Shown: positions 1 to 64,000 of the stretch, piece after piece | Layout: each line of letters begins with the position of its first letter | How positions within the stretch are numbered: position 1 is the first letter of the stretch | Assembly (NCBI GenBank): GCA_903875135.1 | Contig: CAIQUZ010000114.1 | Span: 1-64,000 of the forward strand | DNA length: 64,000 nt | Source: an uncultured beta proteobacterium | GTDB taxonomy: Bacteria > Pseudomonadota > Gammaproteobacteria > Burkholderiales > Burkholderiaceae | Direction: 5' to 3' | The notes under the pieces: model-generated | Told to the model about the DNA's origin: nothing | The model's input: the letters and a program-made list of their open reading frames with translations, nothing else | The model's database searches: none | Translations under genes and position numbers: made by a program

Positions 1-180
1 ACGGATTTCAAGGGCTTCAATTCCTTTTTGGGTCAGTGTCGTATTAAAAGCCCTAAATTTAAAAATACGCTCTAATTCTGAAAGCGAAGAAGCATCTTCG
101 TCTACGCAAAGAATTCTGATACTTTCTGGGCGTATACGAGGAATCGAGCTATTTTTCTCTGAGTATTCGGTTTCAGACAT
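1..180 (-). CDS. Response regulator receiver protein, N-terminal part (runs off the window)
   Basis: The reverse strand opens with an ATG at 180 and stays open to the window edge (60 codons). After about 20 polar residues it reads IRILCVDEDASSLSELERIF, the first beta strand and acidic pocket of a receiver domain, with C-V-D-E-D in place of the usual V-D-D-E. The text continues through a helix to an E-A-L-E-I segment typical of the second helix. The phospho-acceptor Asp and any output domain lie outside the window, so the subfamily cannot be named. It is separated by about 190 bases without a recognisable gene from the next minus-strand gene, so co-transcription is uncertain. Confidence 0.7.
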   Translation of the reverse strand, partial: MSETEYSEKNSSIPRIRPESIRILCVDEDASSLSELERIFKFRAFNTTLTQKGIEALEIR

Positions 181-371
181 GGCGCTTGTATAAATAAATG
201 ATGGTATTTGATTACAAACATATATTAATACATTCATGTGAAAAATGAAGATTGTTGACTGTTAAACGTAAAAAAAAATGACGGCATAGGAACTTCTTTG
301 CAGCAAAATCATGCCACTCTTGTCAAACAATTAAAGAAAGCTCCGAATCGATCCCCCGATGTCGACTTACT

Positions 372-989
372 TTATGCGTTTGTATCTATTAGATGTCCTA
401 CATTACCCATTTGACTTGCCATCAATACACTCATTCCTTTTAAGACATCCTGCAATTGAATGGAATTCATTGGCAAGCCTTGAGATAAAAGTAAGTCATT
501 AAAGCTATTTTTCAGTTGTGTGACAGTCAAAGCATCACTAGAACCTGAAGAGTCTAAAGAGGCGGTAATACTGATGAGCACATCTTGAAGATAATTATTT
601 GAATCGGTATGGCTAAAAGACTGGTAAGTAGCCCCCAAAAAATGACTACTTATTTGGGAGTAGGAGACGTTTTGCATAGATTGGTCTATATTTTGGATGA
701 GATCTGCGATAAAAACATCCGTGGCTTGCTGGGAAGTCAGCGATGAAGTGTTTAAAAAAGAGGCATTATAAGCAGGAACGTGTAAGAGATTTTCCATCAC
801 GATATAAAATGACTTCGTGAGATGATTCAACTTGTTCAGGGTATTATTGGCCAAATTAGCAGATAAGTGAGATCCAAAATCACTAACAAAAGAGCTACTA
901 CCAACTCGAGAACTAGAGCTTGCTGTTGTACCACCTAACATGGCTGGATTGTACAAAAGAGGTAGATTAAGGTGTGATATGTTATTCAT
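372..989 (-). CDS. Unrecognised Ser/Asn-rich protein ending in an M-G-N-V-G tail
   Basis: I do not recognise this 205-residue protein. The ATG at 989 is preferred over an upstream ATG at 1070 because the extra 27 residues are hydrophobic and low-complexity, whereas from 989 the protein begins MNNISHLNLP and is preceded by a weak AAGATAG. It has no cysteine, no clear signal peptide and no transmembrane segment. It is rich in Ser, Asn, Leu and Gln, with several predicted amphipathic helices. The last residues, QMGNVGHLIDTNA, closely match the C-terminus of the small gene at 1921-2094 (QMGNVGTIINTKA). The region is far more AT-rich than the housekeeping genes. The shared tail suggests a common sorting, binding or processing signal, but no function can be given. 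Confidence 0.6.
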   Translation of the reverse strand: MNNISHLNLPLLYNPAMLGGTTASSSSRVGSSSFVSDFGSHLSANLANNTLNKLNHLTKSFYIVMENLLHVPAYNASFLNTSSLTSQQATDVFIADLIQNIDQSMQNVSYSQISSHFLGATYQSFSHTDSNNYLQDVLISITASLDSSGSSDALTVTQLKNSFNDLLLSQGLPMNSIQLQDVLKGMSVLMASQMGNVGHLIDTNA

Positions 990-1280
990 AGCTATCTTAT
1001 TTGTAAGACAAACACTGTATAAAGTGTAAGTATTATAAATATATAAGCTTTGAGCAACAAAAAACAGCATATAAAGAAAAATTATTACATATTATTTTTA
1101 TTATCTTTATAAGAAAAAGACTATTTAAAAGTTATGAAATATATAATAAATTGGCCACAATAATGGCATTGGAAAAGTTACAACGAGAAATTTAATCTAA
1201 GAAGAGGTATTAGATTTTAGAATAATTATTACAACTTACATTACTATTAACGGACAATTTATTGAAAACTTTAGGCTTTA

Positions 1281-1841
1281 TTAAAAATAATTTCTAGTTC
1301 CTGGACAAAACCGATTAAAAATTTGATTCCAAGCTGATTTGGTACGAATGATATCTCTTGGTTTACTGGATTCCAACATTAAAGTCCCATTGGCCATCAC
1401 TTGTAAAAAGTAATTGTTAGGCCCCCACCAAGTGCCTGCATGTTGGACATAACCTACTAATACGGTACTTGGGACCCAGGTATTTAATTTAAGTTCTTTG
1501 ACGTTCGTATCAAAAATATATTGTGTAATCGTGGTGTTGACTGCATTGTTCAGGTTATTAACTTCGGCATTTGAGATCTCTGGAGGGGCCGCAACTTTAA
1601 CCTCCGTAATTGAGGCTTTGCGGTAGATACATTCTTTAGGGTTATAAACATACCAAAAAGTATCGCCTGAACCACCTTCATCCAAGCCCTCTGTATAGTT
1701 GATAATTTTAGCAACTGTATCAATTTGTTGACTACGTCTAAATTGATCAATTTCCGATTCGCTCTCAGCTGCAAAACATAAACTTGAACAACAAAATATG
1801 ATGAGGGTAAAAGTCGGGGAAAAGGTGAAAAAAGTCTTCAT
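1281..1841 (-). CDS. Secreted protein of unknown function
   Basis: This 186-residue protein starts with a clear signal peptide: MKTF, then a hydrophobic stretch TLIIFCCSSLCFA, with likely cleavage after Ala24 or Ala25. The mature part is acidic to neutral and begins ESESEIDQFRRSQQ. It has two cysteines (in PKECIYR and NRFCPG) that could form one disulfide in the periplasm, and a Trp/Tyr-rich centre (TFWYVYNP, GTWWGPNNYF). I do not recognise the family. The start is fixed by the signal peptide. There is no Shine-Dalgarno in front of it, but a TATAAT lies only six bases upstream of the ATG. Its neighbours on the same strand are the two genes that share a C-terminal tail. Confidence 0.6.
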   Translation of the reverse strand: MKTFFTFSPTFTLIIFCCSSLCFAAESESEIDQFRRSQQIDTVAKIINYTEGLDEGGSGDTFWYVYNPKECIYRKASITEVKVAAPPEISNAEVNNLNNAVNTTITQYIFDTNVKELKLNTWVPSTVLVGYVQHAGTWWGPNNYFLQVMANGTLMLESSKPRDIIRTKSAWNQIFNRFCPGTRNYF

Positions 1842-1847
1842 GCATCA

Positions 1848-1853
1848 ATTATA
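1848..1853 (-). promoter_or_regulatory. Possible -10 box very close to the start codon of the secreted-protein gene
   Basis: On the minus strand TATAAT ends six bases before the ATG at 1841. A TTTAGA (4 of 6 to the -35 consensus) lies 16 bases upstream of it. If this is the promoter, transcription would begin at or within a base or two of the start codon, giving a leaderless message, which fits the absence of a ribosome-binding site. Confidence 0.35.
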
Positions 1854-1920
1854 AAAAGAATACTTATCCTCTAAAGTAGAAACACATACAAAAAATGTCT
1901 TTTGTTCAGAGCTTTAGCAA

Positions 1921-2094
1921 TTAAGCCTTAGTATTAATAATCGTGCCAACATTACCCATCTGTTTGACAGGTGCTTGAGAGGGAGTATCTTTAATTCCAT
2001 CACCATTTTCAGGACGCGCTGAACTTGAATTTGGAATCGAACTCACCGGATGCGGCCTGCTAGCCGCATATGCACTCGTTTTAGATAAATACAT
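1921..2094 (-). CDS. Small protein (57 aa) ending in the same M-G-N-V-G tail
   Basis: An ATG at 2094 (preceded by TTGGAAATATTAA, weak GGA) opens a 57-codon frame ending at TAA 1921. The protein starts MYLSKTSAYA, is Pro/Ser/Ala-rich and probably disordered, and ends KQMGNVGTIINTKA. The last 13 residues match the end of the 205-residue protein at 372-989 at eight identical positions, with conservative changes at I/L, N/D and K/N. That match, in two unrelated protein bodies, is the main evidence that this is a real gene. It has no signal peptide or membrane segment. It could be a substrate, peptide partner or regulator linked to its neighbours, but function is unknown. Confidence 0.5.
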   Translation of the reverse strand: MYLSKTSAYAASRPHPVSSIPNSSSARPENGDGIKDTPSQAPVKQMGNVGTIINTKA

Positions 2095-2159
2095 TTAATA
2101 TTTCCAATAAAGTAATTAATGAGATGCTAGCAAAATTCATATTAAATTACAATTGATAT

Positions 2160-4103
2160 TTAAAGAATATTCTCAGCTTCTAAAAGTTGACTTAACTTGA
2201 GCCAATCTTCTTCCAAAACTACCAATTCATTTTTAAAAAATTGCAATTTAGTACTAGATGCAAGAATAAAATCAGTATCTGGTGAGTTAGTTAGTTGTGC
2301 TTCAAGAGCAAGCACTTCAGTTTGTTTTTGGCTAATTTGAAGCTCTAACTTTTCAAAATTCTTCTTCAACTTTTTTTGCTCAGAAGTTAAAAATGGTTTT
2401 TTGGTATTGGAAGTAGGTAAAGATGGTGTTGGCGAAGCAGCAAGTTGAGATATTTTTTTTGCTTCTTCTCTTTGACGTTTTGCCTCATCGAGTAAAAATT
2501 GTTGGTAATCATCTAAATCTCCCTCGAAAGGATAGACACTGCCTCGAGACACCATCCAAAATTCATCACAAACAGCACGCAATAAAGCGCGATCATGACT
2601 GACTAACATAACAGTACCTTCATATTCATTAAGTGCCATAGAAAGGGCTTCGCGTGTTGCTAGATCCAAATGATTGGTTGGTTCATCTAACAGTAAAAGA
2701 TTCGGTTTTTGCCAAACAATCATACACAGGACTAAACGGGCTTTTTCACCACCGCTCATGCTACCTACTTTTTGGAAGATCATATCGCCACTAAAATTGA
2801 ACATACCAAGAAAGCCACGCAAATCCTGTTCGCGTGTTCCTTGACCAGATAAAGTACGATCTGCTGTAGCTCGTTTGACTAAACTGATCATATGCTCTAG
2901 TGGATTATCTTCTTCTTGCAGAATATCTAACTCTTGTTGGGCAAAGTAACCAATTTGTAAACCCTTGCCTTCCGTAAGTTCACCGGATAGTTCCTTAATG
3001 GTGCCTGCAATTGTTTTAACAAGAGTCGATTTACCTTGACCATTCGCACCTAATATACCAATACGTTGGCCAGCTAAAACAGATTTGTTCACATCACGCA
3101 CAATGATGACAGGTTCAGTCGTACCATCTTGAGATGGGTAACCAAGAGCAACATTGTGTAAAACAAGCATCGGATTTGGTAAATTCGTTGGCTCTTTAAA
3201 CTCAAAGGTAAAATCGGCTTCAGAAAGTAAAGGTGCGATTTTCTCCATCCGATCAAGTGCCTTGACTCGACTTTGAGCTTGTTTAGCTTTACTAGCTTTG
3301 GCTTTAAATCGAGCAATAAATTTTTGTAAATGAGCAATTTTTTCTTGTTGCTTAGAAAAAGCACTTTGCTGGAGTGCTAACTGTTCTGAACGTTGATCCT
3401 CAAAAGAGCTGTAATTACCACCGTAGCGATTGAGCAAACAGTTTTCAATATGAATCGTTACTTGAGTGATACTATCTAAAAATTCACGATCATGGCTAAT
3501 CACAATCATCGTGCCATTATATTTCTTTAACCACGCCTCTAGCCAAACTAAGGCATCTAAATCTAAGTGGTTGGTTGGTTCATCGAGTAAAAGAAGCTCG
3601 GAGGGACACATTAAGGCGCGGGCTAATTGCAAACGCATTCTCCAACCACCTGAAAAACTATTGACAGGATTTTGTAATTCATTCAATTTAAATCCAAGAC
3701 CTAGAATAAGTGATTGTGCTCTGGACTGTGCATCATTGGCGCCACTATCAAAATAATGCATATAAGCATGTGCGATGGCGTCACCATCCCCATTTGACTC
3801 AGCATCGTCTACCGCTTGTTTGGCTAGCATTAAAACGGTATCTCCATCGATCACAAAATCGGTAGCATTTTGGTCTGTTTCAGGCATATTTTGAGCAACT
3901 TGAGACATACGCCATTGTTTTGGTATAAAAAACTCACCTTGGTCTTCATGCAGTGAGCCATTTAAAAGAGCAAATAATGATGATTTTCCAGCGCCGTTAC
4001 GACCCACTAATCCCACTTTCTCACCCGGATTGATGGTTGCGGTTGCCTGATTTAAGACAGCCTTAATGCCGCGCCGTAAAACGATGTTTTTAAGTTGAAT
4101 CAT
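2160..4103 (-). CDS. yheS: ABC-F family ATPase YheS
   Basis: This 647-residue soluble protein has two ABC ATPase domains in one chain and no membrane segments, the ABC-F arrangement. Domain 1 has Walker A GRNGAGKSS (34-42), signature SFSGGWRMRL and Walker B LLLLDEPTNHLD. The inter-domain linker is the Lys/Gln-rich arm (KAKASKAKQAQSRVKAL). Domain 2 has Walker A GANGQGKST, a second SGGEKARL signature and a second LLLLDEPTNHLD. A charged coiled coil follows at the C-terminus (about 560-647). Length and the openings RRG, TATINPG and VGLVGRNG match E. coli YheS rather than EttA or Uup. ABC-F proteins bind the ribosomal E site and act on stalled translation; the exact role of YheS is less certain. 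It is a single-gene unit diverging from the MOSC gene. Confidence 0.88.
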   Translation of the reverse strand: MIQLKNIVLRRGIKAVLNQATATINPGEKVGLVGRNGAGKSSLFALLNGSLHEDQGEFFIPKQWRMSQVAQNMPETDQNATDFVIDGDTVLMLAKQAVDDAESNGDGDAIAHAYMHYFDSGANDAQSRAQSLILGLGFKLNELQNPVNSFSGGWRMRLQLARALMCPSELLLLDEPTNHLDLDALVWLEAWLKKYNGTMIVISHDREFLDSITQVTIHIENCLLNRYGGNYSSFEDQRSEQLALQQSAFSKQQEKIAHLQKFIARFKAKASKAKQAQSRVKALDRMEKIAPLLSEADFTFEFKEPTNLPNPMLVLHNVALGYPSQDGTTEPVIIVRDVNKSVLAGQRIGILGANGQGKSTLVKTIAGTIKELSGELTEGKGLQIGYFAQQELDILQEEDNPLEHMISLVKRATADRTLSGQGTREQDLRGFLGMFNFSGDMIFQKVGSMSGGEKARLVLCMIVWQKPNLLLLDEPTNHLDLATREALSMALNEYEGTVMLVSHDRALLRAVCDEFWMVSRGSVYPFEGDLDDYQQFLLDEAKRQREEAKKISQLAASPTPSLPTSNTKKPFLTSEQKKLKKNFEKLELQISQKQTEVLALEAQLTNSPDTDFILASSTKLQFFKNELVVLEEDWLKLSQLLEAENIL

Positions 4104-4284
4104 GAAAATGGATAGGAAAAGAAGTAAATCGCTTGTGAAAAAAGTAAATAGGGAAATGCATCATAACGTAAATTTGTAATGAAACGTGGATATCACAAAA
4201 GGTAAATGAGGTAAGACGATTTGAAATGAGGGTGATGCAGTTTAAAATAGTAGCATCATTCCTTACTGAGAAAATCCCATATAC

Positions 4285-4905
4285 ATGCCACAAATCTGCT
4301 CGATCTCTGTTGGAAAAGTAAAAGTCATCAATGCTGAAAAAGAAAATTTACAACAGGAAATTCACTCAGCGATCCATAAACTGCCATTAAGTACCCTAAG
4401 GGCCCCAAACCCAATCAAGGTTCATCATCTGGGAATTGAGGGGGATGAACAGGCAAATCTGAAAGTACATGGTGGGATTGAGAAGGCTATTTATGTCTAC
4501 CCAAAGGAGCATTATGCATTTTGGGCAGAGCGTATGGTCAAACAAAGGATGATGGATCAAGGTCAGGAACTACAACATGGTAACTTTGGTGAGAACCTAA
4601 CAACAGAGGGCTTTGTTGAAACAGAGGTCTTTATCGGCGATATTTGGCAGGTGGACCAAACCGTCTTGCAAGTCACCCAATTTCGGGAGCCGTGCTTTAA
4701 ATTTAATATCAAAATGAACTATAGCGGAGCAGCCAAAATCATGGTTCAAAGTGGCTATTGTGGATGGTACCTAAGAGTATTGGAACCTGGCATTATGGCG
4801 GCGGGACAGCAGATTAAGGTAAAAGCAGGCCCCAGAAAACTATCTATCGCCAATCAAAGCCTTGATTTTTATCAACGAACGGGACAGCCGGATTTAGGAA
4901 TCTAA
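4285..4905 (+). CDS. MOSC domain protein (YiiM-like)
   Basis: A 206-residue soluble protein with a MOSC (molybdenum cofactor sulfurase C-terminal) fold. It shows the early GIEGDEQANLKVHGGIEKAIYVYP segment (split here by domain order), the HGNFGENLTTEG block and a Cys in QFREPCFKF that matches the conserved MOSC cysteine. The C-terminal tail KVKAGPRKLSIANQSLDFY resembles the 3-alpha extension of YiiM-like proteins. In this family the MOSC domain carries the molybdenum cofactor and supports N-hydroxylated base reduction with flavin partners; substrate here is not shown. moaC at 38594 shows that the cell makes molybdopterin. The gene stands alone between yheS and feoA, with its stop 70 bases before feoA and a Fur-type operator in that gap. 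Confidence 0.82.
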   Translation: MPQICSISVGKVKVINAEKENLQQEIHSAIHKLPLSTLRAPNPIKVHHLGIEGDEQANLKVHGGIEKAIYVYPKEHYAFWAERMVKQRMMDQGQELQHGNFGENLTTEGFVETEVFIGDIWQVDQTVLQVTQFREPCFKFNIKMNYSGAAKIMVQSGYCGWYLRVLEPGIMAAGQQIKVKAGPRKLSIANQSLDFYQRTGQPDLGI

Positions 4906-4921
4906 GAATCCGGGTGCTGCG

Positions 4922-4946
4922 AATGATAACGATTCTCGTTTATAAT
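4922..4946 (+). promoter_or_regulatory. Fur box and -10 element in front of feoAB
   Basis: Positions 4922-4940 read AATGATAACGATTCTCGTT, a good match to the 19-bp Fur consensus GATAATGATAATCATTATC and close to Fur boxes written as AATGATAATNATTCTCATT. It is directly followed by a perfect TATAAT at 4941-4946. The -35 region is poor. Fur-Fe2+ bound here would cover the promoter, so feoAB should be iron-repressed. Confidence 0.8.
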
Positions 4947-4975
4947 AAGAAATAACCCATATTCCCAACGAATTG

Positions 4976-5224
4976 ATGAAACTTGACCAACTATCCAACA
5001 ATATAACCAAGCGTGTAAAGCGTGTTGATCATGACGAGCTATTACCTGAAATTGCCCACCAGTTGGAAGAAATTGGATTTATCCCTGGTGAGCGAGTCAT
5101 GGTAATGCGACGTAACTTGTTAGGGGGTGATCCTTTAATGGTTCGGGTTGGTTTATCAACATTTGCTTTACGTAAAAAAGAAGCAGCACTCATTGAAGTT
5201 GAAGATTTAAGTGATCATGACTGA
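4976..5224 (+). CDS. feoA: Ferrous iron transport protein FeoA
   Basis: An 82-residue SH3-like protein of the usual FeoA length. The ATG at 4976 is chosen over the TTG three bases earlier. Diagnostic text is LEEIGFIPGERVMVMRRNLLGGDPLMVRVG (in two parts), the G-x-x-P-G and G-D-P-x-x-x-x-V motifs, and FALRKKEAALIEVE at the end. FeoA binds the cytosolic side of FeoB and is needed for Fe2+ uptake. The last codons overlap the feoB start by eight bases, so translation is coupled. A Fur box precedes the gene. Confidence 0.93.
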   Translation: MKLDQLSNNITKRVKRVDHDELLPEIAHQLEEIGFIPGERVMVMRRNLLGGDPLMVRVGLSTFALRKKEAALIEVEDLSDHD

Positions 5225-7112
5225 GTCGACAATTCACTTTTATCCAAAAGAGCCTTTAATCGCACTTGTTGGAAATCCAAATTGTGGAAAAACATCTATA
5301 TTTAATTTGCTCACAGGCGGAAATCAAAAAGTAGCTAATTATGCTGGGGTTACCGTCGAACGTAAAGAGGGTAAGCTGGTTTTAAATCAACAAGTATTAA
5401 GGATTTTAGATTTACCTGGCGTTTATAGTTTATATCCGCGATCTTTAGATGAGCATATAACGTGTAATGTTTTATTGGGACGTGCAACGGGCGAAAAGAG
5501 ACCCGATTTAGTATTGTGCGTATTGGACGCCACAAATTTAAGAAGAAGCTTGCGATTGGTACTTGCCCTCAAAAGAATGGGATTGCCTTGTATCGTGGTC
5601 TTAAATATGATGGATGTTGCACAAAAACGAGGACTCAATATCAATGTTTCTCAGTTAGCAGAAGAGCTTCATTTACCTGTTGTTTCAACGATTGGTGTTG
5701 AGAGCAAAGGTGATCATGCTTTGCGTGAAAAACTAAAAGAGATCGATCTTTCAAAAAGTGGTTTAAACGAATTGGTAGACGTGACTAATCAATCACCGAG
5801 CTACCAGACGGAGGCTGATAATCAAGTTGTACAAAATATCTTAAAAAAATTAGGTTTAGATCAACAGATTGCAGATCCAATAAGTGATCAACTTGACCAG
5901 ACTTTACTGCATCCAATTTTGGGGCCATTGATTTTATTTGTGGTGCTGTTCTTTATCTTCCAAGCTGTATTTACATGGGCAGCATATCCCATGGAACTCA
6001 TTAAAAGTGCGACGGATGGCATCAGTCAATTGATATTAGAAAATTTCTCGGACAATTGGTTAAGAAGTTTACTTGTCTTTGGTGTTATTGCCGGTGCGGG
6101 AGGTGTACTTGTCTTCTTACCGCAAATTTTGATTCTATTTTTCTTTATTTTAATTTTGGAGGAAAGTGGGTATTTACCAAGAGCAGCTTATTTATTAGAC
6201 AGAATGATGGGAAGTGTCGGACTTTCAGGACGTTCGTTCATACCGCTTCTTTCCAGTTTTGCTTGCGCAATTCCTGGCATCATGGCAACCAGAACTATTA
6301 CCAATGCACGAGATCGGCTAGTTACTATTTTGATTGCTCCCCTGATGACTTGTTCAGCAAGATTGCCTGTCTATGCATTATTAATCGGGGCATTCATACC
6401 ATCAAGAGAGTTATCTATCGGGATAGATTTACAGGGGTTAGTACTATTTTCTTTATATTTATCAGGTATTGTTGGCGCCATGATTGTTGCGTGGGTGCTA
6501 AAAAAAATGGCTAACTCAAAAACATCATTTCATCCGTTGATGATGGAGCTACCAAGTTACCATTTTCCGAGTCTGAAAAATGTGGCTATTGGTCTATGGC
6601 AACGAATGTTTATTTTCTTACACAGAGTGGGCGGCACGATTCTATTTTTAACCATAGCATTATGGTTTTTAGCTAGTTTTCCTCATCCTCCAACGGGAGC
6701 AGAGGGCCCGGCCATTGAGTATAGTTTTGCTGGAATGCTGGGTAAATTATTAGCTACTATTTTGTCACCCATTGGATTTAATTGGGAAATTAGTATTGCA
6801 TTGGTACCAGGTATGGCAGCAAGGGAAGTGGTTGTCAGCTCACTAGGGACTGTCTATGCGTTAGCAGGTCAAGCAGGAGATACTGCTGAGGCTCTGACGC
6901 CGTTAATACAACACAGTTGGTCTTTAGCCACTGCCTTATCACTACTCGCATGGTTTGTCTTTGCGCCGCAGTGTTTATCTACGATTGCTGCTGTCAAACG
7001 AGAAACCGGCGGATATAAAATACCTGCCATCATGCTGACCTACCTATTTCTACTTGCTTATCTAGCTTCCTACATCACCTACCATGTGGCGTTAAGTCTT
7101 GGGTGGGGTTAA
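5217..7112 (+). CDS. feoB: Ferrous iron transporter FeoB
   Basis: Fe2+ permease of the inner membrane with an N-terminal G domain: G1 GNPNCGKTS (19-27), G3 DLPG (65-68) and G4 NMMD (130-133), then a GDI-like helical region and a polytopic core with two gate repeats (for example SGRSFIPLLSSFACAIPGIMA split over the gate and its Cys). The ATG at 5217, eight bases inside feoA, gives 631 residues; a GTG at 5211 is less likely. This is shorter than the E. coli protein (about 770), as in many betaproteobacteria, and no feoC follows. Its stop codon shares TTAA with the stop of the convergent sseA gene. Confidence 0.95.
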   Translation: MTESTIHFYPKEPLIALVGNPNCGKTSIFNLLTGGNQKVANYAGVTVERKEGKLVLNQQVLRILDLPGVYSLYPRSLDEHITCNVLLGRATGEKRPDLVLCVLDATNLRRSLRLVLALKRMGLPCIVVLNMMDVAQKRGLNINVSQLAEELHLPVVSTIGVESKGDHALREKLKEIDLSKSGLNELVDVTNQSPSYQTEADNQVVQNILKKLGLDQQIADPISDQLDQTLLHPILGPLILFVVLFFIFQAVFTWAAYPMELIKSATDGISQLILENFSDNWLRSLLVFGVIAGAGGVLVFLPQILILFFFILILEESGYLPRAAYLLDRMMGSVGLSGRSFIPLLSSFACAIPGIMATRTITNARDRLVTILIAPLMTCSARLPVYALLIGAFIPSRELSIGIDLQGLVLFSLYLSGIVGAMIVAWVLKKMANSKTSFHPLMMELPSYHFPSLKNVAIGLWQRMFIFLHRVGGTILFLTIALWFLASFPHPPTGAEGPAIEYSFAGMLGKLLATILSPIGFNWEISIALVPGMAAREVVVSSLGTVYALAGQAGDTAEALTPLIQHSWSLATALSLLAWFVFAPQCLSTIAAVKRETGGYKIPAIMLTYLFLLAYLASYITYHVALSLGWG

Positions 7113-7963
7113 TCACCCGTTGCCACAGGATTGTTGGAATGATTACACCATTGGCTCCAACTACCTGCATACAGCTTTGAGCCCTTGAGTCCGGCCAATT
7201 CCATTGCAAAAAGATTGTTACAGGCAGTGACGCCGGAGCCGCACTGATGAACGATCAGTTCTGGTGCTAAGTTGAGACTATGCCATTCCTTGCGAAGTTC
7301 ATTGGGGGATTTAAACAACGCGTCTGAATTAAGATTCATTTTATACAGTCGGTTTATTGCACCAGGAATATGTCCTGCAACAGGATCAAGGGGTTCAATG
7401 TCACCACGAAATCTTTCAGGCGCGCGTGCATCAATGATATGAAAAATGGGATTACTCAGATTATCTTGGACATCTTGCATCTCAATTAAATTTGTATAGC
7501 CAACCACATTAGCCTCTAATTTTAGGGGTGAAGGTTGATTATCACCAAGCTCTACAGGATTTCCAAGGGAAGTCCAAGTGTGAAATCCACCATCTAAAAT
7601 TTGAACGTTTTTATGACCAGTGGCAGTCAACATCCACCACATTCTGGCAGAGTAAGTATTTTCTAGATCGTCATAGATCACAATTTTAGAATCCGAAGAA
7701 ATTCCGAGCTGTGACCTTGTGTTCGCCCAGGACTCAGGAGTAGGTAACGGGTGCCTACCTAATTGAGGGTTTTCGGGGCAAGACAAATCTCTTTCTAAAT
7801 CAACATAGTGAGCACCAGGAATATGACCTTCTAAGTACTGTTCTTTACCTATATGGGATTTGGCAAGATTAAACCGGCAGTCAAAAGTGAGAACCTTGGA
7901 ATCTTGATGCTGTAAAAGAAGGCGCAATTCTTTGTTGTTAATCAGTAAGTTAGTTGTATTCAT
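7109..7963 (-). CDS. sseA: 3-mercaptopyruvate/thiosulfate sulfurtransferase
   Basis: A 284-residue tandem rhodanese. The N-terminal inactive rhodanese domain carries DCRFNLA and GHIPGAHYVDLERDLS (split in two). The C-terminal domain has DARAPERFRGDIEPLDPVAGHIPGA in pieces and the active-site loop CGSGVTA, with catalytic Cys241. CG[S/T]GVT is the loop seen in 3-mercaptopyruvate sulfurtransferases, whereas thiosulfate-specific rhodaneses usually have CRxGxx. It transfers sulfane sulfur from 3-mercaptopyruvate to cyanide or thiol acceptors in the cytoplasm. The gene is monocistronic and ends tail-to-tail with feoB with a four-base overlap. No clear ribosome-binding site precedes the ATG at 7963. 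Confidence 0.9.
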   Translation of the reverse strand: MNTTNLLINNKELRLLLQHQDSKVLTFDCRFNLAKSHIGKEQYLEGHIPGAHYVDLERDLSCPENPQLGRHPLPTPESWANTRSQLGISSDSKIVIYDDLENTYSARMWWMLTATGHKNVQILDGGFHTWTSLGNPVELGDNQPSPLKLEANVVGYTNLIEMQDVQDNLSNPIFHIIDARAPERFRGDIEPLDPVAGHIPGAINRLYKMNLNSDALFKSPNELRKEWHSLNLAPELIVHQCGSGVTACNNLFAMELAGLKGSKLYAGSWSQWCNHSNNPVATGD

Positions 7964-8047
7964 TGGTTGGTTAAGTTAGATTTAAAAAAGAATCGTTAAA
8001 CTTATAATGATTCAATCTATCATGTTATCAAAGAAGGTAGTCACAAT

Positions 8048-8668
8048 ATGAAGCTGCGCACACCGGTCTTTTTTCTCATTTGTTTATTTTCTAACTTTTC
8101 TATGGCTATTGAAGAACCATCCTATACAGTGATTGATCAAGAAACCCCTTTTGAGATTCGGCAATACGAGCCGATGATGATTGCGGAGGTGATGGTGGAG
8201 GGAAGTAGAGATGAAGCATCCAATAAGGGATTTCGACTGATTGCGGATTTTATTTTTGGCAATAATGAAGCGAGTAATAAGGAATCGCAAAAGATTGCCA
8301 TGACAGCGCCAGTAACGATTGAACCACAAAAAATTGCGATGACCGTCCCAGTCACGATCGATCAAGCCTCTGATAAAGGATGGCGGGTACAGTTTGTGAT
8401 GCCCAAACAATACACCATGGACACCTTACCTAAACCTAAAAACCCACTAGTCAATATCAAAGAGTTACCAGGTAAGCGTTACGCTGTTATCAAGTTCTCT
8501 GGATTAAACAATCCTGAAAAAATAGAAAATAATACGAAGCTATTAAGAGATTGGGTGGATGTAAAGCATTTGCAAGGGCTTGGCCAACCCCAATTGGCAA
8601 GATATAACCCGCCATGGACTTTGCCACCTTGGCGCAGAAATGAAATCTTGATAGAGATTGTGCCCTAG
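8048..8668 (+). CDS. SOUL-family heme-binding protein, secreted
   Basis: A 206-residue protein with a signal peptide (MKLRTPVFFLICLFSNFSMA, cleavage after Ala20) and a SOUL/HBP domain: PSYTVIDQETPFEIRQYEP, GFRLIADFIFG, KIAMTAPVT, W-x-V-Q-F-V-M-P and P-G-x-x-Y-A-V-I-K-F-S-G. SOUL proteins bind heme or tetrapyrroles; the bacterial role is not settled. The segment QKIAMTAPVTI (81-91) is repeated almost exactly as QKIAMTVPVTI (94-104), a short tandem duplication in the loop before the central strand. AAGG precedes the ATG at 8048, and TATAAT at 8003-8008 may be the -10. The stop codon overlaps that of the convergent oxygenase gene through CTAG. Confidence 0.87.
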   Translation: MKLRTPVFFLICLFSNFSMAIEEPSYTVIDQETPFEIRQYEPMMIAEVMVEGSRDEASNKGFRLIADFIFGNNEASNKESQKIAMTAPVTIEPQKIAMTVPVTIDQASDKGWRVQFVMPKQYTMDTLPKPKNPLVNIKELPGKRYAVIKFSGLNNPEKIENNTKLLRDWVDVKHLQGLGQPQLARYNPPWTLPPWRRNEILIEIVP

Positions 8669-9555
8669 GAAAAAATTCCCATGCGTCGACGTGCATGCGT
8701 TGCCACACCATTCGTTAAAGCCCAACGAACTGGTTTAGCAATTAACTGAATCGATTGATTGAGTAACTTACGCTCTAGTGCTGATGGTGCAGGTCGTTTG
8801 ATAAGAGGGTAGGCCCACTCAGGTAAGTTATAAAAACCTGCTTTAATGATTAATCGATTTAAAATATACGTATTTGGCTCTGATGGGAAATTCTCTAGTA
8901 AATCAATCACCCATTTTGATCTATCGGAGTAATGTAATTCACTGAAATAGGACTGTATAGCAAGCTTCACTGAACTTGTCGACGTAGCAAAAGCATCATG
9001 TCCAAATGAGTCAAGAATAGAGCATCCAAGACCTTTAGAGATCTGACTCATTTCTAAAAAATATTGATCTTGATCTACCGCAGAAATATGCGGGTTTAAA
9101 TAAATTTGATGGGCATTTAAAAAACTCGATGCTTCTGTTAAGTGGACCCAGTAAAGCAGATGGGGGTCGCTCACCCAATATTCGGCGCCATCCGGTAAGG
9201 AGCCTTTTAATGAGTCATGGATCTTTTTAACACGCGCAATGGCTCTTGTCGCCATTTCCGTATTGCCATAGGTCGTCGCAGCGATGAAAGAAGCCGTGCG
9301 ACCAAGTCGACCTTTTAAATCTTCTCGAAACGACGAGTGGTCCCATACTCCAGCAAGTGCTGATGGGTGAAGTGCTTGCAAAATTAATGAGCTAATTCCA
9401 CCAATCATCATCGACATAAAGTCACCGTGAACGCGCCAAATGACGGAGTCTGGACCAAACAAACCTGGGTCACCAGCAGGGTAAAGGTATTCAGTCGGTG
9501 GTTTACCGCCACCAACGACGGATCTCACTTGTTGAATGATGAATTTTTTCAGCAC
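8665..9555 (-). CDS. MpaB/DUF2236-family oxygenase
   Basis: A 296-residue protein of the DUF2236 / oxygenase MpaB family, whose characterised members include the latex-clearing protein Lcp and fungal MpaB. Visible signatures are LFGPDSVIWRVHGD near the N-terminus, LQALHPSALAGVWDHS (candidate heme-proximal His), RLGRTASFIAATTYG and a later HLTEASSFLNAH. The family binds heme b; the substrate of this member is unknown. The GTG at 9555 is preferred to a TTG at 9561 because AGGAA is then seven bases upstream. It is convergent with the SOUL gene (four-base overlap) and lies downstream of the MHS symporter on the same strand, but an intrinsic terminator separates the two. Confidence 0.8.
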   Translation of the reverse strand: MLKKFIIQQVRSVVGGGKPPTEYLYPAGDPGLFGPDSVIWRVHGDFMSMMIGGISSLILQALHPSALAGVWDHSSFREDLKGRLGRTASFIAATTYGNTEMATRAIARVKKIHDSLKGSLPDGAEYWVSDPHLLYWVHLTEASSFLNAHQIYLNPHISAVDQDQYFLEMSQISKGLGCSILDSFGHDAFATSTSSVKLAIQSYFSELHYSDRSKWVIDLLENFPSEPNTYILNRLIIKAGFYNLPEWAYPLIKRPAPSALERKLLNQSIQLIAKPVRWALTNGVATHARRRMGIFS

Positions 9556-9615
9556 GCTCAAATTCCTATAAAAATCTATATTAATTGGGATTAGTTAAAA
9601 GCGCTTGTAACGCCC

Positions 9616-9645
9616 ATAAAAAAACCCGACCATAGGCCGGGTTTT
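9616..9645 (-). terminator. Intrinsic terminator of the MHS symporter gene
   Basis: On the minus strand an eight-base stem (AAAACCCG pairing with CGGGTTTT, extended by CC/GG across a small mismatch) is followed by a run of seven T. It lies 17 bases after the stop of the gene at 9663-11342. Confidence 0.88.
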
Positions 9646-9662
9646 GAGGGTGATTAAACTAT

Positions 9663-11342
9663 TTAGTCGTTAGCGTAGATATCTACATCTTTTGTTTCCT
9701 TGAGGAACAGGGATCCAATGACAAGTGTTGCTGCCGCAATCACGATTGGATACCATAGTCCGTAATAGATATTTCCATTTTGCGCCACAAGAGCAAAGGC
9801 AATGGTCGGTAATAAACCACCGAACCAGCCGTTACCGATATGGTATGGCAAAGACATGGAGGTATAACGAATCCGAGTCGGGAACATCTCAACTAGGTAA
9901 GCTGCGATAGGACCATATACCATCGTTACGTAGATGACCAAAATTGTCAGTAAAAGGATGATCATTGGGATATTCATAGCAGCTTTATCGGCAGTTTTTG
10001 GATAGCCTGCTTCGTCTAAAGCCGTACGAACTACTTTCTTGAACTCATCACCTTTTGCTTTTGCTTCATCACCACTCAAGCCTTTTGATGTATAGCCATC
10101 AATCTCAGTCTCACCAATTTTTATTTTAGCGACTGTACCAGGAGCGCCAGAAACTGTCGTATAACTAGCCGAGTTACCTGCCATGACTTGTTTAGCAATA
10201 TCACAAGAACTGGTGAACTTCGCTGTACCCGTTGGGTTGAACTGGAATGAGCACTCTGCAGGGTCAACAGTAATTGTCGCTGGCGACTTAGCCATCGCAA
10301 CTTCAAGAGCTGGGTTGGCATAGTGTGTCAAAGCATTGAAGATAGAAATTGGTGTATTTGGCAAATAAGTAATCACTGCTAGTAATAAACCTAACATAAT
10401 GACTACTTTACGACCAATCTTATCGGACAGTGAGCCAAAGAAGATAAATCCCGGTGTACCAATTAATAAAGCTGCAGCGATTAACAAGTTCGCTGTTTTG
10501 GGATCAACTTTGAGGACTTGAGTGATAAAAAACAGTGCATAAAATTGGCCTGTATACCAAACGACCGCCTGACCAGCAACTAAGCCAACTAAAGCCAAGA
10601 TCACAATTTTCAGATTCTTCCACTGGGCAAATGACTCACCTAAAGGAGATTTGGATAATTTTCCTTCAGATTTCATTTTTTGAAACGCTGGAGACTCTGC
10701 CATTTGAAGACGGATATACAACGAAACACCAAGCAGTAACACAGAAACAATAAAAGGAATTCTCCATCCCCATACTTCAAAATCTTTACCAGTAAGTTCT
10801 CTACAGGCCAAAATAACTAATAAGGATAAAAATAAGCCTAAAGTTGCCGTTGTTTGAATCCATGAAGTAAAGAAGCCACGACGATGCTGTGGAGCGTGCT
10901 CAGCAACATACGTTGCTGCGCCACCGTATTCACCACCAAGTGCTAGGCCTTGTAAGATTCGTAAGGCAATCAGGATCACAGGAGCCGCAACACCGATCGA
11001 TGCATAGTTCGGCAAAACACCCACTAAAAAAGTCGAGGCACCCATGATCACAATCGTGACTAAGAAGGTATATTTACGACCAATCAAATCACCTAAACGA
11101 CCAAACACGACTGCGCCAAATGGACGAACAATAAAGCCAGCGGCAAAAGCTAACAATGCAAAAATAAAAGCCGAGCCTGGATCTAGTTTAGTAAAGAATT
11201 GAGCCCCAATAATGGTGGCTAAAGAACCGTATAAATAAAAGTCGTACCATTCGAAGACGGTACCTAAAGACGATGCAAAGATGACTTTGCGTTCTTCAGC
11301 CGTCATTGGTGCAGATTTTTGTACTGTATTGGATGTAGCCAT
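9663..11342 (-). CDS. MFS transporter, metabolite:H+ symporter (MHS) type, with a large extracytoplasmic insertion
   Basis: A 559-residue inner-membrane symporter. Opening text ASSLGTVFEWYDFYLYG, motif A GRLGDLIGRK (81-90), GLALGGEYGGAATYVAEHAP and the second GSLSDKIGRK (303-312) place it in the MHS branch of the major facilitator superfamily, which takes up organic acids or compatible solutes. Typical members are about 430-450 residues. The excess is an insertion of about 115 residues between TM9 and TM10 (about 338-456), hydrophilic and with two cysteines (about 364 and 380), which should lie on the periplasmic side. The ATG at 11342 has GGGAG ten bases upstream. An inverted repeat at 11403-11423 may be its operator. 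Substrate unknown. Confidence 0.85.
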   Translation of the reverse strand: MATSNTVQKSAPMTAEERKVIFASSLGTVFEWYDFYLYGSLATIIGAQFFTKLDPGSAFIFALLAFAAGFIVRPFGAVVFGRLGDLIGRKYTFLVTIVIMGASTFLVGVLPNYASIGVAAPVILIALRILQGLALGGEYGGAATYVAEHAPQHRRGFFTSWIQTTATLGLFLSLLVILACRELTGKDFEVWGWRIPFIVSVLLLGVSLYIRLQMAESPAFQKMKSEGKLSKSPLGESFAQWKNLKIVILALVGLVAGQAVVWYTGQFYALFFITQVLKVDPKTANLLIAAALLIGTPGFIFFGSLSDKIGRKVVIMLGLLLAVITYLPNTPISIFNALTHYANPALEVAMAKSPATITVDPAECSFQFNPTGTAKFTSSCDIAKQVMAGNSASYTTVSGAPGTVAKIKIGETEIDGYTSKGLSGDEAKAKGDEFKKVVRTALDEAGYPKTADKAAMNIPMIILLLTILVIYVTMVYGPIAAYLVEMFPTRIRYTSMSLPYHIGNGWFGGLLPTIAFALVAQNGNIYYGLWYPIVIAAATLVIGSLFLKETKDVDIYAND

Positions 11343-11402
11343 AGTCAAATAACTCCCACATAATTTAATAAAAGTGATGCATTTTTGAAATGAAATCGTA
11401 AC

Positions 11403-11423
11403 AAGTGTGAATTATGCACACTT
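11403..11423. promoter_or_regulatory. Inverted repeat AAGTGTG-N7-CACACTT
   Basis: Two perfect seven-base arms around a seven-base centre, 61-81 bases upstream of the symporter start codon. The position suits an operator. The spacing is one base short of a CRP site (TGTG-N8-CACA), so the regulator is unknown. Confidence 0.4.
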
Positions 11424-11652
11424 ATCGCTTAAAAGCGGGAAGTCTTTAGGGTAATTCCTTAGAGTAAGTAGATGATTTTTTAAGCTTTTATTAACGCCAA
11501 AGGCAATCCTAAATCAACTTCATCCTTTTCTGACAGAAAATCCTTTTAAATATTACATATATTGGTTCTATAGTGAAGTCATCGCTTTTCATGAAAAAAA
11601 TCACAAAAGCGGTATAAATTGATCAAAAGTAAAAAAATAGTTGTAATAAGTA

Positions 11653-11668
11653 CTGTTTTTCTATACAG
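11653..11668. promoter_or_regulatory. LexA (SOS) box of recA
   Basis: CTGTTTTTCTATACAG fits the LexA consensus CTG-N10-CAG, extended by TA on each side. It lies 54 bases upstream of the chosen recA start, as expected for SOS control. Confidence 0.85.
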
Positions 11669-11722
11669 TATATTTGTATTCATAATTAACTTTATAAAGA
11701 AAAGATGATGATTGGAAAAAAG

Positions 11723-12844
11723 ATGGATGACAAGAAGTCAAAGGCGAGTGCTAATACAGTCCCTGGAAACTCTGCAAACTCAGAATTTTCTGGGTTAAGT
11801 AACGACAAGCAAAAAGCGCTAACGGCCGCTCTTGCTCAAATTGAAAAACAATTTGGTAAGGGATCCATTATGCGTCTTGGTGATGCTGAGATCGCACAGG
11901 ATATCCAAGTGGTATCGACTGGTTCTTTAGGGCTCGATATTGCACTTGGCGTAGGGGGACTCGCAAGAGGGCGAGTCATAGAAATTTATGGACCAGAATC
12001 TTCTGGTAAAACCACATTGACCTTACATGCTGTGGCAGAGATGCAAAAATTAGGTGGAACATGTGCCTTTATTGATGCTGAGCATGCCTTAGATGTTCAG
12101 TACGCCGCAAGGCTTGGCGTCGATGTCAATAATTTGCTAATTTCTCAACCGGACACGGGAGAACAGGCTCTAGAAATAGCTGACGCACTTGTGAGATCTG
12201 GTTCCATTGATTTAATCGTCATTGACTCAGTTGCAGCACTTGTACCCAGAGCTGAGATAGAGGGCGAGATGGGGGATTCTTTACCAGGTTTACAGGCACG
12301 CTTAATGAGTCAAGCTTTGCGTAAGCTGACCGGCACGATTAAACGGACGAATTCGATGATTATCTTTATTAATCAAATTCGGATGAAGATTGGTGTGATG
12401 TTTGGCTCCCCAGAAACTACAACCGGCGGTAATGCCCTTAAATTTTATGCTTCCATGCGATTGGATATTCGTCGGATTGGCAGTATCAAAAAAGGTGAGG
12501 ATAACGTTGGAAATGAGACTAGGGTAAAAGTTGTTAAAAACAAAGTGTCTCCCCCATTTAGAGAGGCTATTTTTGACATCATGTATGGTACCGGGATTTC
12601 GCGTGAGGGTGAAATCATTGACATGGGTGTAGAGGCAGACATAATTGAAAAGTCTGGAGCCTGGTACAGCTATAAAGGTGAGAAGATTGGACAGGGTAAA
12701 GATAATTCACGAGATTTTCTGAAAGCCAACCCCGAGTTAGCCAAAGAGTTAGAAGGGCTGATTCGTGCTAAGTTGGGCGTTAAAGGTTCAAAGGCAGTGA
12801 TATCTGGTAAGGAAGATGACGAAGTCGAGCCTCCAGAAGCTTGA
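11723..12844 (+). CDS. recA: Recombinase RecA
   Basis: DNA strand-exchange ATPase and LexA co-protease. Walker [10 protein letters not shown] spans residues 90-98, and the text [23 protein letters not shown], the L1/L2 region ([27 protein letters not shown] in parts) and [10 protein letters not shown] are typical. The ATG at 11723 (373 residues, MDDKKSK) is preferred over ATGs at 11705 and 11708 because GGAAAAAAG lies directly upstream and homologues in the family start at MDDKK. The N-terminal 25 residues before the conserved core are longer than in E. coli. A LexA box controls the gene. recX overlaps its last 29 bases. Confidence 0.97.
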
Positions 12845-13334
12845 AGATCAGTTAGAAGTCATTGAAACTGGTGGCCGACCTAAAAAGACAATGAGTCTTT
12901 TAGGTCGAGCGATCAGGTATCTTTCCTATCGTGAGCATAGTGAAGTTGAGATAAGAAGAAAACTGCAAGCTCATGCTGAGTCTGAGGCGGAGTTAGATTC
13001 CACAATTGCCAAACTCATAGAAAAAAACTTTCTGTCTAATGCGCGTTTTGTAGACAGCTTAGTTACACGTAAATCTAAAGGTTTAGGCGTAAATCGTATC
13101 GTCCAAGAGTTACGACAGCATCAAATTGACAAAACAATGATGACGAAGCATCTTCAGGGACTTCAACAATCCGAAGCCAAAAGAGCTTATGAGGTTTGGG
13201 AAAAAAAATTTGGAGAATTAGCCCAAGACCCTAGAGAATTAGCGAAACAAATACGATTTTTGGCGAGTAGAGGCTTTGAGCAAGACATTATTTATCGTAT
13301 AGTGCGAGGGAAAACCCTAGACGAGCCTCTTTGA
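12816..13334 (+). CDS. recX: RecA regulator RecX
   Basis: A 172-residue all-helical protein, in the usual RecX range. It has the tandem three-helix pattern with [19 protein letters not shown] (repeat 1), [28 protein letters not shown] in parts (repeat 2), and [16 protein letters not shown] (repeat 3). RecX inhibits RecA filament extension. The ATG at 12816 lies within recA and has AAGGAAG just upstream, giving a 29-base overlap; this suggests translational coupling and matched SOS induction. Confidence 0.92.
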
Positions 13335-13351
13335 AATGCTAGACTATAGCT

Positions 13352-13960
13352 ATGTCTGAAAATCTAAAAGATGCAATTTCTAACCGTCGGCTTGTCCATG
13401 AACGAAAAATCGAGTTAAAAGCGTTCCGACGGGATGATGATTTATGGGATATTGAGGCGGAGCTGTTAGATACAAAACCGCAAGACTTCCAGCTAGCGGC
13501 TGTTCATCGAAAAAAAAATGAACCCGTTCATCAAATGCAATTAAAAATAACCATTAATGAACAGATGGATATTATCCAAGCAAGTGCTAAATCCTATCAA
13601 GTTCCATATCCTGGCTTTTGTGAAAAGATTACCCCAGATTACTCTCAATTAGTCGGTTTAAATTTATTAAAAAATTTTAGAGAGGGTGTTAAAAGTCGAT
13701 TAGGCGGTTACTTGGGCTGCACTCACCTTTCGGAACTTACTAAGCTTCTTCCCACAGTCGCCACTCAAGGGTTTGCTGGGGAGATTTTTCCTGTTCAAAC
13801 GGCACTTGAAAATAATGGCCGCAATGAACCGAAGTTACCTTTCCATTTTAATGGTTGTCACGCACTCAGAACCGATGGAGAGGCAGTTAAAACCTACCAT
13901 CCAATCTGGTACGGGTACCCACTACAGGTTGGTGAATTTCTCTTTGATAAAAATAAATAA
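13352..13960 (+). CDS. DUF2889 family protein
   Basis: A 202-residue cytosolic protein of the DUF2889 family. It starts with a strand-rich segment (VHERKIELKAFRRDDDLWDIEAELLDTK in parts), followed by MQLKITINEQMDI, YPGFCEKITPDYSQLVGLNL and GCTHLSELTKLLPTVA, with conserved Cys in PGFC, GCTH and NGCHAL. Function is unknown; the Cys/His pattern could bind metal. It lies 17 bases after recX and before sucC, the position it holds in related Burkholderiaceae. Confidence 0.82.
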   Translation: MSENLKDAISNRRLVHERKIELKAFRRDDDLWDIEAELLDTKPQDFQLAAVHRKKNEPVHQMQLKITINEQMDIIQASAKSYQVPYPGFCEKITPDYSQLVGLNLLKNFREGVKSRLGGYLGCTHLSELTKLLPTVATQGFAGEIFPVQTALENNGRNEPKLPFHFNGCHALRTDGEAVKTYHPIWYGYPLQVGEFLFDKNK

Positions 13961-14034
13961 AGTGCAAGAAATCATTCAATCATGTTTCATCGTTATTATT
14001 GATAAAAATATATATTTAACTTAAGGAATCAAAT

Positions 14035-15195
14035 ATGAAAATCCACGAATATCAAGGTAAAGAATTACTGCGTCAATTTAATGTACCGGTACCCAATGGT
14101 ATACCGGCATTTAGCGTTGATGAGGCTGTCAAAGCAGCCGAAAAACTGGGTGGCCCGGTATGGGTCGTTAAAGCACAAATACATGCGGGTGGCCGTGGTA
14201 AAGGTGGTGGAGTGAAGGTTGCTAAATCACTTGAAGAAGTAAGAACTTATGCAACCAACATTTTAGGCATGCAATTAAAAACCCATCAAACTGGCCCAGA
14301 GGGACAATTAGTTCGTCGTTTATTGGTCGAAGATGGTGCTGATATTAAAAAAGAGTACTACGTTGGCCTGTTAACAGATCGCGCCACTCAATCCGTGGTG
14401 ATTATGGCATCTAGCGAAGGTGGTATGGATATTGAGGAAGTTGCGGTGCATACTCCTGAAAAAATTATTAAAGAATTTATTAATCCATTACATGGCGTTA
14501 CAGATACTCAAGCTAACAACCTTGTAAAGGGTATTGGAGTACCAGAGGCGTCACAAGCGCAAGCAAAACAAGTGATTACGAATTTATATAAGACGTATAT
14601 GGATACAGATGCATCACTGGTAGAAATTAATCCGCTCATTTTAGAAGGCAACGGCAATATCAAGGCCTTGGATGCAAAGTTCAATTTCGATCCTAATGCA
14701 TTATTTAGACATCCGGAAATAGTGGCTTATCGTGATGAAGCTGAAGAAGATCCTGCGGAAATTGAAGCTTCAAAATTTGATTTGGCTTATATCTCTCTCG
14801 ATGGCAACATTGGCTGTTTAGTGAATGGTGCGGGTTTAGCGATGGCAACGATGGACACTATCAAATTGTTTGGTGGTGAGCCTGCCAACTTCCTTGACGT
14901 TGGAGGGGGTGCAACAGCGGAGAAGGTGACAGAAGCTTTTAAAATCATGCTAAAAAACAAGCACGTGAAAGCCATTTTGGTCAATATTTTTGGTGGGATT
15001 ATGCGTTGCGATGTGATTGCTGATGGCGTCATTCAAGCTTGTAAGGCGGTCAATTTATCAGTTCCTTTGGTGGTTCGCATGAAGGGGACGAATGAAGATC
15101 TTGGCAAAAAGATGTTAGCCGAATCGGGATTACCCATCATTAGTGCCGACACGATGGCCGAAGCTGCAACCAAAGTGGTTGCTTCAGTTCAATAA
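14035..15195 (+). CDS. sucC: Succinyl-CoA synthetase beta subunit
   Basis: TCA-cycle enzyme converting succinyl-CoA, NDP and phosphate to succinate, CoA and NTP. The 386 residues match the bacterial beta subunit. An N-terminal ATP-grasp fold opens [12 protein letters not shown] and has the [10 protein letters not shown] nucleotide loop at 51-60. LVEINPLIL and the CoA-ligase domain with GGGATAEKV and [13 protein letters not shown] follow. AAGGAAT precedes the ATG. sucD follows after 17 bases and a shared terminator ends the pair. Confidence 0.97.
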
Positions 15196-15212
15196 ATTTT
15201 AGAGGAATATAC

Positions 15213-16106
15213 ATGTCTATTTTGATTAATAAAAATACCCGCGTCATCACACAAGGGATCACGGGTAAAACAGGTCAGTTCCACACAGAAAAATGCCAAG
15301 AGTATGCTAATGGTAAAGAGTGCTTTGTGGCGGGAGTCAATCCTAAAAAAGCGGGTGAGCAAATTTTTGGGATTCCCATTTTTGGTACCGTAAAAGAAGC
15401 GGCAAAAGAAACTGGTGCAACAGTGTCCGTCATTTATGTACCTCCAGCAGGGGCAGCTGCAGCAATATGGGAAGCTGTCGAGGCCGATTTAGACTTAGCC
15501 ATTTGTATTACAGAAGGTATTCCCGTTAAGGATATGTTGGAAGTGCGTAATCGTATGAAAGCAAAAGAAGCTCAAGGCGGTAAGAGAACCATGTTACTCG
15601 GACCTAATTGTCCAGGCCTCATTACACCTGAAGAGATCAAGATTGGTATCATGCCAGGCCATATTCACCGTAAGGGTCGGATTGGTGTGGTTAGTCGTTC
15701 AGGGACTTTAACCTATGAAGCTGTGGCACAATTAACAGAAATTGGATTAGGTCAGTCTTCTGCTGTGGGTATTGGCGGTGACCCAATTAATGGCTTAAAG
15801 CATATTGAAATTATGCAATTATTTAATGATGATCCTGAGACGGATGCAGTCATTATGATTGGTGAAATTGGCGGGCCAGATGAAGTAGACGCGGCACGTT
15901 GGTGTAAAGCAAACATGAAAAAGCCGATAGTTGGATTCATTGCAGGTGTAACGGCACCCGCAGGAAAAAGAATGGGACATGCCGGGGCATTAATTTCTGG
16001 AGGAGCAGATACTGCAGATGCAAAATTAGCGATTATGGAAGAGTGCGGGTTTACAGTAACGCGCAATCCATCAGAAATGGCTAAACTACTCAAAGCACTG
16101 CTTTAA
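15213..16106 (+). CDS. sucD: Succinyl-CoA synthetase alpha subunit
   Basis: Partner of SucC, 297 residues. The N-terminal CoA-binding Rossmann domain starts MSILINKNTRVITQGITGKTG. The GPNCPG loop is at 130-135. The catalytic phospho-histidine is His256 in KRMGHAGALISGG. It carries the phosphoenzyme intermediate of the reaction. GAGGAA lies before the ATG and an intrinsic terminator 16 bases after the stop. Confidence 0.97.
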   Translation: MSILINKNTRVITQGITGKTGQFHTEKCQEYANGKECFVAGVNPKKAGEQIFGIPIFGTVKEAAKETGATVSVIYVPPAGAAAAIWEAVEADLDLAICITEGIPVKDMLEVRNRMKAKEAQGGKRTMLLGPNCPGLITPEEIKIGIMPGHIHRKGRIGVVSRSGTLTYEAVAQLTEIGLGQSSAVGIGGDPINGLKHIEIMQLFNDDPETDAVIMIGEIGGPDEVDAARWCKANMKKPIVGFIAGVTAPAGKRMGHAGALISGGADTADAKLAIMEECGFTVTRNPSEMAKLLKALL

Positions 16107-16122
16107 TCGAGCGTCAATGAAG

Positions 16123-16144
16123 AAAGGGGGTAACCCCTTTTTTT
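16123..16144 (+). terminator. Intrinsic terminator of sucCD
   Basis: AAAGGGG and CCCCTTT form a seven-base stem with a four-base loop (GTAA), followed directly by further T to make a run of seven. It sits just after the sucD stop. Confidence 0.92.
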
Positions 16145-16212
16145 ATGAATATAAAAATCATCTAAAATAAGAAAACATTGATTTAATATATTAAAAAAAC
16201 TAAAGGAAAGAT

Positions 16213-16911
16213 ATGGATTTCTCATCCAGTGCTGTATGGGTTGCATTAGCCTACATTATTTTTACAAATATTTTACTTTCCGGGGATAATGCGGTGGTTA
16301 TAGCAATGGCCTCAAGAAACCTTCCTAAAGAACATCAAAGTAAGGCGATTTTTTGGGGGAGTGCTGCTGCAATCTTGTTAAGAATCTTTCTCACATTAGT
16401 TGCCGTAGAGTTATTAGGCCTGCCTTATTTAAAAATGATTGGAGCCGTCCTACTCGTCTATATTGGCGTTCAGTTGATGGCTGATAGTGATGATGATAAT
16501 GATATGCAAGCATCATCAAGTTTGTTTACTGCTATTCGTACCATTTTAATCGCCGATATCGTTATGAGCTTAGACAATGTAGTTGCCGTAGCAGCTGCGG
16601 CAGACCGGGCACCTCCAGAAATGCGCATACCGCTCATCTTAATTGGTCTTGCAATGAGCATACCGTTGATTATTTTTGGTAGCACGATGCTATTAAAGGT
16701 GATGGAAAAATACCCTGTCATTATTACGCTTGGTGCAGCACTTTTAGGTTATTTAGCTGGAGAGATGTTTGCTTCCGACCCAGCGATCCATGAAACTTTA
16801 AAAGGCTTTTTAGGTGAGCCGAACGTTCCCTTCCAAATACTCGGAATACTTTTAGTGGTTGTGATGGGTTTGTGGATGAAAAAAGGATCTCATTCAAAAC
16901 AAGAGACTTGA
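16213..16911 (+). CDS. TerC family integral membrane protein
   Basis: A 232-residue inner-membrane protein with about seven hydrophobic segments. It carries the two acidic TerC motifs: NILLSGDNAVVIAMA near residue 20 and IVMSLDNVVAVAAAAD near residue 120. An acidic loop, DSDDDND, lies between. TerC/YkoY/MX proteins export Mn2+ or support metal loading of secreted enzymes, and the paired D-N motifs are the likely metal site. AAAGGAAAG precedes the ATG. Only about 70 bases separate it from the sucD terminator, too few for a Mn riboswitch of the yybP-ykoY type. Confidence 0.88.
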   Translation: MDFSSSAVWVALAYIIFTNILLSGDNAVVIAMASRNLPKEHQSKAIFWGSAAAILLRIFLTLVAVELLGLPYLKMIGAVLLVYIGVQLMADSDDDNDMQASSSLFTAIRTILIADIVMSLDNVVAVAAAADRAPPEMRIPLILIGLAMSIPLIIFGSTMLLKVMEKYPVIITLGAALLGYLAGEMFASDPAIHETLKGFLGEPNVPFQILGILLVVVMGLWMKKGSHSKQET

Positions 16912-16930
16912 ACTACATAATCTAGATTAT

Positions 16931-18376
16931 TTAAGAAGTCGTCATGGGTTCTGCGATGATGATTAAGCTTAGCATCGTTAAGAACACCATCAGGATGGTA
17001 TGAGTGAAGCTCATCATGAGTACATCTTTACGATGATGAGTTTTACCCATGATAAGAAGATGGTTGCTCCATAACGCAAATATGTGACCCACTAAAATAG
17101 AAAAAAAAGCCAAGTACCAGGTAAAACTTGCTTCGATGATAGCAATATTGGGCCTAAATGATTTTGTATGAAATAAATCCCACCCAAGGTGAAACGGGTC
17201 AGAAATTAAATAAATAAAATTTTGTATTTGAATGACAAAGCTAGAAAAGTTATGTGCAATCAAATACCCAACTGCAATTGGAATCAGGCTAGGTACTAAA
17301 GTATCTGGAAGGGTCTTGAGGTCTATAGTTGTGCAATATCTTTGAGCAATATAACAACAAAATTGGTAAACGCCCCAAAAGAGTAGCCAGGTTGATATGA
17401 GTCCAAAGGTGCCAGAAAAGTAGGAGGAATGATTAAGCCATTGTGGAAAGATCTTCATGAGAAATTGTTCAATAACAAACCACGCCGAACTGCCGTGAAG
17501 TCCATCAAATAAAACTGTTGAAAGCATCGCAATCACAAATGGAGCAAGTCCTAACGTATTGGTCTGTTTATGATCAATGGACCAGAGGCCTTGACTTAGA
17601 TATCTTCGCTCTAAGGTATTGGATGTTGGGTTATGAAAATAGCAGCCAAACTGTCCTAGCCAGTAAAAGTAGATACTAAAGACATCCCCACGAGTTTGCC
17701 AAGTTTTCACTCCAAAAAGAAACATACCGCTGAGGTTGATCAATGTCCAAATGATGATCAGTTGTCCGATCCGCTCTGGCACAAAAGCCACTGGATAGAT
17801 TAGCTCTAACCAACTCCATGTTAATAAAAAAGCAGTAGCAAGATACATTCTCAAGAATTGAGGAAGCGGTAAATTGAATGTGCTTGGAAGAGAGGGAAGT
17901 AATATTTTGAAAGCCCATTGAAAAAAATTAAAAAGGCGAGTCCAAGGATTAATGATTGGCCAAAAATCACCAAAAAAAGAAATCAATAGTGAAAGACCTA
18001 ACCACCAGGTAATCCAAATAAAATTCGGGGCTAGGTTTTCGAGGGGGTCAGGGTTACCCCAAAAGCATGCTCCTAATACTGTAAAGAATAAAAGTATCGA
18101 GAGAGCTTTTACTACGTTGATGAACAATGACAGGAAAGTGTGATGTGAAAATAGCTTTAACACGACTTTTGGTTGACGGTGTAAATGAATAAAACTCGGA
18201 AAGGAGATGAATAAAAAAAGAAACGAAACAAATACAACAAGGCCACTACCGATGATGAAAAAAGAAAGAGGGAGTGGCAGATCATAGCGCTCTTCGATAC
18301 TGTGAGCATTGCAAATCGAGGCAATAAAAAAACAGCCTAAAAAAAATAAATGTAAGGCATGGCGTGCAATTTTCAC
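16931..18376 (-). CDS. Polytopic membrane protein of the family often labelled fenitrothion hydrolase
   Basis: A 481-residue membrane protein starting at GTG 18376. It has a signal peptide or first TM ending near AHS24 and about ten further hydrophobic segments. The start AHSIEERYDLPLPLSFF matches a family with AHG-x-x-x-RYDLP-L-P near the N-terminus that databases often call fenitrothion hydrolase, from one organophosphate-degrading strain; the native role is unknown and I do not accept that name as function. Conserved-looking residues include W-G-N-P, NPW and D-G-L-H-G. It is the last gene of a three-gene operon, two bases after the cupredoxin-like gene. Confidence 0.6.
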   Translation of the reverse strand: MKIARHALHLFFLGCFFIASICNAHSIEERYDLPLPLSFFIIGSGLVVFVSFLFLFISFPSFIHLHRQPKVVLKLFSHHTFLSLFINVVKALSILLFFTVLGACFWGNPDPLENLAPNFIWITWWLGLSLLISFFGDFWPIINPWTRLFNFFQWAFKILLPSLPSTFNLPLPQFLRMYLATAFLLTWSWLELIYPVAFVPERIGQLIIIWTLINLSGMFLFGVKTWQTRGDVFSIYFYWLGQFGCYFHNPTSNTLERRYLSQGLWSIDHKQTNTLGLAPFVIAMLSTVLFDGLHGSSAWFVIEQFLMKIFPQWLNHSSYFSGTFGLISTWLLFWGVYQFCCYIAQRYCTTIDLKTLPDTLVPSLIPIAVGYLIAHNFSSFVIQIQNFIYLISDPFHLGWDLFHTKSFRPNIAIIEASFTWYLAFFSILVGHIFALWSNHLLIMGKTHHRKDVLMMSFTHTILMVFLTMLSLIIIAEPMTTS

Positions 18377-18378
18377 AA

Positions 18379-18747
18379 CTATTCAGGAAAAACATCGATT
18401 GTTGCCAGAGCTTTGTGATGAGCTTTGGGAGGAATAGGATGCTTGACATCAGAATGCCATTCAAAAGGAAATCTCCCTGTTGCAAATGCTTTGAAATCTA
18501 AAACAGATTTTATTTTTGAATCGACATGGACAGAAAGATGATAGGCATGCAAGTGAAGATCGCCAGGTTCGTCACTTGAGATGACCAAGTGAACAACATC
18601 ATTTTTATTGACCTTGATCATTTGTTGAGTCGTAGGGGCTTGTCCCTTGGTGAGGTCAAGAAAGGCATTCACCTCTTTACCCAATGCTACCGAACTTAAT
18701 AAACAATAAACCATGGAGCCTATTAGAGTCTGGTACATGAAGCTCAT
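18379..18747 (-). CDS. Cupredoxin-like secreted protein
   Basis: A 122-residue protein with a signal peptide (MSFMYQTLIGSMVYCLLSSVALG). The mature part is a short beta sandwich: VNKNDVVHLVISSDEPGDLHLHAYHLSVHVD in pieces, then FKAFATGRFPFEWHSD and ALATIDVFPE. D-L-H-L-H-A-Y with A-T-G-R-F-P-F-E resembles the EfeO-type cupredoxin-like fold, which can bind copper through His residues, but the classical Cys-x-x-x-His-x-x-x-x-Met loop is absent. The ATG overlaps the stop of the beta-propeller gene (ATGA), and the membrane-protein gene follows two bases later. The tight linkage suggests that the three products work together in the periplasm. Confidence 0.65.
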   Translation of the reverse strand: MSFMYQTLIGSMVYCLLSSVALGKEVNAFLDLTKGQAPTTQQMIKVNKNDVVHLVISSDEPGDLHLHAYHLSVHVDSKIKSVLDFKAFATGRFPFEWHSDVKHPIPPKAHHKALATIDVFPE

Positions 18748-20231
18748 TTAATAGCGGCCTTCCAATCAGCGATTTCCCGTGCTTTACCCGTTAAAGATAG
18801 GATATGCATACCGGTATTCGCGCGGTCAACGATATAAATTAATCCACGATCATCAACTTCCACATTATTGGTTTGAATCGCTTTTTTATTAGAAGCCTCT
18901 GTATATGGCAGTGGGTCGGTTTTAGAACCTGGAGGCGATTCAAGGACGACAGTATTTTTATTAATTGCGGGCACAAAATAAGCTACCTCAACGGGACTAA
19001 AGGGGTTACGAACATCTAGAACACGAACTCCCGCATTGAAATGCGCAAAGAACATGAGTTTTTTATAAAAAACATCTGTCATATTTTCATTGGAGGAGTG
19101 GGTTCCGAAGCGACCGCCTTTAGAACAGAAGTTGCCACTTTTTTCTGGCACCGTCCAGCTAGAAACACCAAAGGGTTTTTTCTCATTAGTGGAGTCAACA
19201 AACCACACCATTTGACGACCCTCTAAACACTCTTTTTGAATTGCCTCGTCTGTCACCACAATAAAGTCTCGTTTTCGACCAAGATGGTTTTTCGCAAACT
19301 CAGGGATATCAACATCAAACATGGGGAACGTTGTATGTGCACCGTGCATCGCTGGAAGATCAAGTCTTGCTATTTGTGGAAGTAGCAAGTTTTCTGGCGT
19401 TGGATCTTTTGGGCCATTGAGTAATTTATCACGATCAATGATTTGAATAATGCCTTCATTATTTGTTCCATAGCCAAAATAAACACGATTGCCCTTAGGG
19501 CCAGTTGAAATAACGCCATGTAACTGCGTAGGAACAGAGCCGCCTGCACCAGGCTGTTGGCCCACTAGACCAAAATCTCGAATAAAAACAGGATTCGTTG
19601 GGTCTGACAAGTCATAGACTTGGGTCATCCGTGTAGTTCGCCACTGGGGATTACCAGAAACTAAATAAGCTATTCCAGTGTCGCACTCCCAAAAATTTTT
19701 ATGTGTGTCTTTGAGGCCTTTAATGATAGTCGTTAAAAGCGTTGGCGCCTCCGGCTTTGTAACGTCCCAAATTTCGTGGGCCTGATTACCAAAAACTCGC
19801 AACATATAGAACTTACTTTTATCGCCTTTAGGTAAGGAGGCACCGCTACAAATGCGAACCATTTGGCTTCCGCCACGTTCCGCCTTACCTTCTTGACCTG
19901 GAATATGGTGCAAATAAACGGGTTTTTTAGGATTAGTGACATCGATAATCGAAGTACCGTTATCTTCGACCTTCCCTGATAGATGATTTAATTTTTTATC
20001 ACCATGGTGTCCGATATAAGCAATCCATCTATCCCCCTGTTTTTCAATAGTGGGTTGATAGGCAGTTCTTCCTTGAAGGTCACTATACCCTTCAAGTTTC
20101 ATATTTTTAGAATCCTCAATCCCTTGCGCAAAAATAGGTGGACTAAAAGATACCAATAAACCCAGCAGATAAAAACCAAGCTTAGTTTTGTATTTAAAGT
20201 AGTTAAACGTTAAGCCGTATGCATGGTTCAT
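18744..20231 (-). CDS. LVIVD-repeat beta-propeller protein, secreted
   Basis: A 495-residue protein beginning at ATG 20231, which has AGGAGAC nine bases upstream; an earlier in-frame start at 20279 has no ribosome site. A signal peptide ends near PPIFAQ. The rest holds repeated strands such as TSIIDVTNPKKPVYLHHI, HEIWDVTKPEAPTLLTTI, TQVYDLSDPTNPVFIRDF and VRVLDVRNPFSPVEVAYF, each of the form (x)-D-[VL]-[TSR]-[ND]-P-x-x-P-V/T, the LVIVD propeller signature. Six or so cysteines could form disulfides. It is the first gene of the operon with the cupredoxin-like and polytopic membrane genes. Molecular role unknown. Confidence 0.78.
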   Translation of the reverse strand: MNHAYGLTFNYFKYKTKLGFYLLGLLVSFSPPIFAQGIEDSKNMKLEGYSDLQGRTAYQPTIEKQGDRWIAYIGHHGDKKLNHLSGKVEDNGTSIIDVTNPKKPVYLHHIPGQEGKAERGGSQMVRICSGASLPKGDKSKFYMLRVFGNQAHEIWDVTKPEAPTLLTTIIKGLKDTHKNFWECDTGIAYLVSGNPQWRTTRMTQVYDLSDPTNPVFIRDFGLVGQQPGAGGSVPTQLHGVISTGPKGNRVYFGYGTNNEGIIQIIDRDKLLNGPKDPTPENLLLPQIARLDLPAMHGAHTTFPMFDVDIPEFAKNHLGRKRDFIVVTDEAIQKECLEGRQMVWFVDSTNEKKPFGVSSWTVPEKSGNFCSKGGRFGTHSSNENMTDVFYKKLMFFAHFNAGVRVLDVRNPFSPVEVAYFVPAINKNTVVLESPPGSKTDPLPYTEASNKKAIQTNNVEVDDRGLIYIVDRANTGMHILSLTGKAREIADWKAAIK

Positions 20232-20425
20232 GAATGTCTCCTGTAGTGGATAATCTTTTTTTGTATATAAACTATACACAGTTTTAGATATTGAGTGGGG
20301 GTTTTAATCCTGATGAACAAACATTTATTAAAAGTGAAAATACTGATGTTATAGTTAAACTGCCTTTTATAAAAAAATGCCAAGGCAAAGCAATTTCAAC
20401 AATATGACTATTTTCGATCAAATAT

Positions 20426-21850
20426 ATGAAAAATACTATGACCAATAAATATGAATTAGCGCTTACATCTATCGGTTTTGGGGTGAACGATATTCAACAA
20501 TTAAGCCCGAATCAATTAGCCATTACTGGAGATTTTGCTGTCGATAGTAAAGCGACTAGTCTACATTTATTACATGCATTAGGCTTGTTAGCCAAGTTGC
20601 CACCAAAAGCAAAACGTTCCTCTGCAGAAAAAGAAGCGGCAAGCCTCATTTTAGAGTTGTCGAGAGAGCAACGGGAGAAGTTTTTAACGACGCATGTGCA
20701 AGATCTGTATGAAAAATTAACGAGTCATTACACGCGATTTGTCAGAATGGAACAATTGGTGTTGGCGGCGAGTAAAGCCGTTCCGGGTTTGACCCCATCA
20801 CTGGAAACGCTACAGATAGAGGGTGAGTTATTACAAAGTGAAAAAGATGGACATGAAATTGATCAAGGTATCTTTCTAAGCCACGTCCTTGCCAACGTTC
20901 AATGCGGTATGCACCTTTGTCATACGATGTTATTGCCCCACCCAGAAACAGCTTCTTATAATGATCAGCTGATGAAGGATGGGCGCTTGGAATTAAATAC
21001 ATCCATTGTAGAAAAGAATGATCAATCAATTAACGTGTATTTTAAAAACGGTCGCTTTTTACATGCTGAAGACGATAACACCTTAAGGGATATGGAAATC
21101 GCAGTTGACTTAGCAATCCAAGACTCCACAACCCAAATTGCGGTTCTACGTGGCGATTTTATTCAGGAAGGCAAGTACAAAGGATTAAGAACATTTAGTA
21201 CTGGAATTAACTTAACACGCTTATATAGAGGGAAGATTCCTTTTCTTTGGTATATGGATCGTGACATGGGTTTTATTAATAAGATCTATAGAGGCATTGC
21301 CTATCCAGGGATAACGCCGAATGAAATTCTTGGTAAGACGAACGAAAAGTTATGGATTGCTGCCATTGATCGCTTTGCCATTGGTGGCGGTTGCCAATAT
21401 TTATTAGTCATGGATATTAATATTGCTGGTGAAAGTGCTTACTTAACATTACCTGCCCGTAAGGAAGGCATTATTCCAGGTGTTGCGAATATGCGTATGC
21501 CTCGATTTGTTGGCGATCGTGTAACACGACAAGCGATCATGATGGAACGGCGCATTGAATGCGCAAGTCCGGAGGGCCGCTTGATTTGTGACTATGTTGT
21601 TCCTGATCAGGAGATTGATCAAACGATCCAGTCAACGATTGATTTAATTACATCATCAGGTGTTGTCAGCGCTTCGAGTAACCGTAAATCATTTCGGGTT
21701 GCCCAAGAGCCTTTAGATATGTTCCGTCAATATATGGCAGTGTATGCCAAGGAGCAGGCCTATTGTCACTTTAGCCCAGCGTTAATTTCTAACTTAGAAA
21801 GAAACTGGGATGCACAAAATCGTAAATTAGAATCTAGAGCTGCGGCATAA
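20426..21850 (+). CDS. Crotonase-superfamily enzyme resembling DpgC (arylacetyl-CoA dioxygenase)
   Basis: A 474-residue protein with a helical N-terminal half (1-200) and a C-terminal crotonase fold. Key text is DRFAIGGGCQYLL (A318-I-G-G-G-C), LPARKEGIIPGVANMRMPRF and RVTRQAIMMERRIECASPEGRLICD. The long N-terminal helical domain joined to crotonase, and these motifs, recall DpgC, the cofactor-free dioxygenase that turns 3,5-dihydroxyphenylacetyl-CoA into the arylglyoxylate. This is recall rather than a search; a plain enoyl-CoA hydratase/isomerase is the alternative, but those are about 260 residues. It lies upstream of a TRAP transporter, a 2-oxoacid ferredoxin oxidoreductase and a CoA ligase, so an acyl-CoA substrate fits. 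No Shine-Dalgarno is seen before the ATG. Confidence 0.65.
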   Translation: MKNTMTNKYELALTSIGFGVNDIQQLSPNQLAITGDFAVDSKATSLHLLHALGLLAKLPPKAKRSSAEKEAASLILELSREQREKFLTTHVQDLYEKLTSHYTRFVRMEQLVLAASKAVPGLTPSLETLQIEGELLQSEKDGHEIDQGIFLSHVLANVQCGMHLCHTMLLPHPETASYNDQLMKDGRLELNTSIVEKNDQSINVYFKNGRFLHAEDDNTLRDMEIAVDLAIQDSTTQIAVLRGDFIQEGKYKGLRTFSTGINLTRLYRGKIPFLWYMDRDMGFINKIYRGIAYPGITPNEILGKTNEKLWIAAIDRFAIGGGCQYLLVMDINIAGESAYLTLPARKEGIIPGVANMRMPRFVGDRVTRQAIMMERRIECASPEGRLICDYVVPDQEIDQTIQSTIDLITSSGVVSASSNRKSFRVAQEPLDMFRQYMAVYAKEQAYCHFSPALISNLERNWDAQNRKLESRAAA

Positions 21851-21894
21851 AAGTCTTATTTTGACCAAGTCAAACAAAAGGCTCACCTGAATAA

Positions 21895-21917
21895 AGTATT
21901 GAATTGGGGTTAATACT
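21895..21917. promoter_or_regulatory. Inverted repeat AGTATT-N11-AATACT upstream of the TRAP genes
   Basis: Six-base perfect arms around an 11-base centre, which also fits the T-N11-A core of LysR-type binding sites. A TATAAT lies downstream at 21949-21954. No LysR gene is in the neighbourhood. Confidence 0.35.
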
Positions 21918-21977
21918 AGTAATCCATCTTTAGGGAGTCTTTTTTACCTATAATAAAAAATAACAAAAAAGAAGTAA

Positions 21978-23011
<1,034 letters not shown>

Positions 23012-23012
<1 letters not shown>

Positions 23013-23539
23013 TGGATGCATTGTCCCGCTCTTATGGAAAGATGTTAGCCATCCTAGCGGGATTTGGTTGTTTACTATTATTTCTCATGATGCTCATTAT
23101 TGTGGCGGATATTTTTCTGCGCAATATTGCAATTTCTGGATTGCCAATCGGCCTGAGCTGGAGTAATGAAGTTTCTGAGTTTTTTTTATACGTATTGACT
23201 TTAAGTATTGCGCCATGGCTGTTGCGTAATGGGCAACATATACGAGTCGATATTTTCTTAAAAGTGGTACCCCCAAAAACAGCCTGGATTTTGGAATGGG
23301 TGGGCGATCTCATCGGCTTAGTTTGTTGTCTTGTTTTTGCGTGGTATGGAGCAAATGCGACTTTTCAAAGTTTTATTTCAGGCGCGGTGAATTTTAAAAC
23401 TCTTGTGACACCTGAGTGGTGGTCTTTAGCCCCAATTCCTATTGTCTTTGTCTTATTAAGTATTGAGATGATTTTTCGGATTTGGCGCCTAAAGAATAGT
23501 GAGATGGGACCGCGCAATGATGCGGTAAGCGCCGCATGA
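23012..23539 (+). CDS. dctQ: TRAP transporter small permease (DctQ family)
   Basis: A 175-residue inner-membrane protein with four hydrophobic segments and the DctQ features: an opening hydrophobic helix with LLFLMMLIIVADIFLRN, an amphipathic piece with WSNEVSEFFLYVLTLSIAPWLLRNGQHIRVD in parts, and the last helix LAPIPIVFVLLSIEMIFRIWRL. It scaffolds the large permease DctM. The start overlaps dctP by one base and the end overlaps dctM by four (ATGA), so all three are coupled. Confidence 0.88.
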
Positions 23540-24894
23540 TGTCATGGGAAATTGCTGCATGGATTATGTTGGCGGGATCAATGGCACTCCTTTTTATGGG
23601 GATGCCAGTTGCATTGACATTTATGGCGGTCAATATTGTTGGTGCATTTATCTATATGGGTGGTGAACCTGGTTTGGTCCAATTGGTACGAAACGGCATT
23701 AGCTCTATTTCAGTATTTGCTTTAACACCGATACCTTTATTTGTACTGATGGGTGAAATCTTATTTCATACGGGTTTGGCCTTAAAAGTCATTAGTGGGA
23801 TTGAACGTTTAATTACAAAAGTACCTGGGCGATTAGCCGTTGTCGCCGTTGTTTCTGGGACTATTTTTTCTGCGATATCTGGTTCGACGATTGCAACAAC
23901 GGCCATGCTTGGTTCTTTAATGTTGCCGGTCATGTTGCGTCGCGGATATCATCCTACGATTGCCGTTGGCCCAATTATGGCGATTGGAGCTGTTGATATG
24001 TTGATACCTCCTTCTGCGCTGACAGTGTTATTGGGTTCCTTGTCTGGAATTTCTATCTCCAAATTGCTGATTGGAGGAGTGTTGCCAGGATTGATCCTTT
24101 CAATGGTATTTATTGTATGGATTGTGAGTTGTGCAACGCTGTATCCACATTTAGCTCCCATTGAAAAAGATGCGAATCGTCCCATGAAATTTTGGGAGCG
24201 TTGGAGTTTATTTTTCTTATATGTTCTTCCGACATTATCGATTTTTGGCATTGTTGTTGGTGCATTAGCTGCTGGCTGGGCTACTCCGACGGAGTGTGCG
24301 GCTCTTGGGGCGTTTGCAACAATGATTTTTGCTTTGCTTTACCGCGCATTGACGCTTGAAGCCATCATTAAATCTTTACAGGGGACTGCTGGTATTTCTG
24401 GGATGATTTTATTTATCATTTTGGGGGCAACTTCATTTTCGCAAATCTTATCATTTTCAGGAGCAAGTACAGGCTTAGTTGCCTCTATCACTGATCAATT
24501 TACCTCGAGCAATGCCTTGATAGCTTGCATGATGTTAATCCTTATCTTGTTAGGAATCTTTGTCGACCAAGTCAGTATGATGATGATTACACTGCCGATC
24601 TTTATGCCGATTGTGCAAAAACTGGCGATTGATCCAGTATGGTTTGGCGTGATGTTTTTAATTTGTATGCAATTAGGACTTTTGTTACCCCCACATGGCT
24701 TATTGTTAATGACTATGCGTGGCGTTGCTCCAAAAGAGGTATCCATGGGACAGATTTTCTTATCTGTTATTCCATTTTTGGTGATGAGTTTAATTTTATT
24801 AGCGGTAGTATTTTGGGTGCCATCGATAGCAACATGGTTGCCCAATCTTGAATTTAGTCAGTTCAATTTTTCGAGTTTAAATAAGTCGAGCTAA
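23536..24894 (+). CDS. dctM: TRAP transporter large permease (DctM family)
   Basis: The Na+-coupled transport subunit, 452 residues with about 12 membrane segments. Family text: GMPVALTFMAVNIVGAFIYMGG in parts, FALTPIPLFVLMGEILFHTG, SGTIFSAISGSTIATTAMLGSLMLPVM in parts, IMAIGAVDMLIPPSALTVL, and LIPPS-type and LLPPHGLLLM motifs of the substrate and Na+ sites. With DctP and DctQ it makes a complete TRAP system. The ioxidoreductase operon starts 66 bases downstream with its own ribosome-binding site, so transcription may continue. Confidence 0.9.
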   Translation: MMSWEIAAWIMLAGSMALLFMGMPVALTFMAVNIVGAFIYMGGEPGLVQLVRNGISSISVFALTPIPLFVLMGEILFHTGLALKVISGIERLITKVPGRLAVVAVVSGTIFSAISGSTIATTAMLGSLMLPVMLRRGYHPTIAVGPIMAIGAVDMLIPPSALTVLLGSLSGISISKLLIGGVLPGLILSMVFIVWIVSCATLYPHLAPIEKDANRPMKFWERWSLFFLYVLPTLSIFGIVVGALAAGWATPTECAALGAFATMIFALLYRALTLEAIIKSLQGTAGISGMILFIILGATSFSQILSFSGASTGLVASITDQFTSSNALIACMMLILILLGIFVDQVSMMMITLPIFMPIVQKLAIDPVWFGVMFLICMQLGLLLPPHGLLLMTMRGVAPKEVSMGQIFLSVIPFLVMSLILLAVVFWVPSIATWLPNLEFSQFNFSSLNKSS

Positions 24895-24960
24895 AAATAG
24901 TTTGTTGTGAAGTGTTGACCAGATTTTTATAAGTAGGTAGTCGTCAGGAGATCAGAGAGA

Positions 24961-27114
24961 ATGGCTGAACGTTCGTTTGCAAAAGAAGTACAGATGCTGA
25001 AGTTAGGTGATGGAGAGACCTTTGAGGGTGAAGGTATTTTAGCGGTCACAAAAGCACTTCTTCAATCAGGTGTTTCATATATCGGTGGCTACGAAGGCGC
25101 ACCTGTTTCACATTTAATTGATGTTTTATCAGACTCCCATGAGTTTATGAGTAGTCTTGGGATTCATGTCGAAAATTGTGCGAACGAGGCCGGTGCGGCC
25201 GCAATGATGAGTGCCTCGATTAATTACCCTATCCGTGGCGCGATTACTTTTAAATCGATTGTAGGTACAAACGTATCTTCAGATGCCTTATCGAATTTAG
25301 CTTCTCCTGGAGTCAAGGGAGGAGCATTAATTATTGTTGGGGAAGATTATGGAGAGGGCTCTAGCATTATTCAAGAGCGTACGCATGCGTTTGCGATGAA
25401 GTCCCAAACTTGGTTGTTAGACCCTCGCCCAGATTTACAGCATATCGTGGACATGGTAGAAACAGCTTTTGAGCTTTCTGAAGTGAGCAATACTCCGGTG
25501 ATTATGGAGTTGCGGATTCGTGCTTGCCATATGACCGGAAAGTTTAAAACAAAAAACAATATTCGCCCCAAGATCTCCACACGTGACTTGCTTTCGGTGC
25601 CTAATTTTGAACCAGAGAAAATTAGTTTGCCACCGGCTACTTATGTGCAAGAAAAACATAAGATAACTCATCGTTGGCCAGCAGCAGTTCAATTTGTTAA
25701 GGATCGTCAGCTCAATGAGTTCTTTACAGGAGAGTTATCTAAGGTAGGAATTATTTTGCAAGGTGGAATGTATAACGGTGTTTTAAGAGCCTTGCAAACT
25801 GCGAACTTGGTGAATGATCTTGATCAATCCAGGATTCCATTAATGGTGCTGAATGTGACATATCCTTTAGTACCTGAAGAGGTCACAGACTTTTGTCGAG
25901 GTAAAGATAGCGTCTTGATCATTGAGGAGGGGCAACCTGCTTTCTTAGAGCAAGCAATTAAGGCTCTTTTGCAAGATGATCAACAGCCAATCAAGGTCTA
26001 TGGTAAAAACGTTTTCCCACTGGCTGGTGAGTATGTCGGTGAAGTGATGTTAGATGGCATCACAAAATATTTAGCTCAAGTATTACCAAATGATGCGACG
26101 ACACAAAATGTTCGCCAACAGAGCTTATTTATTCAAGAAATGCGTCAACAAGCGCTTGAGTTGTTGGGCGCTCCATTACCTCCCAGGGCGCCAACCTTTT
26201 GTACGGGATGTCCAGAGCGCCCTGTCTTTTCTGCCATGAAGCTATTGCAAAACGAAATAGGCCCCGTTCACATCAGTGCTGATATTGGATGTCATAGTTT
26301 TGCAACTTTAGAGCCATTTTTTGCGGGTAACACGATTTTAGGATATGGGATGGGACTTGCTTCCTCAGCAGGAATTTCCTCACTCATGGATCGTCGTGTC
26401 ATCAGCATTGGTGGTGATGGAGGGTTTTGGCATAGTGGCTTAACCACAGGAGTAGCGAGTTATGTCTTTAACAAAGGCGATGGCGTATTAGTCATCTTAA
26501 AAAATGGGTATGCTTCAGCAACTGGCCATCAACATATTCCATCATCGGGTACCAATTTTAAGAACGAACCCATTGAGATGAATATTGAGTCTGCTTTACG
26601 GGGTGTTGGCGTGAAATGGATTAAAACAGTTCCTTCATATAAAGTAACTCAAATGATCACTGCACTCAAGAGTGCGATGAGTGATCCTGAAGAGGGTTTA
26701 AAAGTCGTCATTGCTGATGGGGAATGTGCTTTGGCTAAGCAGCGGCGAGTGAAGCCTATAGAAGCTGCACAGTTAAAGTCTGGCCAAAGAGTTGTCAAGA
26801 CACGTTTTGGCATTGATGAAGATACGTGTACAGGGGATCACTCTTGTATTCGCTTATCGGGATGCCCCTCATTAACCATTAAAGAAAATCCAGACCCTTT
26901 AAGAAAGCACCCTGTTTCATCCATCACAAGTACCTGTATTGGATGTGGCAATTGCGGTGAAGTTGCTCATGCAGCGGTTTTATGCCCTTCATTTTATCGT
27001 GCTGAAGTGATTCAGAATCCAAGTTCCTGGGATCGTTTTATCCATCAAATTCAGCAATTTTGTATACAAATGTTGCAAGGATCTAAAGCGAACCAGATCG
27101 AAGGTGCATCATGA
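24961..27114 (+). CDS. iorA: Indolepyruvate-type ferredoxin oxidoreductase, alpha (TPP, Fe-S) subunit
   Basis: A 717-residue cytosolic subunit of a thiamine-diphosphate 2-oxoacid:ferredoxin oxidoreductase. The N-terminal pyrimidine-binding domain contains NEAGAAAMMSASINYPIRGAITFKS in parts. The TPP-binding domain has GCPERPVF, ADIGCHSFATLEP, GYGMGLASSAGISSLMDRRVISIGGDGGFWHSG in parts and ILKNGYASATGHQ. Two cysteine clusters close the chain: C623-x4-C628 onwards, and C659-I-G-C662-G-N-C665 with a later C-P, the pattern of two [4Fe-4S] clusters. Such enzymes convert aryl or indole pyruvates to arylacetyl-CoA, or branched 2-oxo acids to acyl-CoA. iorB overlaps by four bases. Confidence 0.88.
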   Translation: MAERSFAKEVQMLKLGDGETFEGEGILAVTKALLQSGVSYIGGYEGAPVSHLIDVLSDSHEFMSSLGIHVENCANEAGAAAMMSASINYPIRGAITFKSIVGTNVSSDALSNLASPGVKGGALIIVGEDYGEGSSIIQERTHAFAMKSQTWLLDPRPDLQHIVDMVETAFELSEVSNTPVIMELRIRACHMTGKFKTKNNIRPKISTRDLLSVPNFEPEKISLPPATYVQEKHKITHRWPAAVQFVKDRQLNEFFTGELSKVGIILQGGMYNGVLRALQTANLVNDLDQSRIPLMVLNVTYPLVPEEVTDFCRGKDSVLIIEEGQPAFLEQAIKALLQDDQQPIKVYGKNVFPLAGEYVGEVMLDGITKYLAQVLPNDATTQNVRQQSLFIQEMRQQALELLGAPLPPRAPTFCTGCPERPVFSAMKLLQNEIGPVHISADIGCHSFATLEPFFAGNTILGYGMGLASSAGISSLMDRRVISIGGDGGFWHSGLTTGVASYVFNKGDGVLVILKNGYASATGHQHIPSSGTNFKNEPIEMNIESALRGVGVKWIKTVPSYKVTQMITALKSAMSDPEEGLKVVIADGECALAKQRRVKPIEAAQLKSGQRVVKTRFGIDEDTCTGDHSCIRLSGCPSLTIKENPDPLRKHPVSSITSTCIGCGNCGEVAHAAVLCPSFYRAEVIQNPSSWDRFIHQIQQFCIQMLQGSKANQIEGAS

Positions 27115-28664
27115 GCTCCCCACAAATCTCAATTTTAATTGCGGCATTAGGCGGAGAAGGTGGCGGAGTTTTAACTGACTGGTTAGGTGATGCTGCTCGC
27201 AAGGCGGGTTACCGCGTCCAGTGCACATCCATTCCTGGAGTGGCGCAGCGCACAGGTGCAACGACGTATTACATTGAATTAGCAGACTCAAAGTCCACGA
27301 ATCCATTAGCCTTAACTCCAATGCCTGGCATGGTTGATTTAATGATTGCATCCGAATTAATGGAATCAGCGAGAGCTATGCAAAACGGTTATGTAACACC
27401 CAATAGAACCACATTAATTACTTCTTCGCACCGAGTATTTGCCACCTCAGAAAAGTCGGTGATGGGCGATGGACGATTTGATCGTGATCGGCTAAGGGAA
27501 GCGGTGTTAAAAATGGCACAAAAAGCGGTTTTATTTGATATGGATAAGTTGGTTCAAGAGTCGAAAAGTGGTATTAGTTCCGTGATGTTAGGCGCTGTTG
27601 CAGCCTCAGGGGTTTTAAAAATCAGTCGTGAAATCTATGAAGAGATCATTAAAGAATCAGGGATTGCGGTACAGGCAAACTTAAAAGGTTTTGCATTGGG
27701 TTATGAGTTAACCAACAAAATTAATGCATCAACTGAGCCTCAAGAGTCTCAAACTCCACATAAAGTCCTTAAAAATAGTAAAAGTGTTCAGCAATTGTTC
27801 GATGTGATGAAATCAAAATATCCCAAAGAGTCACACTTTTATTTGGAACAAGGGGTGGTTCGATTGGTCGATTATCAAAACTTAGGTTATGCCAAGCGAT
27901 ATTTAGAACGACTAGAACCCATTTTGGCCTTAGATGAAAAAGTGGGCGGCAAACCGCAAGGGTATAAATTGCTGTGTGAAACAGCTCGTCACCTAGCGCT
28001 AAGAATGTCATTTGAAGACTTAGCACGGGTCGCTGATTTAAAGTCTCGTAAAACCCGTTTTGCTCGAATTCGAAAAGATCTGGATGCAAAGGAACATGAG
28101 CCGCTCGTGGTAACAGAGTATTTAAAACCGGGTTTAGAAGAATTCTGTGGTTTTATGCCTGCAGTCATTGCTGCGCCTATTTTGAAATGGGCAGAACGAA
28201 ATGAAAAGCTTAATTCCTTTAACGTAGGTATTTATTTAAAGACCTCGCGCTTACACGGTTTTTTTCTACTTTGGCTAGTGTCTAAGATGAAAATTCTTAG
28301 AATGTCTGGACATCGATTTCAGATGGAAGATGAAAATATTCAGAGATGGCTACACCACATTGATGCCTCAGCTCAAATCTCTTATAGTTTTGGATTGCAG
28401 GTTGTGGAATGTGCCAGCATGATTAAAGGATATAGCGGTACCTACCGGAAGGGATTAAAAGACTTCAATCGGATTATTCAGGAGATTATTGAACCAGCAA
28501 TTGTTCGGCAAGAGGATGCTAGTTTAGAAGTTGCTAGCGCCATCAAGGGTGCGCTTACGCACTCGGGGTCAACCATCGTTCCCAAGGAAGCTGAATTTAA
28601 ACCGATTAAATTCTTTCGCGCGAATAAGTTATCTGCTAGCGATGAATCTGTTCAAAATAGCTGA
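27111..28664 (+). CDS. iorB: Indolepyruvate-type ferredoxin oxidoreductase, beta (gamma-domain) subunit
   Basis: A 517-residue partner of the preceding subunit. The first 190 residues are the pyruvate/ketoisovalerate oxidoreductase gamma domain: ILIAALGGEGGGVLTDWLGDAARKAGY in parts, SIPGVAQRTGATTYYIEL and DLMIASELMESARAM. The remaining 320 residues form the extra C-terminal domain (recalled as DUF6537) seen in long betaproteobacterial versions, so this is not the short archaeal form of about 190 residues. It completes the CoA-dependent 2-oxoacid oxidoreductase. The start overlaps iorA by ATGA. A CoA ligase gene begins eight bases after its stop. Confidence 0.86.
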   Translation: MSSPQISILIAALGGEGGGVLTDWLGDAARKAGYRVQCTSIPGVAQRTGATTYYIELADSKSTNPLALTPMPGMVDLMIASELMESARAMQNGYVTPNRTTLITSSHRVFATSEKSVMGDGRFDRDRLREAVLKMAQKAVLFDMDKLVQESKSGISSVMLGAVAASGVLKISREIYEEIIKESGIAVQANLKGFALGYELTNKINASTEPQESQTPHKVLKNSKSVQQLFDVMKSKYPKESHFYLEQGVVRLVDYQNLGYAKRYLERLEPILALDEKVGGKPQGYKLLCETARHLALRMSFEDLARVADLKSRKTRFARIRKDLDAKEHEPLVVTEYLKPGLEEFCGFMPAVIAAPILKWAERNEKLNSFNVGIYLKTSRLHGFFLLWLVSKMKILRMSGHRFQMEDENIQRWLHHIDASAQISYSFGLQVVECASMIKGYSGTYRKGLKDFNRIIQEIIEPAIVRQEDASLEVASAIKGALTHSGSTIVPKEAEFKPIKFFRANKLSASDESVQNS

Positions 28665-28672
28665 GTTATAAA

Positions 28673-30310
28673 ATGTTAAACCATCATATATCGATTACTT
28701 TCGGAGACATTCATCCGCCACTTGAAAATAAATGTGTGAATGATATTTTGGCGCAGGCTGTTTCAAATTATCCAGATAGTCCTGCGGTTATCAGTGTTTG
28801 GCAGCAAAGGACGTTAAATTTTAAAGAGTTAGATGGATTAGCGAAACAACTTGCAGCATCTCTTTTAGAGAGTGGCGTCTTGCCTAGTGACCGAGTCGGC
28901 ATCTGGAGCGCAAATCGGTTTGAGTGGGTACTTGTGCAATTTGCCGTAGCAAAAATCGGCGCTATTTTGGTAAACATTAATCCTGCCTACCAATTGAACG
29001 AGTTAGCACATGTCGTAGAACATTCTGGCTGTAAGGCAATTTTTATCAATCATTTTTATCGAGATAAAAACTGTTTAGATATCGCAAAACAAGTTAAAGA
29101 AAAATCTCAGTGCTTAAAATCGATTTTTATTTTCAATGAAGAACCCATCGAGGGGGCTATTTCTTGGCAACAATTATTAGATAGGTCGAATGGTGCATCG
29201 CTTGATGAAGTCGAACGATATACAACGGCGATTACTTCAGACCAGCTCATCAGTATTCAATATACTTCTGGCACAACAGGCAATCCAAAGGGTGCGACAC
29301 TCAATCATTACAACATGGTGAATAATGCCATTCAAATCATTGCAAGACTAAAACTGTCAGCCGCCGATAGAATTTGTGTGCCTGTGCCTTTATTTCATTG
29401 TTTTGGAATGGTTCTAGGGATTTTAGGAGCCTTTTCGGTAGGCGCCGCCGTTGTTTTTCCAACGGAAATATTTGATCCAGAAAGTTGCATGGCGGCCATC
29501 GATAGTCAGTCTTGTACCACTGTATATGGTGTGCCAATGATGTTTATCGCGATGCTCAATCATCCCAAGTTTGATACGTTTACCTTAAAATCCTTGCGTT
29601 CTGGAATTATGGGTGGCGCACCGTGCCCTGCAGAAGTATTACGTGATGTCATGGATCGGATGAACGCAAATGAAATGTCGGTAGCTTATGGGATGACTGA
29701 AACCTCCCCAATTTCATTTCAAACACGACTAGAACACAGTTTTGATCAACGCGTAGAAACGGTAGGGTCAGTTTTGCCACATACGCAGGCAAAAGTGATT
29801 GATCCTCAAACTGGCGAAACTTTACCAGTAGGGATAGCCGGAGAACTCTGTATTAAGGGTTATTTAGTCATGCCGGGTTATTGGAATAACGCCGAGGCTA
29901 CTGCTAAAGTCATCGACAGTGATGGGTGGATGCACACGGGTGATTTAGCGATTATGCGAACGGATGGATGCTTATCCATCGTAGGGCGCATCAAAGAAAT
30001 GGTCATTCGGGCTGGAGAAAATATTTTCCCTCGAGAAATTGAAGAGTTCTTACATACCATTCCACAGATTGCTGAAGCTCAGGTCTTTGGTATTCCTGAT
30101 GAATTATATGGGGAACAATTATATGCATGGGTTCGAGTAAAGAATAATGTCACAATAACTTCAGAGCAATTAAAAGAGTTATGTAAAGGGAATTTGGCGA
30201 GTTTTAAAATACCTAAAGTTTTTCGGATCGTGAATGAATTTCCAATGACCGCTAGTGGCAAGGTGCAAAAATTTCGTATGAGAGCAATTGAAATGGAAAG
30301 AGCAGTATAG
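28673..30310 (+). CDS. AMP-dependent acyl-CoA synthetase/ligase
   Basis: A 545-residue adenylate-forming CoA ligase. The P-loop-like motif YTSGTTGNPKG runs from residue 197. VAYGMTETSPISFQT, the hinge GWMHTGDLAIMRTDGCLSIVGRIKEMVIRAGENIFPREIEEF in parts, and the catalytic Lys near the end in MTASGKVQKFRMR are all present. It activates a carboxylic acid with ATP and CoA. The sequence type is the FadD/medium-chain or aryl-acid class; specificity cannot be read. It directly follows iorAB, so it may activate a free acid to the same thioester pool that IorAB makes from a 2-oxoacid. Confidence 0.88.
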   Translation: MLNHHISITFGDIHPPLENKCVNDILAQAVSNYPDSPAVISVWQQRTLNFKELDGLAKQLAASLLESGVLPSDRVGIWSANRFEWVLVQFAVAKIGAILVNINPAYQLNELAHVVEHSGCKAIFINHFYRDKNCLDIAKQVKEKSQCLKSIFIFNEEPIEGAISWQQLLDRSNGASLDEVERYTTAITSDQLISIQYTSGTTGNPKGATLNHYNMVNNAIQIIARLKLSAADRICVPVPLFHCFGMVLGILGAFSVGAAVVFPTEIFDPESCMAAIDSQSCTTVYGVPMMFIAMLNHPKFDTFTLKSLRSGIMGGAPCPAEVLRDVMDRMNANEMSVAYGMTETSPISFQTRLEHSFDQRVETVGSVLPHTQAKVIDPQTGETLPVGIAGELCIKGYLVMPGYWNNAEATAKVIDSDGWMHTGDLAIMRTDGCLSIVGRIKEMVIRAGENIFPREIEEFLHTIPQIAEAQVFGIPDELYGEQLYAWVRVKNNVTITSEQLKELCKGNLASFKIPKVFRIVNEFPMTASGKVQKFRMRAIEMERAV

Positions 30311-30353
30311 ATAGATATCAAGAATTTTTACTATATATAAAAAGGGAGACAAA

Positions 30354-31499
30354 ATGAAATTTAAAAAAATGACTTTAGCTGTATCGCTGCTCACATTACA
30401 TCTATCAGCATTTGCAGATATAACGGTGGGCATTAATGTTTCAACAACGGGACCGGCAGCTTCTTTAGGAATTCCGGAAAAAAATACAGTTAGCCTTTTA
30501 CCGAAAACTTTAGCCGGCCAAAAAATTAACTACATTATTTTGGATGATGCTAGTGATACAACCGCTAGCGTGAAGAATACGCGTAAATTGATTTCTGAAG
30601 ATAAAGTAGATTTAATCATTGGATCATCGATTACTCCAGCTTCTTTAGCAATGGTTGATGTTGCCGCACAGGGTGAGACACCGATGATTTCTGTTGCTGC
30701 GTCAGTGAAAATTGTTGAACCTGTTGATGGTCCAAGACGCTGGGTGTTCAAGACCACCCAAAATGACATCATGATGGCATTAGCGGTTGCTGAGCATATG
30801 GCTAACCATGGAGTAAAAACGGTTGGCTTTATTGGATTTTCAGATGCCTATGGTGAAGGCTGGCATCAAGCATTTGTAACAGCGGCTGAGTTAAAGAAAA
30901 TTAAAGTGGTTAGTAATGAGCGATTTGTAAGAACGGATAGCTCCGTTTCTGGTCAAGCGTTAAGAATTATGAGTAGTAAACCTGATGCGGTATTAATTGC
31001 CGCATCCGGTACACCGGCAGTTTTGCCACAAAAAGGATTAAGAGACGTTGGCTTTAAGGGTGTTTTTTATCAGACCCATGGAGTTGCTAATAATGACTTT
31101 ATTCGTGTTGGTGGAAAAGATGTTGAAGGAACATTTGTTCCAGTAGGTCCAATCTTGATTGCGCCCCAATTACCAGCATCTAATCCAGTGAAAAAATCAG
31201 CGATGGTGTATTACAAGGCTTATGAAGATGCATATGGAAAAGGGTCAGTATCTACCTTTGGAGGTCACATGTGGGATGCTGGACAAATGATGGCAGCCGC
31301 TATTCCATCTGCGATCAAAGTTGCGAAGCCAGGTACGCCAGAATTTCGTGCAGCGCTACGTACGTCATTAGAAAATGTCAAAGAGTTAGCCGCTTCTCAC
31401 GGTATTTACAACACGACTGCTTCTGATCATTTAGGGTTAGATCAACGTTCACGGGTCATGGTAAAAATTGAGAATGGCACATGGAAATATGAGCCATAA
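30354..31499 (+). CDS. Branched-chain amino acid-type ABC transporter substrate-binding protein
   Basis: A 381-residue periplasmic protein of the Leu/Ile/Val-binding (Peripla_BP_6) family. A signal peptide (MKFKKMTLAVSLLTLHLSAFA) is followed by DITVGINVSTTGPAASLGIPEKN in parts, IILDDASDTTASVKNTRKLI, LIIGSSITPASLAMVDVA and GFSDAYGEGWH. Many such proteins in Burkholderiales bind aromatic acids rather than amino acids, and the cluster context favours this. GGGAG precedes the ATG. A strong hairpin separates it from the permease genes, which may give extra copies of the receptor. Confidence 0.88.
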   Translation: MKFKKMTLAVSLLTLHLSAFADITVGINVSTTGPAASLGIPEKNTVSLLPKTLAGQKINYIILDDASDTTASVKNTRKLISEDKVDLIIGSSITPASLAMVDVAAQGETPMISVAASVKIVEPVDGPRRWVFKTTQNDIMMALAVAEHMANHGVKTVGFIGFSDAYGEGWHQAFVTAAELKKIKVVSNERFVRTDSSVSGQALRIMSSKPDAVLIAASGTPAVLPQKGLRDVGFKGVFYQTHGVANNDFIRVGGKDVEGTFVPVGPILIAPQLPASNPVKKSAMVYYKAYEDAYGKGSVSTFGGHMWDAGQMMAAAIPSAIKVAKPGTPEFRAALRTSLENVKELAASHGIYNTTASDHLGLDQRSRVMVKIENGTWKYEP

Positions 31500-31515
31500 A
31501 TAGCTGGAAAATGAT

Positions 31516-31549
31516 CCAATAATGGGGATCTTTTATTCCCCATTATTGG
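31516..31549 (+). promoter_or_regulatory. Perfect 13-bp hairpin between receptor and permease genes
   Basis: CCAATAATGGGGA (31516-31528) pairs exactly with TCCCCATTATTGG (31537-31549) around an eight-base loop. No T-run follows, so it is more likely an RNA-processing or 3'-end protecting element, or a partial terminator, than a full intrinsic terminator. Confidence 0.65.
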
Positions 31550-31584
31550 AGTTTGTTTGAAGATACGATTTGAAAAGAATATAA

Positions 31585-32613
31585 ATGAATTTTGATATTG
31601 CTCTTTTTTTAGGGCAAGATGGTTTAATCAACGGAGCCATTTATGGCTTATTGGCAATTGGTTTAGTCCTTGTTTTCTCCGTCACTCGAGTTATTTTTAT
31701 CTCGCAAGGGGATTTAGTTGCCTATTCCGCTCTTTCAATGGCATCGTTGGGGGCCGCAAAAATTCCCGGAACCTTTTGGTTATTAATTGCTTTATCCTGC
31801 ATGGTTTTATGTGTCGAGATTGTGCGTTGGCGAAGGGGGGAACAATTAGATTGGGGATTAACAATCACTTGGACAATTTTTTTCCCATTATGTGCAGCAC
31901 TGCTGCTATTTGTCTTTACGTCAGAGAGCTTGACGCATCATATTATTAGTACTTTAGCGATTGTGATTCCATTGGGTCCTCTTTTATATCGATTAGTTTT
32001 TCGACCGATACAAGCCGCATCTGTTTTATTTTTATTGATAACAGCGGTTACTTTGCATGGTGTCATGGTCGGACTGGGGCTAATCTTTTTTGGTGCTGAA
32101 GGGTGGCGTATTCCTGCTTTTACAGAGATGAGCTTTATGTTGGGTAATGTAAACATTAAAGGGCAGTCGTTAATTATTGTATTTGTGACAATCGTGCTCG
32201 TGAGTTTACTATTCCTCTTTTTTGAAAAGTTGTATTTAGGGAAGGTATTGCGGGCCACTGCTGTAAATCGAACGGGGGCTCGACTAGTAGGTATTCCAGT
32301 TGAATTATGTGGAGACTTGAGTTTTGCTATGGCGGCATTGATTGCCACCGTATCAGGGATTTTAATTGCGCCAGTTCAAACGATTTATTACGACACGGGG
32401 TTTTTAATCGGCTTGAAAGGATTCGTTGCCGCGATTATTGGGGGACTTGCCAGTTTTCCATTAGCATTCATTGGAGCGTTGATGGTTGGACAGCTAGAAG
32501 CATTTTCGTCGTATTGGGCAAGTGCTTATAAAGAAGTTATCGTATTTACCTTAATTATTCCTATCTTATTTTGGCGCTCAATTGGATCGCGTCATGTTGA
32601 GGAAGAAGAATGA
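31585..32613 (+). CDS. livH: Branched-chain amino acid-type ABC permease (LivH family)
   Basis: A 342-residue inner-membrane permease with about eight to nine hydrophobic segments. LivH features include GLINGAIYGLLAIGLVLVFSVTRVIF in parts, the cytoplasmic coupling-helix region GKVLRATAVNRTGARLVGI and GLKGFVAAIIGGLASFPLAFIGALMVG in parts. It is longer than the usual 290-300 residues, with an extra segment of about 45 residues around 75-120. Its stop overlaps the next start by four bases. Confidence 0.88.
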   Translation: MNFDIALFLGQDGLINGAIYGLLAIGLVLVFSVTRVIFISQGDLVAYSALSMASLGAAKIPGTFWLLIALSCMVLCVEIVRWRRGEQLDWGLTITWTIFFPLCAALLLFVFTSESLTHHIISTLAIVIPLGPLLYRLVFRPIQAASVLFLLITAVTLHGVMVGLGLIFFGAEGWRIPAFTEMSFMLGNVNIKGQSLIIVFVTIVLVSLLFLFFEKLYLGKVLRATAVNRTGARLVGIPVELCGDLSFAMAALIATVSGILIAPVQTIYYDTGFLIGLKGFVAAIIGGLASFPLAFIGALMVGQLEAFSSYWASAYKEVIVFTLIIPILFWRSIGSRHVEEEE

Positions 32614-34442
32614 AACAGGTTTACTTTAAATTATTATGTTTACTCATATTCGTCATCGCGTGGGTATTGCTGCCTGACTTTACCATATCTTTATTGGATT
32701 ATGTGGGTATCTATTCAGTGGTAGTTCTTGGGTTAGTTGTCATGACGGGGATTGCTGGAATGACATCTTTTGGACAGGCTGCGTTTGTTGGTATTGGGGC
32801 GTATTCAACCGGGTGGATTTGCACCTACGCACCAATTGTACAGATGCTTGAAGGAACAGTTTGGATTTCTTTACTGCCCTGGTTGGGCTTGTTATTAGGA
32901 TTAATGATTGCTGGAATACTCGCTTGGTTTTTAGGTTTACTCACTTTAAATCTATCTAGTTTTTATTTGCCATTATGTACCATTGCCTGGGGCTTAAGCT
33001 TTTTTTACCTGTTCGGTACTCTAGAGTTTTTAGGAGGCCATACAGGGATGACGGGGATTCCAGCTTTGACCCTAGGAAATTTTAACTTAGATACTTCTCG
33101 AACATTTGGCATAGTGATTTGGTTAGTGTTGTTCTTTTTTATATGGATATTAAATAACTTAATTGATTCTAGAGAAGGTCGTGCGATACAGGCATTAAAG
33201 TCTAATCGATTGATGGCGGAATCGATGGGTATTAATACGACGGCATATCGAGCCAAAGTTTTTATGCTGGCAGCCCTCATGGCGTCAACCTCTGGATGGT
33301 TGTACACCCATTTTCAACGCTTCATTAATCCGACGCCCTTTAATTTATCAGCAAGTATTGAATATATTTTTATGGCCGTGATTGGAGGGGTAGGTTATCT
33401 TTGGGGAGCCGTTCTTGGCGCGGGTTTATTTACATTTACTAAAAATTATTTACAAGATATGCCAACGCAAATTTTTGGTAATAATGTCAGTACAGAGTCG
33501 ATTATTTTCGGCTTGTTAATGTTGGTCATTTTGCAATATTACGCCAATGGTTTATGGCCAAGGCTTTCACGACAATTTAATTTTTTAGGATTGGCAAAAA
33601 AAGAGTTTCCCTTTGGAAAATACTTGGCAAGTGATTTGAGTGTTCGACCTACACCAGATTTAGGCGCGATATTATTAAAAGCACATCAAGTCACAAAAAG
33701 GTTTGGTGGATTAGTCGCCAATCAATCGATCTCATTAGATTTAAAGGCAGGAGAAATTCATGCTTTGATTGGCCCTAATGGCGCAGGAAAAAGCACCTTT
33801 TTTAACATCCTGTCTGGTGTGGACGCATCTTCTGAAGGGCGCGTTGAATTGATGGCAGAGAACATGTTTGGTCGCCCTGCTAGACATTTTGCGGAGCGTG
33901 GTTTGGGGAGGACATTTCAGCATGTCAGGTTATTAAAAAATCAACCAGTAATAGAAAACGTCGCTTTAGGGGCTCACCTGAGAGGGCAGTGTGGTTGGCT
34001 TGCTTCGATGTTTAGACTCGATCGAAAAGAGGAGTCAGCACTCAGAGTGGAGGCATTAAAACAGATACGAAGATGTGGCTTGGGTGGGTCGGAAAATACA
34101 CCTGCCGGTTCATTATCACTTGGTAAGCAACGGATCATCGAAATTGCTCGAGCTCTTGCTGGACAGCCGATGGCATTGCTCTTGGATGAGCCGGCGGCAG
34201 GGCTTCGCCATCTTGAAAAAAAAGCCTTAGCGGATCTTTTATTGCAACTCAAATCAGAGGGTTTAGGTATTCTGATTATCGAACACGATATGGAGTTTGT
34301 AATGCATTTAGCAGACCGAATCACCGTGATTGATTTTGGACATGTGATTGCAGAAGGCACGCCTACAGAGATACAAATGAATCCCCGTGTACTAGACGCA
34401 TATTTAGGTGTGTCAGATGAAACAATCGGGAGTGAAGTATGA
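32610..34442 (+). CDS. Fused ABC permease-ATPase (LivM-LivG)
   Basis: A 610-residue fusion of two normally separate subunits. Residues 1-325 form a LivM-type permease (GIAGMTSFGQAAFVGIGAYSTG in parts, GREGRAIQALKSN-like coupling helix SREGRAIQALKSNRLMAES, VIGGVGYLWGAVLGAG). Residues 350-610 form a LivG-type ATPase: Walker A GPNGAGKST from 388, GLGRTFQHVRL, signature SLSLGKQRIIEIARAL and Walker B ALLLDEPAAGL. The fused form is known in some betaproteobacteria. Starts and ends overlap livH and livF by four bases each. Confidence 0.92.
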   Translation: MKQVYFKLLCLLIFVIAWVLLPDFTISLLDYVGIYSVVVLGLVVMTGIAGMTSFGQAAFVGIGAYSTGWICTYAPIVQMLEGTVWISLLPWLGLLLGLMIAGILAWFLGLLTLNLSSFYLPLCTIAWGLSFFYLFGTLEFLGGHTGMTGIPALTLGNFNLDTSRTFGIVIWLVLFFFIWILNNLIDSREGRAIQALKSNRLMAESMGINTTAYRAKVFMLAALMASTSGWLYTHFQRFINPTPFNLSASIEYIFMAVIGGVGYLWGAVLGAGLFTFTKNYLQDMPTQIFGNNVSTESIIFGLLMLVILQYYANGLWPRLSRQFNFLGLAKKEFPFGKYLASDLSVRPTPDLGAILLKAHQVTKRFGGLVANQSISLDLKAGEIHALIGPNGAGKSTFFNILSGVDASSEGRVELMAENMFGRPARHFAERGLGRTFQHVRLLKNQPVIENVALGAHLRGQCGWLASMFRLDRKEESALRVEALKQIRRCGLGGSENTPAGSLSLGKQRIIEIARALAGQPMALLLDEPAAGLRHLEKKALADLLLQLKSEGLGILIIEHDMEFVMHLADRITVIDFGHVIAEGTPTEIQMNPRVLDAYLGVSDETIGSEV

Positions 34443-35173
34443 GTACGCCCATTATTGAGATTAAGCAATTTTCTGTAGCGTACGGATCAATGAAGGCTGT
34501 TGAAGAAATTAACTTGCAGCTTCAAGAGGGAGAAATTATTACGGTCATTGGACCTAACGGTGCCGGAAAGACGACTTTATTAAATGCAGTAATGGGCATG
34601 ATTCCATCTACCGGATCAGTACTATTTCGTGGCGAGCCATTGAAGCAGCACACGGTAGCTAGAATGGTTGCTAGTGGAGTTTGTTTAGTCCCAGAATCAA
34701 GAGAATTATTTGTACAGATGTCTGTAGAAGATAATCTTGCATTAGGTAACTTTCATCGTTGGAAAGAAGGTGAAAGAGATCGTCAAACACTCATGGAAAA
34801 TGTCTTTAAAATATTTCCACGGCTGAAAGAAAGAAAGCAGCAACTTGCCGATACTCTATCCGGTGGAGAGCGTCAAATGCTCGCTATAGGTAGAGCTTTG
34901 ATGGCCAAGCCTAAGGTTTTATTATTAGACGAACCTTCTTTGGGTTTGGCACCTAAAATAGTTCAGGAGGTTTTACATCAAGTATCCCAGTTGCGTAATA
35001 GTGGAATTTCCATATTACTGGTTGAGCAAAATGCCAGAGGGGCGCTCAAAATAGCGGATCGAGGTTATGTACTTGAAATGGGTAGGATTGTCTTAGAGGA
35101 TAAAGCATCTAACTTATTAGAAAATAAAAAAATTATTGATAGTTACCTAGGGATTGGTAAATCATTATCTTAA
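34439..35173 (+). CDS. livF: Branched-chain amino acid-type ABC ATPase (LivF family)
   Basis: A 244-residue ATPase. Walker A GPNGAGKTT begins at residue 38, the Q-loop region has LVPESRELFVQMSVEDNL (the P-E-x-R-x-x-F motif typical of LivF), the signature is LSGGERQMLAIGRAL and Walker B is VLLLDEPSLGLAP. It forms the second nucleotide-binding site with the LivG half of the fusion, completing receptor, two permeases and two ATPases. Confidence 0.93.
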   Translation: MSTPIIEIKQFSVAYGSMKAVEEINLQLQEGEIITVIGPNGAGKTTLLNAVMGMIPSTGSVLFRGEPLKQHTVARMVASGVCLVPESRELFVQMSVEDNLALGNFHRWKEGERDRQTLMENVFKIFPRLKERKQQLADTLSGGERQMLAIGRALMAKPKVLLLDEPSLGLAPKIVQEVLHQVSQLRNSGISILLVEQNARGALKIADRGYVLEMGRIVLEDKASNLLENKKIIDSYLGIGKSLS

Positions 35174-35300
35174 ATAACTGATGGCCTATATCGGGTTGTT
35201 GATTCATTAAAATTTAGTTCAAGAGCAAATGTCTTAAAGATTGACCATAGACATATTGAACAGTATGATTAAAAATAAATATATTAATTTGAGACAAATC

Positions 35301-36266
35301 ATGCGCGCACGGATTCGATTCGCCCTGCTTTTTTCTGCTTTATTGTTCACTAGCGTTTACGCACAAAATGTTCAATATCCAACACGACCAATCAGAGTCA
35401 TTATTCCTGTTGCTCCTGGAGGAAATGTAGATAGCGTGATGCGTTTGATTTCAGCAAAAATGTCAGAAGGATTAGGTCAAAGTGTTGTTTTAGATAATAA
35501 ACCTGGGGCGTCTACGAATATCGGCAATGAACTAGTAGCTAAAGCCCCAGCGGATGGTTATACACTTTTAGCTAATACGATTCCACTGGTGGCTAATATC
35601 TCACTTTATCCAAAGCTTTCATATGATCCTGAAAAAGATTTTGTACCAATCAGTATGATGGTTTCATCACCTAGCATGATTGCGGTTAGTGCGAATTTAC
35701 CTGTAAAAAATTTACAAGAATTAATTATCTTTGCTAAGAAAAATCCTGGGATGATAAAGTATTCCACATCCGGCGCAGGTGGAATCACCCACTTGGCTGT
35801 AGAGCTTTTAGCTTTTCAAACCAATACTAAATTTGCTCACATTCCCTATAAAGGCGGAGGTCCAGCATTGATGGCATTGATGTCTGGCGAGGTTGATTTA
35901 AGTGTTCTATCTGTTCTTTCTGCGGCCGGTCAAATGAACTCACAACGCATCAAAGTATTGGCGGTTACGAGCCCAAAAAGATTACCGATGTATCCTGATA
36001 TTCCTAGTGTCAGTGAATTTGTCCCAGGTTATGAATTTAATAGTTGGGTCGGTTTAGTAGCACCAAAGGGAACTCCGCCATCTGTTATACAAATGTTAAA
36101 TGAGCAAGTTTCGAGAGCACTCCGCTCTACGGAAGTCATGGATAAAATTCAAAAAGATGGCGGAGATGTGATTGCTAGCACCTCCGATCAATTTAAAAAA
36201 TCAATTACTTTAGAAGTTGCGCTGTGGGCTAAAGTGATTCAACAGGCAGGTATTACACCAGATTAA
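35301..36266 (+). CDS. Tripartite tricarboxylate-type receptor (Bug/TctC family)
   Basis: A 321-residue periplasmic binding protein. The ATG at 35301, with GAGAC upstream, gives a compact signal peptide (MRARIRFALLFSALLFTSVYAQ), and an earlier TTG frame start at 35241 is rejected. Bug signatures: YPTRPIRVIIPVAPGGNVDSVMR in parts, NKPGASTNIGNELVAKAPADGYTLL in parts, HIPYKGGGPALMALMSGEVDL in parts. No TctA or TctB permease lies nearby, as is usual for the expanded Bug family, so it may serve a distant permease or a sensor. Confidence 0.9.
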   Translation: MRARIRFALLFSALLFTSVYAQNVQYPTRPIRVIIPVAPGGNVDSVMRLISAKMSEGLGQSVVLDNKPGASTNIGNELVAKAPADGYTLLANTIPLVANISLYPKLSYDPEKDFVPISMMVSSPSMIAVSANLPVKNLQELIIFAKKNPGMIKYSTSGAGGITHLAVELLAFQTNTKFAHIPYKGGGPALMALMSGEVDLSVLSVLSAAGQMNSQRIKVLAVTSPKRLPMYPDIPSVSEFVPGYEFNSWVGLVAPKGTPPSVIQMLNEQVSRALRSTEVMDKIQKDGGDVIASTSDQFKKSITLEVALWAKVIQQAGITPD

Positions 36267-36279
36267 ATGAGAGATTGAT

Positions 36280-37176
36280 ATGAACTATGAAAGCATTAAT
36301 TTTTACAGTGATGGACTGCGTCTAGCTGGATATTTATATACCCCTCCTGATTGGCGGGAGGGTGATGCACCTCGGCCAGCCATACTGGTTATTGCAGGCT
36401 ATAGTGGAAACACAAAAGCTGACTGTACCCATATGATGGTTGAACTTTGTAAAGCAGGGTGGTTTGTTTTGGGATTTGATTATCAAGGTTTTGGAGATAG
36501 CGAAGGAAAAAGGAATCGCCATCGTGCGCTCGAACAAGCTCAAAATTGTTATGATGCCATTTCTTATATACAAGGGATACCGGGAGTAGACCCCAAAAGA
36601 ATTGGTTTATTTGGTACAAGCTTTGGAGGTGCAAACGGTGTTTGGGTGACAGCGCATGATGAGCGTGTCAAAGTTTTAGTGACTAGTGTAGGAGTTATGA
36701 ATGGCCAGACCTGGATGCAAAGTATTCGCCGTCCATGGGAATGGTTAGAATTTAAGAAAATAGTAGAAGAAGATGCCCAGCGCAGGGTCAGGACCGGTGA
36801 GCCCAAAATGGTCTTTCATGGAGAAATTATGTTGCGAGATCCAGATTCGGCAAGACAGAGGGAAATGCACAAAGAAAAAGGTCATGTATTCCAGAGTGAA
36901 GAAAGAGATTTAGAGAGTGCAGAAGCCACGATGCGTTATCGGCCAGAATGGGTGGTTAACCAAATCAGCCCTAGACCAGCATTATTTATTTATGCTGAAT
37001 TTGACAACCTAGTACCCCCAAGTCAGCAAATCAGTTGCTTTGAAAAATGTGGCGAGCCGAAAAAAATAGTGAAGCTACCAGATAGTGGTCATTATGATAG
37101 TTATGAGTTTCGTAATCCCGTGACTTGTCAAATCACTTATGAAGAGACCATCAGTTGGTTTAAACAATACTTGTAA
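36280..37176 (+). CDS. Alpha/beta hydrolase (acyl-ester or acyl-CoA/xylan esterase-like)
   Basis: A 298-residue cytosolic alpha/beta hydrolase. The nucleophile elbow is GTSFGG with Ser114; the acid lies in YAEFDNLVPP and the base in PDSGHYDSYEF. The text PAILVIAGYSGNTKADC and FDYQGFGDSEGKRNRH gives the oxyanion region and the G-x-G-x-S-x-G surroundings of the X-Pro dipeptidyl-peptidase/acetyl xylan esterase-like group (S15/AXE). Substrate unknown. It is the last gene of the plus-strand catabolic run, 13 bases after the Bug receptor. Confidence 0.78.
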   Translation: MNYESINFYSDGLRLAGYLYTPPDWREGDAPRPAILVIAGYSGNTKADCTHMMVELCKAGWFVLGFDYQGFGDSEGKRNRHRALEQAQNCYDAISYIQGIPGVDPKRIGLFGTSFGGANGVWVTAHDERVKVLVTSVGVMNGQTWMQSIRRPWEWLEFKKIVEEDAQRRVRTGEPKMVFHGEIMLRDPDSARQREMHKEKGHVFQSEERDLESAEATMRYRPEWVVNQISPRPALFIYAEFDNLVPPSQQISCFEKCGEPKKIVKLPDSGHYDSYEFRNPVTCQITYEETISWFKQYL

Positions 37177-37180
37177 TTAA

Positions 37181-38569
37181 TCAATGCCTATTAAATTCCG
37201 AATGAATTTTTAATTTAATCATATTGATATGTTCCCTTACAATATAGAGTTCTTGTACGTATTTTGTGTGAACAAACTTAAATTTATAGTCAACAATATC
37301 CTTATCTAGAGCATCAAGTAAAGATTTAGTTTTTTCAAAATCTTGTTTTTCTAAATGATGTAAAGATTTCTCCAAAGAGTAAATTTCCTTGTACCATCCT
37401 GCGATTTTGAATCTAGCAATTAAGCTAAATAGCTTTGGAGCCAAAAGAAAAACAGGATACCCAAGCAAAATGATGGGCGCAAAAATAAAAATTAATTTTT
37501 CTAGAAAGGCAGCAAATGTAGGCGGAAAGTATTTAGCAAGGAGTGATTGATTTCCTTCCTTGTAAATTTTTCTAGCTATTGGATGCGGTTCAAAATACTC
37601 CACATCAGAGAAATAAGGAAACTCTCCTTTTTTTGCTAAAAATAAGTCTGGTTTACCATAAATATCTTTTAGTACTTCAGAAAGAATAAGGACTAAGCTG
37701 GGGTCAAGTGAAGCATTAACAATCACCGATGTAGTAACCATAGGTATACGGATATTTTCAGAAGGCAAGCCATAAGATGTTTCATAGCTCGATTTGGGAA
37801 TATCTTTTAATTCTAGTGTGGTTATATTGATAGGCAATGCCTCAGCGTCCTCAAAGTTGACAAACCTTATCTTGCCCTTAAGAAATGATTGATAGAGTTC
37901 TGGGTTAATCGTTGCCCAGTCATAGGGATAATAGTTCGTATACAAAATATCCCAATCCGCGTTCATCATCAACTTATTCGGCCAAATATTGATGATATTT
38001 TTACTTTTTAGATCTGCCCCACTTAATCTGAGGACTTCCGATAACATAAAACTTCTATTACCTTCTTCAGGAGATGCAGAGTATGTAATTTTTTTTCTAT
38101 TTAAATCTTTCAACAATCTAATATGACTTCTGTCAGATTTCTCTAAAAATAAAATTGGATATCTTGAAATCACTCCTAATGACTTAAATGAACTATTCAA
38201 TGCTTTAGGAATATCTTCTTTGAAGTTCTCTATTTCAGTCACATCATAAGATTGTGGATTTTTGAAAAAGAAATCATCAAGTGAAACTTGATGATCAAGT
38301 TCTCCAGTCTGGGCTTTAAAGATTAATTTAATACCTTTTTCGGCTAATTTCTCTTGAATTTTATACAGTGAATCCTCTTTTAATTCAGGAATTAAATTCC
38401 CGTCTTGGTCCAAGTAATCGCTATATATTAAAAAAATGATCGAGGTTTTTGGGTATAGATAATAAAAAGATAGGCCTAAGGAAATTAGAAAAATTACTGC
38501 TAAGGTTGTCCATTTATGACGAATAATAGAAACTGCGTCTAGTAACTTTAAAAGAAATTGAATGATCAA
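37181..38569 (-). CDS. Membrane-anchored TAXI-family TRAP solute-binding protein
   Basis: A 462-residue protein starting at TTG 38569 (GGGAAA upstream). One membrane segment near the N-terminus (23-40), an extracytoplasmic domain of about 310 residues with the TAXI-type core (ITYSASPEEGNRSFMLSEVLRLSG in parts, HPIARKIYKEGNQSLLAKYFPP in parts), a second hydrophobic segment (about 350-375) and a cytosolic coiled tail. This two-anchor form is common in Polynucleobacter-type genomes. No fused DctQM (4TM-12TM) gene is in the window, so it is an orphan receptor. It follows moaC by 24 bases on the same strand. The family call is from motif recall. Confidence 0.6.
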   Translation of the reverse strand: MIIQFLLKLLDAVSIIRHKWTTLAVIFLISLGLSFYYLYPKTSIIFLIYSDYLDQDGNLIPELKEDSLYKIQEKLAEKGIKLIFKAQTGELDHQVSLDDFFFKNPQSYDVTEIENFKEDIPKALNSSFKSLGVISRYPILFLEKSDRSHIRLLKDLNRKKITYSASPEEGNRSFMLSEVLRLSGADLKSKNIINIWPNKLMMNADWDILYTNYYPYDWATINPELYQSFLKGKIRFVNFEDAEALPINITTLELKDIPKSSYETSYGLPSENIRIPMVTTSVIVNASLDPSLVLILSEVLKDIYGKPDLFLAKKGEFPYFSDVEYFEPHPIARKIYKEGNQSLLAKYFPPTFAAFLEKLIFIFAPIILLGYPVFLLAPKLFSLIARFKIAGWYKEIYSLEKSLHHLEKQDFEKTKSLLDALDKDIVDYKFKFVHTKYVQELYIVREHINMIKLKIHSEFNRH

Positions 38570-38593
38570 ACTATTTCCCGTCGTTTTAATCGT

Positions 38594-39064
38594 TTAATCT
38601 GCTTTCCACTCACCAGATTTCCCACCGCTCTTATTGAGTAGCTTGACATTAGATATCACCATGCCACGGTCAACTGCTTTGCACATATCATAAATAGTTA
38701 GAAGTGCTACTTGGACTGCTGTGAGCGCCTCCATTTCAACACCCGTTTGACCTTTTGTCTTCGTCAACGTGGTGCAGACAACCATATTTGATTCTTTCAA
38801 AATCTCAAAATCTACAGAAACATGAGTTAATCCAATAGGATGGCATAAAGGGATTAAATCACTTGTTTTTTTCGCCCCTTGAATGCCTGCAATTCTCGCA
38901 ATTCCTAGAACATCTCCCTTTTTATGATTTCCAGCAATAATCAGTTCAAGGGTCTTGGGCAACATGGTGATTGAACCGGTGGCAATTGCTGCCCTATCCG
39001 TAGAATCTTTATTACCGACATCTACCATGTGGGCAGCCCCGGCTTGGTTAAAATGAGTTAGCAT
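38594..39064 (-). CDS. moaC: Cyclic pyranopterin monophosphate synthase MoaC
   Basis: A 156-residue cytosolic enzyme of molybdenum cofactor biosynthesis that turns the MoaA product into cyclic pyranopterin monophosphate. Signatures: [34 protein letters not shown] and [13 protein letters not shown], with KAVDRGM near the end. The ATG at 39064 is preferred over the GTG at 39076. No other moa gene lies in the window. It is divergent from bepA with only 36 bases between start codons. Confidence 0.95.
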
Positions 39065-39100
39065 GGTTGGGTTCACTTGTTTGAATATAAAGGTTGTTCT

Positions 39101-40723
39101 TTGAAAAAAAGTATTATCTACTACATTCTAATTTCAATGGTTTGGTTTGAACTATTGTATCCCCTGCAATTGTTTGCAGACGATAAAGTGACGATTCAAA
39201 ATCAGGGTAAGGAACCTACAATCGAGCCACCACTTGGCGGACGCGGACCAATTATGTTACCTGACTTGGGTGATGTTTCATCTGGGGACATGAGCAATTT
39301 AGATGAAAACAAACTGGGTGAGCGCATCATGCGGGAGATTCGTAAAGATCAGGACTATATTACAAATTGGGTCATGTACGACTACATCAATCAATTAGGT
39401 AATGAACTTGTTGCGGGAGCCCAAAAACAAAAGATTTCTGGTTCAGACGCTTCTGGGCCATTTGCTCCTAAATTTGAATTCTTCAATGTGCGTGACTCGA
39501 GCGTAAATGCATTTGCCTTGCCAGGCGGCTACATTGGGGTTCACACGGGTCTATTCTTACTTGCAGATAATGAGTCTCAATTGGCATCTGTACTTGGGCA
39601 TGAGATTGGTCACGTGACACAAAAGCATATTGCTCGTGGTGCCGGTATTGGAACGAGTAGCAGCATCATCATGCTTGCCTCGATATTGTTGGCTTTTGTG
39701 GCCGTCAAAAGCAACCCTGGAGCTGCGCAAGGTCTCGCTATCGGTGGGCAAGCCCTGGCCATACAAAACCAATTGACCTATACAAGAGACGCAGAAAGAG
39801 AAGCGGACCGGATTGGATATCAAATTCTTAGTGCGACGGGTTTTGATGTCAATGCGATGCCAGCCTTTTTTCTAAAATTACAAAGAGCCACAAGCATTAT
39901 GGATACTGGTGTGCCTGCCTATGTTAGAACCCATCCATTAAACACCGATCGAATTGCGGATATGGAAGATCGTGTTCGAGGGGAACAAAATAAGAGTCGA
40001 GCCTTAAAAAATTCGATTGATTTTTATTTAAATCAAACGATAGCAAAAGTGGAACAAATGAATCAAGCATCCGACGCTGTTCCACTTAAAGAGTATTTTT
40101 TTAGTTTAGCGGCGAGTAAAAATTTGATTAAAGCAATGCAAAGTAATTTTGGACTATCTTTAGTGGCACTGCGAGAGAAACAGCCCTTGGAGGCGGAGAA
40201 GTACCTTAATAAAAGTAAAGAATTATTCTTAAAAATCAGTCCATCAGAGATTTTTCCGAGATCGAATTTTGTTTTTAGCATTACGGCAGGACAGATTGAG
40301 CTCGCGAAGGGTAATTTTGTACAAGCGCAAAACATAGCGCTACAAATGATTAAAGACTATCCACAATCCAAGGCGGCTGGAGTTCTATTGGTGCAGACTT
40401 ATTTCTCATCTAAGCAGATCAAAGAGGGGATACGTTGGTTGGAACAAAAGACAAAGGTACAAAAAGACGACACGACATGGTGGACTTACCTTGCCGATGG
40501 TTATGCCCAACTTAATAACTCCTTGGGATACCATTCAGCCATTGCAGAGAAGTATGTTTGTGAAGGAGCTTTACCTGCAGCTATACAACAATTAAAAATC
40601 GCTAAAGAAGAGGGATTTGGAAATTTTTATCAACTTTCAGAGCTTGAGGCTCGTAATAATCAATTAGAGGCTTTATATCGTGAAGAATTGAAGAGCAACG
40701 GTAGATTGTCCGTCAAAAATTAA
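39101..40723 (+). CDS. bepA: Periplasmic M48 metalloprotease with TPR domain (BepA-like)
   Basis: A 540-residue protein starting at TTG 39101 (AAAGG six bases upstream, then a signal peptide [16 protein letters not shown]). An earlier TTG at 39077 would spoil the signal peptide. The zinc site is HEIGH at 167-171 plus E-x-x-A-D at 232-236. The C-terminal half (about 300-540) is helical with TPR-like pairs ([39 protein letters not shown] in parts). BepA helps assemble or degrade outer-membrane LptD. Its stop is two bases from that of the convergent gene. Confidence 0.88.
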
Positions 40724-40725
40724 AT

Positions 40726-41328
40726 CTATGGGTGATTAGAAAATTGATATCTTCCTGGTAGGTCTTTACTGTGGATTGGTTCTATGGAAAGCTTTTGATG
40801 CCACAAAAATTCACCAAGGCTGCCACAATTATTTTGAAACACTTTTGCAAAAGCAGAAAAAATTTCAAGATCATGATCATGCAGTAAACCGATTGAACGA
40901 ACAATTGTTGTTAAAAAAACACCTTCTTCATTGACCATCTGCGATGAAAAATCAGCTTCAAACATAATTTGTCCGTGCTCATCTAGAAAACAAGCAAGTG
41001 GTTGAATGACTTGACCCAAGGTTGTGCGTAATTGCCAATGTCCTTCTTCGAGGGGGTAAAAACGGATGACCCAAGGGCAATAACTGAAATTGATAAATAC
41101 GCGCTGTGGGCCATTCTGAAAAAAGTAATGGCCATTGATGTCATGGGCAAGATGAGCTTCAATATAAGATTTAAGTCCTTGATGAGTAATCAGATCGCCA
41201 GGAAGTTTGTGTTGTTGAGCATACTCATTTTGGATACGCCATTCACCGCGTCGATCAAAATTTAACCAGCCATAACAGTTGGGAACTTGAGGCCATTTCT
41301 GAAGGGCTGCATCAATAACTGAATCCAC
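40726..41328 (-). CDS. Uncharacterised conserved protein (DUF2944-type, number from memory)
   Basis: A 200-residue soluble protein starting at GTG 41328. It begins with KWPQVPNCYGWLNFDRRGEWRIQNE (in parts), a W-P-x-V-P-x-C-Y-G-W-L pattern that I associate with a betaproteobacterial family of unknown function; I am not certain of its DUF number. Further on, NGHYFFQNGPQRVFINFSYCPWVIRF and FLDEHGQIMFEADFS suggest a beta-rich core. No signal peptide or membrane segment. It lies 17 bases after the NTF2-like gene in the ilvE-waaF operon direction. Confidence 0.65.
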   Translation of the reverse strand: MDSVIDAALQKWPQVPNCYGWLNFDRRGEWRIQNEYAQQHKLPGDLITHQGLKSYIEAHLAHDINGHYFFQNGPQRVFINFSYCPWVIRFYPLEEGHWQLRTTLGQVIQPLACFLDEHGQIMFEADFSSQMVNEEGVFLTTIVRSIGLLHDHDLEIFSAFAKVFQNNCGSLGEFLWHQKLSIEPIHSKDLPGRYQFSNHP

Positions 41329-41345
41329 GTTAAAAAACGCAGTAA

Positions 41346-41783
41346 TTAATGGAAGCCATGATCACCTGCAATCGAAGGTGATTGAATAAACTCATGTGAA
41401 ACTTGACTGTAGTGGATGTGAGCGATCCGCCAACCAAGATTTCCTTGAACTAAAATCATCGTCATATGCATATAGAACGATGGTTCTAAGACATCCTTAC
41501 TAAATCTGACGGCTTCGGTACTATCCACAAATGTAGTACCAAGGTAGGTGTGGCTAGTGACAGTTAATGTATCGAGCACAATAGAATTTTTCATAAGATC
41601 TTTAAGTCCTAGGCGTAATTGGCTATGACCATTGAGTCTTACGCCATCCGGCAAAATACAGGTCACTGTATCTTCCTCGAACCATAGATTCAGTGCGCTT
41701 TCAAGATCGCATTTTAGAAGGCAGGAGTACCAGTTCTCAATAACTTCTTCAACGTCGTGAAACAAGTGTGCGGAGCGAGGCAT
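41346..41783 (-). CDS. NTF2-like/SnoaL-fold protein
   Basis: A 145-residue protein. The ATG at 41783 overlaps the waaF stop in TAATG, and the longer frame upstream runs inside waaF and is rejected. The sequence follows a cone-shaped NTF2-like fold: VEEVIENWYSCLLKCDLESALNLWFEED, TVTCILPDGVRLNGHSQLRLGLKDLM (in parts), TSHTYLGTTF and LVQGNLGWRIAHIHYSQVSHEF. The C-terminal W-R-I-A-H-I-H-Y-S strand is typical. Ligand or reaction unknown. Confidence 0.75.
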   Translation of the reverse strand: MPRSAHLFHDVEEVIENWYSCLLKCDLESALNLWFEEDTVTCILPDGVRLNGHSQLRLGLKDLMKNSIVLDTLTVTSHTYLGTTFVDSTEAVRFSKDVLEPSFYMHMTMILVQGNLGWRIAHIHYSQVSHEFIQSPSIAGDHGFH

Positions 41784-42832
41784 TAGATCACTTTCAATTG
41801 ATAAATTCGCTGATTGAGTTCCGTTAGTGCAGATTCTGGAGTAATTTGTCTTAAACAGTTCAAATGACCCAAGGGACATTTTCTTTGGTGGCAGGGAGAA
41901 CAGTCAAGTCCTAAAAATAAGATTCCTGCAAATGGTGACAACGGAGGTGTGTGATGAGGATCACTGGAGCCATAAAAAGCCACTTGAGGAATGTTAAAAG
42001 CGGCCCCAATATGCATCATGCCAGAATCATTGCTGGCGAGTGCTTTAGCCTTTGAAATTAAGGCGATAGACTGATCAAGAGAGGTTTTTCCACACAAATT
42101 GAAGACGCGTTCTTGGTACCTTTGAGGAATTTGTTGCGTGATTTTCTGCGCAATCATTTTATCTTTATGACTTCCCATGAAAACGACATTTGTCATGGAA
42201 CTGTCATTCAGAATTAACTCTGCTAGTTTGGCAAAGTGCTCACTTGGCCACTGTTTTGCAGGTCCAAATTCAGCGCCAGGTGCCAGTATATAAACTTGAT
42301 CTGGGTTTGGAAAAGTGGCAAGGAGGTCTTTCGCTGCTTTAAGTTGATTTTCATCGACATGAAGAAGGGGGCGAGACATTTCCAATTTTGGGCTCGATGC
42401 TGATCCTATAAGCTTGGCTAAAGCCAAATAGTGTTCGACCATGGGGGGGCGATCAATTTTTGGTGGATTAGGCAGGGCTTTGTTTAGAAAAAGCGACCTT
42501 AATTCACCTTTATAGGCATACCGCGCAGGAATTTTAGCCAGCCATGGGATTAGTACGGATTTCCAACTATTGGGCAAAATCAGGGCATTGTCAAAATGTT
42601 TATGTTGAATTTGTCGTGCGAGTGCCCATCGTTGAGCAAGCTCCAATTTGCCATGGGAAAAATCTGCCTCGATAATTTCAGTAATTCCGTTCATAGCGCG
42701 ATAAACGGGAGCCACCCAAGGGGTGGCAAGAATGGAAATACTGGCACCAGTTTGTCGTATTTCTTTCACTAAAGGTTCCGACATCACTGCATCGCCAATC
42801 CAATTGGGCGCGATGATGAGGGTCTGGGGCAT
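41783..42832 (-). CDS. waaF: ADP-heptose:LPS heptosyltransferase II
   Basis: A 349-residue GT-B glycosyltransferase of family GT9 that adds the second heptose to the LPS inner core on the cytosolic membrane face. The start at 42832 gives the family opening LIIAPNWIGDAVMSEPL; the longer frame from 42901 runs back into the zinc-finger gene. YILAPGAEFGPAKQWPSEHFAKL, CGKTSLDQSIALISKA and LASNDSGMMHIGAAF with GSSDPHHTPPLSP are typical. It is in one transcript with ilvE and the zinc-finger gene. Confidence 0.93.
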   Translation of the reverse strand: MPQTLIIAPNWIGDAVMSEPLVKEIRQTGASISILATPWVAPVYRAMNGITEIIEADFSHGKLELAQRWALARQIQHKHFDNALILPNSWKSVLIPWLAKIPARYAYKGELRSLFLNKALPNPPKIDRPPMVEHYLALAKLIGSASSPKLEMSRPLLHVDENQLKAAKDLLATFPNPDQVYILAPGAEFGPAKQWPSEHFAKLAELILNDSSMTNVVFMGSHKDKMIAQKITQQIPQRYQERVFNLCGKTSLDQSIALISKAKALASNDSGMMHIGAAFNIPQVAFYGSSDPHHTPPLSPFAGILFLGLDCSPCHQRKCPLGHLNCLRQITPESALTELNQRIYQLKVI

Positions 42833-42836
42833 GCGT

Positions 42837-43025
42837 TTAGTGGCCGACTTTTGCACCAGGCTTGAGTTGGTACTCAGCACCACAATATGGGCATTTGGCA
42901 TTTCCAGTATGAGCTATATCTAAAAAAACACGGGGATGTAAATCCCAATGTTTTGTATTGCCGGTTGGACAATGCAGGGGCAAGTCTTTTGTATCTATTT
43001 CAATCGGTATTTGATTGGTGATCAT
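42837..43025 (-). CDS. CHCC-type zinc-finger protein
   Basis: A 62-residue protein with the zf-CHCC pattern: LPLHCPTGNTKHWDLHPRVFLDI, then GNAKCPYCGAEYQL. Zinc ligands are the Cys in LHCP, the His of LHPRVF, and Cys-P-Y-Cys. Relatives are linked to mitochondrial complex I assembly (NDUFS6-like), but the bacterial role is unclear. ATG 43025 is chosen; a TTG directly after the ilvE stop is possible. It sits between ilvE and waaF, as in other Burkholderiaceae. Confidence 0.88.
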   Translation of the reverse strand: MITNQIPIEIDTKDLPLHCPTGNTKHWDLHPRVFLDIAHTGNAKCPYCGAEYQLKPGAKVGH

Positions 43026-43034
43026 CTTTTTCAA

Positions 43035-43955
43035 TTAAACGTAAGTTAGCCAAGAAGCATACTTATCATTTTTACCTTTAACTATGTCAAAGAATACATT
43101 TTGTATCTTTTCTGTGACAGGGCCCCTACCACCATTACCGATGGTTCGATCATCTAACTCACGAATTGGCGTGACCTCGGCTGCTGTCCCTGTAAAGAAA
43201 GCTTCATCAGCGCAATACATCTCATCTCTGGTAATCCGTTTTTCACGAACTTCGATCTGTAAATCCTTAGCAATTTGCATAATTGCATCACGCGTGATAC
43301 CGGCAAGACAAGAGGCCAAATCTGGGGTGTAAAGTATGCCATCGCGAACGATGAAGACATTTTCTCCTGATCCTTCCGAAACGTAGCCATCGGTATCTAA
43401 AAGGAGTGCCTCATCGTAACCATGTGCAGTAACTTCTTGGTTCGCCAGAATAGAATTAATGTAATAGCCGGAAGCTTTGGCTCGAACGAGGGAGACATTG
43501 ACATGGTGCCGACTATAGGAGGATGTTTTGACACGAATACCTTTATTCAGGCCATCTTCTCCTAAATAAGCACCCCATTCCCAGGCTGCAATCGACACTA
43601 ATATTTTGTTACCTTTTGCTGATATTCCCAGCTTTTCTGAGCCTATCCAAGCAATCGGTCGCAAATAGCAAGATTCTAGTTTGTTAGCCCTAACGACCTC
43701 AATTTGGGCATTGAACATTTCCTCTTGGGAATAAGGCATCTCCATTTGAAAAATTTTAGCCGAATTAAACCAACGCTTGGTGTGCTGATCTAAACGAAAG
43801 ATAGCAGTACCTTTGTCAGTTTTATAGGCTCTAACTCCCTCAAACACGGCCATACCATAATGCAGACTATGCGTCAGTACATGGATGTTGGCATCACGCC
43901 AATCCACTAATTTGCCATTAAACCAAATAAATCCATCACGATCAGACATTGACAT
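43035..43955 (-). CDS. ilvE: Branched-chain amino acid aminotransferase
   Basis: A 306-residue fold-type IV PLP enzyme that interconverts Val, Leu and Ile with their 2-oxo acids. Text: DGFIWFNGKLVDWRDANIHVLTHSLHYGMAVFEGVRAY (in parts), the PLP lysine K160 in VRAKASGYYINS, and EGSGENVFIVRDG with EAFFTGTAAEVTPI. It supplies the 2-oxo acids that the ferredoxin oxidoreductase of this window might also use. AGGAAAT precedes the ATG. Confidence 0.96.
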   Translation of the reverse strand: MSMSDRDGFIWFNGKLVDWRDANIHVLTHSLHYGMAVFEGVRAYKTDKGTAIFRLDQHTKRWFNSAKIFQMEMPYSQEEMFNAQIEVVRANKLESCYLRPIAWIGSEKLGISAKGNKILVSIAAWEWGAYLGEDGLNKGIRVKTSSYSRHHVNVSLVRAKASGYYINSILANQEVTAHGYDEALLLDTDGYVSEGSGENVFIVRDGILYTPDLASCLAGITRDAIMQIAKDLQIEVREKRITRDEMYCADEAFFTGTAAEVTPIRELDDRTIGNGGRGPVTEKIQNVFFDIVKGKNDKYASWLTYV

Positions 43956-44120
43956 TTATAATTTCCTAAACGGATATAACAAGATTAACCATTGTAAAAC
44001 AGCCTGGATTTTGTTACAGGAATTCTATGGCTTATTTTATTTTGAACAAATTTAGCGGTTTTGCATCCTGTATGATGAATGAACTGTCGTCGATGTCTCT
44101 TGTCTAATAACAATTTCAAT

Positions 44121-45335
44121 ATGATTCAGCCAACCACCTTAAAAATCAATCGACTTTCGGATTTAGTCGCAAAAAACCTGATACAGGGTAAAAAAGTATT
44201 TATTCGAGCCGATCTTAACGTCCCGCAAGATGCCTCCGGAAGAATTACTGAGGATACCCGTATTAAAGCATCCATTCCCGCAATAAAGATGTGCCTTGAC
44301 GCTGGAGCCGCCGTAATGGTGACATCGCATTTAGGTCGACCATCTGAAGGGAATTTAACCGCCGCAGACTCTTTAGCACCTGTTGCGGATCGGTTAGCAG
44401 AGCTTTTGGGCTGTAAGGTAGCGCTCATTACCGATTGGGTATCTGTTAATTTTCGAGTACAGCCAGGTGAAGTCGTTTTGTTAGAAAATTGCCGAGGTAA
44501 TGTTGGCGAGAAAAAAGACAGTATCGATTTATCTAAAAAAATGGCTAAATTATGTGATGTGTATGTCAATGACGCATTTGGGACTGCGCATCGAGCTGAG
44601 GCCACCACTCATGGAATGGCTCGTTTTGCTCCGATAGCCTGTGCTGGGCCATTAATGGAAGCAGAAATTGACGCACTCACTTTTGCTTTAAATAATCCAC
44701 AAAGACCGTTGGTGGCCATTGTGGCAGGGTCGAAAGTTTCCTCAAAGTTAACCATATTGCGTTCACTGGCTGAAAAAGTGGATCAATTGATTGTCGGTGG
44801 TGGGATAGCGAATACCTTCATTTTAGCTTCAGGAATCCCTATTGGACTGTCCTTAGCTGAACCAGATTTAGTTCGTGAAGCAAAAGAAATCATCGAAATC
44901 ATGAAGCGCCGTGGGGCAACTGTTCCAATACCTGAGGATGTGATTGTTGCCAATGAACTCTCTCCTCTGGCTAGAGCGAATACCGTGTCTGTCAATGAAG
45001 TTGCAAACGATGACATGATTTTAGATATCGGCCCCAAAACAGCGGCTAAATTAGCTTATATGATTGCTCATGCTGGCACGATTGTTTGGAATGGCCCGGT
45101 TGGGGTCTTTGAGATTGATCAGTTTGGTGGGGGCACCAAAATGTTGGCTGCTGCTATAGCTCACAGTCCAGCTTTTTGTGTCGCTGGTGGCGGTGATACC
45201 CTAGCGGCAATTGCAAAATATGGAATTGAAAAACAAGTTGGTTATATTTCTACTGGAGGGGGCGCTTTTTTAGAGTTTTTAGAGGGCAAAACCTTACCTG
45301 CCATTGCGATCCTTCAAGAAAGAGCTAACGCATGA
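44121..45335 (+). CDS. pgk: Phosphoglycerate kinase
   Basis: A 404-residue glycolytic kinase. [34 protein letters not shown] and [11 protein letters not shown] with the C-terminal [14 protein letters not shown] are typical. The ATG at 44121 is preferred to one at 44079, whose 14 extra residues are not family-like. pyk overlaps the stop by four bases, so pgk, pyk, fba and the pur genes probably form one unit. Confidence 0.96.
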
Positions 45336-46771
45336 CTTTGACACGAGCCACAAAAATTGTTGCCACACTAGGTCCTTCAACCTCAAAACCAGAGGTTCTT
45401 CAACAGATTTTATTGGCGGGGGTTGATGTGGTTCGGTTGAACTTTTCTCATGGGGTTGCGCAAGACCACCGAGATAAAGCGCTTTTAGTTCGCCAACTTT
45501 CTGCCCAGATTGGCAAAGAGGTTGCGATCATGGCGGATTTACAGGGTCCTAAGATTCGTGTTGGAAAGTTTGAAAATGGCAAGATTCAATTAGCCACAGG
45601 AGCTAAGTTTTTATTAGATGCCGAGTGTACTTTAGGGAATGAAACGCAGGTCGGTTTGGACTATAAAGATCTGCCTAAGGATGTGCATGTCGGCGATCAA
45701 CTGTTACTGAATGATGGTTTGATTATTCTGCGTGTTGAAAAAGTTGTTGGCCAGTGTATTCATACCCTCGTAGAGATGGGTGGCGAGTTATCTAATAACA
45801 AAGGGATTAACCGGGCTGGTGGTGGTTTAACTGCTCCAGCGCTGACTGAAAAAGATATAGAAGATTTAGCAACAGCCATTGATATGGGTGTTGACTATAT
45901 TGCGATTAGTTTTCCAAAAAACGCTCAAGATATGGAGTTGGCTCGCAGTTTAGCGAAAAAGCACGTGTTAAAAACAAATCAAGAGATTCGTTTAATTGCA
46001 AAGATTGAGCGAGCTGAGGCGATTGAGCCAGGGGTTTTAGAAGGAATCATTGCCGCCTCGGATGGCATTATGGTTGCCCGGGGAGATTTAGCGGTAGAGG
46101 TTGGTAATGCTGCAGTTCCGGCATTACAAAAGCGAATGATTCGTTTAGCCACAGATGCAGATAAATTTGTGATTACGGCTACGCAAATGATGGAGTCCAT
46201 GATTTCCAGCCCAATTCCTACGAGGGCCGAAGTAAGTGATGTGGCAAATGCTGTATTAGATGGCACCGACGCGGTGATGTTATCTGCTGAAACAGCCACC
46301 GGTCAGTTTCCAGTGAAAGTGGTGGAGCAAATGTCGGCTATTTGCATCGAAGCGGAAAAGTCTGAAACTGTGACCCTAGACCACGACTTTCTAAATCAAA
46401 CCTTTACCAGAATTGATCAATCGATTGCTTTAGGGGCTCTGTTTACTGCGTTTCATTTAAAGGTCAAGGTGATTGCTGCCTTGACGGAGTCTGGATCAAC
46501 GGCATTATGGATGAGTCGGCATAAGATACACACACCGATTTTTGCCTTAACGCAAAAAATTGAAACGCAACGCGCTATGGCAATGTATCGAAATGTCACG
46601 CCTCTTCGAATTGATGTTAGCAAGGACCGTGACACCGCATTGAGTGAGGTTGAAAAGTTGCTAAAAGATAAACAGGTGGTTCAGAGTGGGGATATGTTGG
46701 CTTTGACCGTTGGGGAGCCGATGGGTGAAGCTGGAGGAACCAATACCCTTAAAATTATTAAAGTGAAATAG
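45332..46771 (+). CDS. pyk: Pyruvate kinase
   Basis: A 479-residue glycolytic enzyme. [16 protein letters not shown] opens the chain, followed by [21 protein letters not shown], the metal and PEP site [11 protein letters not shown] with [22 protein letters not shown], and the C-terminal allosteric domain ([12 protein letters not shown]). ATGA overlap with pgk. fba starts 13 bases after its stop. Confidence 0.97.
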
Positions 46772-46784
46772 ATTTGGAGAGAAT

Positions 46785-47849
46785 ATGCCCTTAGTATCAA
46801 TGAGACAATTACTCGATCATGCCGCAGAAAACGGTTATGCTCTACCTGCCTTTAACGTCAATAATTTAGAGCAAGTTCAGGCAATTATGGCGGCTGCTGA
46901 CGAGGTTGGCGCCCCTGTCATTATGCAAGCTTCAGCAGGTGCTAGAAAATACGCTGGAGAAGCTTTTTTGAGGCACTTGATTGAAGCGGCGATTGAATCT
47001 TACCCGCACATTCCGGTGGTGATGCACCAAGATCATGGTCAAACCCCGGCGGTATGTATGGCTGCAATTAAAAGTGGGTTTACAAGCGTCATGATGGATG
47101 GCTCTCTCATGGCGGATGGAAAAACCGTTGCTGATTACGAATATAACGTGGCAGTGTCAAAAGAAGTGGTGAAGTTTTCGCACTCGATCGGCGTCACAGT
47201 TGAGGCAGAGTTAGGTGTTTTAGGTTCTTTAGAAACCATGATGGGGGATAAAGAGGATGGTCATGGCGCTGATGGCAAGATGACTCGCGAGCAGTTATTA
47301 ACGGATGTTGAACAAGCAGCAGACTTTGTTCGCAAAACACAATGTGATGCTTTAGCCATTGCCATAGGAACCAGTCATGGAGCTTATAAGTTTAGTAAAA
47401 AGCCGACTGGTGAGACATTAGCGATAAGTCGTATTCGAGAGATTCATCAACGCATACCCAATACGCACTTAGTGATGCATGGCTCTTCAAGCGTTCCTCA
47501 AGAATTACTGGCCATGATCCGAGAGTTTGGTGGCGATATGAAAGAAACCTACGGGGTACCTGTTGAAGAAATTCAAGAGGGCATTAAAAATGGTGTACGA
47601 AAAGTGAATATTGATACGGATATTCGTTTAGCGATGACCGCTGCAGTACGCAAATACTTATTTGAAAACCCAGAAAAATTTGATCCGCGTGATTTCTTAA
47701 AGCCTGCCCGCGAAGCTGCCAAGCTGATTTGTAAAGCACGTTATTTATCCTTTGGTTGTGAGGGTCAAGCAGCAAAGATTCAACCGATCGCATTAGAAAA
47801 AATGGTTGAACGATATAACTCTGGCGCGCTTACACAATTGGTTAAATAA
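46785..47849 (+). CDS. fba: Class II fructose-bisphosphate aldolase (Calvin subtype)
   Basis: A 354-residue zinc aldolase. [16 protein letters not shown], the zinc loop HQDHG (81-85), [19 protein letters not shown] and [11 protein letters not shown] followed by HGSSSVP mark a class II, CbbA-type enzyme. GGAGAG lies before the ATG. purC begins on the last base of the stop codon. Confidence 0.96.
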
Positions 47850-48745
47850 TGTCGAACGCGCTCTTTGAAACAGCCATACAATCCTTACCATTAATTTCTA
47901 AAGGTAAGGTGCGAGATATTTATGTAGTGGATGATGAGCATTTATTAATGATCACCACAGATCGCCTTTCTGCCTTTGATGTCGTGATGCAAGAGCCTAT
48001 TCCTGGAAAAGGGATTGTATTAAATCAAATGGCGAATTTTTGGTTTGAGCGTCTTGGGCATGTCATTCCAAATCACTTGACGGGGATCGATCCTGAGACG
48101 GTCGTCAGCGACGGCGAAAAAGCCCAAGTACAAGGTCGCTCAATCGTTGTTAAGCGCTTAAAGCCGATTTTGGTAGAGGCGGTCGTACGTGGTTATTTAT
48201 CTGGTAGTGGTTGGAAAGATTACCAAGCAACCGGCTCAGTGTGTGGAGTTGTCTTACCTCAGGGTTTACAAAATGCTCAACAGCTATCTCACCCCATATT
48301 TACTCCTGCTGCGAAAGCAGATATGGGAGATCATGATGAAAATATTCGTTTTGCTGATGTAGTCGAGCGGATTGGCGAGCAACTTGCAAATCAGATTAAA
48401 TCGGTCAGTATTACCTTGTATCAAGAGGCTGCCAAGTTTGCTTTAACGAAGGGCATCATTATTGCGGATACTAAATTTGAGTTTGGTTTAGATCAAAATA
48501 ATCAACTCGTCTTAATGGATGAGATTTTGACAGCCGACTCATCTAGGTTTTGGCCAGCTGCTTCTTATGTCGTGGGCCAGAACCCGCCCTCATTTGATAA
48601 GCAGTTTGTCAGAGATTGGTTAGAGTCGGTGAGAATTGATGGTCAGCCATGGAATAAAAAAGCACCAGCGCCACATTTGCCAGCTGAAGTGATTCAAAAA
48701 ACATCAGCCAAGTATCTCGAAGCTTTGCAGATATTGACCCAATAA
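47849..48745 (+). CDS. purC: SAICAR synthase
   Basis: A 298-residue purine-biosynthesis ligase joining CAIR and aspartate with [31 protein letters not shown] (in parts), [30 protein letters not shown] and [18 protein letters not shown] are family marks. The start overlaps the fba stop by one base. A weak stem (GGCTG/CAGCC) lies between it and purE. Confidence 0.96.
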
Positions 48746-48799
48746 CGGGCTGATTGGTAAACAGCCTTAAAATAGATAAGATCTAATTCAGGAGATCAA

Positions 48800-49324
48800 A
48801 TGAGCCAAGCAGAGAACAGTCAAACCAAATCCACCACTACAGCAGCCCCTATTGTTGGAGTGGTCATGGGATCTAATTCGGACTGGGATGTCATGTCCTT
48901 TGCGGCCCAAATATTAACTGAATTTGACATTCCCCACGAGCGGCAAGTTTTATCTGCGCACAGAATGCCTGACGAAATGTATGCTTATGCACAGTCAGCT
49001 AAAGATAGGGGTCTACAGGCCATTATTGCTGGAGCAGGTGGCGCTGCGCACTTACCTGGGATGTTGGCAGCAAAAACAGTGATTCCGGTTTATGGTGTGC
49101 CAGTGCCCTCTAAATATCTCAAGGGTGAAGACTCTTTACTATCCATTGTGCAAATGCCGAAGGGAATTCCTGTTGCCACATTTGCCATTGGGGAAGCTGG
49201 CGCTGCAAATGCCGCTTTACACGTTATTGCGAACTTAGCACTACACTCCCCTGAGTTACAGAAAAAATTACAGGCTTATCGTGATGCTCAAACGAATAAA
49301 GCCAAGCAAATGACTTTGCCATAA
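48800..49324 (+). CDS. purE: N5-carboxyaminoimidazole ribonucleotide mutase
   Basis: A 174-residue class I PurE. GVVMGSNSDWDVM, the catalytic SAHRMPDEM (52-60), IIAGAGGAAHLPGM and LLSIVQMPKGIPVATFAIG (in parts) are typical. It converts N5-CAIR, made by the following purK product, to CAIR. AGGAG lies before the ATG. Confidence 0.96.
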   Translation: MSQAENSQTKSTTTAAPIVGVVMGSNSDWDVMSFAAQILTEFDIPHERQVLSAHRMPDEMYAYAQSAKDRGLQAIIAGAGGAAHLPGMLAAKTVIPVYGVPVPSKYLKGEDSLLSIVQMPKGIPVATFAIGEAGAANAALHVIANLALHSPELQKKLQAYRDAQTNKAKQMTLP

Positions 49325-49330
49325 TCCACT

Positions 49331-50527
49331 ATGCATGAAAAAGACTGGCCTTTATATCCCCCTTCATTTTTAGGTATTCTAGGTGGCGGGCAACTAGGCC
49401 GATTCTTTGTCCAAGCGGCACAAGATTTGGGTTACGGAGTTTGTGTATTAGACCCTGATCCAAATAGCCCTGCAGGACAAATAGCCCAGATTCATTTGCA
49501 AGCGGATTATGCAGATCAAGAAGCGTTAAAAACAATGGCCAGAAGATGTAGAGCGATTAGTACGGAGTTTGAGAATGTGCCGGCCAAGACAATTGATTTT
49601 TTAATTGAACAAGGCGTTTTTGTTGCTCCAGATAGCTATGCAGTTTCTATTGCTCAAAATCGCATTAAAGAAAAGCAATTTTTTCAAAACTTATTATCTC
49701 AAACTGGAGTTGGTCCAGTTTTGTATCACGTGATAGAAGAGCAAGCGCATCTAACGAATGTACCTCAAGAAATATTTCCTGCAATATTAAAGACTTCTCA
49801 GCTGGGTTATGACGGTAAGGGACAGCAAACTGTTTATCATCTCACAGAACTTTTATCCGCTTGGATAATGTTAGGAAAAGTGCCTTGTGTTTTAGAGAAA
49901 AAAGTAGATTTAGATTTTGAGCTTTCTGCCCTCATTGTGCGGAGCGCTGACGATGAGGTGCACTTGATGCCAATTGCTCAAAATATTCATCAACATGGCA
50001 TATTGCATCTGAGTATGGTGCCGGCACCAAATATGAGTCTATCGATTCAGGATCAGATTCAACGTGCGGCGCAAGTCATCATCCGCGAGCTGCATTATGT
50101 CGGGGTGATGTGCATCGAGTTTTTTATTTTAAAAGATGGGACTATGTGCGTTAACGAGATCGCTCCACGACCACATAATTCAGGGCATCATAGCTTAGAT
50201 TCTTGCTTGACAAGCCAATTTGAGCAACAGGTTCGAGTTCTTGCCAAGCTCCCTTTAGGAAACTCAAAGCTCATGTCTCCCGTTGTGATGTTAAATTTGT
50301 TGGGTGATTTATGGCTCCATGGAGAAAACAACGATGCCATCACTGCACCGAATTGGCAGAACGTATTAGCCATGGCATCAGCCAAACTGCATCTATATGG
50401 AAAAGCGGCACCTAAAATTGGGCGCAAGATGGGCCATATTAATTTTTTAGACGAATCTGTAGAGCAAGCTTTGAAAAGCGCTCATCAGGCGATGGAGATA
50501 CTTGGATTTCCTACGATTAAGGAATGA
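49331..50527 (+). CDS. purK: N5-carboxyaminoimidazole ribonucleotide synthase
   Basis: A 398-residue ATP-grasp enzyme making N5-CAIR from AIR, bicarbonate and ATP. The start GILGGGQLGRFFVQAAQDLGYGV, LDPDPNSPAGQIA, LKTSQLGYDGKGQ and EIAPRPHNSGHHSLD are the PurK marks. It begins six bases after the purE stop with no obvious Shine-Dalgarno, so translation may be coupled. Confidence 0.95.
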   Translation: MHEKDWPLYPPSFLGILGGGQLGRFFVQAAQDLGYGVCVLDPDPNSPAGQIAQIHLQADYADQEALKTMARRCRAISTEFENVPAKTIDFLIEQGVFVAPDSYAVSIAQNRIKEKQFFQNLLSQTGVGPVLYHVIEEQAHLTNVPQEIFPAILKTSQLGYDGKGQQTVYHLTELLSAWIMLGKVPCVLEKKVDLDFELSALIVRSADDEVHLMPIAQNIHQHGILHLSMVPAPNMSLSIQDQIQRAAQVIIRELHYVGVMCIEFFILKDGTMCVNEIAPRPHNSGHHSLDSCLTSQFEQQVRVLAKLPLGNSKLMSPVVMLNLLGDLWLHGENNDAITAPNWQNVLAMASAKLHLYGKAAPKIGRKMGHINFLDESVEQALKSAHQAMEILGFPTIKE

Positions 50528-50530
50528 TGG

Positions 50531-51577
50531 GTGAGCATCCGGATAATCCCCAAAGCAGAAATAAACATACCTGAACTTGTTGAACTCATTCAGCAGGGGC
50601 ACTTACTCGCGATTCCGACGGAGACAGTTTATGGCTTGGCAGCCAATGCCTCTGATGAAGAGGCTCTCAAAAAAATATACCGTTTAAAAAATCGCCCGGA
50701 AAACCATCCTCTTATCATTCATATCGCCCCACCGCGGATGGAAGAGGATCAATCAGCTTTCTGGGAGAGGGAGTTATCGAGATGGTCGAGCGACGTTCCA
50801 CCCCAAGCAATTGCCTTAGCTGAGGCATTTTGGCCTGGCCCGTTAACCCTCATTTTAAAAAAATCACGCCAGGTTTCTGATTTTGTCACTGGTGGGCAAA
50901 ACACCGTGGGTATCAGGGTCCCTAGACATGACCTCACTATTCAAATTCTTCAAGCCTTTGGATCAGGCTTAGCGGCACCTTCTGCAAATCGCTTTGGAAG
51001 AATATCTCCCACATCAGCGCAACATGTTTTAGAGGAGTTTTTAAACTTTATGGGTGACGAATCATTAACCATTCTAGATGGTGGTCAGTGCGAAGTGGGC
51101 ATTGAATCGACAATCCTGGATTTGTCGAGAATTGATGAAGTTGGCCCTGTTATTTTGAGGCCGGGGATGATTACCGCAGAAGATATCTTTTCTGTACTAG
51201 GTGGAGAGGTGTCTACAAACACGCATTCTGAGATTAGACACTCGGGAGGAGTTCTTGGGCACTATGCACCACAGACACTTTTAATTTCTAAAGAGACAGA
51301 AACGCTTTGTACTAATGATTTTATGCCGCAAAAAATAGGGGTAGTAACTTTTGGCAACTTTAAGGAGCTTCAGGATAAGTGGTCCTCACAACTTGTCGAT
51401 TGGTATTTTTTACCGAAAGATGCCGACACGGTTGCTAGAAGTTTATATGGATTGTTAAGAGATTTAGATAACCGCGGGTATCAGAAAATTATCTTTGATC
51501 AATTACCTCAAGACTTAGCTTGGTCGGCGATACAAGATCGACTAACGAGAGCGATTTATGGCTCTGGCCAACACTAG
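50531..51577 (+). CDS. sua5: L-threonylcarbamoyladenylate synthase (Sua5 type)
   Basis: A 348-residue protein of the tRNA t6A pathway, long (Sua5) rather than short (TsaC) form. YrdC domain 1-205: IPTETVYGLAANASDEEALKKIYRLKNRP (in parts), FWPGPLTLIL, VGIRVPRH, APSANRFGRISPTSAQHV. The linker SGGVLGHYAPQT leads to the C-terminal Sua5 domain. The GTG at 50531 is the only in-frame start with a ribosome site (AAGGA). The stop overlaps that of dacB through CTAG. Confidence 0.94.
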   Translation: MSIRIIPKAEINIPELVELIQQGHLLAIPTETVYGLAANASDEEALKKIYRLKNRPENHPLIIHIAPPRMEEDQSAFWERELSRWSSDVPPQAIALAEAFWPGPLTLILKKSRQVSDFVTGGQNTVGIRVPRHDLTIQILQAFGSGLAAPSANRFGRISPTSAQHVLEEFLNFMGDESLTILDGGQCEVGIESTILDLSRIDEVGPVILRPGMITAEDIFSVLGGEVSTNTHSEIRHSGGVLGHYAPQTLLISKETETLCTNDFMPQKIGVVTFGNFKELQDKWSSQLVDWYFLPKDADTVARSLYGLLRDLDNRGYQKIIFDQLPQDLAWSAIQDRLTRAIYGSGQH

Positions 51578-53103
51578 TCATGAGGGCAGTCATCTAAGGT
51601 CCAACTGATCACTGCATCATTAACACCACTTCCACCCATGGCCGCATTAGGGTGGTTGATGATGGAGGATACCGCATACACTTTTCCTGATTTGCTGACA
51701 ACGTAGCCTGCAACAGCTCTAACTGTTTGCAACGTTCCAGTTTTCATATAGGCGCCAGATTTCTGAAGTGTACTAGGTAGCGTGGTGTCGGGATGAAAAG
51801 CCAGTTCAGAGGAGTTGCCTTCCCACAATTTCTTTAAGCGAGAGAGGAGTCGATGCTTCATCGTGCCGTCCACTCCGGCAATTGGTAAGGAGTTAACAAT
51901 GACTTCGCTATTTTTTGAATGGGCGGCAAAGTTTAAAAGGGATGTCATACTTTGCGGTGATATGCGTTCAATATTCGATAGCCCTGAACCATTTTCCAGC
52001 ACGAGTTCAGGAAATTGAAGGTTTGATCTTTTCAACCAATCTTTAATGATTCGGCTGCTTTCATCAGTAGTTACCGGTTTGTTGCCTTTTTCTAAGCCGA
52101 TAGTCAAAAAGATTTGCCGCGCCATGACGTTATTGGAATACTTGTTGGTATCCTTTACAGCGTCGGCCAATAAAATTCCTTGATGACTAACTAGGGGTTT
52201 AAGGTGAGAGGCAACTTGACCATCTAGAGCATCAGGCGTTTTTTTCCAAGTTCCACCGGCATCCTCCCAGGCTGCAATAATTCCTTGTTTTAAAAAATCA
52301 TTCGAGCTAAGAGCAACAATATTCCAAGGGGTATCAGGGCAATTGATGGAGAATTTCCCTGAAAAAGAGGCATTCCATTCATCTGGATTCACTTGATGAA
52401 CTTCAGCCTTCATACTCTTTGTCCAATCTGCGCATGAATCCTTGCTGGACTTTAATTGATTTTTAATATGTAGACCTGCTATACGCGGGGTATAGGTTAT
52501 TTGAGGTTCACCACTGATATTTGAAATCTTAAAAGATAGGGTTTGAAAAGAGTACAACAGAGCATCTGGTGGAACGTTATACGTTCGTGAGGCTTCCCCG
52601 TCTTCAGGAGCAGTTTTTTTGACACTGGGTGAATATGCCGACCTATCGAAAACTAAGTTACCATTAATTTCATTGATTCCTAGTTGACGCAGATCTGCCA
52701 TGATTTTGGAAAGTTCTTCCGGAACGAACTTGGGGTCTCCTTGACCTTGCCAAATCAAATTCCCGTTGAGAACGCCTTGCTCTATAGGATTTGTTGCATA
52801 AACATTCGTCTTCCATCGGTATTGAGGGCTCAATAAATCTATGGCTGAAATCGTTGTTAACAACTTGATGGTTGAGGCGGGATTCATGGGCGATTGGGCA
52901 CGCCAACTGAATTGCTGTGTCTGAGGTGGAGAAAGAGTAATCGGGATTACATGAAAGGCCACTGCGGTTTCTGGCATTTTGAAAGCTTGCAAAGCCTTTT
53001 TCACACCTTTGGGAAGTATTTCTTCACCATATGCTAAGGGCAAAAAGTCACAATTTATCAATAGCGCCAGTAAAGTGAAGCAATGAGTGATGGAAAAACG
53101 CAT
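51574..53103 (-). CDS. dacB: D-alanyl-D-alanine carboxypeptidase/endopeptidase (PBP4 family)
   Basis: A 509-residue periplasmic peptidase S13. A signal peptide (FTLLALLINCDFLPLAYG) precedes the catalytic S77-T-I-K80 box in NPASTIKLLTT, the S-x-N box in KYSNNVMARQIF and the K-T-G box in GAYMKTGTLQT. A long insertion between the first two boxes is normal for PBP4. It trims or cuts murein cross-links. Divergent from the HU gene. Confidence 0.93.
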   Translation of the reverse strand: MRFSITHCFTLLALLINCDFLPLAYGEEILPKGVKKALQAFKMPETAVAFHVIPITLSPPQTQQFSWRAQSPMNPASTIKLLTTISAIDLLSPQYRWKTNVYATNPIEQGVLNGNLIWQGQGDPKFVPEELSKIMADLRQLGINEINGNLVFDRSAYSPSVKKTAPEDGEASRTYNVPPDALLYSFQTLSFKISNISGEPQITYTPRIAGLHIKNQLKSSKDSCADWTKSMKAEVHQVNPDEWNASFSGKFSINCPDTPWNIVALSSNDFLKQGIIAAWEDAGGTWKKTPDALDGQVASHLKPLVSHQGILLADAVKDTNKYSNNVMARQIFLTIGLEKGNKPVTTDESSRIIKDWLKRSNLQFPELVLENGSGLSNIERISPQSMTSLLNFAAHSKNSEVIVNSLPIAGVDGTMKHRLLSRLKKLWEGNSSELAFHPDTTLPSTLQKSGAYMKTGTLQTVRAVAGYVVSKSGKVYAVSSIINHPNAAMGGSGVNDAVISWTLDDCPHD

Positions 53104-53256
53104 GTTATTGACTTTTTGTTGTTGGTGTAAAACCCATCCAATGTATTTTTACAATCATAAATTGATTGGAGGATGTAAATAATTCAATAATAACTTGTTA
53201 AGATATTCGAATGTTTGTTAGCATTAAAGTAATAAATAAAACCAATGGAGATATTC

Positions 53257-53541
53257 ATGAATAAATCTGAACTTTCGGACTCTATTGCCGCTGGCGCTGA
53301 TATATCTAAAACAAAAAGTGATCAAGTCCTTGATTCCATTTTGTCCATCATCGAGAGACAACTTGGTGAAAATGACTCAGTTCAATTATCTGGTTTTGGA
53401 TCTTTTGTCGTTAAAGAAAGAACCGCTAGAGTTGGAAGAAACCCTAAAACTGGCGAACCGATACAAATTGCGGCGATGTTGACAGTACGCTTTTCTCCAG
53501 GAAAAGCTTTTAAAGAGGAACTTAACCACGGTATCGATTAA
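53257..53541 (+). CDS. HU-family DNA-binding protein
   Basis: A 94-residue nucleoid protein. MNKSELSDSIAAGADISKTKSDQVLDSILS starts the helical body (shown in parts), SGFGSFVVKERTARVGRNPKTGE carries the arm base with the conserved G-R-N-P and Pro tip region, and FSPGKAFKEELN ends it. The ATG at 53257 has GGAG upstream. The sequence is more diverged than a main HU-beta, for example QIAAMLTVRFSPG in place of KIKAAKVPKFRAG, so it may be a second HU. Confidence 0.92.
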   Translation: MNKSELSDSIAAGADISKTKSDQVLDSILSIIERQLGENDSVQLSGFGSFVVKERTARVGRNPKTGEPIQIAAMLTVRFSPGKAFKEELNHGID

Positions 53542-53593
53542 AATTCCTTAATAGATCTTCTCATCTAGGGGAAGCATAACAATAGGAGTTGTT

Positions 53594-54739
53594 TTGACAG
53601 TCATCACAAATATAGAAGATTTAAGAGTTCTGCATCAAAAACGAGCCCCAAGAATGTTTTATGACTATGCAGACTCAGGCTCTTGGACTGAGGGAACTTA
53701 CCGTTCTAATGAATCCGAATTTACCAAAATTAAATTCCGTCAAAGAGTCGCAATCAACATGGACCATCGTAGTATTGAATCTACGATGTTAGGCTTACCT
53801 GTCTCAATGCCAGTGGCTCTCTCACCGGTTGGTATGACCGGGATGCAGCATGCAGATGGTGAGATTTTGGCCGCAATGGCAGCCAAAAAATTCGGTGTCC
53901 CATTTTGTTTATCCACGATGAGTATTTGCTCTATGGAAGAAGTTGCTAAAAGGACTCAGCACCCATTTTGGTTTCAGCTATATGTCATGCGTGATAAACA
54001 ATTTGTCAGCTCGCTCATTGAGAGGGCAAAAGCGGTTAATTGTTCAGCGTTAGTTCTTACCCTAGATTTACAGATATTAGGACAGCGACATAAAGATTTA
54101 AAAAATGGCTTGTCAGCACCACCCAAGCCCACTTTAAAAAATATATTCAATATGTTTATGAAGCCAGCTTGGTGTATAGACATGTTGAAAACGAAGAATC
54201 GTCAATTTGGCAATATTGTTGGTCATGTAAAAGGAGTTGACGATATGTCTTCACTTGGAGCATGGACGGCTAGCCAATTTGACCCAACGCTGGATTGGAA
54301 TGAGGTTGAACAAATCAAAAAGCAGTGGGGCGGAAAATTGATTCTAAAGGGTATTTTAGATCCAGAAGACGCAAAATTAGCGGTATTAGCAGGTGCCGAT
54401 GCCATTATTGTTTCTAACCATGGTGGACGACAACTAGATGGTGCGCCATCAACGATTGAAGCACTTCCAGCGATTGTTGATGCTGTAGGCTCGCAAGTAG
54501 AAATATGGTTAGATAGCGGAATCCGTTCTGGGCAAGACGTGATAAAAGCGCTAGCTCTTGGCGCAACCGGAACCATGATTGGTCGGTCGTATATTTACGG
54601 ATTAGGCGCCATGGGTCAATCCGGGGTTACGAAGGCTTTAGAAATTATTGCGAAAGAGCTTGATTTGACAATGGCTTTTTGTGGGCTGAAGGATGTTCGT
54701 CAAGTGAACAAGAACATCCTATTTCCCGGAAGCTTTTAA
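53594..54739 (+). CDS. FMN-dependent alpha-hydroxy acid oxidase/dehydrogenase
   Basis: A 381-residue TIM-barrel flavoprotein of the L-lactate/glycolate/mandelate family. FYDYADSGSW near the start, MPVALSPVGMTGMQHADGE (in parts), FWFQLYVMRD, the substrate His-Arg block IVSNHGGRQLDGAPSTI and DSGIRSGQDVIKALALGA give the FMN and active sites. The start is TTG 53594, with AGGAG five bases before. It oxidises an L-2-hydroxy acid to a 2-oxo acid; the exact substrate is unknown. Convergent with the SDR gene, with stops sharing TTAA. Confidence 0.9.
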   Translation: MTVITNIEDLRVLHQKRAPRMFYDYADSGSWTEGTYRSNESEFTKIKFRQRVAINMDHRSIESTMLGLPVSMPVALSPVGMTGMQHADGEILAAMAAKKFGVPFCLSTMSICSMEEVAKRTQHPFWFQLYVMRDKQFVSSLIERAKAVNCSALVLTLDLQILGQRHKDLKNGLSAPPKPTLKNIFNMFMKPAWCIDMLKTKNRQFGNIVGHVKGVDDMSSLGAWTASQFDPTLDWNEVEQIKKQWGGKLILKGILDPEDAKLAVLAGADAIIVSNHGGRQLDGAPSTIEALPAIVDAVGSQVEIWLDSGIRSGQDVIKALALGATGTMIGRSYIYGLGAMGQSGVTKALEIIAKELDLTMAFCGLKDVRQVNKNILFPGSF

Positions 54740-55482
54740 CGCCCGCCTGAAACGTCAATCATCGTACCGTGGATATAGCTAGCATCATCTGAGCATAGCC
54801 AAACCACGGTTTGGGCAACTTCTTGGGGCGTGCCAATACGACCTACAGGAACTCCTGCAGCCCATTTTTGGATAACTTCAATACCGCCATGAACATCATG
54901 AATCGATGTGCCGATGAGGCCCGGTCGAACGGCGTTAACTCGGACTCCTTGTAGGCCAACTTCTTTAGCAAGACCTAAACAAAAACCATCGACGGCCGCC
55001 TTCGATGAAGCGTAATGGATTTCTTGGGCAATACCACCTGTTCTGGCTGCCACGGAGGACATCAAAACAATTTTCCCACCTTTGCCGCCAAGTTCAGTGG
55101 ACATCCTTTTTACGGCTTCGCGGGTACAAAGGATCAACCCAATAACATTGAGATCAAACAGCTCTTTTAACTGTTGCTCGGTAGTTTGTGTAATTGGATT
55201 TTGCCCACCAATAATACCTGCATTAGCAATGAAAGAATCCAAGGTTCCCAAGGCATCAATTTGCTCAAATAAACGTACAATTTCAGACTCTTTGGAGCAA
55301 TCTGCTTGGATGGCCACGGCATTTCCGCCAGCGGATTGAATTTGTTCAACGACTTTAGCCGCTTCAACTTGATTGCGTGCGTAGTTGACAACGACAAAAT
55401 AGTTTTGTTTTGCAGCACTTCGAGCAATTTCAGCTCCAATGCCTCTGCTAGCTCCAGTAACGAGCATGATTTTTTTAGACAC
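54736..55482 (-). CDS. Short-chain dehydrogenase/reductase
   Basis: A 248-residue classical SDR. The NAD(P) motif TGASRGIG is at 9-16, followed by NAGIIGG, the catalytic Ser in VLMSSVAARTGG and Y-x-x-x-K in EIHYASSKAAVDG, then VRPGLIGTSIH. GTG 55482 with AAGGAG eight bases upstream is the start. FabG-like by length, but no acyl-carrier or fatty-acid genes are near, and its substrate is unknown. Confidence 0.9.
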   Translation of the reverse strand: MSKKIMLVTGASRGIGAEIARSAAKQNYFVVVNYARNQVEAAKVVEQIQSAGGNAVAIQADCSKESEIVRLFEQIDALGTLDSFIANAGIIGGQNPITQTTEQQLKELFDLNVIGLILCTREAVKRMSTELGGKGGKIVLMSSVAARTGGIAQEIHYASSKAAVDGFCLGLAKEVGLQGVRVNAVRPGLIGTSIHDVHGGIEVIQKWAAGVPVGRIGTPQEVAQTVVWLCSDDASYIHGTMIDVSGGR

Positions 55483-55520
55483 GATGACTCCTTGATAGTA
55501 TTTAATATATTAAAACACGT

Positions 55521-57257
55521 TTATGGAGAGTCTAGCTGTGCTGCCGTTAAAAAAAGCTTAATTTCTTCATTTAACCTATAGAGTTCTTTGCAAAGAAGAT
55601 CGATGAGATCGGCGTCATTGTGTTGATCTGAATTAGCGATCATTAAACAACACTGAATAAGTTGAGTAGCGTTAATGAGTCTGGCACCACCTAATATTTT
55701 ATGACTTATGTGAAGAAGTTGTGGATCGATGGTTTGAAATGCATGTTGTTGAAGTATCTTGAGTAGCTCTTCTTGCGTTTTTAAAACGGACTCTAAAATT
55801 GCGTATGCTGATGAATCATCTTGGTGTGAAAGGTCTAATAAGCGATGAAAATCCCACCGCTCCTGATCTCTTGATAATACCTTTTTGAGGCTACCTAAAA
55901 GTTCTTGTAGTTGAACAGGTTTAATTAAATAATCACTGATTAATTCATGATCAGTGCTTGAAAGTTTTTTCGCAAATAGTGTGTCACCAGTCAAAATGAT
56001 GATCTTCATATCAGGCTGTAAATCTAAAAGATGTACTGCCAGTTGTCGGCCCGTCATATCTGGCATAAATTCATCAGTAAGAACCAAATCAATCGATTTT
56101 TGTCGGACGATATGAATGGCTTCTTGGGCATTATCGGCTTGGAGACAAAAAAATCCAAAATGCTTCAGTTGTTGACTGACAATATCTCGGCAGGCAGGGT
56201 AGTCATCAATGATAAGAGCAACTTTACCTGAAAAAATAGGATGATAAACCGCAAGTTCGTTCGATTTAATAGCTTCTAATTTTGATATTGGTAGAGCCGA
56301 AGTGCGTTGGAAACAAATTCTAAAAGAGGCACACGTGCCGATTTGAAGGGTGCTTTCTATTTGAAGGCAACTACCCATAGAATATAGCAATCCATTGGTA
56401 ATCGATAAGCCAAGTCCAGCACCTGGAATTGCTCGTGTGTGAATACATTGACTTCTTTCATACGGTTGCAAAATACGTTCCAAATCCGCCTTGGGGATAC
56501 CGCAGCCTGTATCGATCAATTGAAATTGTAAGAGCTGTTCTGCATGGGTATCACTGAGAACATTCACGGATAGATAAATAGAGCCCTCTTTGGTAAATTT
56601 AATTGCATTACTCATTAAATTGATCAGTATCTGTTTCAGCCGTGTTTGGTCAATCATTAAACTTGGCGCTAAGACGGTATCGATATGTAAATAAAAATGT
56701 AGATCTTTCAAATCTGTAAGCCCTTTAAAACTTTGTGAAAGGTGCTCGATCAACTCGCGGAGAGAACAGGGCTCATAATGCGTCAAAGATTTACCGGCCT
56801 CGATTTTTGTTAAGTCGAGAACTTGATTGAGCATTTCTAAAAGGGATTTTGAAGTGCTGTAAGCACTTTGAATCAATTTCTTACTTTCTTTGGCGATCGA
56901 GACATCTTTGAGTAATAGCTCATGTGTACCTAAGATCGCTTGCAAGGGATTACGAATTTCATGACTAATGGTCGCTAAATAATGGGATTTTGCAGAGCTG
57001 GCTTCTTTGGTATGTTCATGCAATTCCATCATCGAGCCTATATTTTTTTGAGTATTTACAAATGAATAATGCGTCTTAAGCAATTGATAGATGAGGAATA
57101 ATAAGATGGATAACAACATTAAAAACATGCCAAATAACCATGAAGCAAGTTGTGGATGCTGAAATATGTAAAAACCTTCTTGCGGGATGAGATGGAAGTA
57201 CATCGCCCAACAAACAAGTAAAAAAATAATAAGGAGGTAGTACAAGATCTTTTTCAA
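55521..57257 (-). CDS. Hybrid sensor histidine kinase with receiver and Hpt domains (BvgS/EvgS-like core)
   Basis: A 578-residue membrane kinase starting at TTG 57257. Two membrane segments (6-20 and 40-60) bracket a very short outside loop. HisKA has His99 in ATISHEIRNPLQAILG. HATPase_c has LKQILINLMSNAIKFT (N213) and DTGCGIP (249-255), with GLGLSI. The receiver domain (345-460) has Asp395 in LVLTDEFMPDM and Lys447. The C-terminal helical domain has HISHKILGGARLINATQLIQCC, an Hpt motif with His519. The order H1-D1-H2 is the BvgS/EvgS phosphorelay, but without their periplasmic sensor domains. It is the last gene of an operon with its NarL-type regulator and a degenerate EAL protein. Confidence 0.88.
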   Translation of the reverse strand: MKKILYYLLIIFLLVCWAMYFHLIPQEGFYIFQHPQLASWLFGMFLMLLSILLFLIYQLLKTHYSFVNTQKNIGSMMELHEHTKEASSAKSHYLATISHEIRNPLQAILGTHELLLKDVSIAKESKKLIQSAYSTSKSLLEMLNQVLDLTKIEAGKSLTHYEPCSLRELIEHLSQSFKGLTDLKDLHFYLHIDTVLAPSLMIDQTRLKQILINLMSNAIKFTKEGSIYLSVNVLSDTHAEQLLQFQLIDTGCGIPKADLERILQPYERSQCIHTRAIPGAGLGLSITNGLLYSMGSCLQIESTLQIGTCASFRICFQRTSALPISKLEAIKSNELAVYHPIFSGKVALIIDDYPACRDIVSQQLKHFGFFCLQADNAQEAIHIVRQKSIDLVLTDEFMPDMTGRQLAVHLLDLQPDMKIIILTGDTLFAKKLSSTDHELISDYLIKPVQLQELLGSLKKVLSRDQERWDFHRLLDLSHQDDSSAYAILESVLKTQEELLKILQQHAFQTIDPQLLHISHKILGGARLINATQLIQCCLMIANSDQHNDADLIDLLCKELYRLNEEIKLFLTAAQLDSP

Positions 57258-57273
57258 TAGATTACTTTCTCAG

Positions 57274-57894
57274 TTATTCACAAATTTTATGGTGCTTACA
57301 AAATCGAATGAGGTCCGCAATATTATCGACAGATAATTTTTCATATAAACGACTTTTGTAAGTAGCTACTGTTTTATTACTAATATGCAAATGTTCAGAA
57401 ATTTCGAAATTACTAAACCCCTTACCAAGAAACTTAAGAACTTGGAATTCTCGATCGGAAATTCGTTGAATCATTTCTTCCTCAGTAGATGGGGGCTCAC
57501 CATTAAGGTTTGCTGTAAAAAATGAATATCCTTGAGAAACTGCGATTGCAGCAGTAATGATAATTTTCCCAGAAGCTGATTTGTTGACAAAGCCATGAGC
57601 ACCAAGGGTCCTTACGCGATTGCCATACACTTTTTCTTCTAGGCTGGACAGGATCAATATTTTTATTTCTTCAGAGACAGCCCGTATTTTTCGGATTAAC
57701 TCAAACCCATCTGTACCTGGCAAGTCTAAATCCAGCACAATCATTTGTGGGATCAGGTTTCTGGTCAACGTTAAACAGGATTCGCCATCATGTGCAAAGC
57801 CTAATATATCAAACGGTATTTGATTTTTAAAAAGTGTTCGTAGTGCAAGCAACATCGCTGGATGATCATCCACCAGAAGTACTTTTGTCAGCAT
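57274..57894 (-). CDS. NarL/FixJ-family response regulator, BvgA/EvgA type
   Basis: A 206-residue regulator. The receiver domain starts MLTKVLLVDDHPAMLLAL with phospho-acceptor Asp55 in MIVLDLDLPGTDGFELI and Lys105 in HGFVNKSASG. The C-terminal LuxR-type helix-turn-helix (about 146-203) reads ISDREFQVLKFLGKGFSNFEI and ISNKTVATYKSRLYEKLS, which is the BvgA/EvgA subfamily text as I recall it. ATG 57894 lies two bases after the stop of the EAL gene. The kinase gene follows 16 bases downstream. Confidence 0.9.
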   Translation of the reverse strand: MLTKVLLVDDHPAMLLALRTLFKNQIPFDILGFAHDGESCLTLTRNLIPQMIVLDLDLPGTDGFELIRKIRAVSEEIKILILSSLEEKVYGNRVRTLGAHGFVNKSASGKIIITAAIAVSQGYSFFTANLNGEPPSTEEEMIQRISDREFQVLKFLGKGFSNFEISEHLHISNKTVATYKSRLYEKLSVDNIADLIRFCKHHKICE

Positions 57895-57896
57895 AC

Positions 57897-58697
57897 TCAA
57901 TCCCTATCATGTGTATTCTTTTTAGGGGTATGGGTAAGAGCATCAGTAAATTGACTTTGAGTAATTTTTAGAATTTGATGTTTTGAAACCGCGGGCATCA
58001 TCAGGGGACCATAACAATAATGAATACAACTAATTTTTGTGAAAGTGAAATCATGAACTAATGAAATACCCTCGCTATAAAGATGGAAATTTTTACTCTT
58101 ACAAGTGATCAATAGATCATCGATTAATTCTTTTGAGTAGGATGTCATTGAGGCCGCACGAATCAATGACGTTGAAAAATGTATTCCGGTGAAAATTCCG
58201 GTATTCAACCACTCAATTTCTATTACCCCACCAGCAAAGCTCTTCAATTCAAGGATGATTCCAAGACGAAGAAGTTGCTGTAGTTTTTTCTCATAGGCAT
58301 GGAAATCCTCAGTTTTAAAGTGGAGTAGTGGAATCTTGATATACCCTACTGGTAGCTTTGATTCAATGAGTTTGCTTTCCAAGGATTGTAAAAACAGATC
58401 ATCTTTTATAAACGCAATAGGTAATGGTAAAAGTGTCAAAATGGCTCTACCATGACAATACCAATAGGTCATCGTATCTAGAGCATCAGAAAAGTGATCT
58501 AAGTAGTCTTTTTGTAGGCAGCTCCCTAGATCTGTGTAAATAACGCCGATAAATTGATTTGTCAAACTATCGAAAATAGGCTCTAAATTGGTATGCTGTG
58601 ACTCAAATAATGTGTTTTTATTTTTCGGCTGCTCAATAAACATTTGTTGGTCAAACCACCGTTTTAAGTTACCGTAAAGCCCCTTCTTGTCTGTCAT
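57897..58697 (-). CDS. Degenerate EAL-domain protein
   Basis: A 266-residue protein whose layout follows an EAL phosphodiesterase but whose catalytic residues are gone. The E-A-L motif near residue 50 is replaced (QFIGVIYTDLG). The D-D-F-G-x-G-x-S block reads ILELKSFAGGVIEIEWL (148-164 region). The K-I-D block reads GIHFSTSLI (171-179). The A-E-G-V-E block reads LYSEGIS (206-212). The end keeps G-P in HYCYGPLMMP (226-235). It should not cleave cyclic-di-GMP and may bind it or a protein instead. GAGGG precedes the ATG. It opens the operon with the BvgA-like regulator and hybrid kinase, as BvgR accompanies BvgAS in Bordetella. Confidence 0.7.
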   Translation of the reverse strand: MTDKKGLYGNLKRWFDQQMFIEQPKNKNTLFESQHTNLEPIFDSLTNQFIGVIYTDLGSCLQKDYLDHFSDALDTMTYWYCHGRAILTLLPLPIAFIKDDLFLQSLESKLIESKLPVGYIKIPLLHFKTEDFHAYEKKLQQLLRLGIILELKSFAGGVIEIEWLNTGIFTGIHFSTSLIRAASMTSYSKELIDDLLITCKSKNFHLYSEGISLVHDFTFTKISCIHYCYGPLMMPAVSKHQILKITQSQFTDALTHTPKKNTHDRD

Positions 58698-58861
58698 ATA
58701 CCCTCTTCTGTTGCTAATTAAGCTTAGGAAAGTCTAGAGACTATTTCGTATTAGTAAAAGAGGGCCTTGCTGATTGATGAGTAGGTAAATTCTGAAATTA
58801 CAGAGACTTCTGCAAAGATTCATTTATTTGCTTATGATGATGTTTTAATTAGGTCGCCTCT

Positions 58862-59239
58862 ATGTTAAGTACGTATATCCTTGCTGCAGTTGTTGGTATT
58901 ATTTTGTTTTTTAGCATTGCCGTTGCCCCTACTGTGTTTACGGTGCTTCCAAAAGAGTGGTCCAGTGCTTATGTCAGGAAGTTCTTTCCAAAGTACTATT
59001 TTGTTTTGGGCAGTATGTGCCTCTTGGCAGGGGTAATAACGCCGATAACGTTTGTCTCCCATAGCGCTCTTTTATGCGCCGGTTTATTTGCCTTGTCTTT
59101 GTGGGTTTTAACGCCGATGATTAATCATGCAACAGATGCTAGTTTAAAAAAACGGTTCGCATATTTACACGGGCTTAGCGTCGCAATTAATATAGTTCAG
59201 TTAATTTTATTGATGTATGTATTGTGGAAAACTTTGTAA
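58862..59239 (+). CDS. DUF4149 (TMEM205-like) membrane protein
   Basis: A 125-residue protein with four hydrophobic segments. FFSIAVAPTVFTVLPKEWSSAYVRKFFPKYYFVLGS (in parts) is the DUF4149 signature V-A-P-x-x-F-x-x-L-P with R-x-x-F-P-x-Y-Y. LTPMINHATDASLKKRFAYLHGLSVAIN closes the conserved part (in parts). Function unknown. It stands alone and converges on the Bug receptor gene with five bases between stops. Confidence 0.82.
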   Translation: MLSTYILAAVVGIILFFSIAVAPTVFTVLPKEWSSAYVRKFFPKYYFVLGSMCLLAGVITPITFVSHSALLCAGLFALSLWVLTPMINHATDASLKKRFAYLHGLSVAINIVQLILLMYVLWKTL

Positions 59240-59244
59240 TACTT

Positions 59245-60225
59245 TTATTCTTCAACCTTACCAATAAATTTGACAGTATCTTGTAGCTTTTTAACATCTG
59301 CTTTCCAAAAGGTATTGAACTCTTCTCCGTCAATGTAGGAAATGATGGAATTCCCTTTTAGCATGGATTGCTTAAACTGTTCATCTTGAACAGCTTCTCG
59401 CACGGCCTGTGTAATTTGTTGTTGAATGTGTGGAGGCAGTCCAGCTGGAGCAAATATCGAAGTCCACAAAGCATATTCGACATTCAAATTACTTTCTTTT
59501 AAGGTCGGAACATCTAAAAACGGCGGATATCTTTTTGATCCTGTTTGAGCAATCGGAATCAGGCGGTGGGCTTGAACCTGAGGATTCGCGACGCTTGGTG
59601 CTGAGGCGAGGGCATTAACATGCCCACCTATTGCGAGTGTAATCGCTGGCGCGCCGCCACTAGTTGGGACATGTTTGAACTTGATGTTTGAGGCATCCTC
59701 AAGCATCGCCATCGGTAAATGAGTTGCTCCGTATGTTCCTGAGGAGGAGATGGCAACACTTTCTTTTGAGAGGCCAGCTTTTTTGATAAATTCTTGAATA
59801 GTTTTTACTCCCATATCCGGATTGACTAAAATGATTGCGGGATCAGAGGTAATTTGCGCAATGGGTAGGATTTTGTTTAAGCTATAGTTTGGTGTTCGAT
59901 TAAAGAGAGTATCAATCGCAGGTTGAGTTGCTAAAGATGGGGATGTGATTAATAAGGTATATCCATCGGGTACAGCATTTGCGACAAAGGCATGCCCGAT
60001 TGCACCATTTGCACCTGGTTTGTTAATGATTAGTACGGGTTGTTTTAAATACTTTTGCATTGCAATGGCTAGGCTTCTGGCAACGTTATCGACAAATCCA
60101 CCTGGCGGATTGGGATTAATCAGATTAATCGGCTTATTCGGAAAGACATCTTCTGCACTGACCTGAGATATTGTGCTTACTTGAAGGATGAAGTAAAGAA
60201 TGACTATCTTGAACAATTGTGTCAT
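59245..60225 (-). CDS. Bug/TctC family periplasmic receptor
   Basis: A 326-residue receptor with a signal peptide (FKIVILYFILQVSTISQVSA). Bug marks: FPNKPINLINPNPPGGFVDNVARSLA (in parts), NKPGANGAIGHAFVANAVPDGYTLL (in parts), FKHVPTSGGAPAITLAIGGHVNAL (in parts). AGGAAAC precedes the ATG. It is the last gene of the VOC-GntR-Bug operon (gaps of 12 and 13 bases), so the GntR protein probably controls its synthesis and its ligand may be the inducer or pathway substrate. No tctAB nearby. Confidence 0.9.
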   Translation of the reverse strand: MTQLFKIVILYFILQVSTISQVSAEDVFPNKPINLINPNPPGGFVDNVARSLAIAMQKYLKQPVLIINKPGANGAIGHAFVANAVPDGYTLLITSPSLATQPAIDTLFNRTPNYSLNKILPIAQITSDPAIILVNPDMGVKTIQEFIKKAGLSKESVAISSSGTYGATHLPMAMLEDASNIKFKHVPTSGGAPAITLAIGGHVNALASAPSVANPQVQAHRLIPIAQTGSKRYPPFLDVPTLKESNLNVEYALWTSIFAPAGLPPHIQQQITQAVREAVQDEQFKQSMLKGNSIISYIDGEEFNTFWKADVKKLQDTVKFIGKVEE

Positions 60226-60238
60226 GAAGTTTCCTAAT

Positions 60239-60991
60239 TTATTTTTTGTTATTTTGGGGATTTAAGCGAGCTTCTCTTTTTAGTTCAAATGAGTATCGAT
60301 AACGATCCTCTGGATGACTACTAACAGTTATTTGAAAAACCTGATGATCTTTTCCGGTATAGGTTCTCATCACGACTAAAGCAGAAGATCCATCCTTTGC
60401 TTTTAATGCGGTTGATTCATCTGCAGATAGTTGTTGTGAATATACTTCTACACGCGCTTTTTCAATGGTCTCTGGAAACATATCCACAATGAGTTCGCTG
60501 ATAGGTTTGCTCAGATATTGTGGGTGTTTAACCACATCAGCATATTTCGGTAAGATGTAATAAGTGGTTAAGCAAAGGGGCAAATTTGCGTGATTTTGAA
60601 ACCTTAACGAGGTAATCCGAAACCATTCTTGATGAAGTTCACATTGAATTTTTTGCGCCAATACGGCGTCAGCTTTGATCTGTGAAGTTTCTAAAATTTG
60701 TCTAGTCATTACTCCGGGATAATCGAGTAACTCGTTGACGGTATTGACTGCATGGGATAAAACGACAGGCATTTCTGTAGCAATAACCGTCGAACCAGTT
60801 CTTGGTCGTCGATGGATTAGACCTTCATTGCTGAGTGTACTGAGCGCTTGTCGAAGTGTGGGTCGGCTGGTTTTAAAAGTGACACACAGTTCTTCTTCGG
60901 TCGGCAATCTTGAACCTAAAGGAAATTTCCCTTGTTGAATTTCGTTACGTAATTGATCGGAAATCAATTGATGAATCGGTAAATTTCGCAT
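60239..60991 (-). CDS. GntR-family regulator, HutC/UTRA type
   Basis: A 250-residue repressor or activator. The N-terminal winged helix (1-70) has IHQLISDQLRNEIQQGKFPLGSRLPTEEELC (in parts) and SRPTLRQALSTLSNEGLIHRRPRTGS (in parts). The rest (85-240) is a UTRA ligand domain: WFRITSLRFQN, PLCLTTYYI and the end Y-R-Y-S-F-E-L. HutC-type proteins bind small-molecule effectors and short palindromes. A TTGTA-AA-TACAA palindrome and a larger inverted repeat lie upstream of its operon. Confidence 0.9.
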   Translation of the reverse strand: MRNLPIHQLISDQLRNEIQQGKFPLGSRLPTEEELCVTFKTSRPTLRQALSTLSNEGLIHRRPRTGSTVIATEMPVVLSHAVNTVNELLDYPGVMTRQILETSQIKADAVLAQKIQCELHQEWFRITSLRFQNHANLPLCLTTYYILPKYADVVKHPQYLSKPISELIVDMFPETIEKARVEVYSQQLSADESTALKAKDGSSALVVMRTYTGKDHQVFQITVSSHPEDRYRYSFELKREARLNPQNNKK

Positions 60992-61003
60992 CTTATGAAT
61001 GGT

Positions 61004-61441
61004 TCAAAGGTTTCTTCCGCCACTGGCGTCCACCAAGGCGCCTTTAGCTTTTGCAGCTTGAGACGCCTCTTGACCTCGAAAAATCAATTCAATTTCAGTC
61101 CCATCTGGGTCCTTAAAAAATAATTGATATTGATCGTTTTCTGGAACAGCGAATTCTACAAATTTTATAGAATGCTCATTGAGTACTTTTCGAAAGTAGT
61201 CGATGTCACTTGTCCATAGTGCCAAGTGGTCAAAGGCGTCGGTTTTTTTTGGGGCTGGTAGGGGCGATCTTGCGGTAGAAATGTGCACAATTGGTTGATC
61301 GCCTAAATACATCCATGCGCCAGCTCTAGAAAAAGGTGGTCTGTATCCGTCTTCTAAGCCTAAAACTTGAGCATAAAATTTCCTAGATCGTTCTAAATCT
61401 GAAGTACTGACATTAACGTGAGCAAATCCAACGATAGGCAT
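61004..61441 (-). CDS. VOC (glyoxalase/dioxygenase superfamily) protein
   Basis: A 145-residue single-module vicinal-oxygen-chelate protein made of two beta-alpha-beta-beta-beta units. Candidate metal ligands are His8 (FAHVNVSTSDLERSRKFY), His72 (DHLALWTSD) and Glu118 in FKDPDGTEIELIFRG, the usual H-H-E set for a dimeric enzyme. Could be a lyase, isomerase or extradiol-type dioxygenase. First gene of the VOC-GntR-Bug operon, divergent from the flavin monooxygenase, so a catabolic step is likely. Confidence 0.8.
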   Translation of the reverse strand: MPIVGFAHVNVSTSDLERSRKFYAQVLGLEDGYRPPFSRAGAWMYLGDQPIVHISTARSPLPAPKKTDAFDHLALWTSDIDYFRKVLNEHSIKFVEFAVPENDQYQLFFKDPDGTEIELIFRGQEASQAAKAKGALVDASGGRNL

Positions 61442-61508
61442 ATAGGTTCTTTTCTTAGGGTGAGATTAAGAATGAAGATTGAATATATGGACTATATCAT
61501 CATAATAA

Positions 61509-61520
61509 TTGTAAATACAA
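61509..61520. promoter_or_regulatory. HutC-type palindrome TTGTA-AA-TACAA
   Basis: A perfect 12-bp palindrome close to operators known for HutC/UTRA GntR proteins (TTGTATATACAA type), 68 bases upstream of the VOC gene that begins the GntR operon. A degenerate copy (TTGTATGTAAAC) lies at 63661 upstream of the RraA gene. Confidence 0.4.
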
Positions 61521-61536
61521 AGTAATCTGAATGCAA

Positions 61537-61566
61537 ATTGATTTAAATATTCCTATATAAATCAAT
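61537..61566. promoter_or_regulatory. Inverted repeat ATTGAT-N18-ATCAAT, copy 1
   Basis: Part of a perfect ten-base inverted repeat (AATTGATTTA at 61536-61545, TAAATCAATT at 61558-61567) in the divergent region between the VOC operon and the flavin monooxygenase. The right half CTATATAAATCAAT recurs 13 of 14 in copy 2 at 63703-63716. Confidence 0.5.
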
Positions 61567-61676
61567 TATTTAATACATTTTTTTATTTAATTAGGGTTTA
61601 TACCGAATGAATTGTATTGACAATTGAGTGTGTGAAATTTAGGATGAGAGCATATTCTATTTTTACGAGTTTTTTC

Positions 61677-62921
61677 ATGAACGCCCCTAACAGTGCCAAT
61701 ATACTTTCTTCTAAGATGAATCGCAAAACAGCACAATCTTTTGTTGATGTTTCTTATGAAGAAGCAAAAGAGAGGGCTTACGCACTTGTCCCCTTTTTAA
61801 AATCTCAGGTTGAGCTTACTGAAAAAACAAGTTATATACCCGAGACTGTCGTCAATGCTTTACATGACTCTGGTTTATTTCGGTATCAGCAACCCAAGAT
61901 GTGGGGTGGAATGGAAGTTGATTATCGTGGTTTTATGGAAATTCCTTACATCATCGGATTAGGTTGCCCCTCTACTGCTTGGGTATTTGCCAATATGGCC
62001 TCCCATCATCGTCAGTTGGCTCAGTGGCCAATGCAGGCTCAAGAAGATATTTTAGCGAGTGATCCTGATGCGTTAATTGCATCGGGTATCGCTTATGTGC
62101 AAGGGCAGGGCCAAAAAATAGATGGTGGATTACTGCTCTCTGGCCAATGGGGATTTTCTTCTGGAGTAGATATTTCATCCTGGAATATGCTTGCCTGCAC
62201 GATAAAAGACGAGAACAACAAACCGATCGATTGGTGTATGTGTTTAGTTCCTAAAGAAGATTACGAAATCGTTGATGATTGGCAAACGATGGGGATGCGT
62301 GGCACTGGAAGTCGCACTGTTAAATGTAAAGATATTTTTATTCCCGAGCATCGGGTGTTGTCGATGCATATTCATCGTCCTGGATTTCATTTCCCAGGAT
62401 TAAAAATTCACACGAACCCTATGTTTAAAGTACCGAATAGTTCTGTTGGAGGTAATGGGATAGCTGGTGCAATGATTGCTAATGCGCAAACGATGCTCAA
62501 TGAGACGACTGAATGGATCAAGTCCAAAAGTACAAGTTATACGGGGGCAAAAATGTCCGATATTCCCACATTGCAATTAAAAATTGCGAATGCTAGTGGT
62601 AAGATAGATGCCGCTTATACATGGCTGATGAGTAATTGCATAGAGGCAGAAATGACCTATAAAAATGGTCAAACTTTTGATGTTGAAGCAAAGCTAAAGT
62701 ATCGTCGCAATACTGCCATGGGTATGAAGATGGCAAATGAGGCAGTCGATATATTGCATGAGCTTCTTGGCGCAAATGGGATTTATGAAAAGCATTCATT
62801 TGAAAGAATGTTTAGAGATGCACATGCTTCTGCGGGACACTTTGTCTTTAATCAAGACGCGCAATTAATTCCATACGGGCTTAAAGTTTTAGGTGGGGAG
62901 TTTAAGAGTCCCACCATGTAA
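61677..62921 (+). CDS. Acyl-CoA dehydrogenase-fold flavin-dependent monooxygenase
   Basis: A 414-residue protein of the group D flavin monooxygenase type (HpaB-C2/HsaA-like), sharing the acyl-CoA dehydrogenase fold. Text: YRGFMEIPYIIGLGCPSTAWVFANMASHH (in parts), LSGQWGFSSGVDISSW, the MGMRGTGSRTVKCKDIFIPEHRVL block (in parts), and LLGANGIYEKHSFERMFRDAHASAGH (in parts), including the H-x-x-H-type end typical of the oxygenase group. They hydroxylate aromatic rings with FADH2 from a separate reductase; none is visible here. ATG 61677 is chosen, with ATGs upstream at 61644 possible. Linked to VOC and RraA genes. Confidence 0.8.
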   Translation: MNAPNSANILSSKMNRKTAQSFVDVSYEEAKERAYALVPFLKSQVELTEKTSYIPETVVNALHDSGLFRYQQPKMWGGMEVDYRGFMEIPYIIGLGCPSTAWVFANMASHHRQLAQWPMQAQEDILASDPDALIASGIAYVQGQGQKIDGGLLLSGQWGFSSGVDISSWNMLACTIKDENNKPIDWCMCLVPKEDYEIVDDWQTMGMRGTGSRTVKCKDIFIPEHRVLSMHIHRPGFHFPGLKIHTNPMFKVPNSSVGGNGIAGAMIANAQTMLNETTEWIKSKSTSYTGAKMSDIPTLQLKIANASGKIDAAYTWLMSNCIEAEMTYKNGQTFDVEAKLKYRRNTAMGMKMANEAVDILHELLGANGIYEKHSFERMFRDAHASAGHFVFNQDAQLIPYGLKVLGGEFKSPTM

Positions 62922-62946
62922 TACAACAAGAAATTAGTCGCGAATG

Positions 62947-62969
62947 AGGCGCTTATAAAGCGCCTTTTT
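62947..62969 (+). terminator. Intrinsic terminator after the monooxygenase, overlapping the end of the RraA gene
   Basis: AGGCGCTT and AAGCGCCT form an eight-base stem with a three-base loop, followed by further T. It acts on the plus strand, and the last codons of the minus-strand RraA gene lie inside it. Confidence 0.9.
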
Positions 62970-63621
62970 CTTTCAGAGTTCGATCAACCCAAGAGTCATC
63001 ATAAGTGCCATCAAGAATCGACTGAATAGTAGAAACTTCTTGAGCTACTTTTGCTTTGCCAAGCTTGACCGCTTCTTGAGCTAAGCGTCTTGGAATAGCA
63101 ATGACGCCATCCAAGTCGCCTAGAATGATATCTCCAGGGTGAACGAGCATATCACCAATGATGACAGGTTCGTTAATCGTTCCGGGGCCATCTTTAAATG
63201 GGCCGCGTAAAGAAATCGACTTTGCCCAGCAGGGAAATTCTTCACGATCAAAAGCATCGATATCTCGTACTGCACCGTTCACAACACAGGCGACAGCGCC
63301 TCTTTTTTTTGCAATCATCATTAGAATTTCGCCAAATAAAGCACGATCCATATCGCCATTACCATCGATGACCAGTGCATCCCCCGGTTGTATTAATTGC
63401 AAAGCTTTGTGGATCATCAAGTTATCACCAGAGCGAACTTTGACCGTAAAGGCGTTCGCACATATCGAGATGGGAGATTTATTAATTGGCAGAATTTGCT
63501 TTGCCACTAAATCTCGGCCAAGGGCGTCGCTGATGATGGAGGTGGCTATTCCTCTAAGATTAGCTATTTCTGATTGAAGGGGCTCAACACGAGCGGAGAT
63601 GATATATCCGTAAGAAGCCAT
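62953..63621 (-). CDS. RraA-family protein, likely HMG/CHA-type aldolase
   Basis: A 222-residue protein of the RraA/demethylmenaquinone methyltransferase-like family. It has SDALGRD near residue 35, GDNLMIHKALQLIQPGDALVIDGNGDMDRALFG (in parts), GAVACVVNGAVRDIDAF with the R119-D120 pair of class II aldolases, and PGDIILGDLDGVIAIPR. The length and motifs match 4-hydroxy-4-methyl-2-oxoglutarate/4-carboxy-4-hydroxy-2-oxoadipate aldolase, which makes pyruvate and a keto acid in protocatechuate or gallate catabolism. RNase E regulation is the alternative for RraA proteins but is usually seen in about 160-residue members. GGAAAGG precedes the ATG. Confidence 0.82.
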   Translation of the reverse strand: MASYGYIISARVEPLQSEIANLRGIATSIISDALGRDLVAKQILPINKSPISICANAFTVKVRSGDNLMIHKALQLIQPGDALVIDGNGDMDRALFGEILMMIAKKRGAVACVVNGAVRDIDAFDREEFPCWAKSISLRGPFKDGPGTINEPVIIGDMLVHPGDIILGDLDGVIAIPRRLAQEAVKLGKAKVAQEVSTIQSILDGTYDDSWVDRTLKEKGAL

Positions 63622-63686
63622 AAAGCCTTTCCAAAGTAGGGAGTTTTATTCTAATCAATTTTGTATGTAAACCAAAGCTTTGAAAG

Positions 63687-63716
63687 ATTGATAAATAAAT
63701 ATCTATTTAAATCAAT
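63687..63716. promoter_or_regulatory. Inverted repeat ATTGAT-N18-ATCAAT, copy 2
   Basis: Same half sites and the same 18-base spacing as copy 1 at 61537-61566, located 66-95 bases upstream of the RraA gene. Suggests one regulator for both catabolic units. Confidence 0.5.
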
Positions 63717-63743
63717 ATTTTATGGATTTTAATAGGGGGGTGC

Positions 63744-63772
63744 TTGCAAACTTTACGAAGGTTCTCTATACT
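63744..63772 (+). promoter_or_regulatory. Sigma-70-type promoter of groESL
   Basis: TTGCAA (63744-63749) and TATACT (63767-63772) are separated by 17 bases and lie just before the CIRCE element. The arrangement is that of a vegetative promoter blocked by HrcA. Confidence 0.75.
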
Positions 63773-63775
63773 TTG

Positions 63776-63802
63776 TTAGCAATCACTGAGGTAGAGTGCT
63801 AA
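63776..63802 (+). promoter_or_regulatory. CIRCE element (HrcA operator)
   Basis: TTAGCAATC-N9-GAGTGCTAA matches the CIRCE consensus TTAGCACTC-N9-GAGTGCTAA with one change, in the left arm. It lies over the expected transcription start and 60 bases before groES. Confidence 0.92.
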
Positions 63803-63861
63803 TTGCAACTTTAGTGAATAGCTTTATTAATTGTTTTAATTTTATTGAAAGAGGGGATTGC

Positions 63862-64000
63862 ATGAACTTACGTCCTTTGCATGATCGAGTGATCATCAAA
63901 CGTTTGGATAACGAAACAAAAACAGCTTCCGGAATTGTTATTCCTGAAAACGCAGCTGAAAAACCTGACCAAGGTGAAGTTTTAGCGGTTGGGCCTGGAA
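63862..64000 (+). CDS. groES: Co-chaperonin GroES, N-terminal part (runs off the window)
   Basis: ATG 63862, preceded by GAGGGG, opens [18 protein letters not shown], then [20 protein letters not shown] and LAVGPG: the standard GroES beginning, including the mobile loop. The frame is cut at the window end after 46 residues. GroES caps the GroEL folding chamber; groEL is expected next. CIRCE and a vegetative promoter stand upstream. Confidence 0.97.

Follow-up and report, generated by a model that had tools for sequence, protein, structure and literature searches.

FliK signals the end of hook construction during the growth of a flagellum. In Salmonella, residues 301-350 of FliK and its last five residues are important for switching of the export gate, according to the accessible part of one study, in which changing the last residue alone from A to V left motility nearly normal (PMC10965912). 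A 2026 paper proposes, in its available portion, that FliK engages the C-terminal part of FlhB through its last five residues, and the same text indicates that the way in which these residues trip the export switch is still under study (PMC13344023). YjfB is called 'an uncharacterized small protein' in the available text of a further paper (PMC11607428). Within the partly accessible literature on C-terminal flagellar motifs and on the role of YjfB, the tail discussed here was named in FliK only. If other natural proteins carry the FliK terminus, they would be ready-made probes of the contact between FliK and the gate, and YjfB proteins and the nameless family described below would gain a testable role. 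The analysis reported here suggests that proteins ending in such a tail make up a flagellum-linked group not described before.

The window, meaning the whole stretch of 64,000 nucleotides analysed here, opens with a run of minus-strand genes. In the order in which they are read these are A (1921-2094, 57 codons), S (1281..1841, a conserved protein of 186 aa whose N-terminus reads as a signal peptide), B (372-989, 205 codons, with an earlier in-frame ATG at 1070 that would make 232) and the start of a response regulator gene (1..180). A preliminary description of this DNA had taken A and B for proteins of unrelated body with nearly the same tail at the stop, separated by a third, secreted gene and with a response regulator just beyond, and these observations stand. 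A and B are unrelated to each other, with the tail in common and no known domain; S is conserved, reads as secreted from its N-terminus and sits between A and B in all three genomes that have both (G000, which is the genome of the window, G222 and G179); and the response regulator is real, though cut by the contig end. A and B were also supposed to belong to no recognised family, and neither matched one in Pfam, NCBIfam or PHROGs, the sole PHROGs row for B having an E of 0.16. S was likewise without a family match in these three collections. An AlphaFold model of B was poor (mean pLDDT 36, two sequences), too poor to serve as a query for a fold search.

The response regulator combines a receiver domain with an HD domain, the latter of HD-GYP type by reading, and its remainder lies on contig C88 of the same genome (G000:C88). 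The first 141 bases of the window are the reverse complement of the first 141 bases of C88 (L176 1-141), so the gene was split by the assembly. On C88 the cluster continues with a TPR gene after the response regulator, with no E gene (see below) between them, and then with a TPR-glycosyltransferase-41 gene. The cluster in G222 also runs on into a TPR gene and a TPR-glycosyltransferase-41 gene, and another TPR-glycosyltransferase-41 gene of G222 follows fliS behind the flagellin genes. A response regulator orthologue (E up to 1e-60) was found in four of 186 genomes of the genus (G000, G179, G211 and G222), all of which have the B family. Separately, a conserved lipoprotein-like gene (LFDxxxNLNQWTQV) was seen near the cluster in three genomes (L033 13738-14349, L175 4126-4737, L176 5227-5835). 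In these comparisons we take the genus to be Polynucleobacter and the order to be Burkholderiales.

A ends in QMGNVGTIINTKA (1921..1962, 13 codons plus stop, minus strand) and B in QMGNVGHLIDTNA (372..413, 13 codons plus stop, minus strand). These 13-residue tails are identical at 9 of 13 positions with a BLOSUM62 score of 46, a score reached by none of 2,974,002 random 13-mer pairs taken from different proteins of this genome (maximum 36). When real C-termini were compared, using the 116 complete frames of at least 80 aa and therefore excluding A, the best of 6,670 pairs scored 26 and joined B with its paralogue C. At the DNA level 29 of 42 bases of the A and B tails are equal and the differences are synonymous, which argues for conservation of the protein and against recent copying of the DNA. 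In the whole genome the DNA pattern for QMGNVG has two matches, the ends of A and B, and a narrower pattern of the tail DNA has five, which are the ends of A, B and C and one place each on C88 and C113 that by reading end no gene.

A consists of a brief N-terminus, a polar linker and the tail, and a likeness of its N-terminus to FliS (AYA) was not counted, being a tripeptide only. Among 186 genomes of the genus, its own included, A was detected at E < 0.001 in four others, always at the same genomic place. The copies in G222, G195 and G179 are intact (67%, 77% and 63% identity to A) and the one in G209 is degraded (35%), and in every genome with A an ABC-F gene directly precedes it (the window copy has ABC domains by Pfam). 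Across six pairs of the four intact copies, which represent four species, pN/pS for A was 0.20-0.43; over three pairs each, the ABC-F neighbour gave 0.08-0.13 and B gave 0.34-0.55. A is a real gene that is under purifying selection in four species.

B belongs to a family of paralogues. A degenerate tail pattern searched in five genomes led to C (241 aa, ending GSLLDTKA) on contig C14, beside which lies D (186 aa, ending GNLLSTAA); the two form a divergent pair next to a PIN-domain gene and an RNase R gene. E follows the response regulator in G222 and G179 (204 and 201 aa, ending GNFFSSQA and GNFLNSKA) but is not at this position in G000. In G158, G186 and G224 the gene immediately before flaG is F, which ends GSLINVTA, GSLINLSA and GSLINLTA, respectively. 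Pairwise searches connected B, C, D and E over much of their length, with best E-values of 5e-14 (B-E), 3e-13 (D-E), 6e-6 (C-D) and 2e-5 (B-C), values that are generous for Ser-rich proteins since the database held 13 sequences and neither composition correction nor masking was used. In G195, A, C and D are present and B, E and the response regulator were not found. G209 has an A without its end, S and B persist there as remnants (L034 8903-9460), of B's end LNNVGRLIDIKA alone is still readable, and C/D is reduced to a fragment; the regulator and E were not found there, and a flagellin-type gene (392 aa) is retained. The A-to-E set of G209 has decayed together.

A two-row family profile run on genome contigs found one locus, in G222. 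With a 13-row profile the B family was matched in 11 of the 186 genus genomes at E up to 0.01. Matches were strong in G000, G222, G179 and G195, which are the sources of the profile rows, and in G211, which is new (3e-49); they were weaker in G186, G158 and G224 (9e-6 to 0.003), and in G209 the match is a remnant of 43 residues. The last two, in G020 and G044 (E 0.008, frames of 992 aa, C-terminus not covered), are probably due to chance. With an 18-row profile, 399 genomes of the order were searched and 24 had a match at E up to 0.001; removal of G000 and G186, which are in that profile, left 22 genomes outside the genus in 11 other genera. In alignment A3, the L056 row begins one codon ahead of its start codon. 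The tail G-x-x-h-[DNS]-[TSLVI]-x-[AVG] ends 19 of these 22 outside loci, nine with A, two with V and eight with G, and all eight G-ending loci belong to one genus. The exceptions are L193, which ends GNSFFATA, and L198 and L199, which are without the tail, L199 probably being a chance frame. The members that were tested matched nothing in NCBIfam, and their Pfam matches lay below the curated cut-offs with one exception: L184 matched Pex19, a family of eukaryotes, with 23.7 bits where the cut-off is 22.2 (E 4.5e-5), probably an effect of composition. An early idea, that these are R-body (Reb) proteins, was unsupported by any Pfam match, and a search of solved structures with the family profile gave weak, unrelated matches only (best E 0.044). 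The B family is thus an unclassified one within the order, explained by no model of Pfam or NCBIfam, and its proteins are rich in Ser and Gln and probably helical.

The same kind of tail was found on FliK. FliK of this genome, which has a Flg_hook domain by Pfam (gene at L135), ends GVGLINTFA, and those of G179 and G211 end GIGLINTYA and GIGLINTFA. The best 30 FliK loci, taken as the best-scoring of 74 genomes with a match among 150 relatives, all end [VI]-[DN]-[TILVM]-[FY]-[AV], and E. coli FliK ends SGVDIFA. Eight further distinct FliK proteins include three that fit the tail (INLYA in G018 and G036, VDLFA in G062) and five that do not (VHLYA in G158, G186, G145 and G010, VSLFV in G064), giving a FliK-type terminus in 33 of 38 distinct FliK proteins. 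In G158 and G186, FliK ends VHLYA while F ends INVTA or INLSA, so the tails of FliK and F do not visibly covary. As a separate observation, more than one flagellar type seems to be present in the genus, since FliK has the end LINTFA in part of the genomes and VHLYA or INLYA in others (L204-L209).

When a 7-residue matrix built from the 30 FliK tails, that of this genome included, was scored on the 116 complete frames (background mean -15.9, sd 6.9), FliK itself scored 20.0 as part of the training set, B scored 6.6, C 4.5 and all others at most -2.9. A, which is under the length cut and was scored apart, reached 2.1, a value attained by 0.2% of internal 7-mers. Low scores were obtained for D (-5.2) and for E (-17.9, at background). 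The pattern G-x(1,2)-[ILVMF]-[DNS]-[TILVS]-x-[AV] at the stop was then found in five of 120 complete frames, namely A, B, C, D and FliK; these frames come from the window and four other stretches of this genome, about 127 kb of 2.7 Mb, and three of the stretches had been chosen for holding family or flagellar genes. In flagellar regions of relatives the pattern ended five of 129 frames (FliK twice, F three times), and in 32 other loci of the genus it ended none of 70. All 20 YjfB-type proteins that were read end G-x-x-[ILV]-[DNS]-[TVLI]-x-[AV], 17 of them scoring above the Pfam cut-off and three below, a set that leaves out two rows with no locus and the ten weakest loci (L107-L116). A protein of 130 aa from G222 that ends GNLLSKKV and reads as FlgN had no Pfam match at 1e-5 and was not counted.

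B is preceded by a predicted sigma-28-like (flagellin-type) promoter, TAAAGTTTTCAATAAATTGTCCGTTAA (1247..1273, minus strand), 284 bases before its start codon. Sites were scored with a matrix made from the upstream regions of flagellin genes of the genus (consensus TAAA, 15-16 bases, GCCGTTAA or TCGTTAA), which rests on 15 of 19 distinct regions, the four that scored < 4 bits having been dropped. All three orthologues of B have a site, scoring 18.2 (G000), 15.2 (G222) and 14.1 (G179) bits, with the limit that the starting words and spacing of the matrix were set after candidate sites including B's had been seen, so that B is not wholly a blind case; the sites of C played no part in this choice. 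B came first, at 18.2, among 86 upstream regions of this genome, and the next scored 11.9. The five orthologues of C scored 17.3, 17.3, 14.1, 14.1 and 14.1 bits. The distance from site to start is 233-298 bases for B, 60-63 for C and 66-127 for flagellins scoring over 14 bits. The matrix found no clear flagellin-type site for A, S, D, E or F, and likewise none for four of the 19 flagellin upstream regions. A simple pattern, written after B's site was seen, had that site as its single zero-mismatch match in the window, and with up to two mismatches it had 17 matches, little above a chance mean of 11. The E. coli sigma-28 consensus was uninformative; flagellins of this lineage mostly have CGTTAA where the consensus has CGATAA. 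B and C are predicted to carry promoters like those of flagellins (sigma-28 type).

Neighbouring genes and co-occurrence also bear on the flagellum. F directly precedes flaG in three of three genomes, alongside fliD, flhA, or flhA plus a flagellin gene; Pfam supports the fliD, flhA and flagellin genes of G158 and G224, and flhA of G186 is named by reading. A gene matching Flagellin_N is present in all nine genus genomes that have clear family members or a remnant, compared to 65 of 186 overall, a difference that would have a probability of 5e-5 if the genomes were independent, and they are related. The two weak family matches (E 0.008) lie in genomes without a Flagellin_N gene. Flagella can do without the B family, which at E 0.01 was missing in 56 of the 65 genomes of the genus that have Flagellin_N. 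In 6 of the 22 loci outside the genus, a member has motB (L184, L185, L188) or a TPR gene (L180, L183, L195) as its neighbour. Two further observations were made in flagellar regions: a run of nine consecutive flagellin genes in G179 leads up to a FlaG-like gene that encodes a protein with the end INTTA (L129 5062-19144), and one FliD of 1486 residues has a possible C-type lectin insert (L132 623-5083; Pfam Lectin_C, E 3.6e-6, over the cut-off).

The genome of the window itself has flagellar genes from the rod to the export gate, flgB to flgL and fliK to fliR among them, and also fliS, with FliK, FlgL and FliS identified by models and the other names mostly by reading. Flagellin_N also matches FlgL, and the only such match in G000 is FlgL; a true flagellin was not found in this assembly, which is 93% complete. 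Two genes downstream of fliS, this genome encodes another protein with a Flg_hook domain (PF02120; 341 aa, L178 6961-7986), and this one has no such tail. Both points slightly lower our confidence in the flagellar identification of A and B, which we nevertheless regard as probable.

The tail had been noted on two proteins, but it is on many more, being also carried by C, D, E, F, FliK and YjfB. It is not a known domain, the 57-codon frame is conserved in relatives, and as a conserved terminus on differing bodies the tail behaves like the recognition-type signal that the preliminary description had suggested. However, the accompanying idea of a system unlike any known is not supported, since the tail ends FliK and YjfB, B has paralogues, and promoter, neighbourhood and co-occurrence place B and its paralogues with the flagellum.

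The likeness of the tail to those of FliK and YjfB, its rarity elsewhere, the promoters of B and C, the neighbourhood of F and the co-occurrence with flagellin-type genes were all computed; gate binding, export and any effect on the switch are what we infer from them. B is tied to the flagellum by its tail, promoter, relatives and co-occurrence, and A by tail, position and co-occurrence only. The flagellar link of the tail proteins is well supported, and docking of the tail is a step that we infer beyond it. We propose that A and B are flagellum-associated proteins with a C-terminal tail of the FliK/YjfB type that docks at the export gate, a mechanism held tentatively, with belief and doubt nearly balanced and doubt slightly ahead. 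The tail in A and B would most likely act as the last five residues of FliK do, reaching the cytoplasmic export gate where the C-terminal part of cleaved FlhB adjoins FlhA. As a late flagellar protein, B would either leave the cell by export or be retained at the gate, and A, which is little beyond a linker and the tail, could compete with the gate contact or tune it. The near-normal motility of Salmonella with the A-to-V change in FliK agrees with the V found at some tail ends. A broader and more doubtful possibility is that the export gate reads a C-terminal password, G-x-x-h-[DN]-[TV]-x-A, used by FliK, YjfB, the B family, A and some FlaG proteins, which might serve as switch tuners, export pausers or timers of filament growth. 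If this were so, A would come near to being the smallest natural peptide that addresses the gate.

An unlikely but coherent alternative is that the tail is a degradation signal, recognised at the C-terminus by Lon or a comparable protease, so that these proteins would be present for a limited time. A C-terminal degron would account for conservation of the end only on differing bodies. Degrons are usually loose in sequence, whereas here a hydrophobic residue, D/N/S and mostly a final A are kept from YjfB to FliK. In Caulobacter, the accessible part of one report states that removing the last five FliK residues (LDIRI) abolished Lon degradation of a C-terminal FliK fragment (PMC8545394), and the LDIRI end fits hydrophobic-D-x-x. 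However, in the available portions of the Salmonella work the corresponding FliK residues act in switching (PMC10965912, PMC13344023). Degron and switching roles are compatible and can both be true, and A and B may be exported, may be competitors at the gate or may be removed by a protease, all of which remain candidates.

We consider it somewhat less likely again that the tail is needed for assembly or docking outside the cell, for example on the hook or filament, instead of for gate contact. The Ser/Gln-rich composition of the B-type proteins, the flagellin-type promoters predicted for B and C, and the position of F next to flaG, with fliD or flagellin nearby in one genome each, would all agree with such a role, but FliK has the same end and is not part of the filament, and YjfB and A would appear too small for usual structural subunits. 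It is improbable that TPR or glycosyltransferase-41 proteins encoded nearby recognise the tail and modify the Ser-rich bodies. The clusters of G000 and G222 do continue into such genes and TPR genes flank members in L180, L183 and L195; however, E. coli FliK has such a tail and is surrounded by flagellar genes only, and at the other 19 of 22 outside loci no TPR neighbour was recognised within about 1.5 kb on each side, where some of the neighbours were scanned. That the A and B tails are a local copy from chance or recent duplication, and their likeness to FliK and YjfB a coincidence, is very improbable, since even for a short motif of about five informative residues the null gave 0 of 2,974,002 random pairs at score 46, the two tails have diverged synonymously, and the stop pattern ends only five of 120 frames, one of them FliK.

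If gate docking is the correct reading, a conserved C-terminus can define a functional class without any domain model. F adjoins flaG, and the FlaG-like (PF03646) proteins of G179 and G211 end INTTA, but the body of FlaG differs, the remaining FlaG proteins that were read have ends such as LVSQKA and LFLNRKA, and the one FlaG tail scored on the FliK matrix was near background (-11.8). The domain content of A and B makes them neither FliK nor YjfB. They do not match YjfB_motility (PF14070), which has no match in this genome at E 0.1, and B is three times longer than YjfB; yet these too are small proteins, A and B fit the terminal G-x-x-h-[DN]-[TV]-x-A, and by reading most D and F proteins start M-x-[IL]-x-A-[LIM]-[AT], much as YjfB does. 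A and B are likewise without PF02120 and FliK is a separate gene here, with F or Y as the penultimate residue in FliK compared to N, K, M, T, A, V, Q or S in A to F. However, by both matrix and pattern A and B share with FliK the C-terminal hydrophobic-[DN]-x-x-A placed exactly at the stop.
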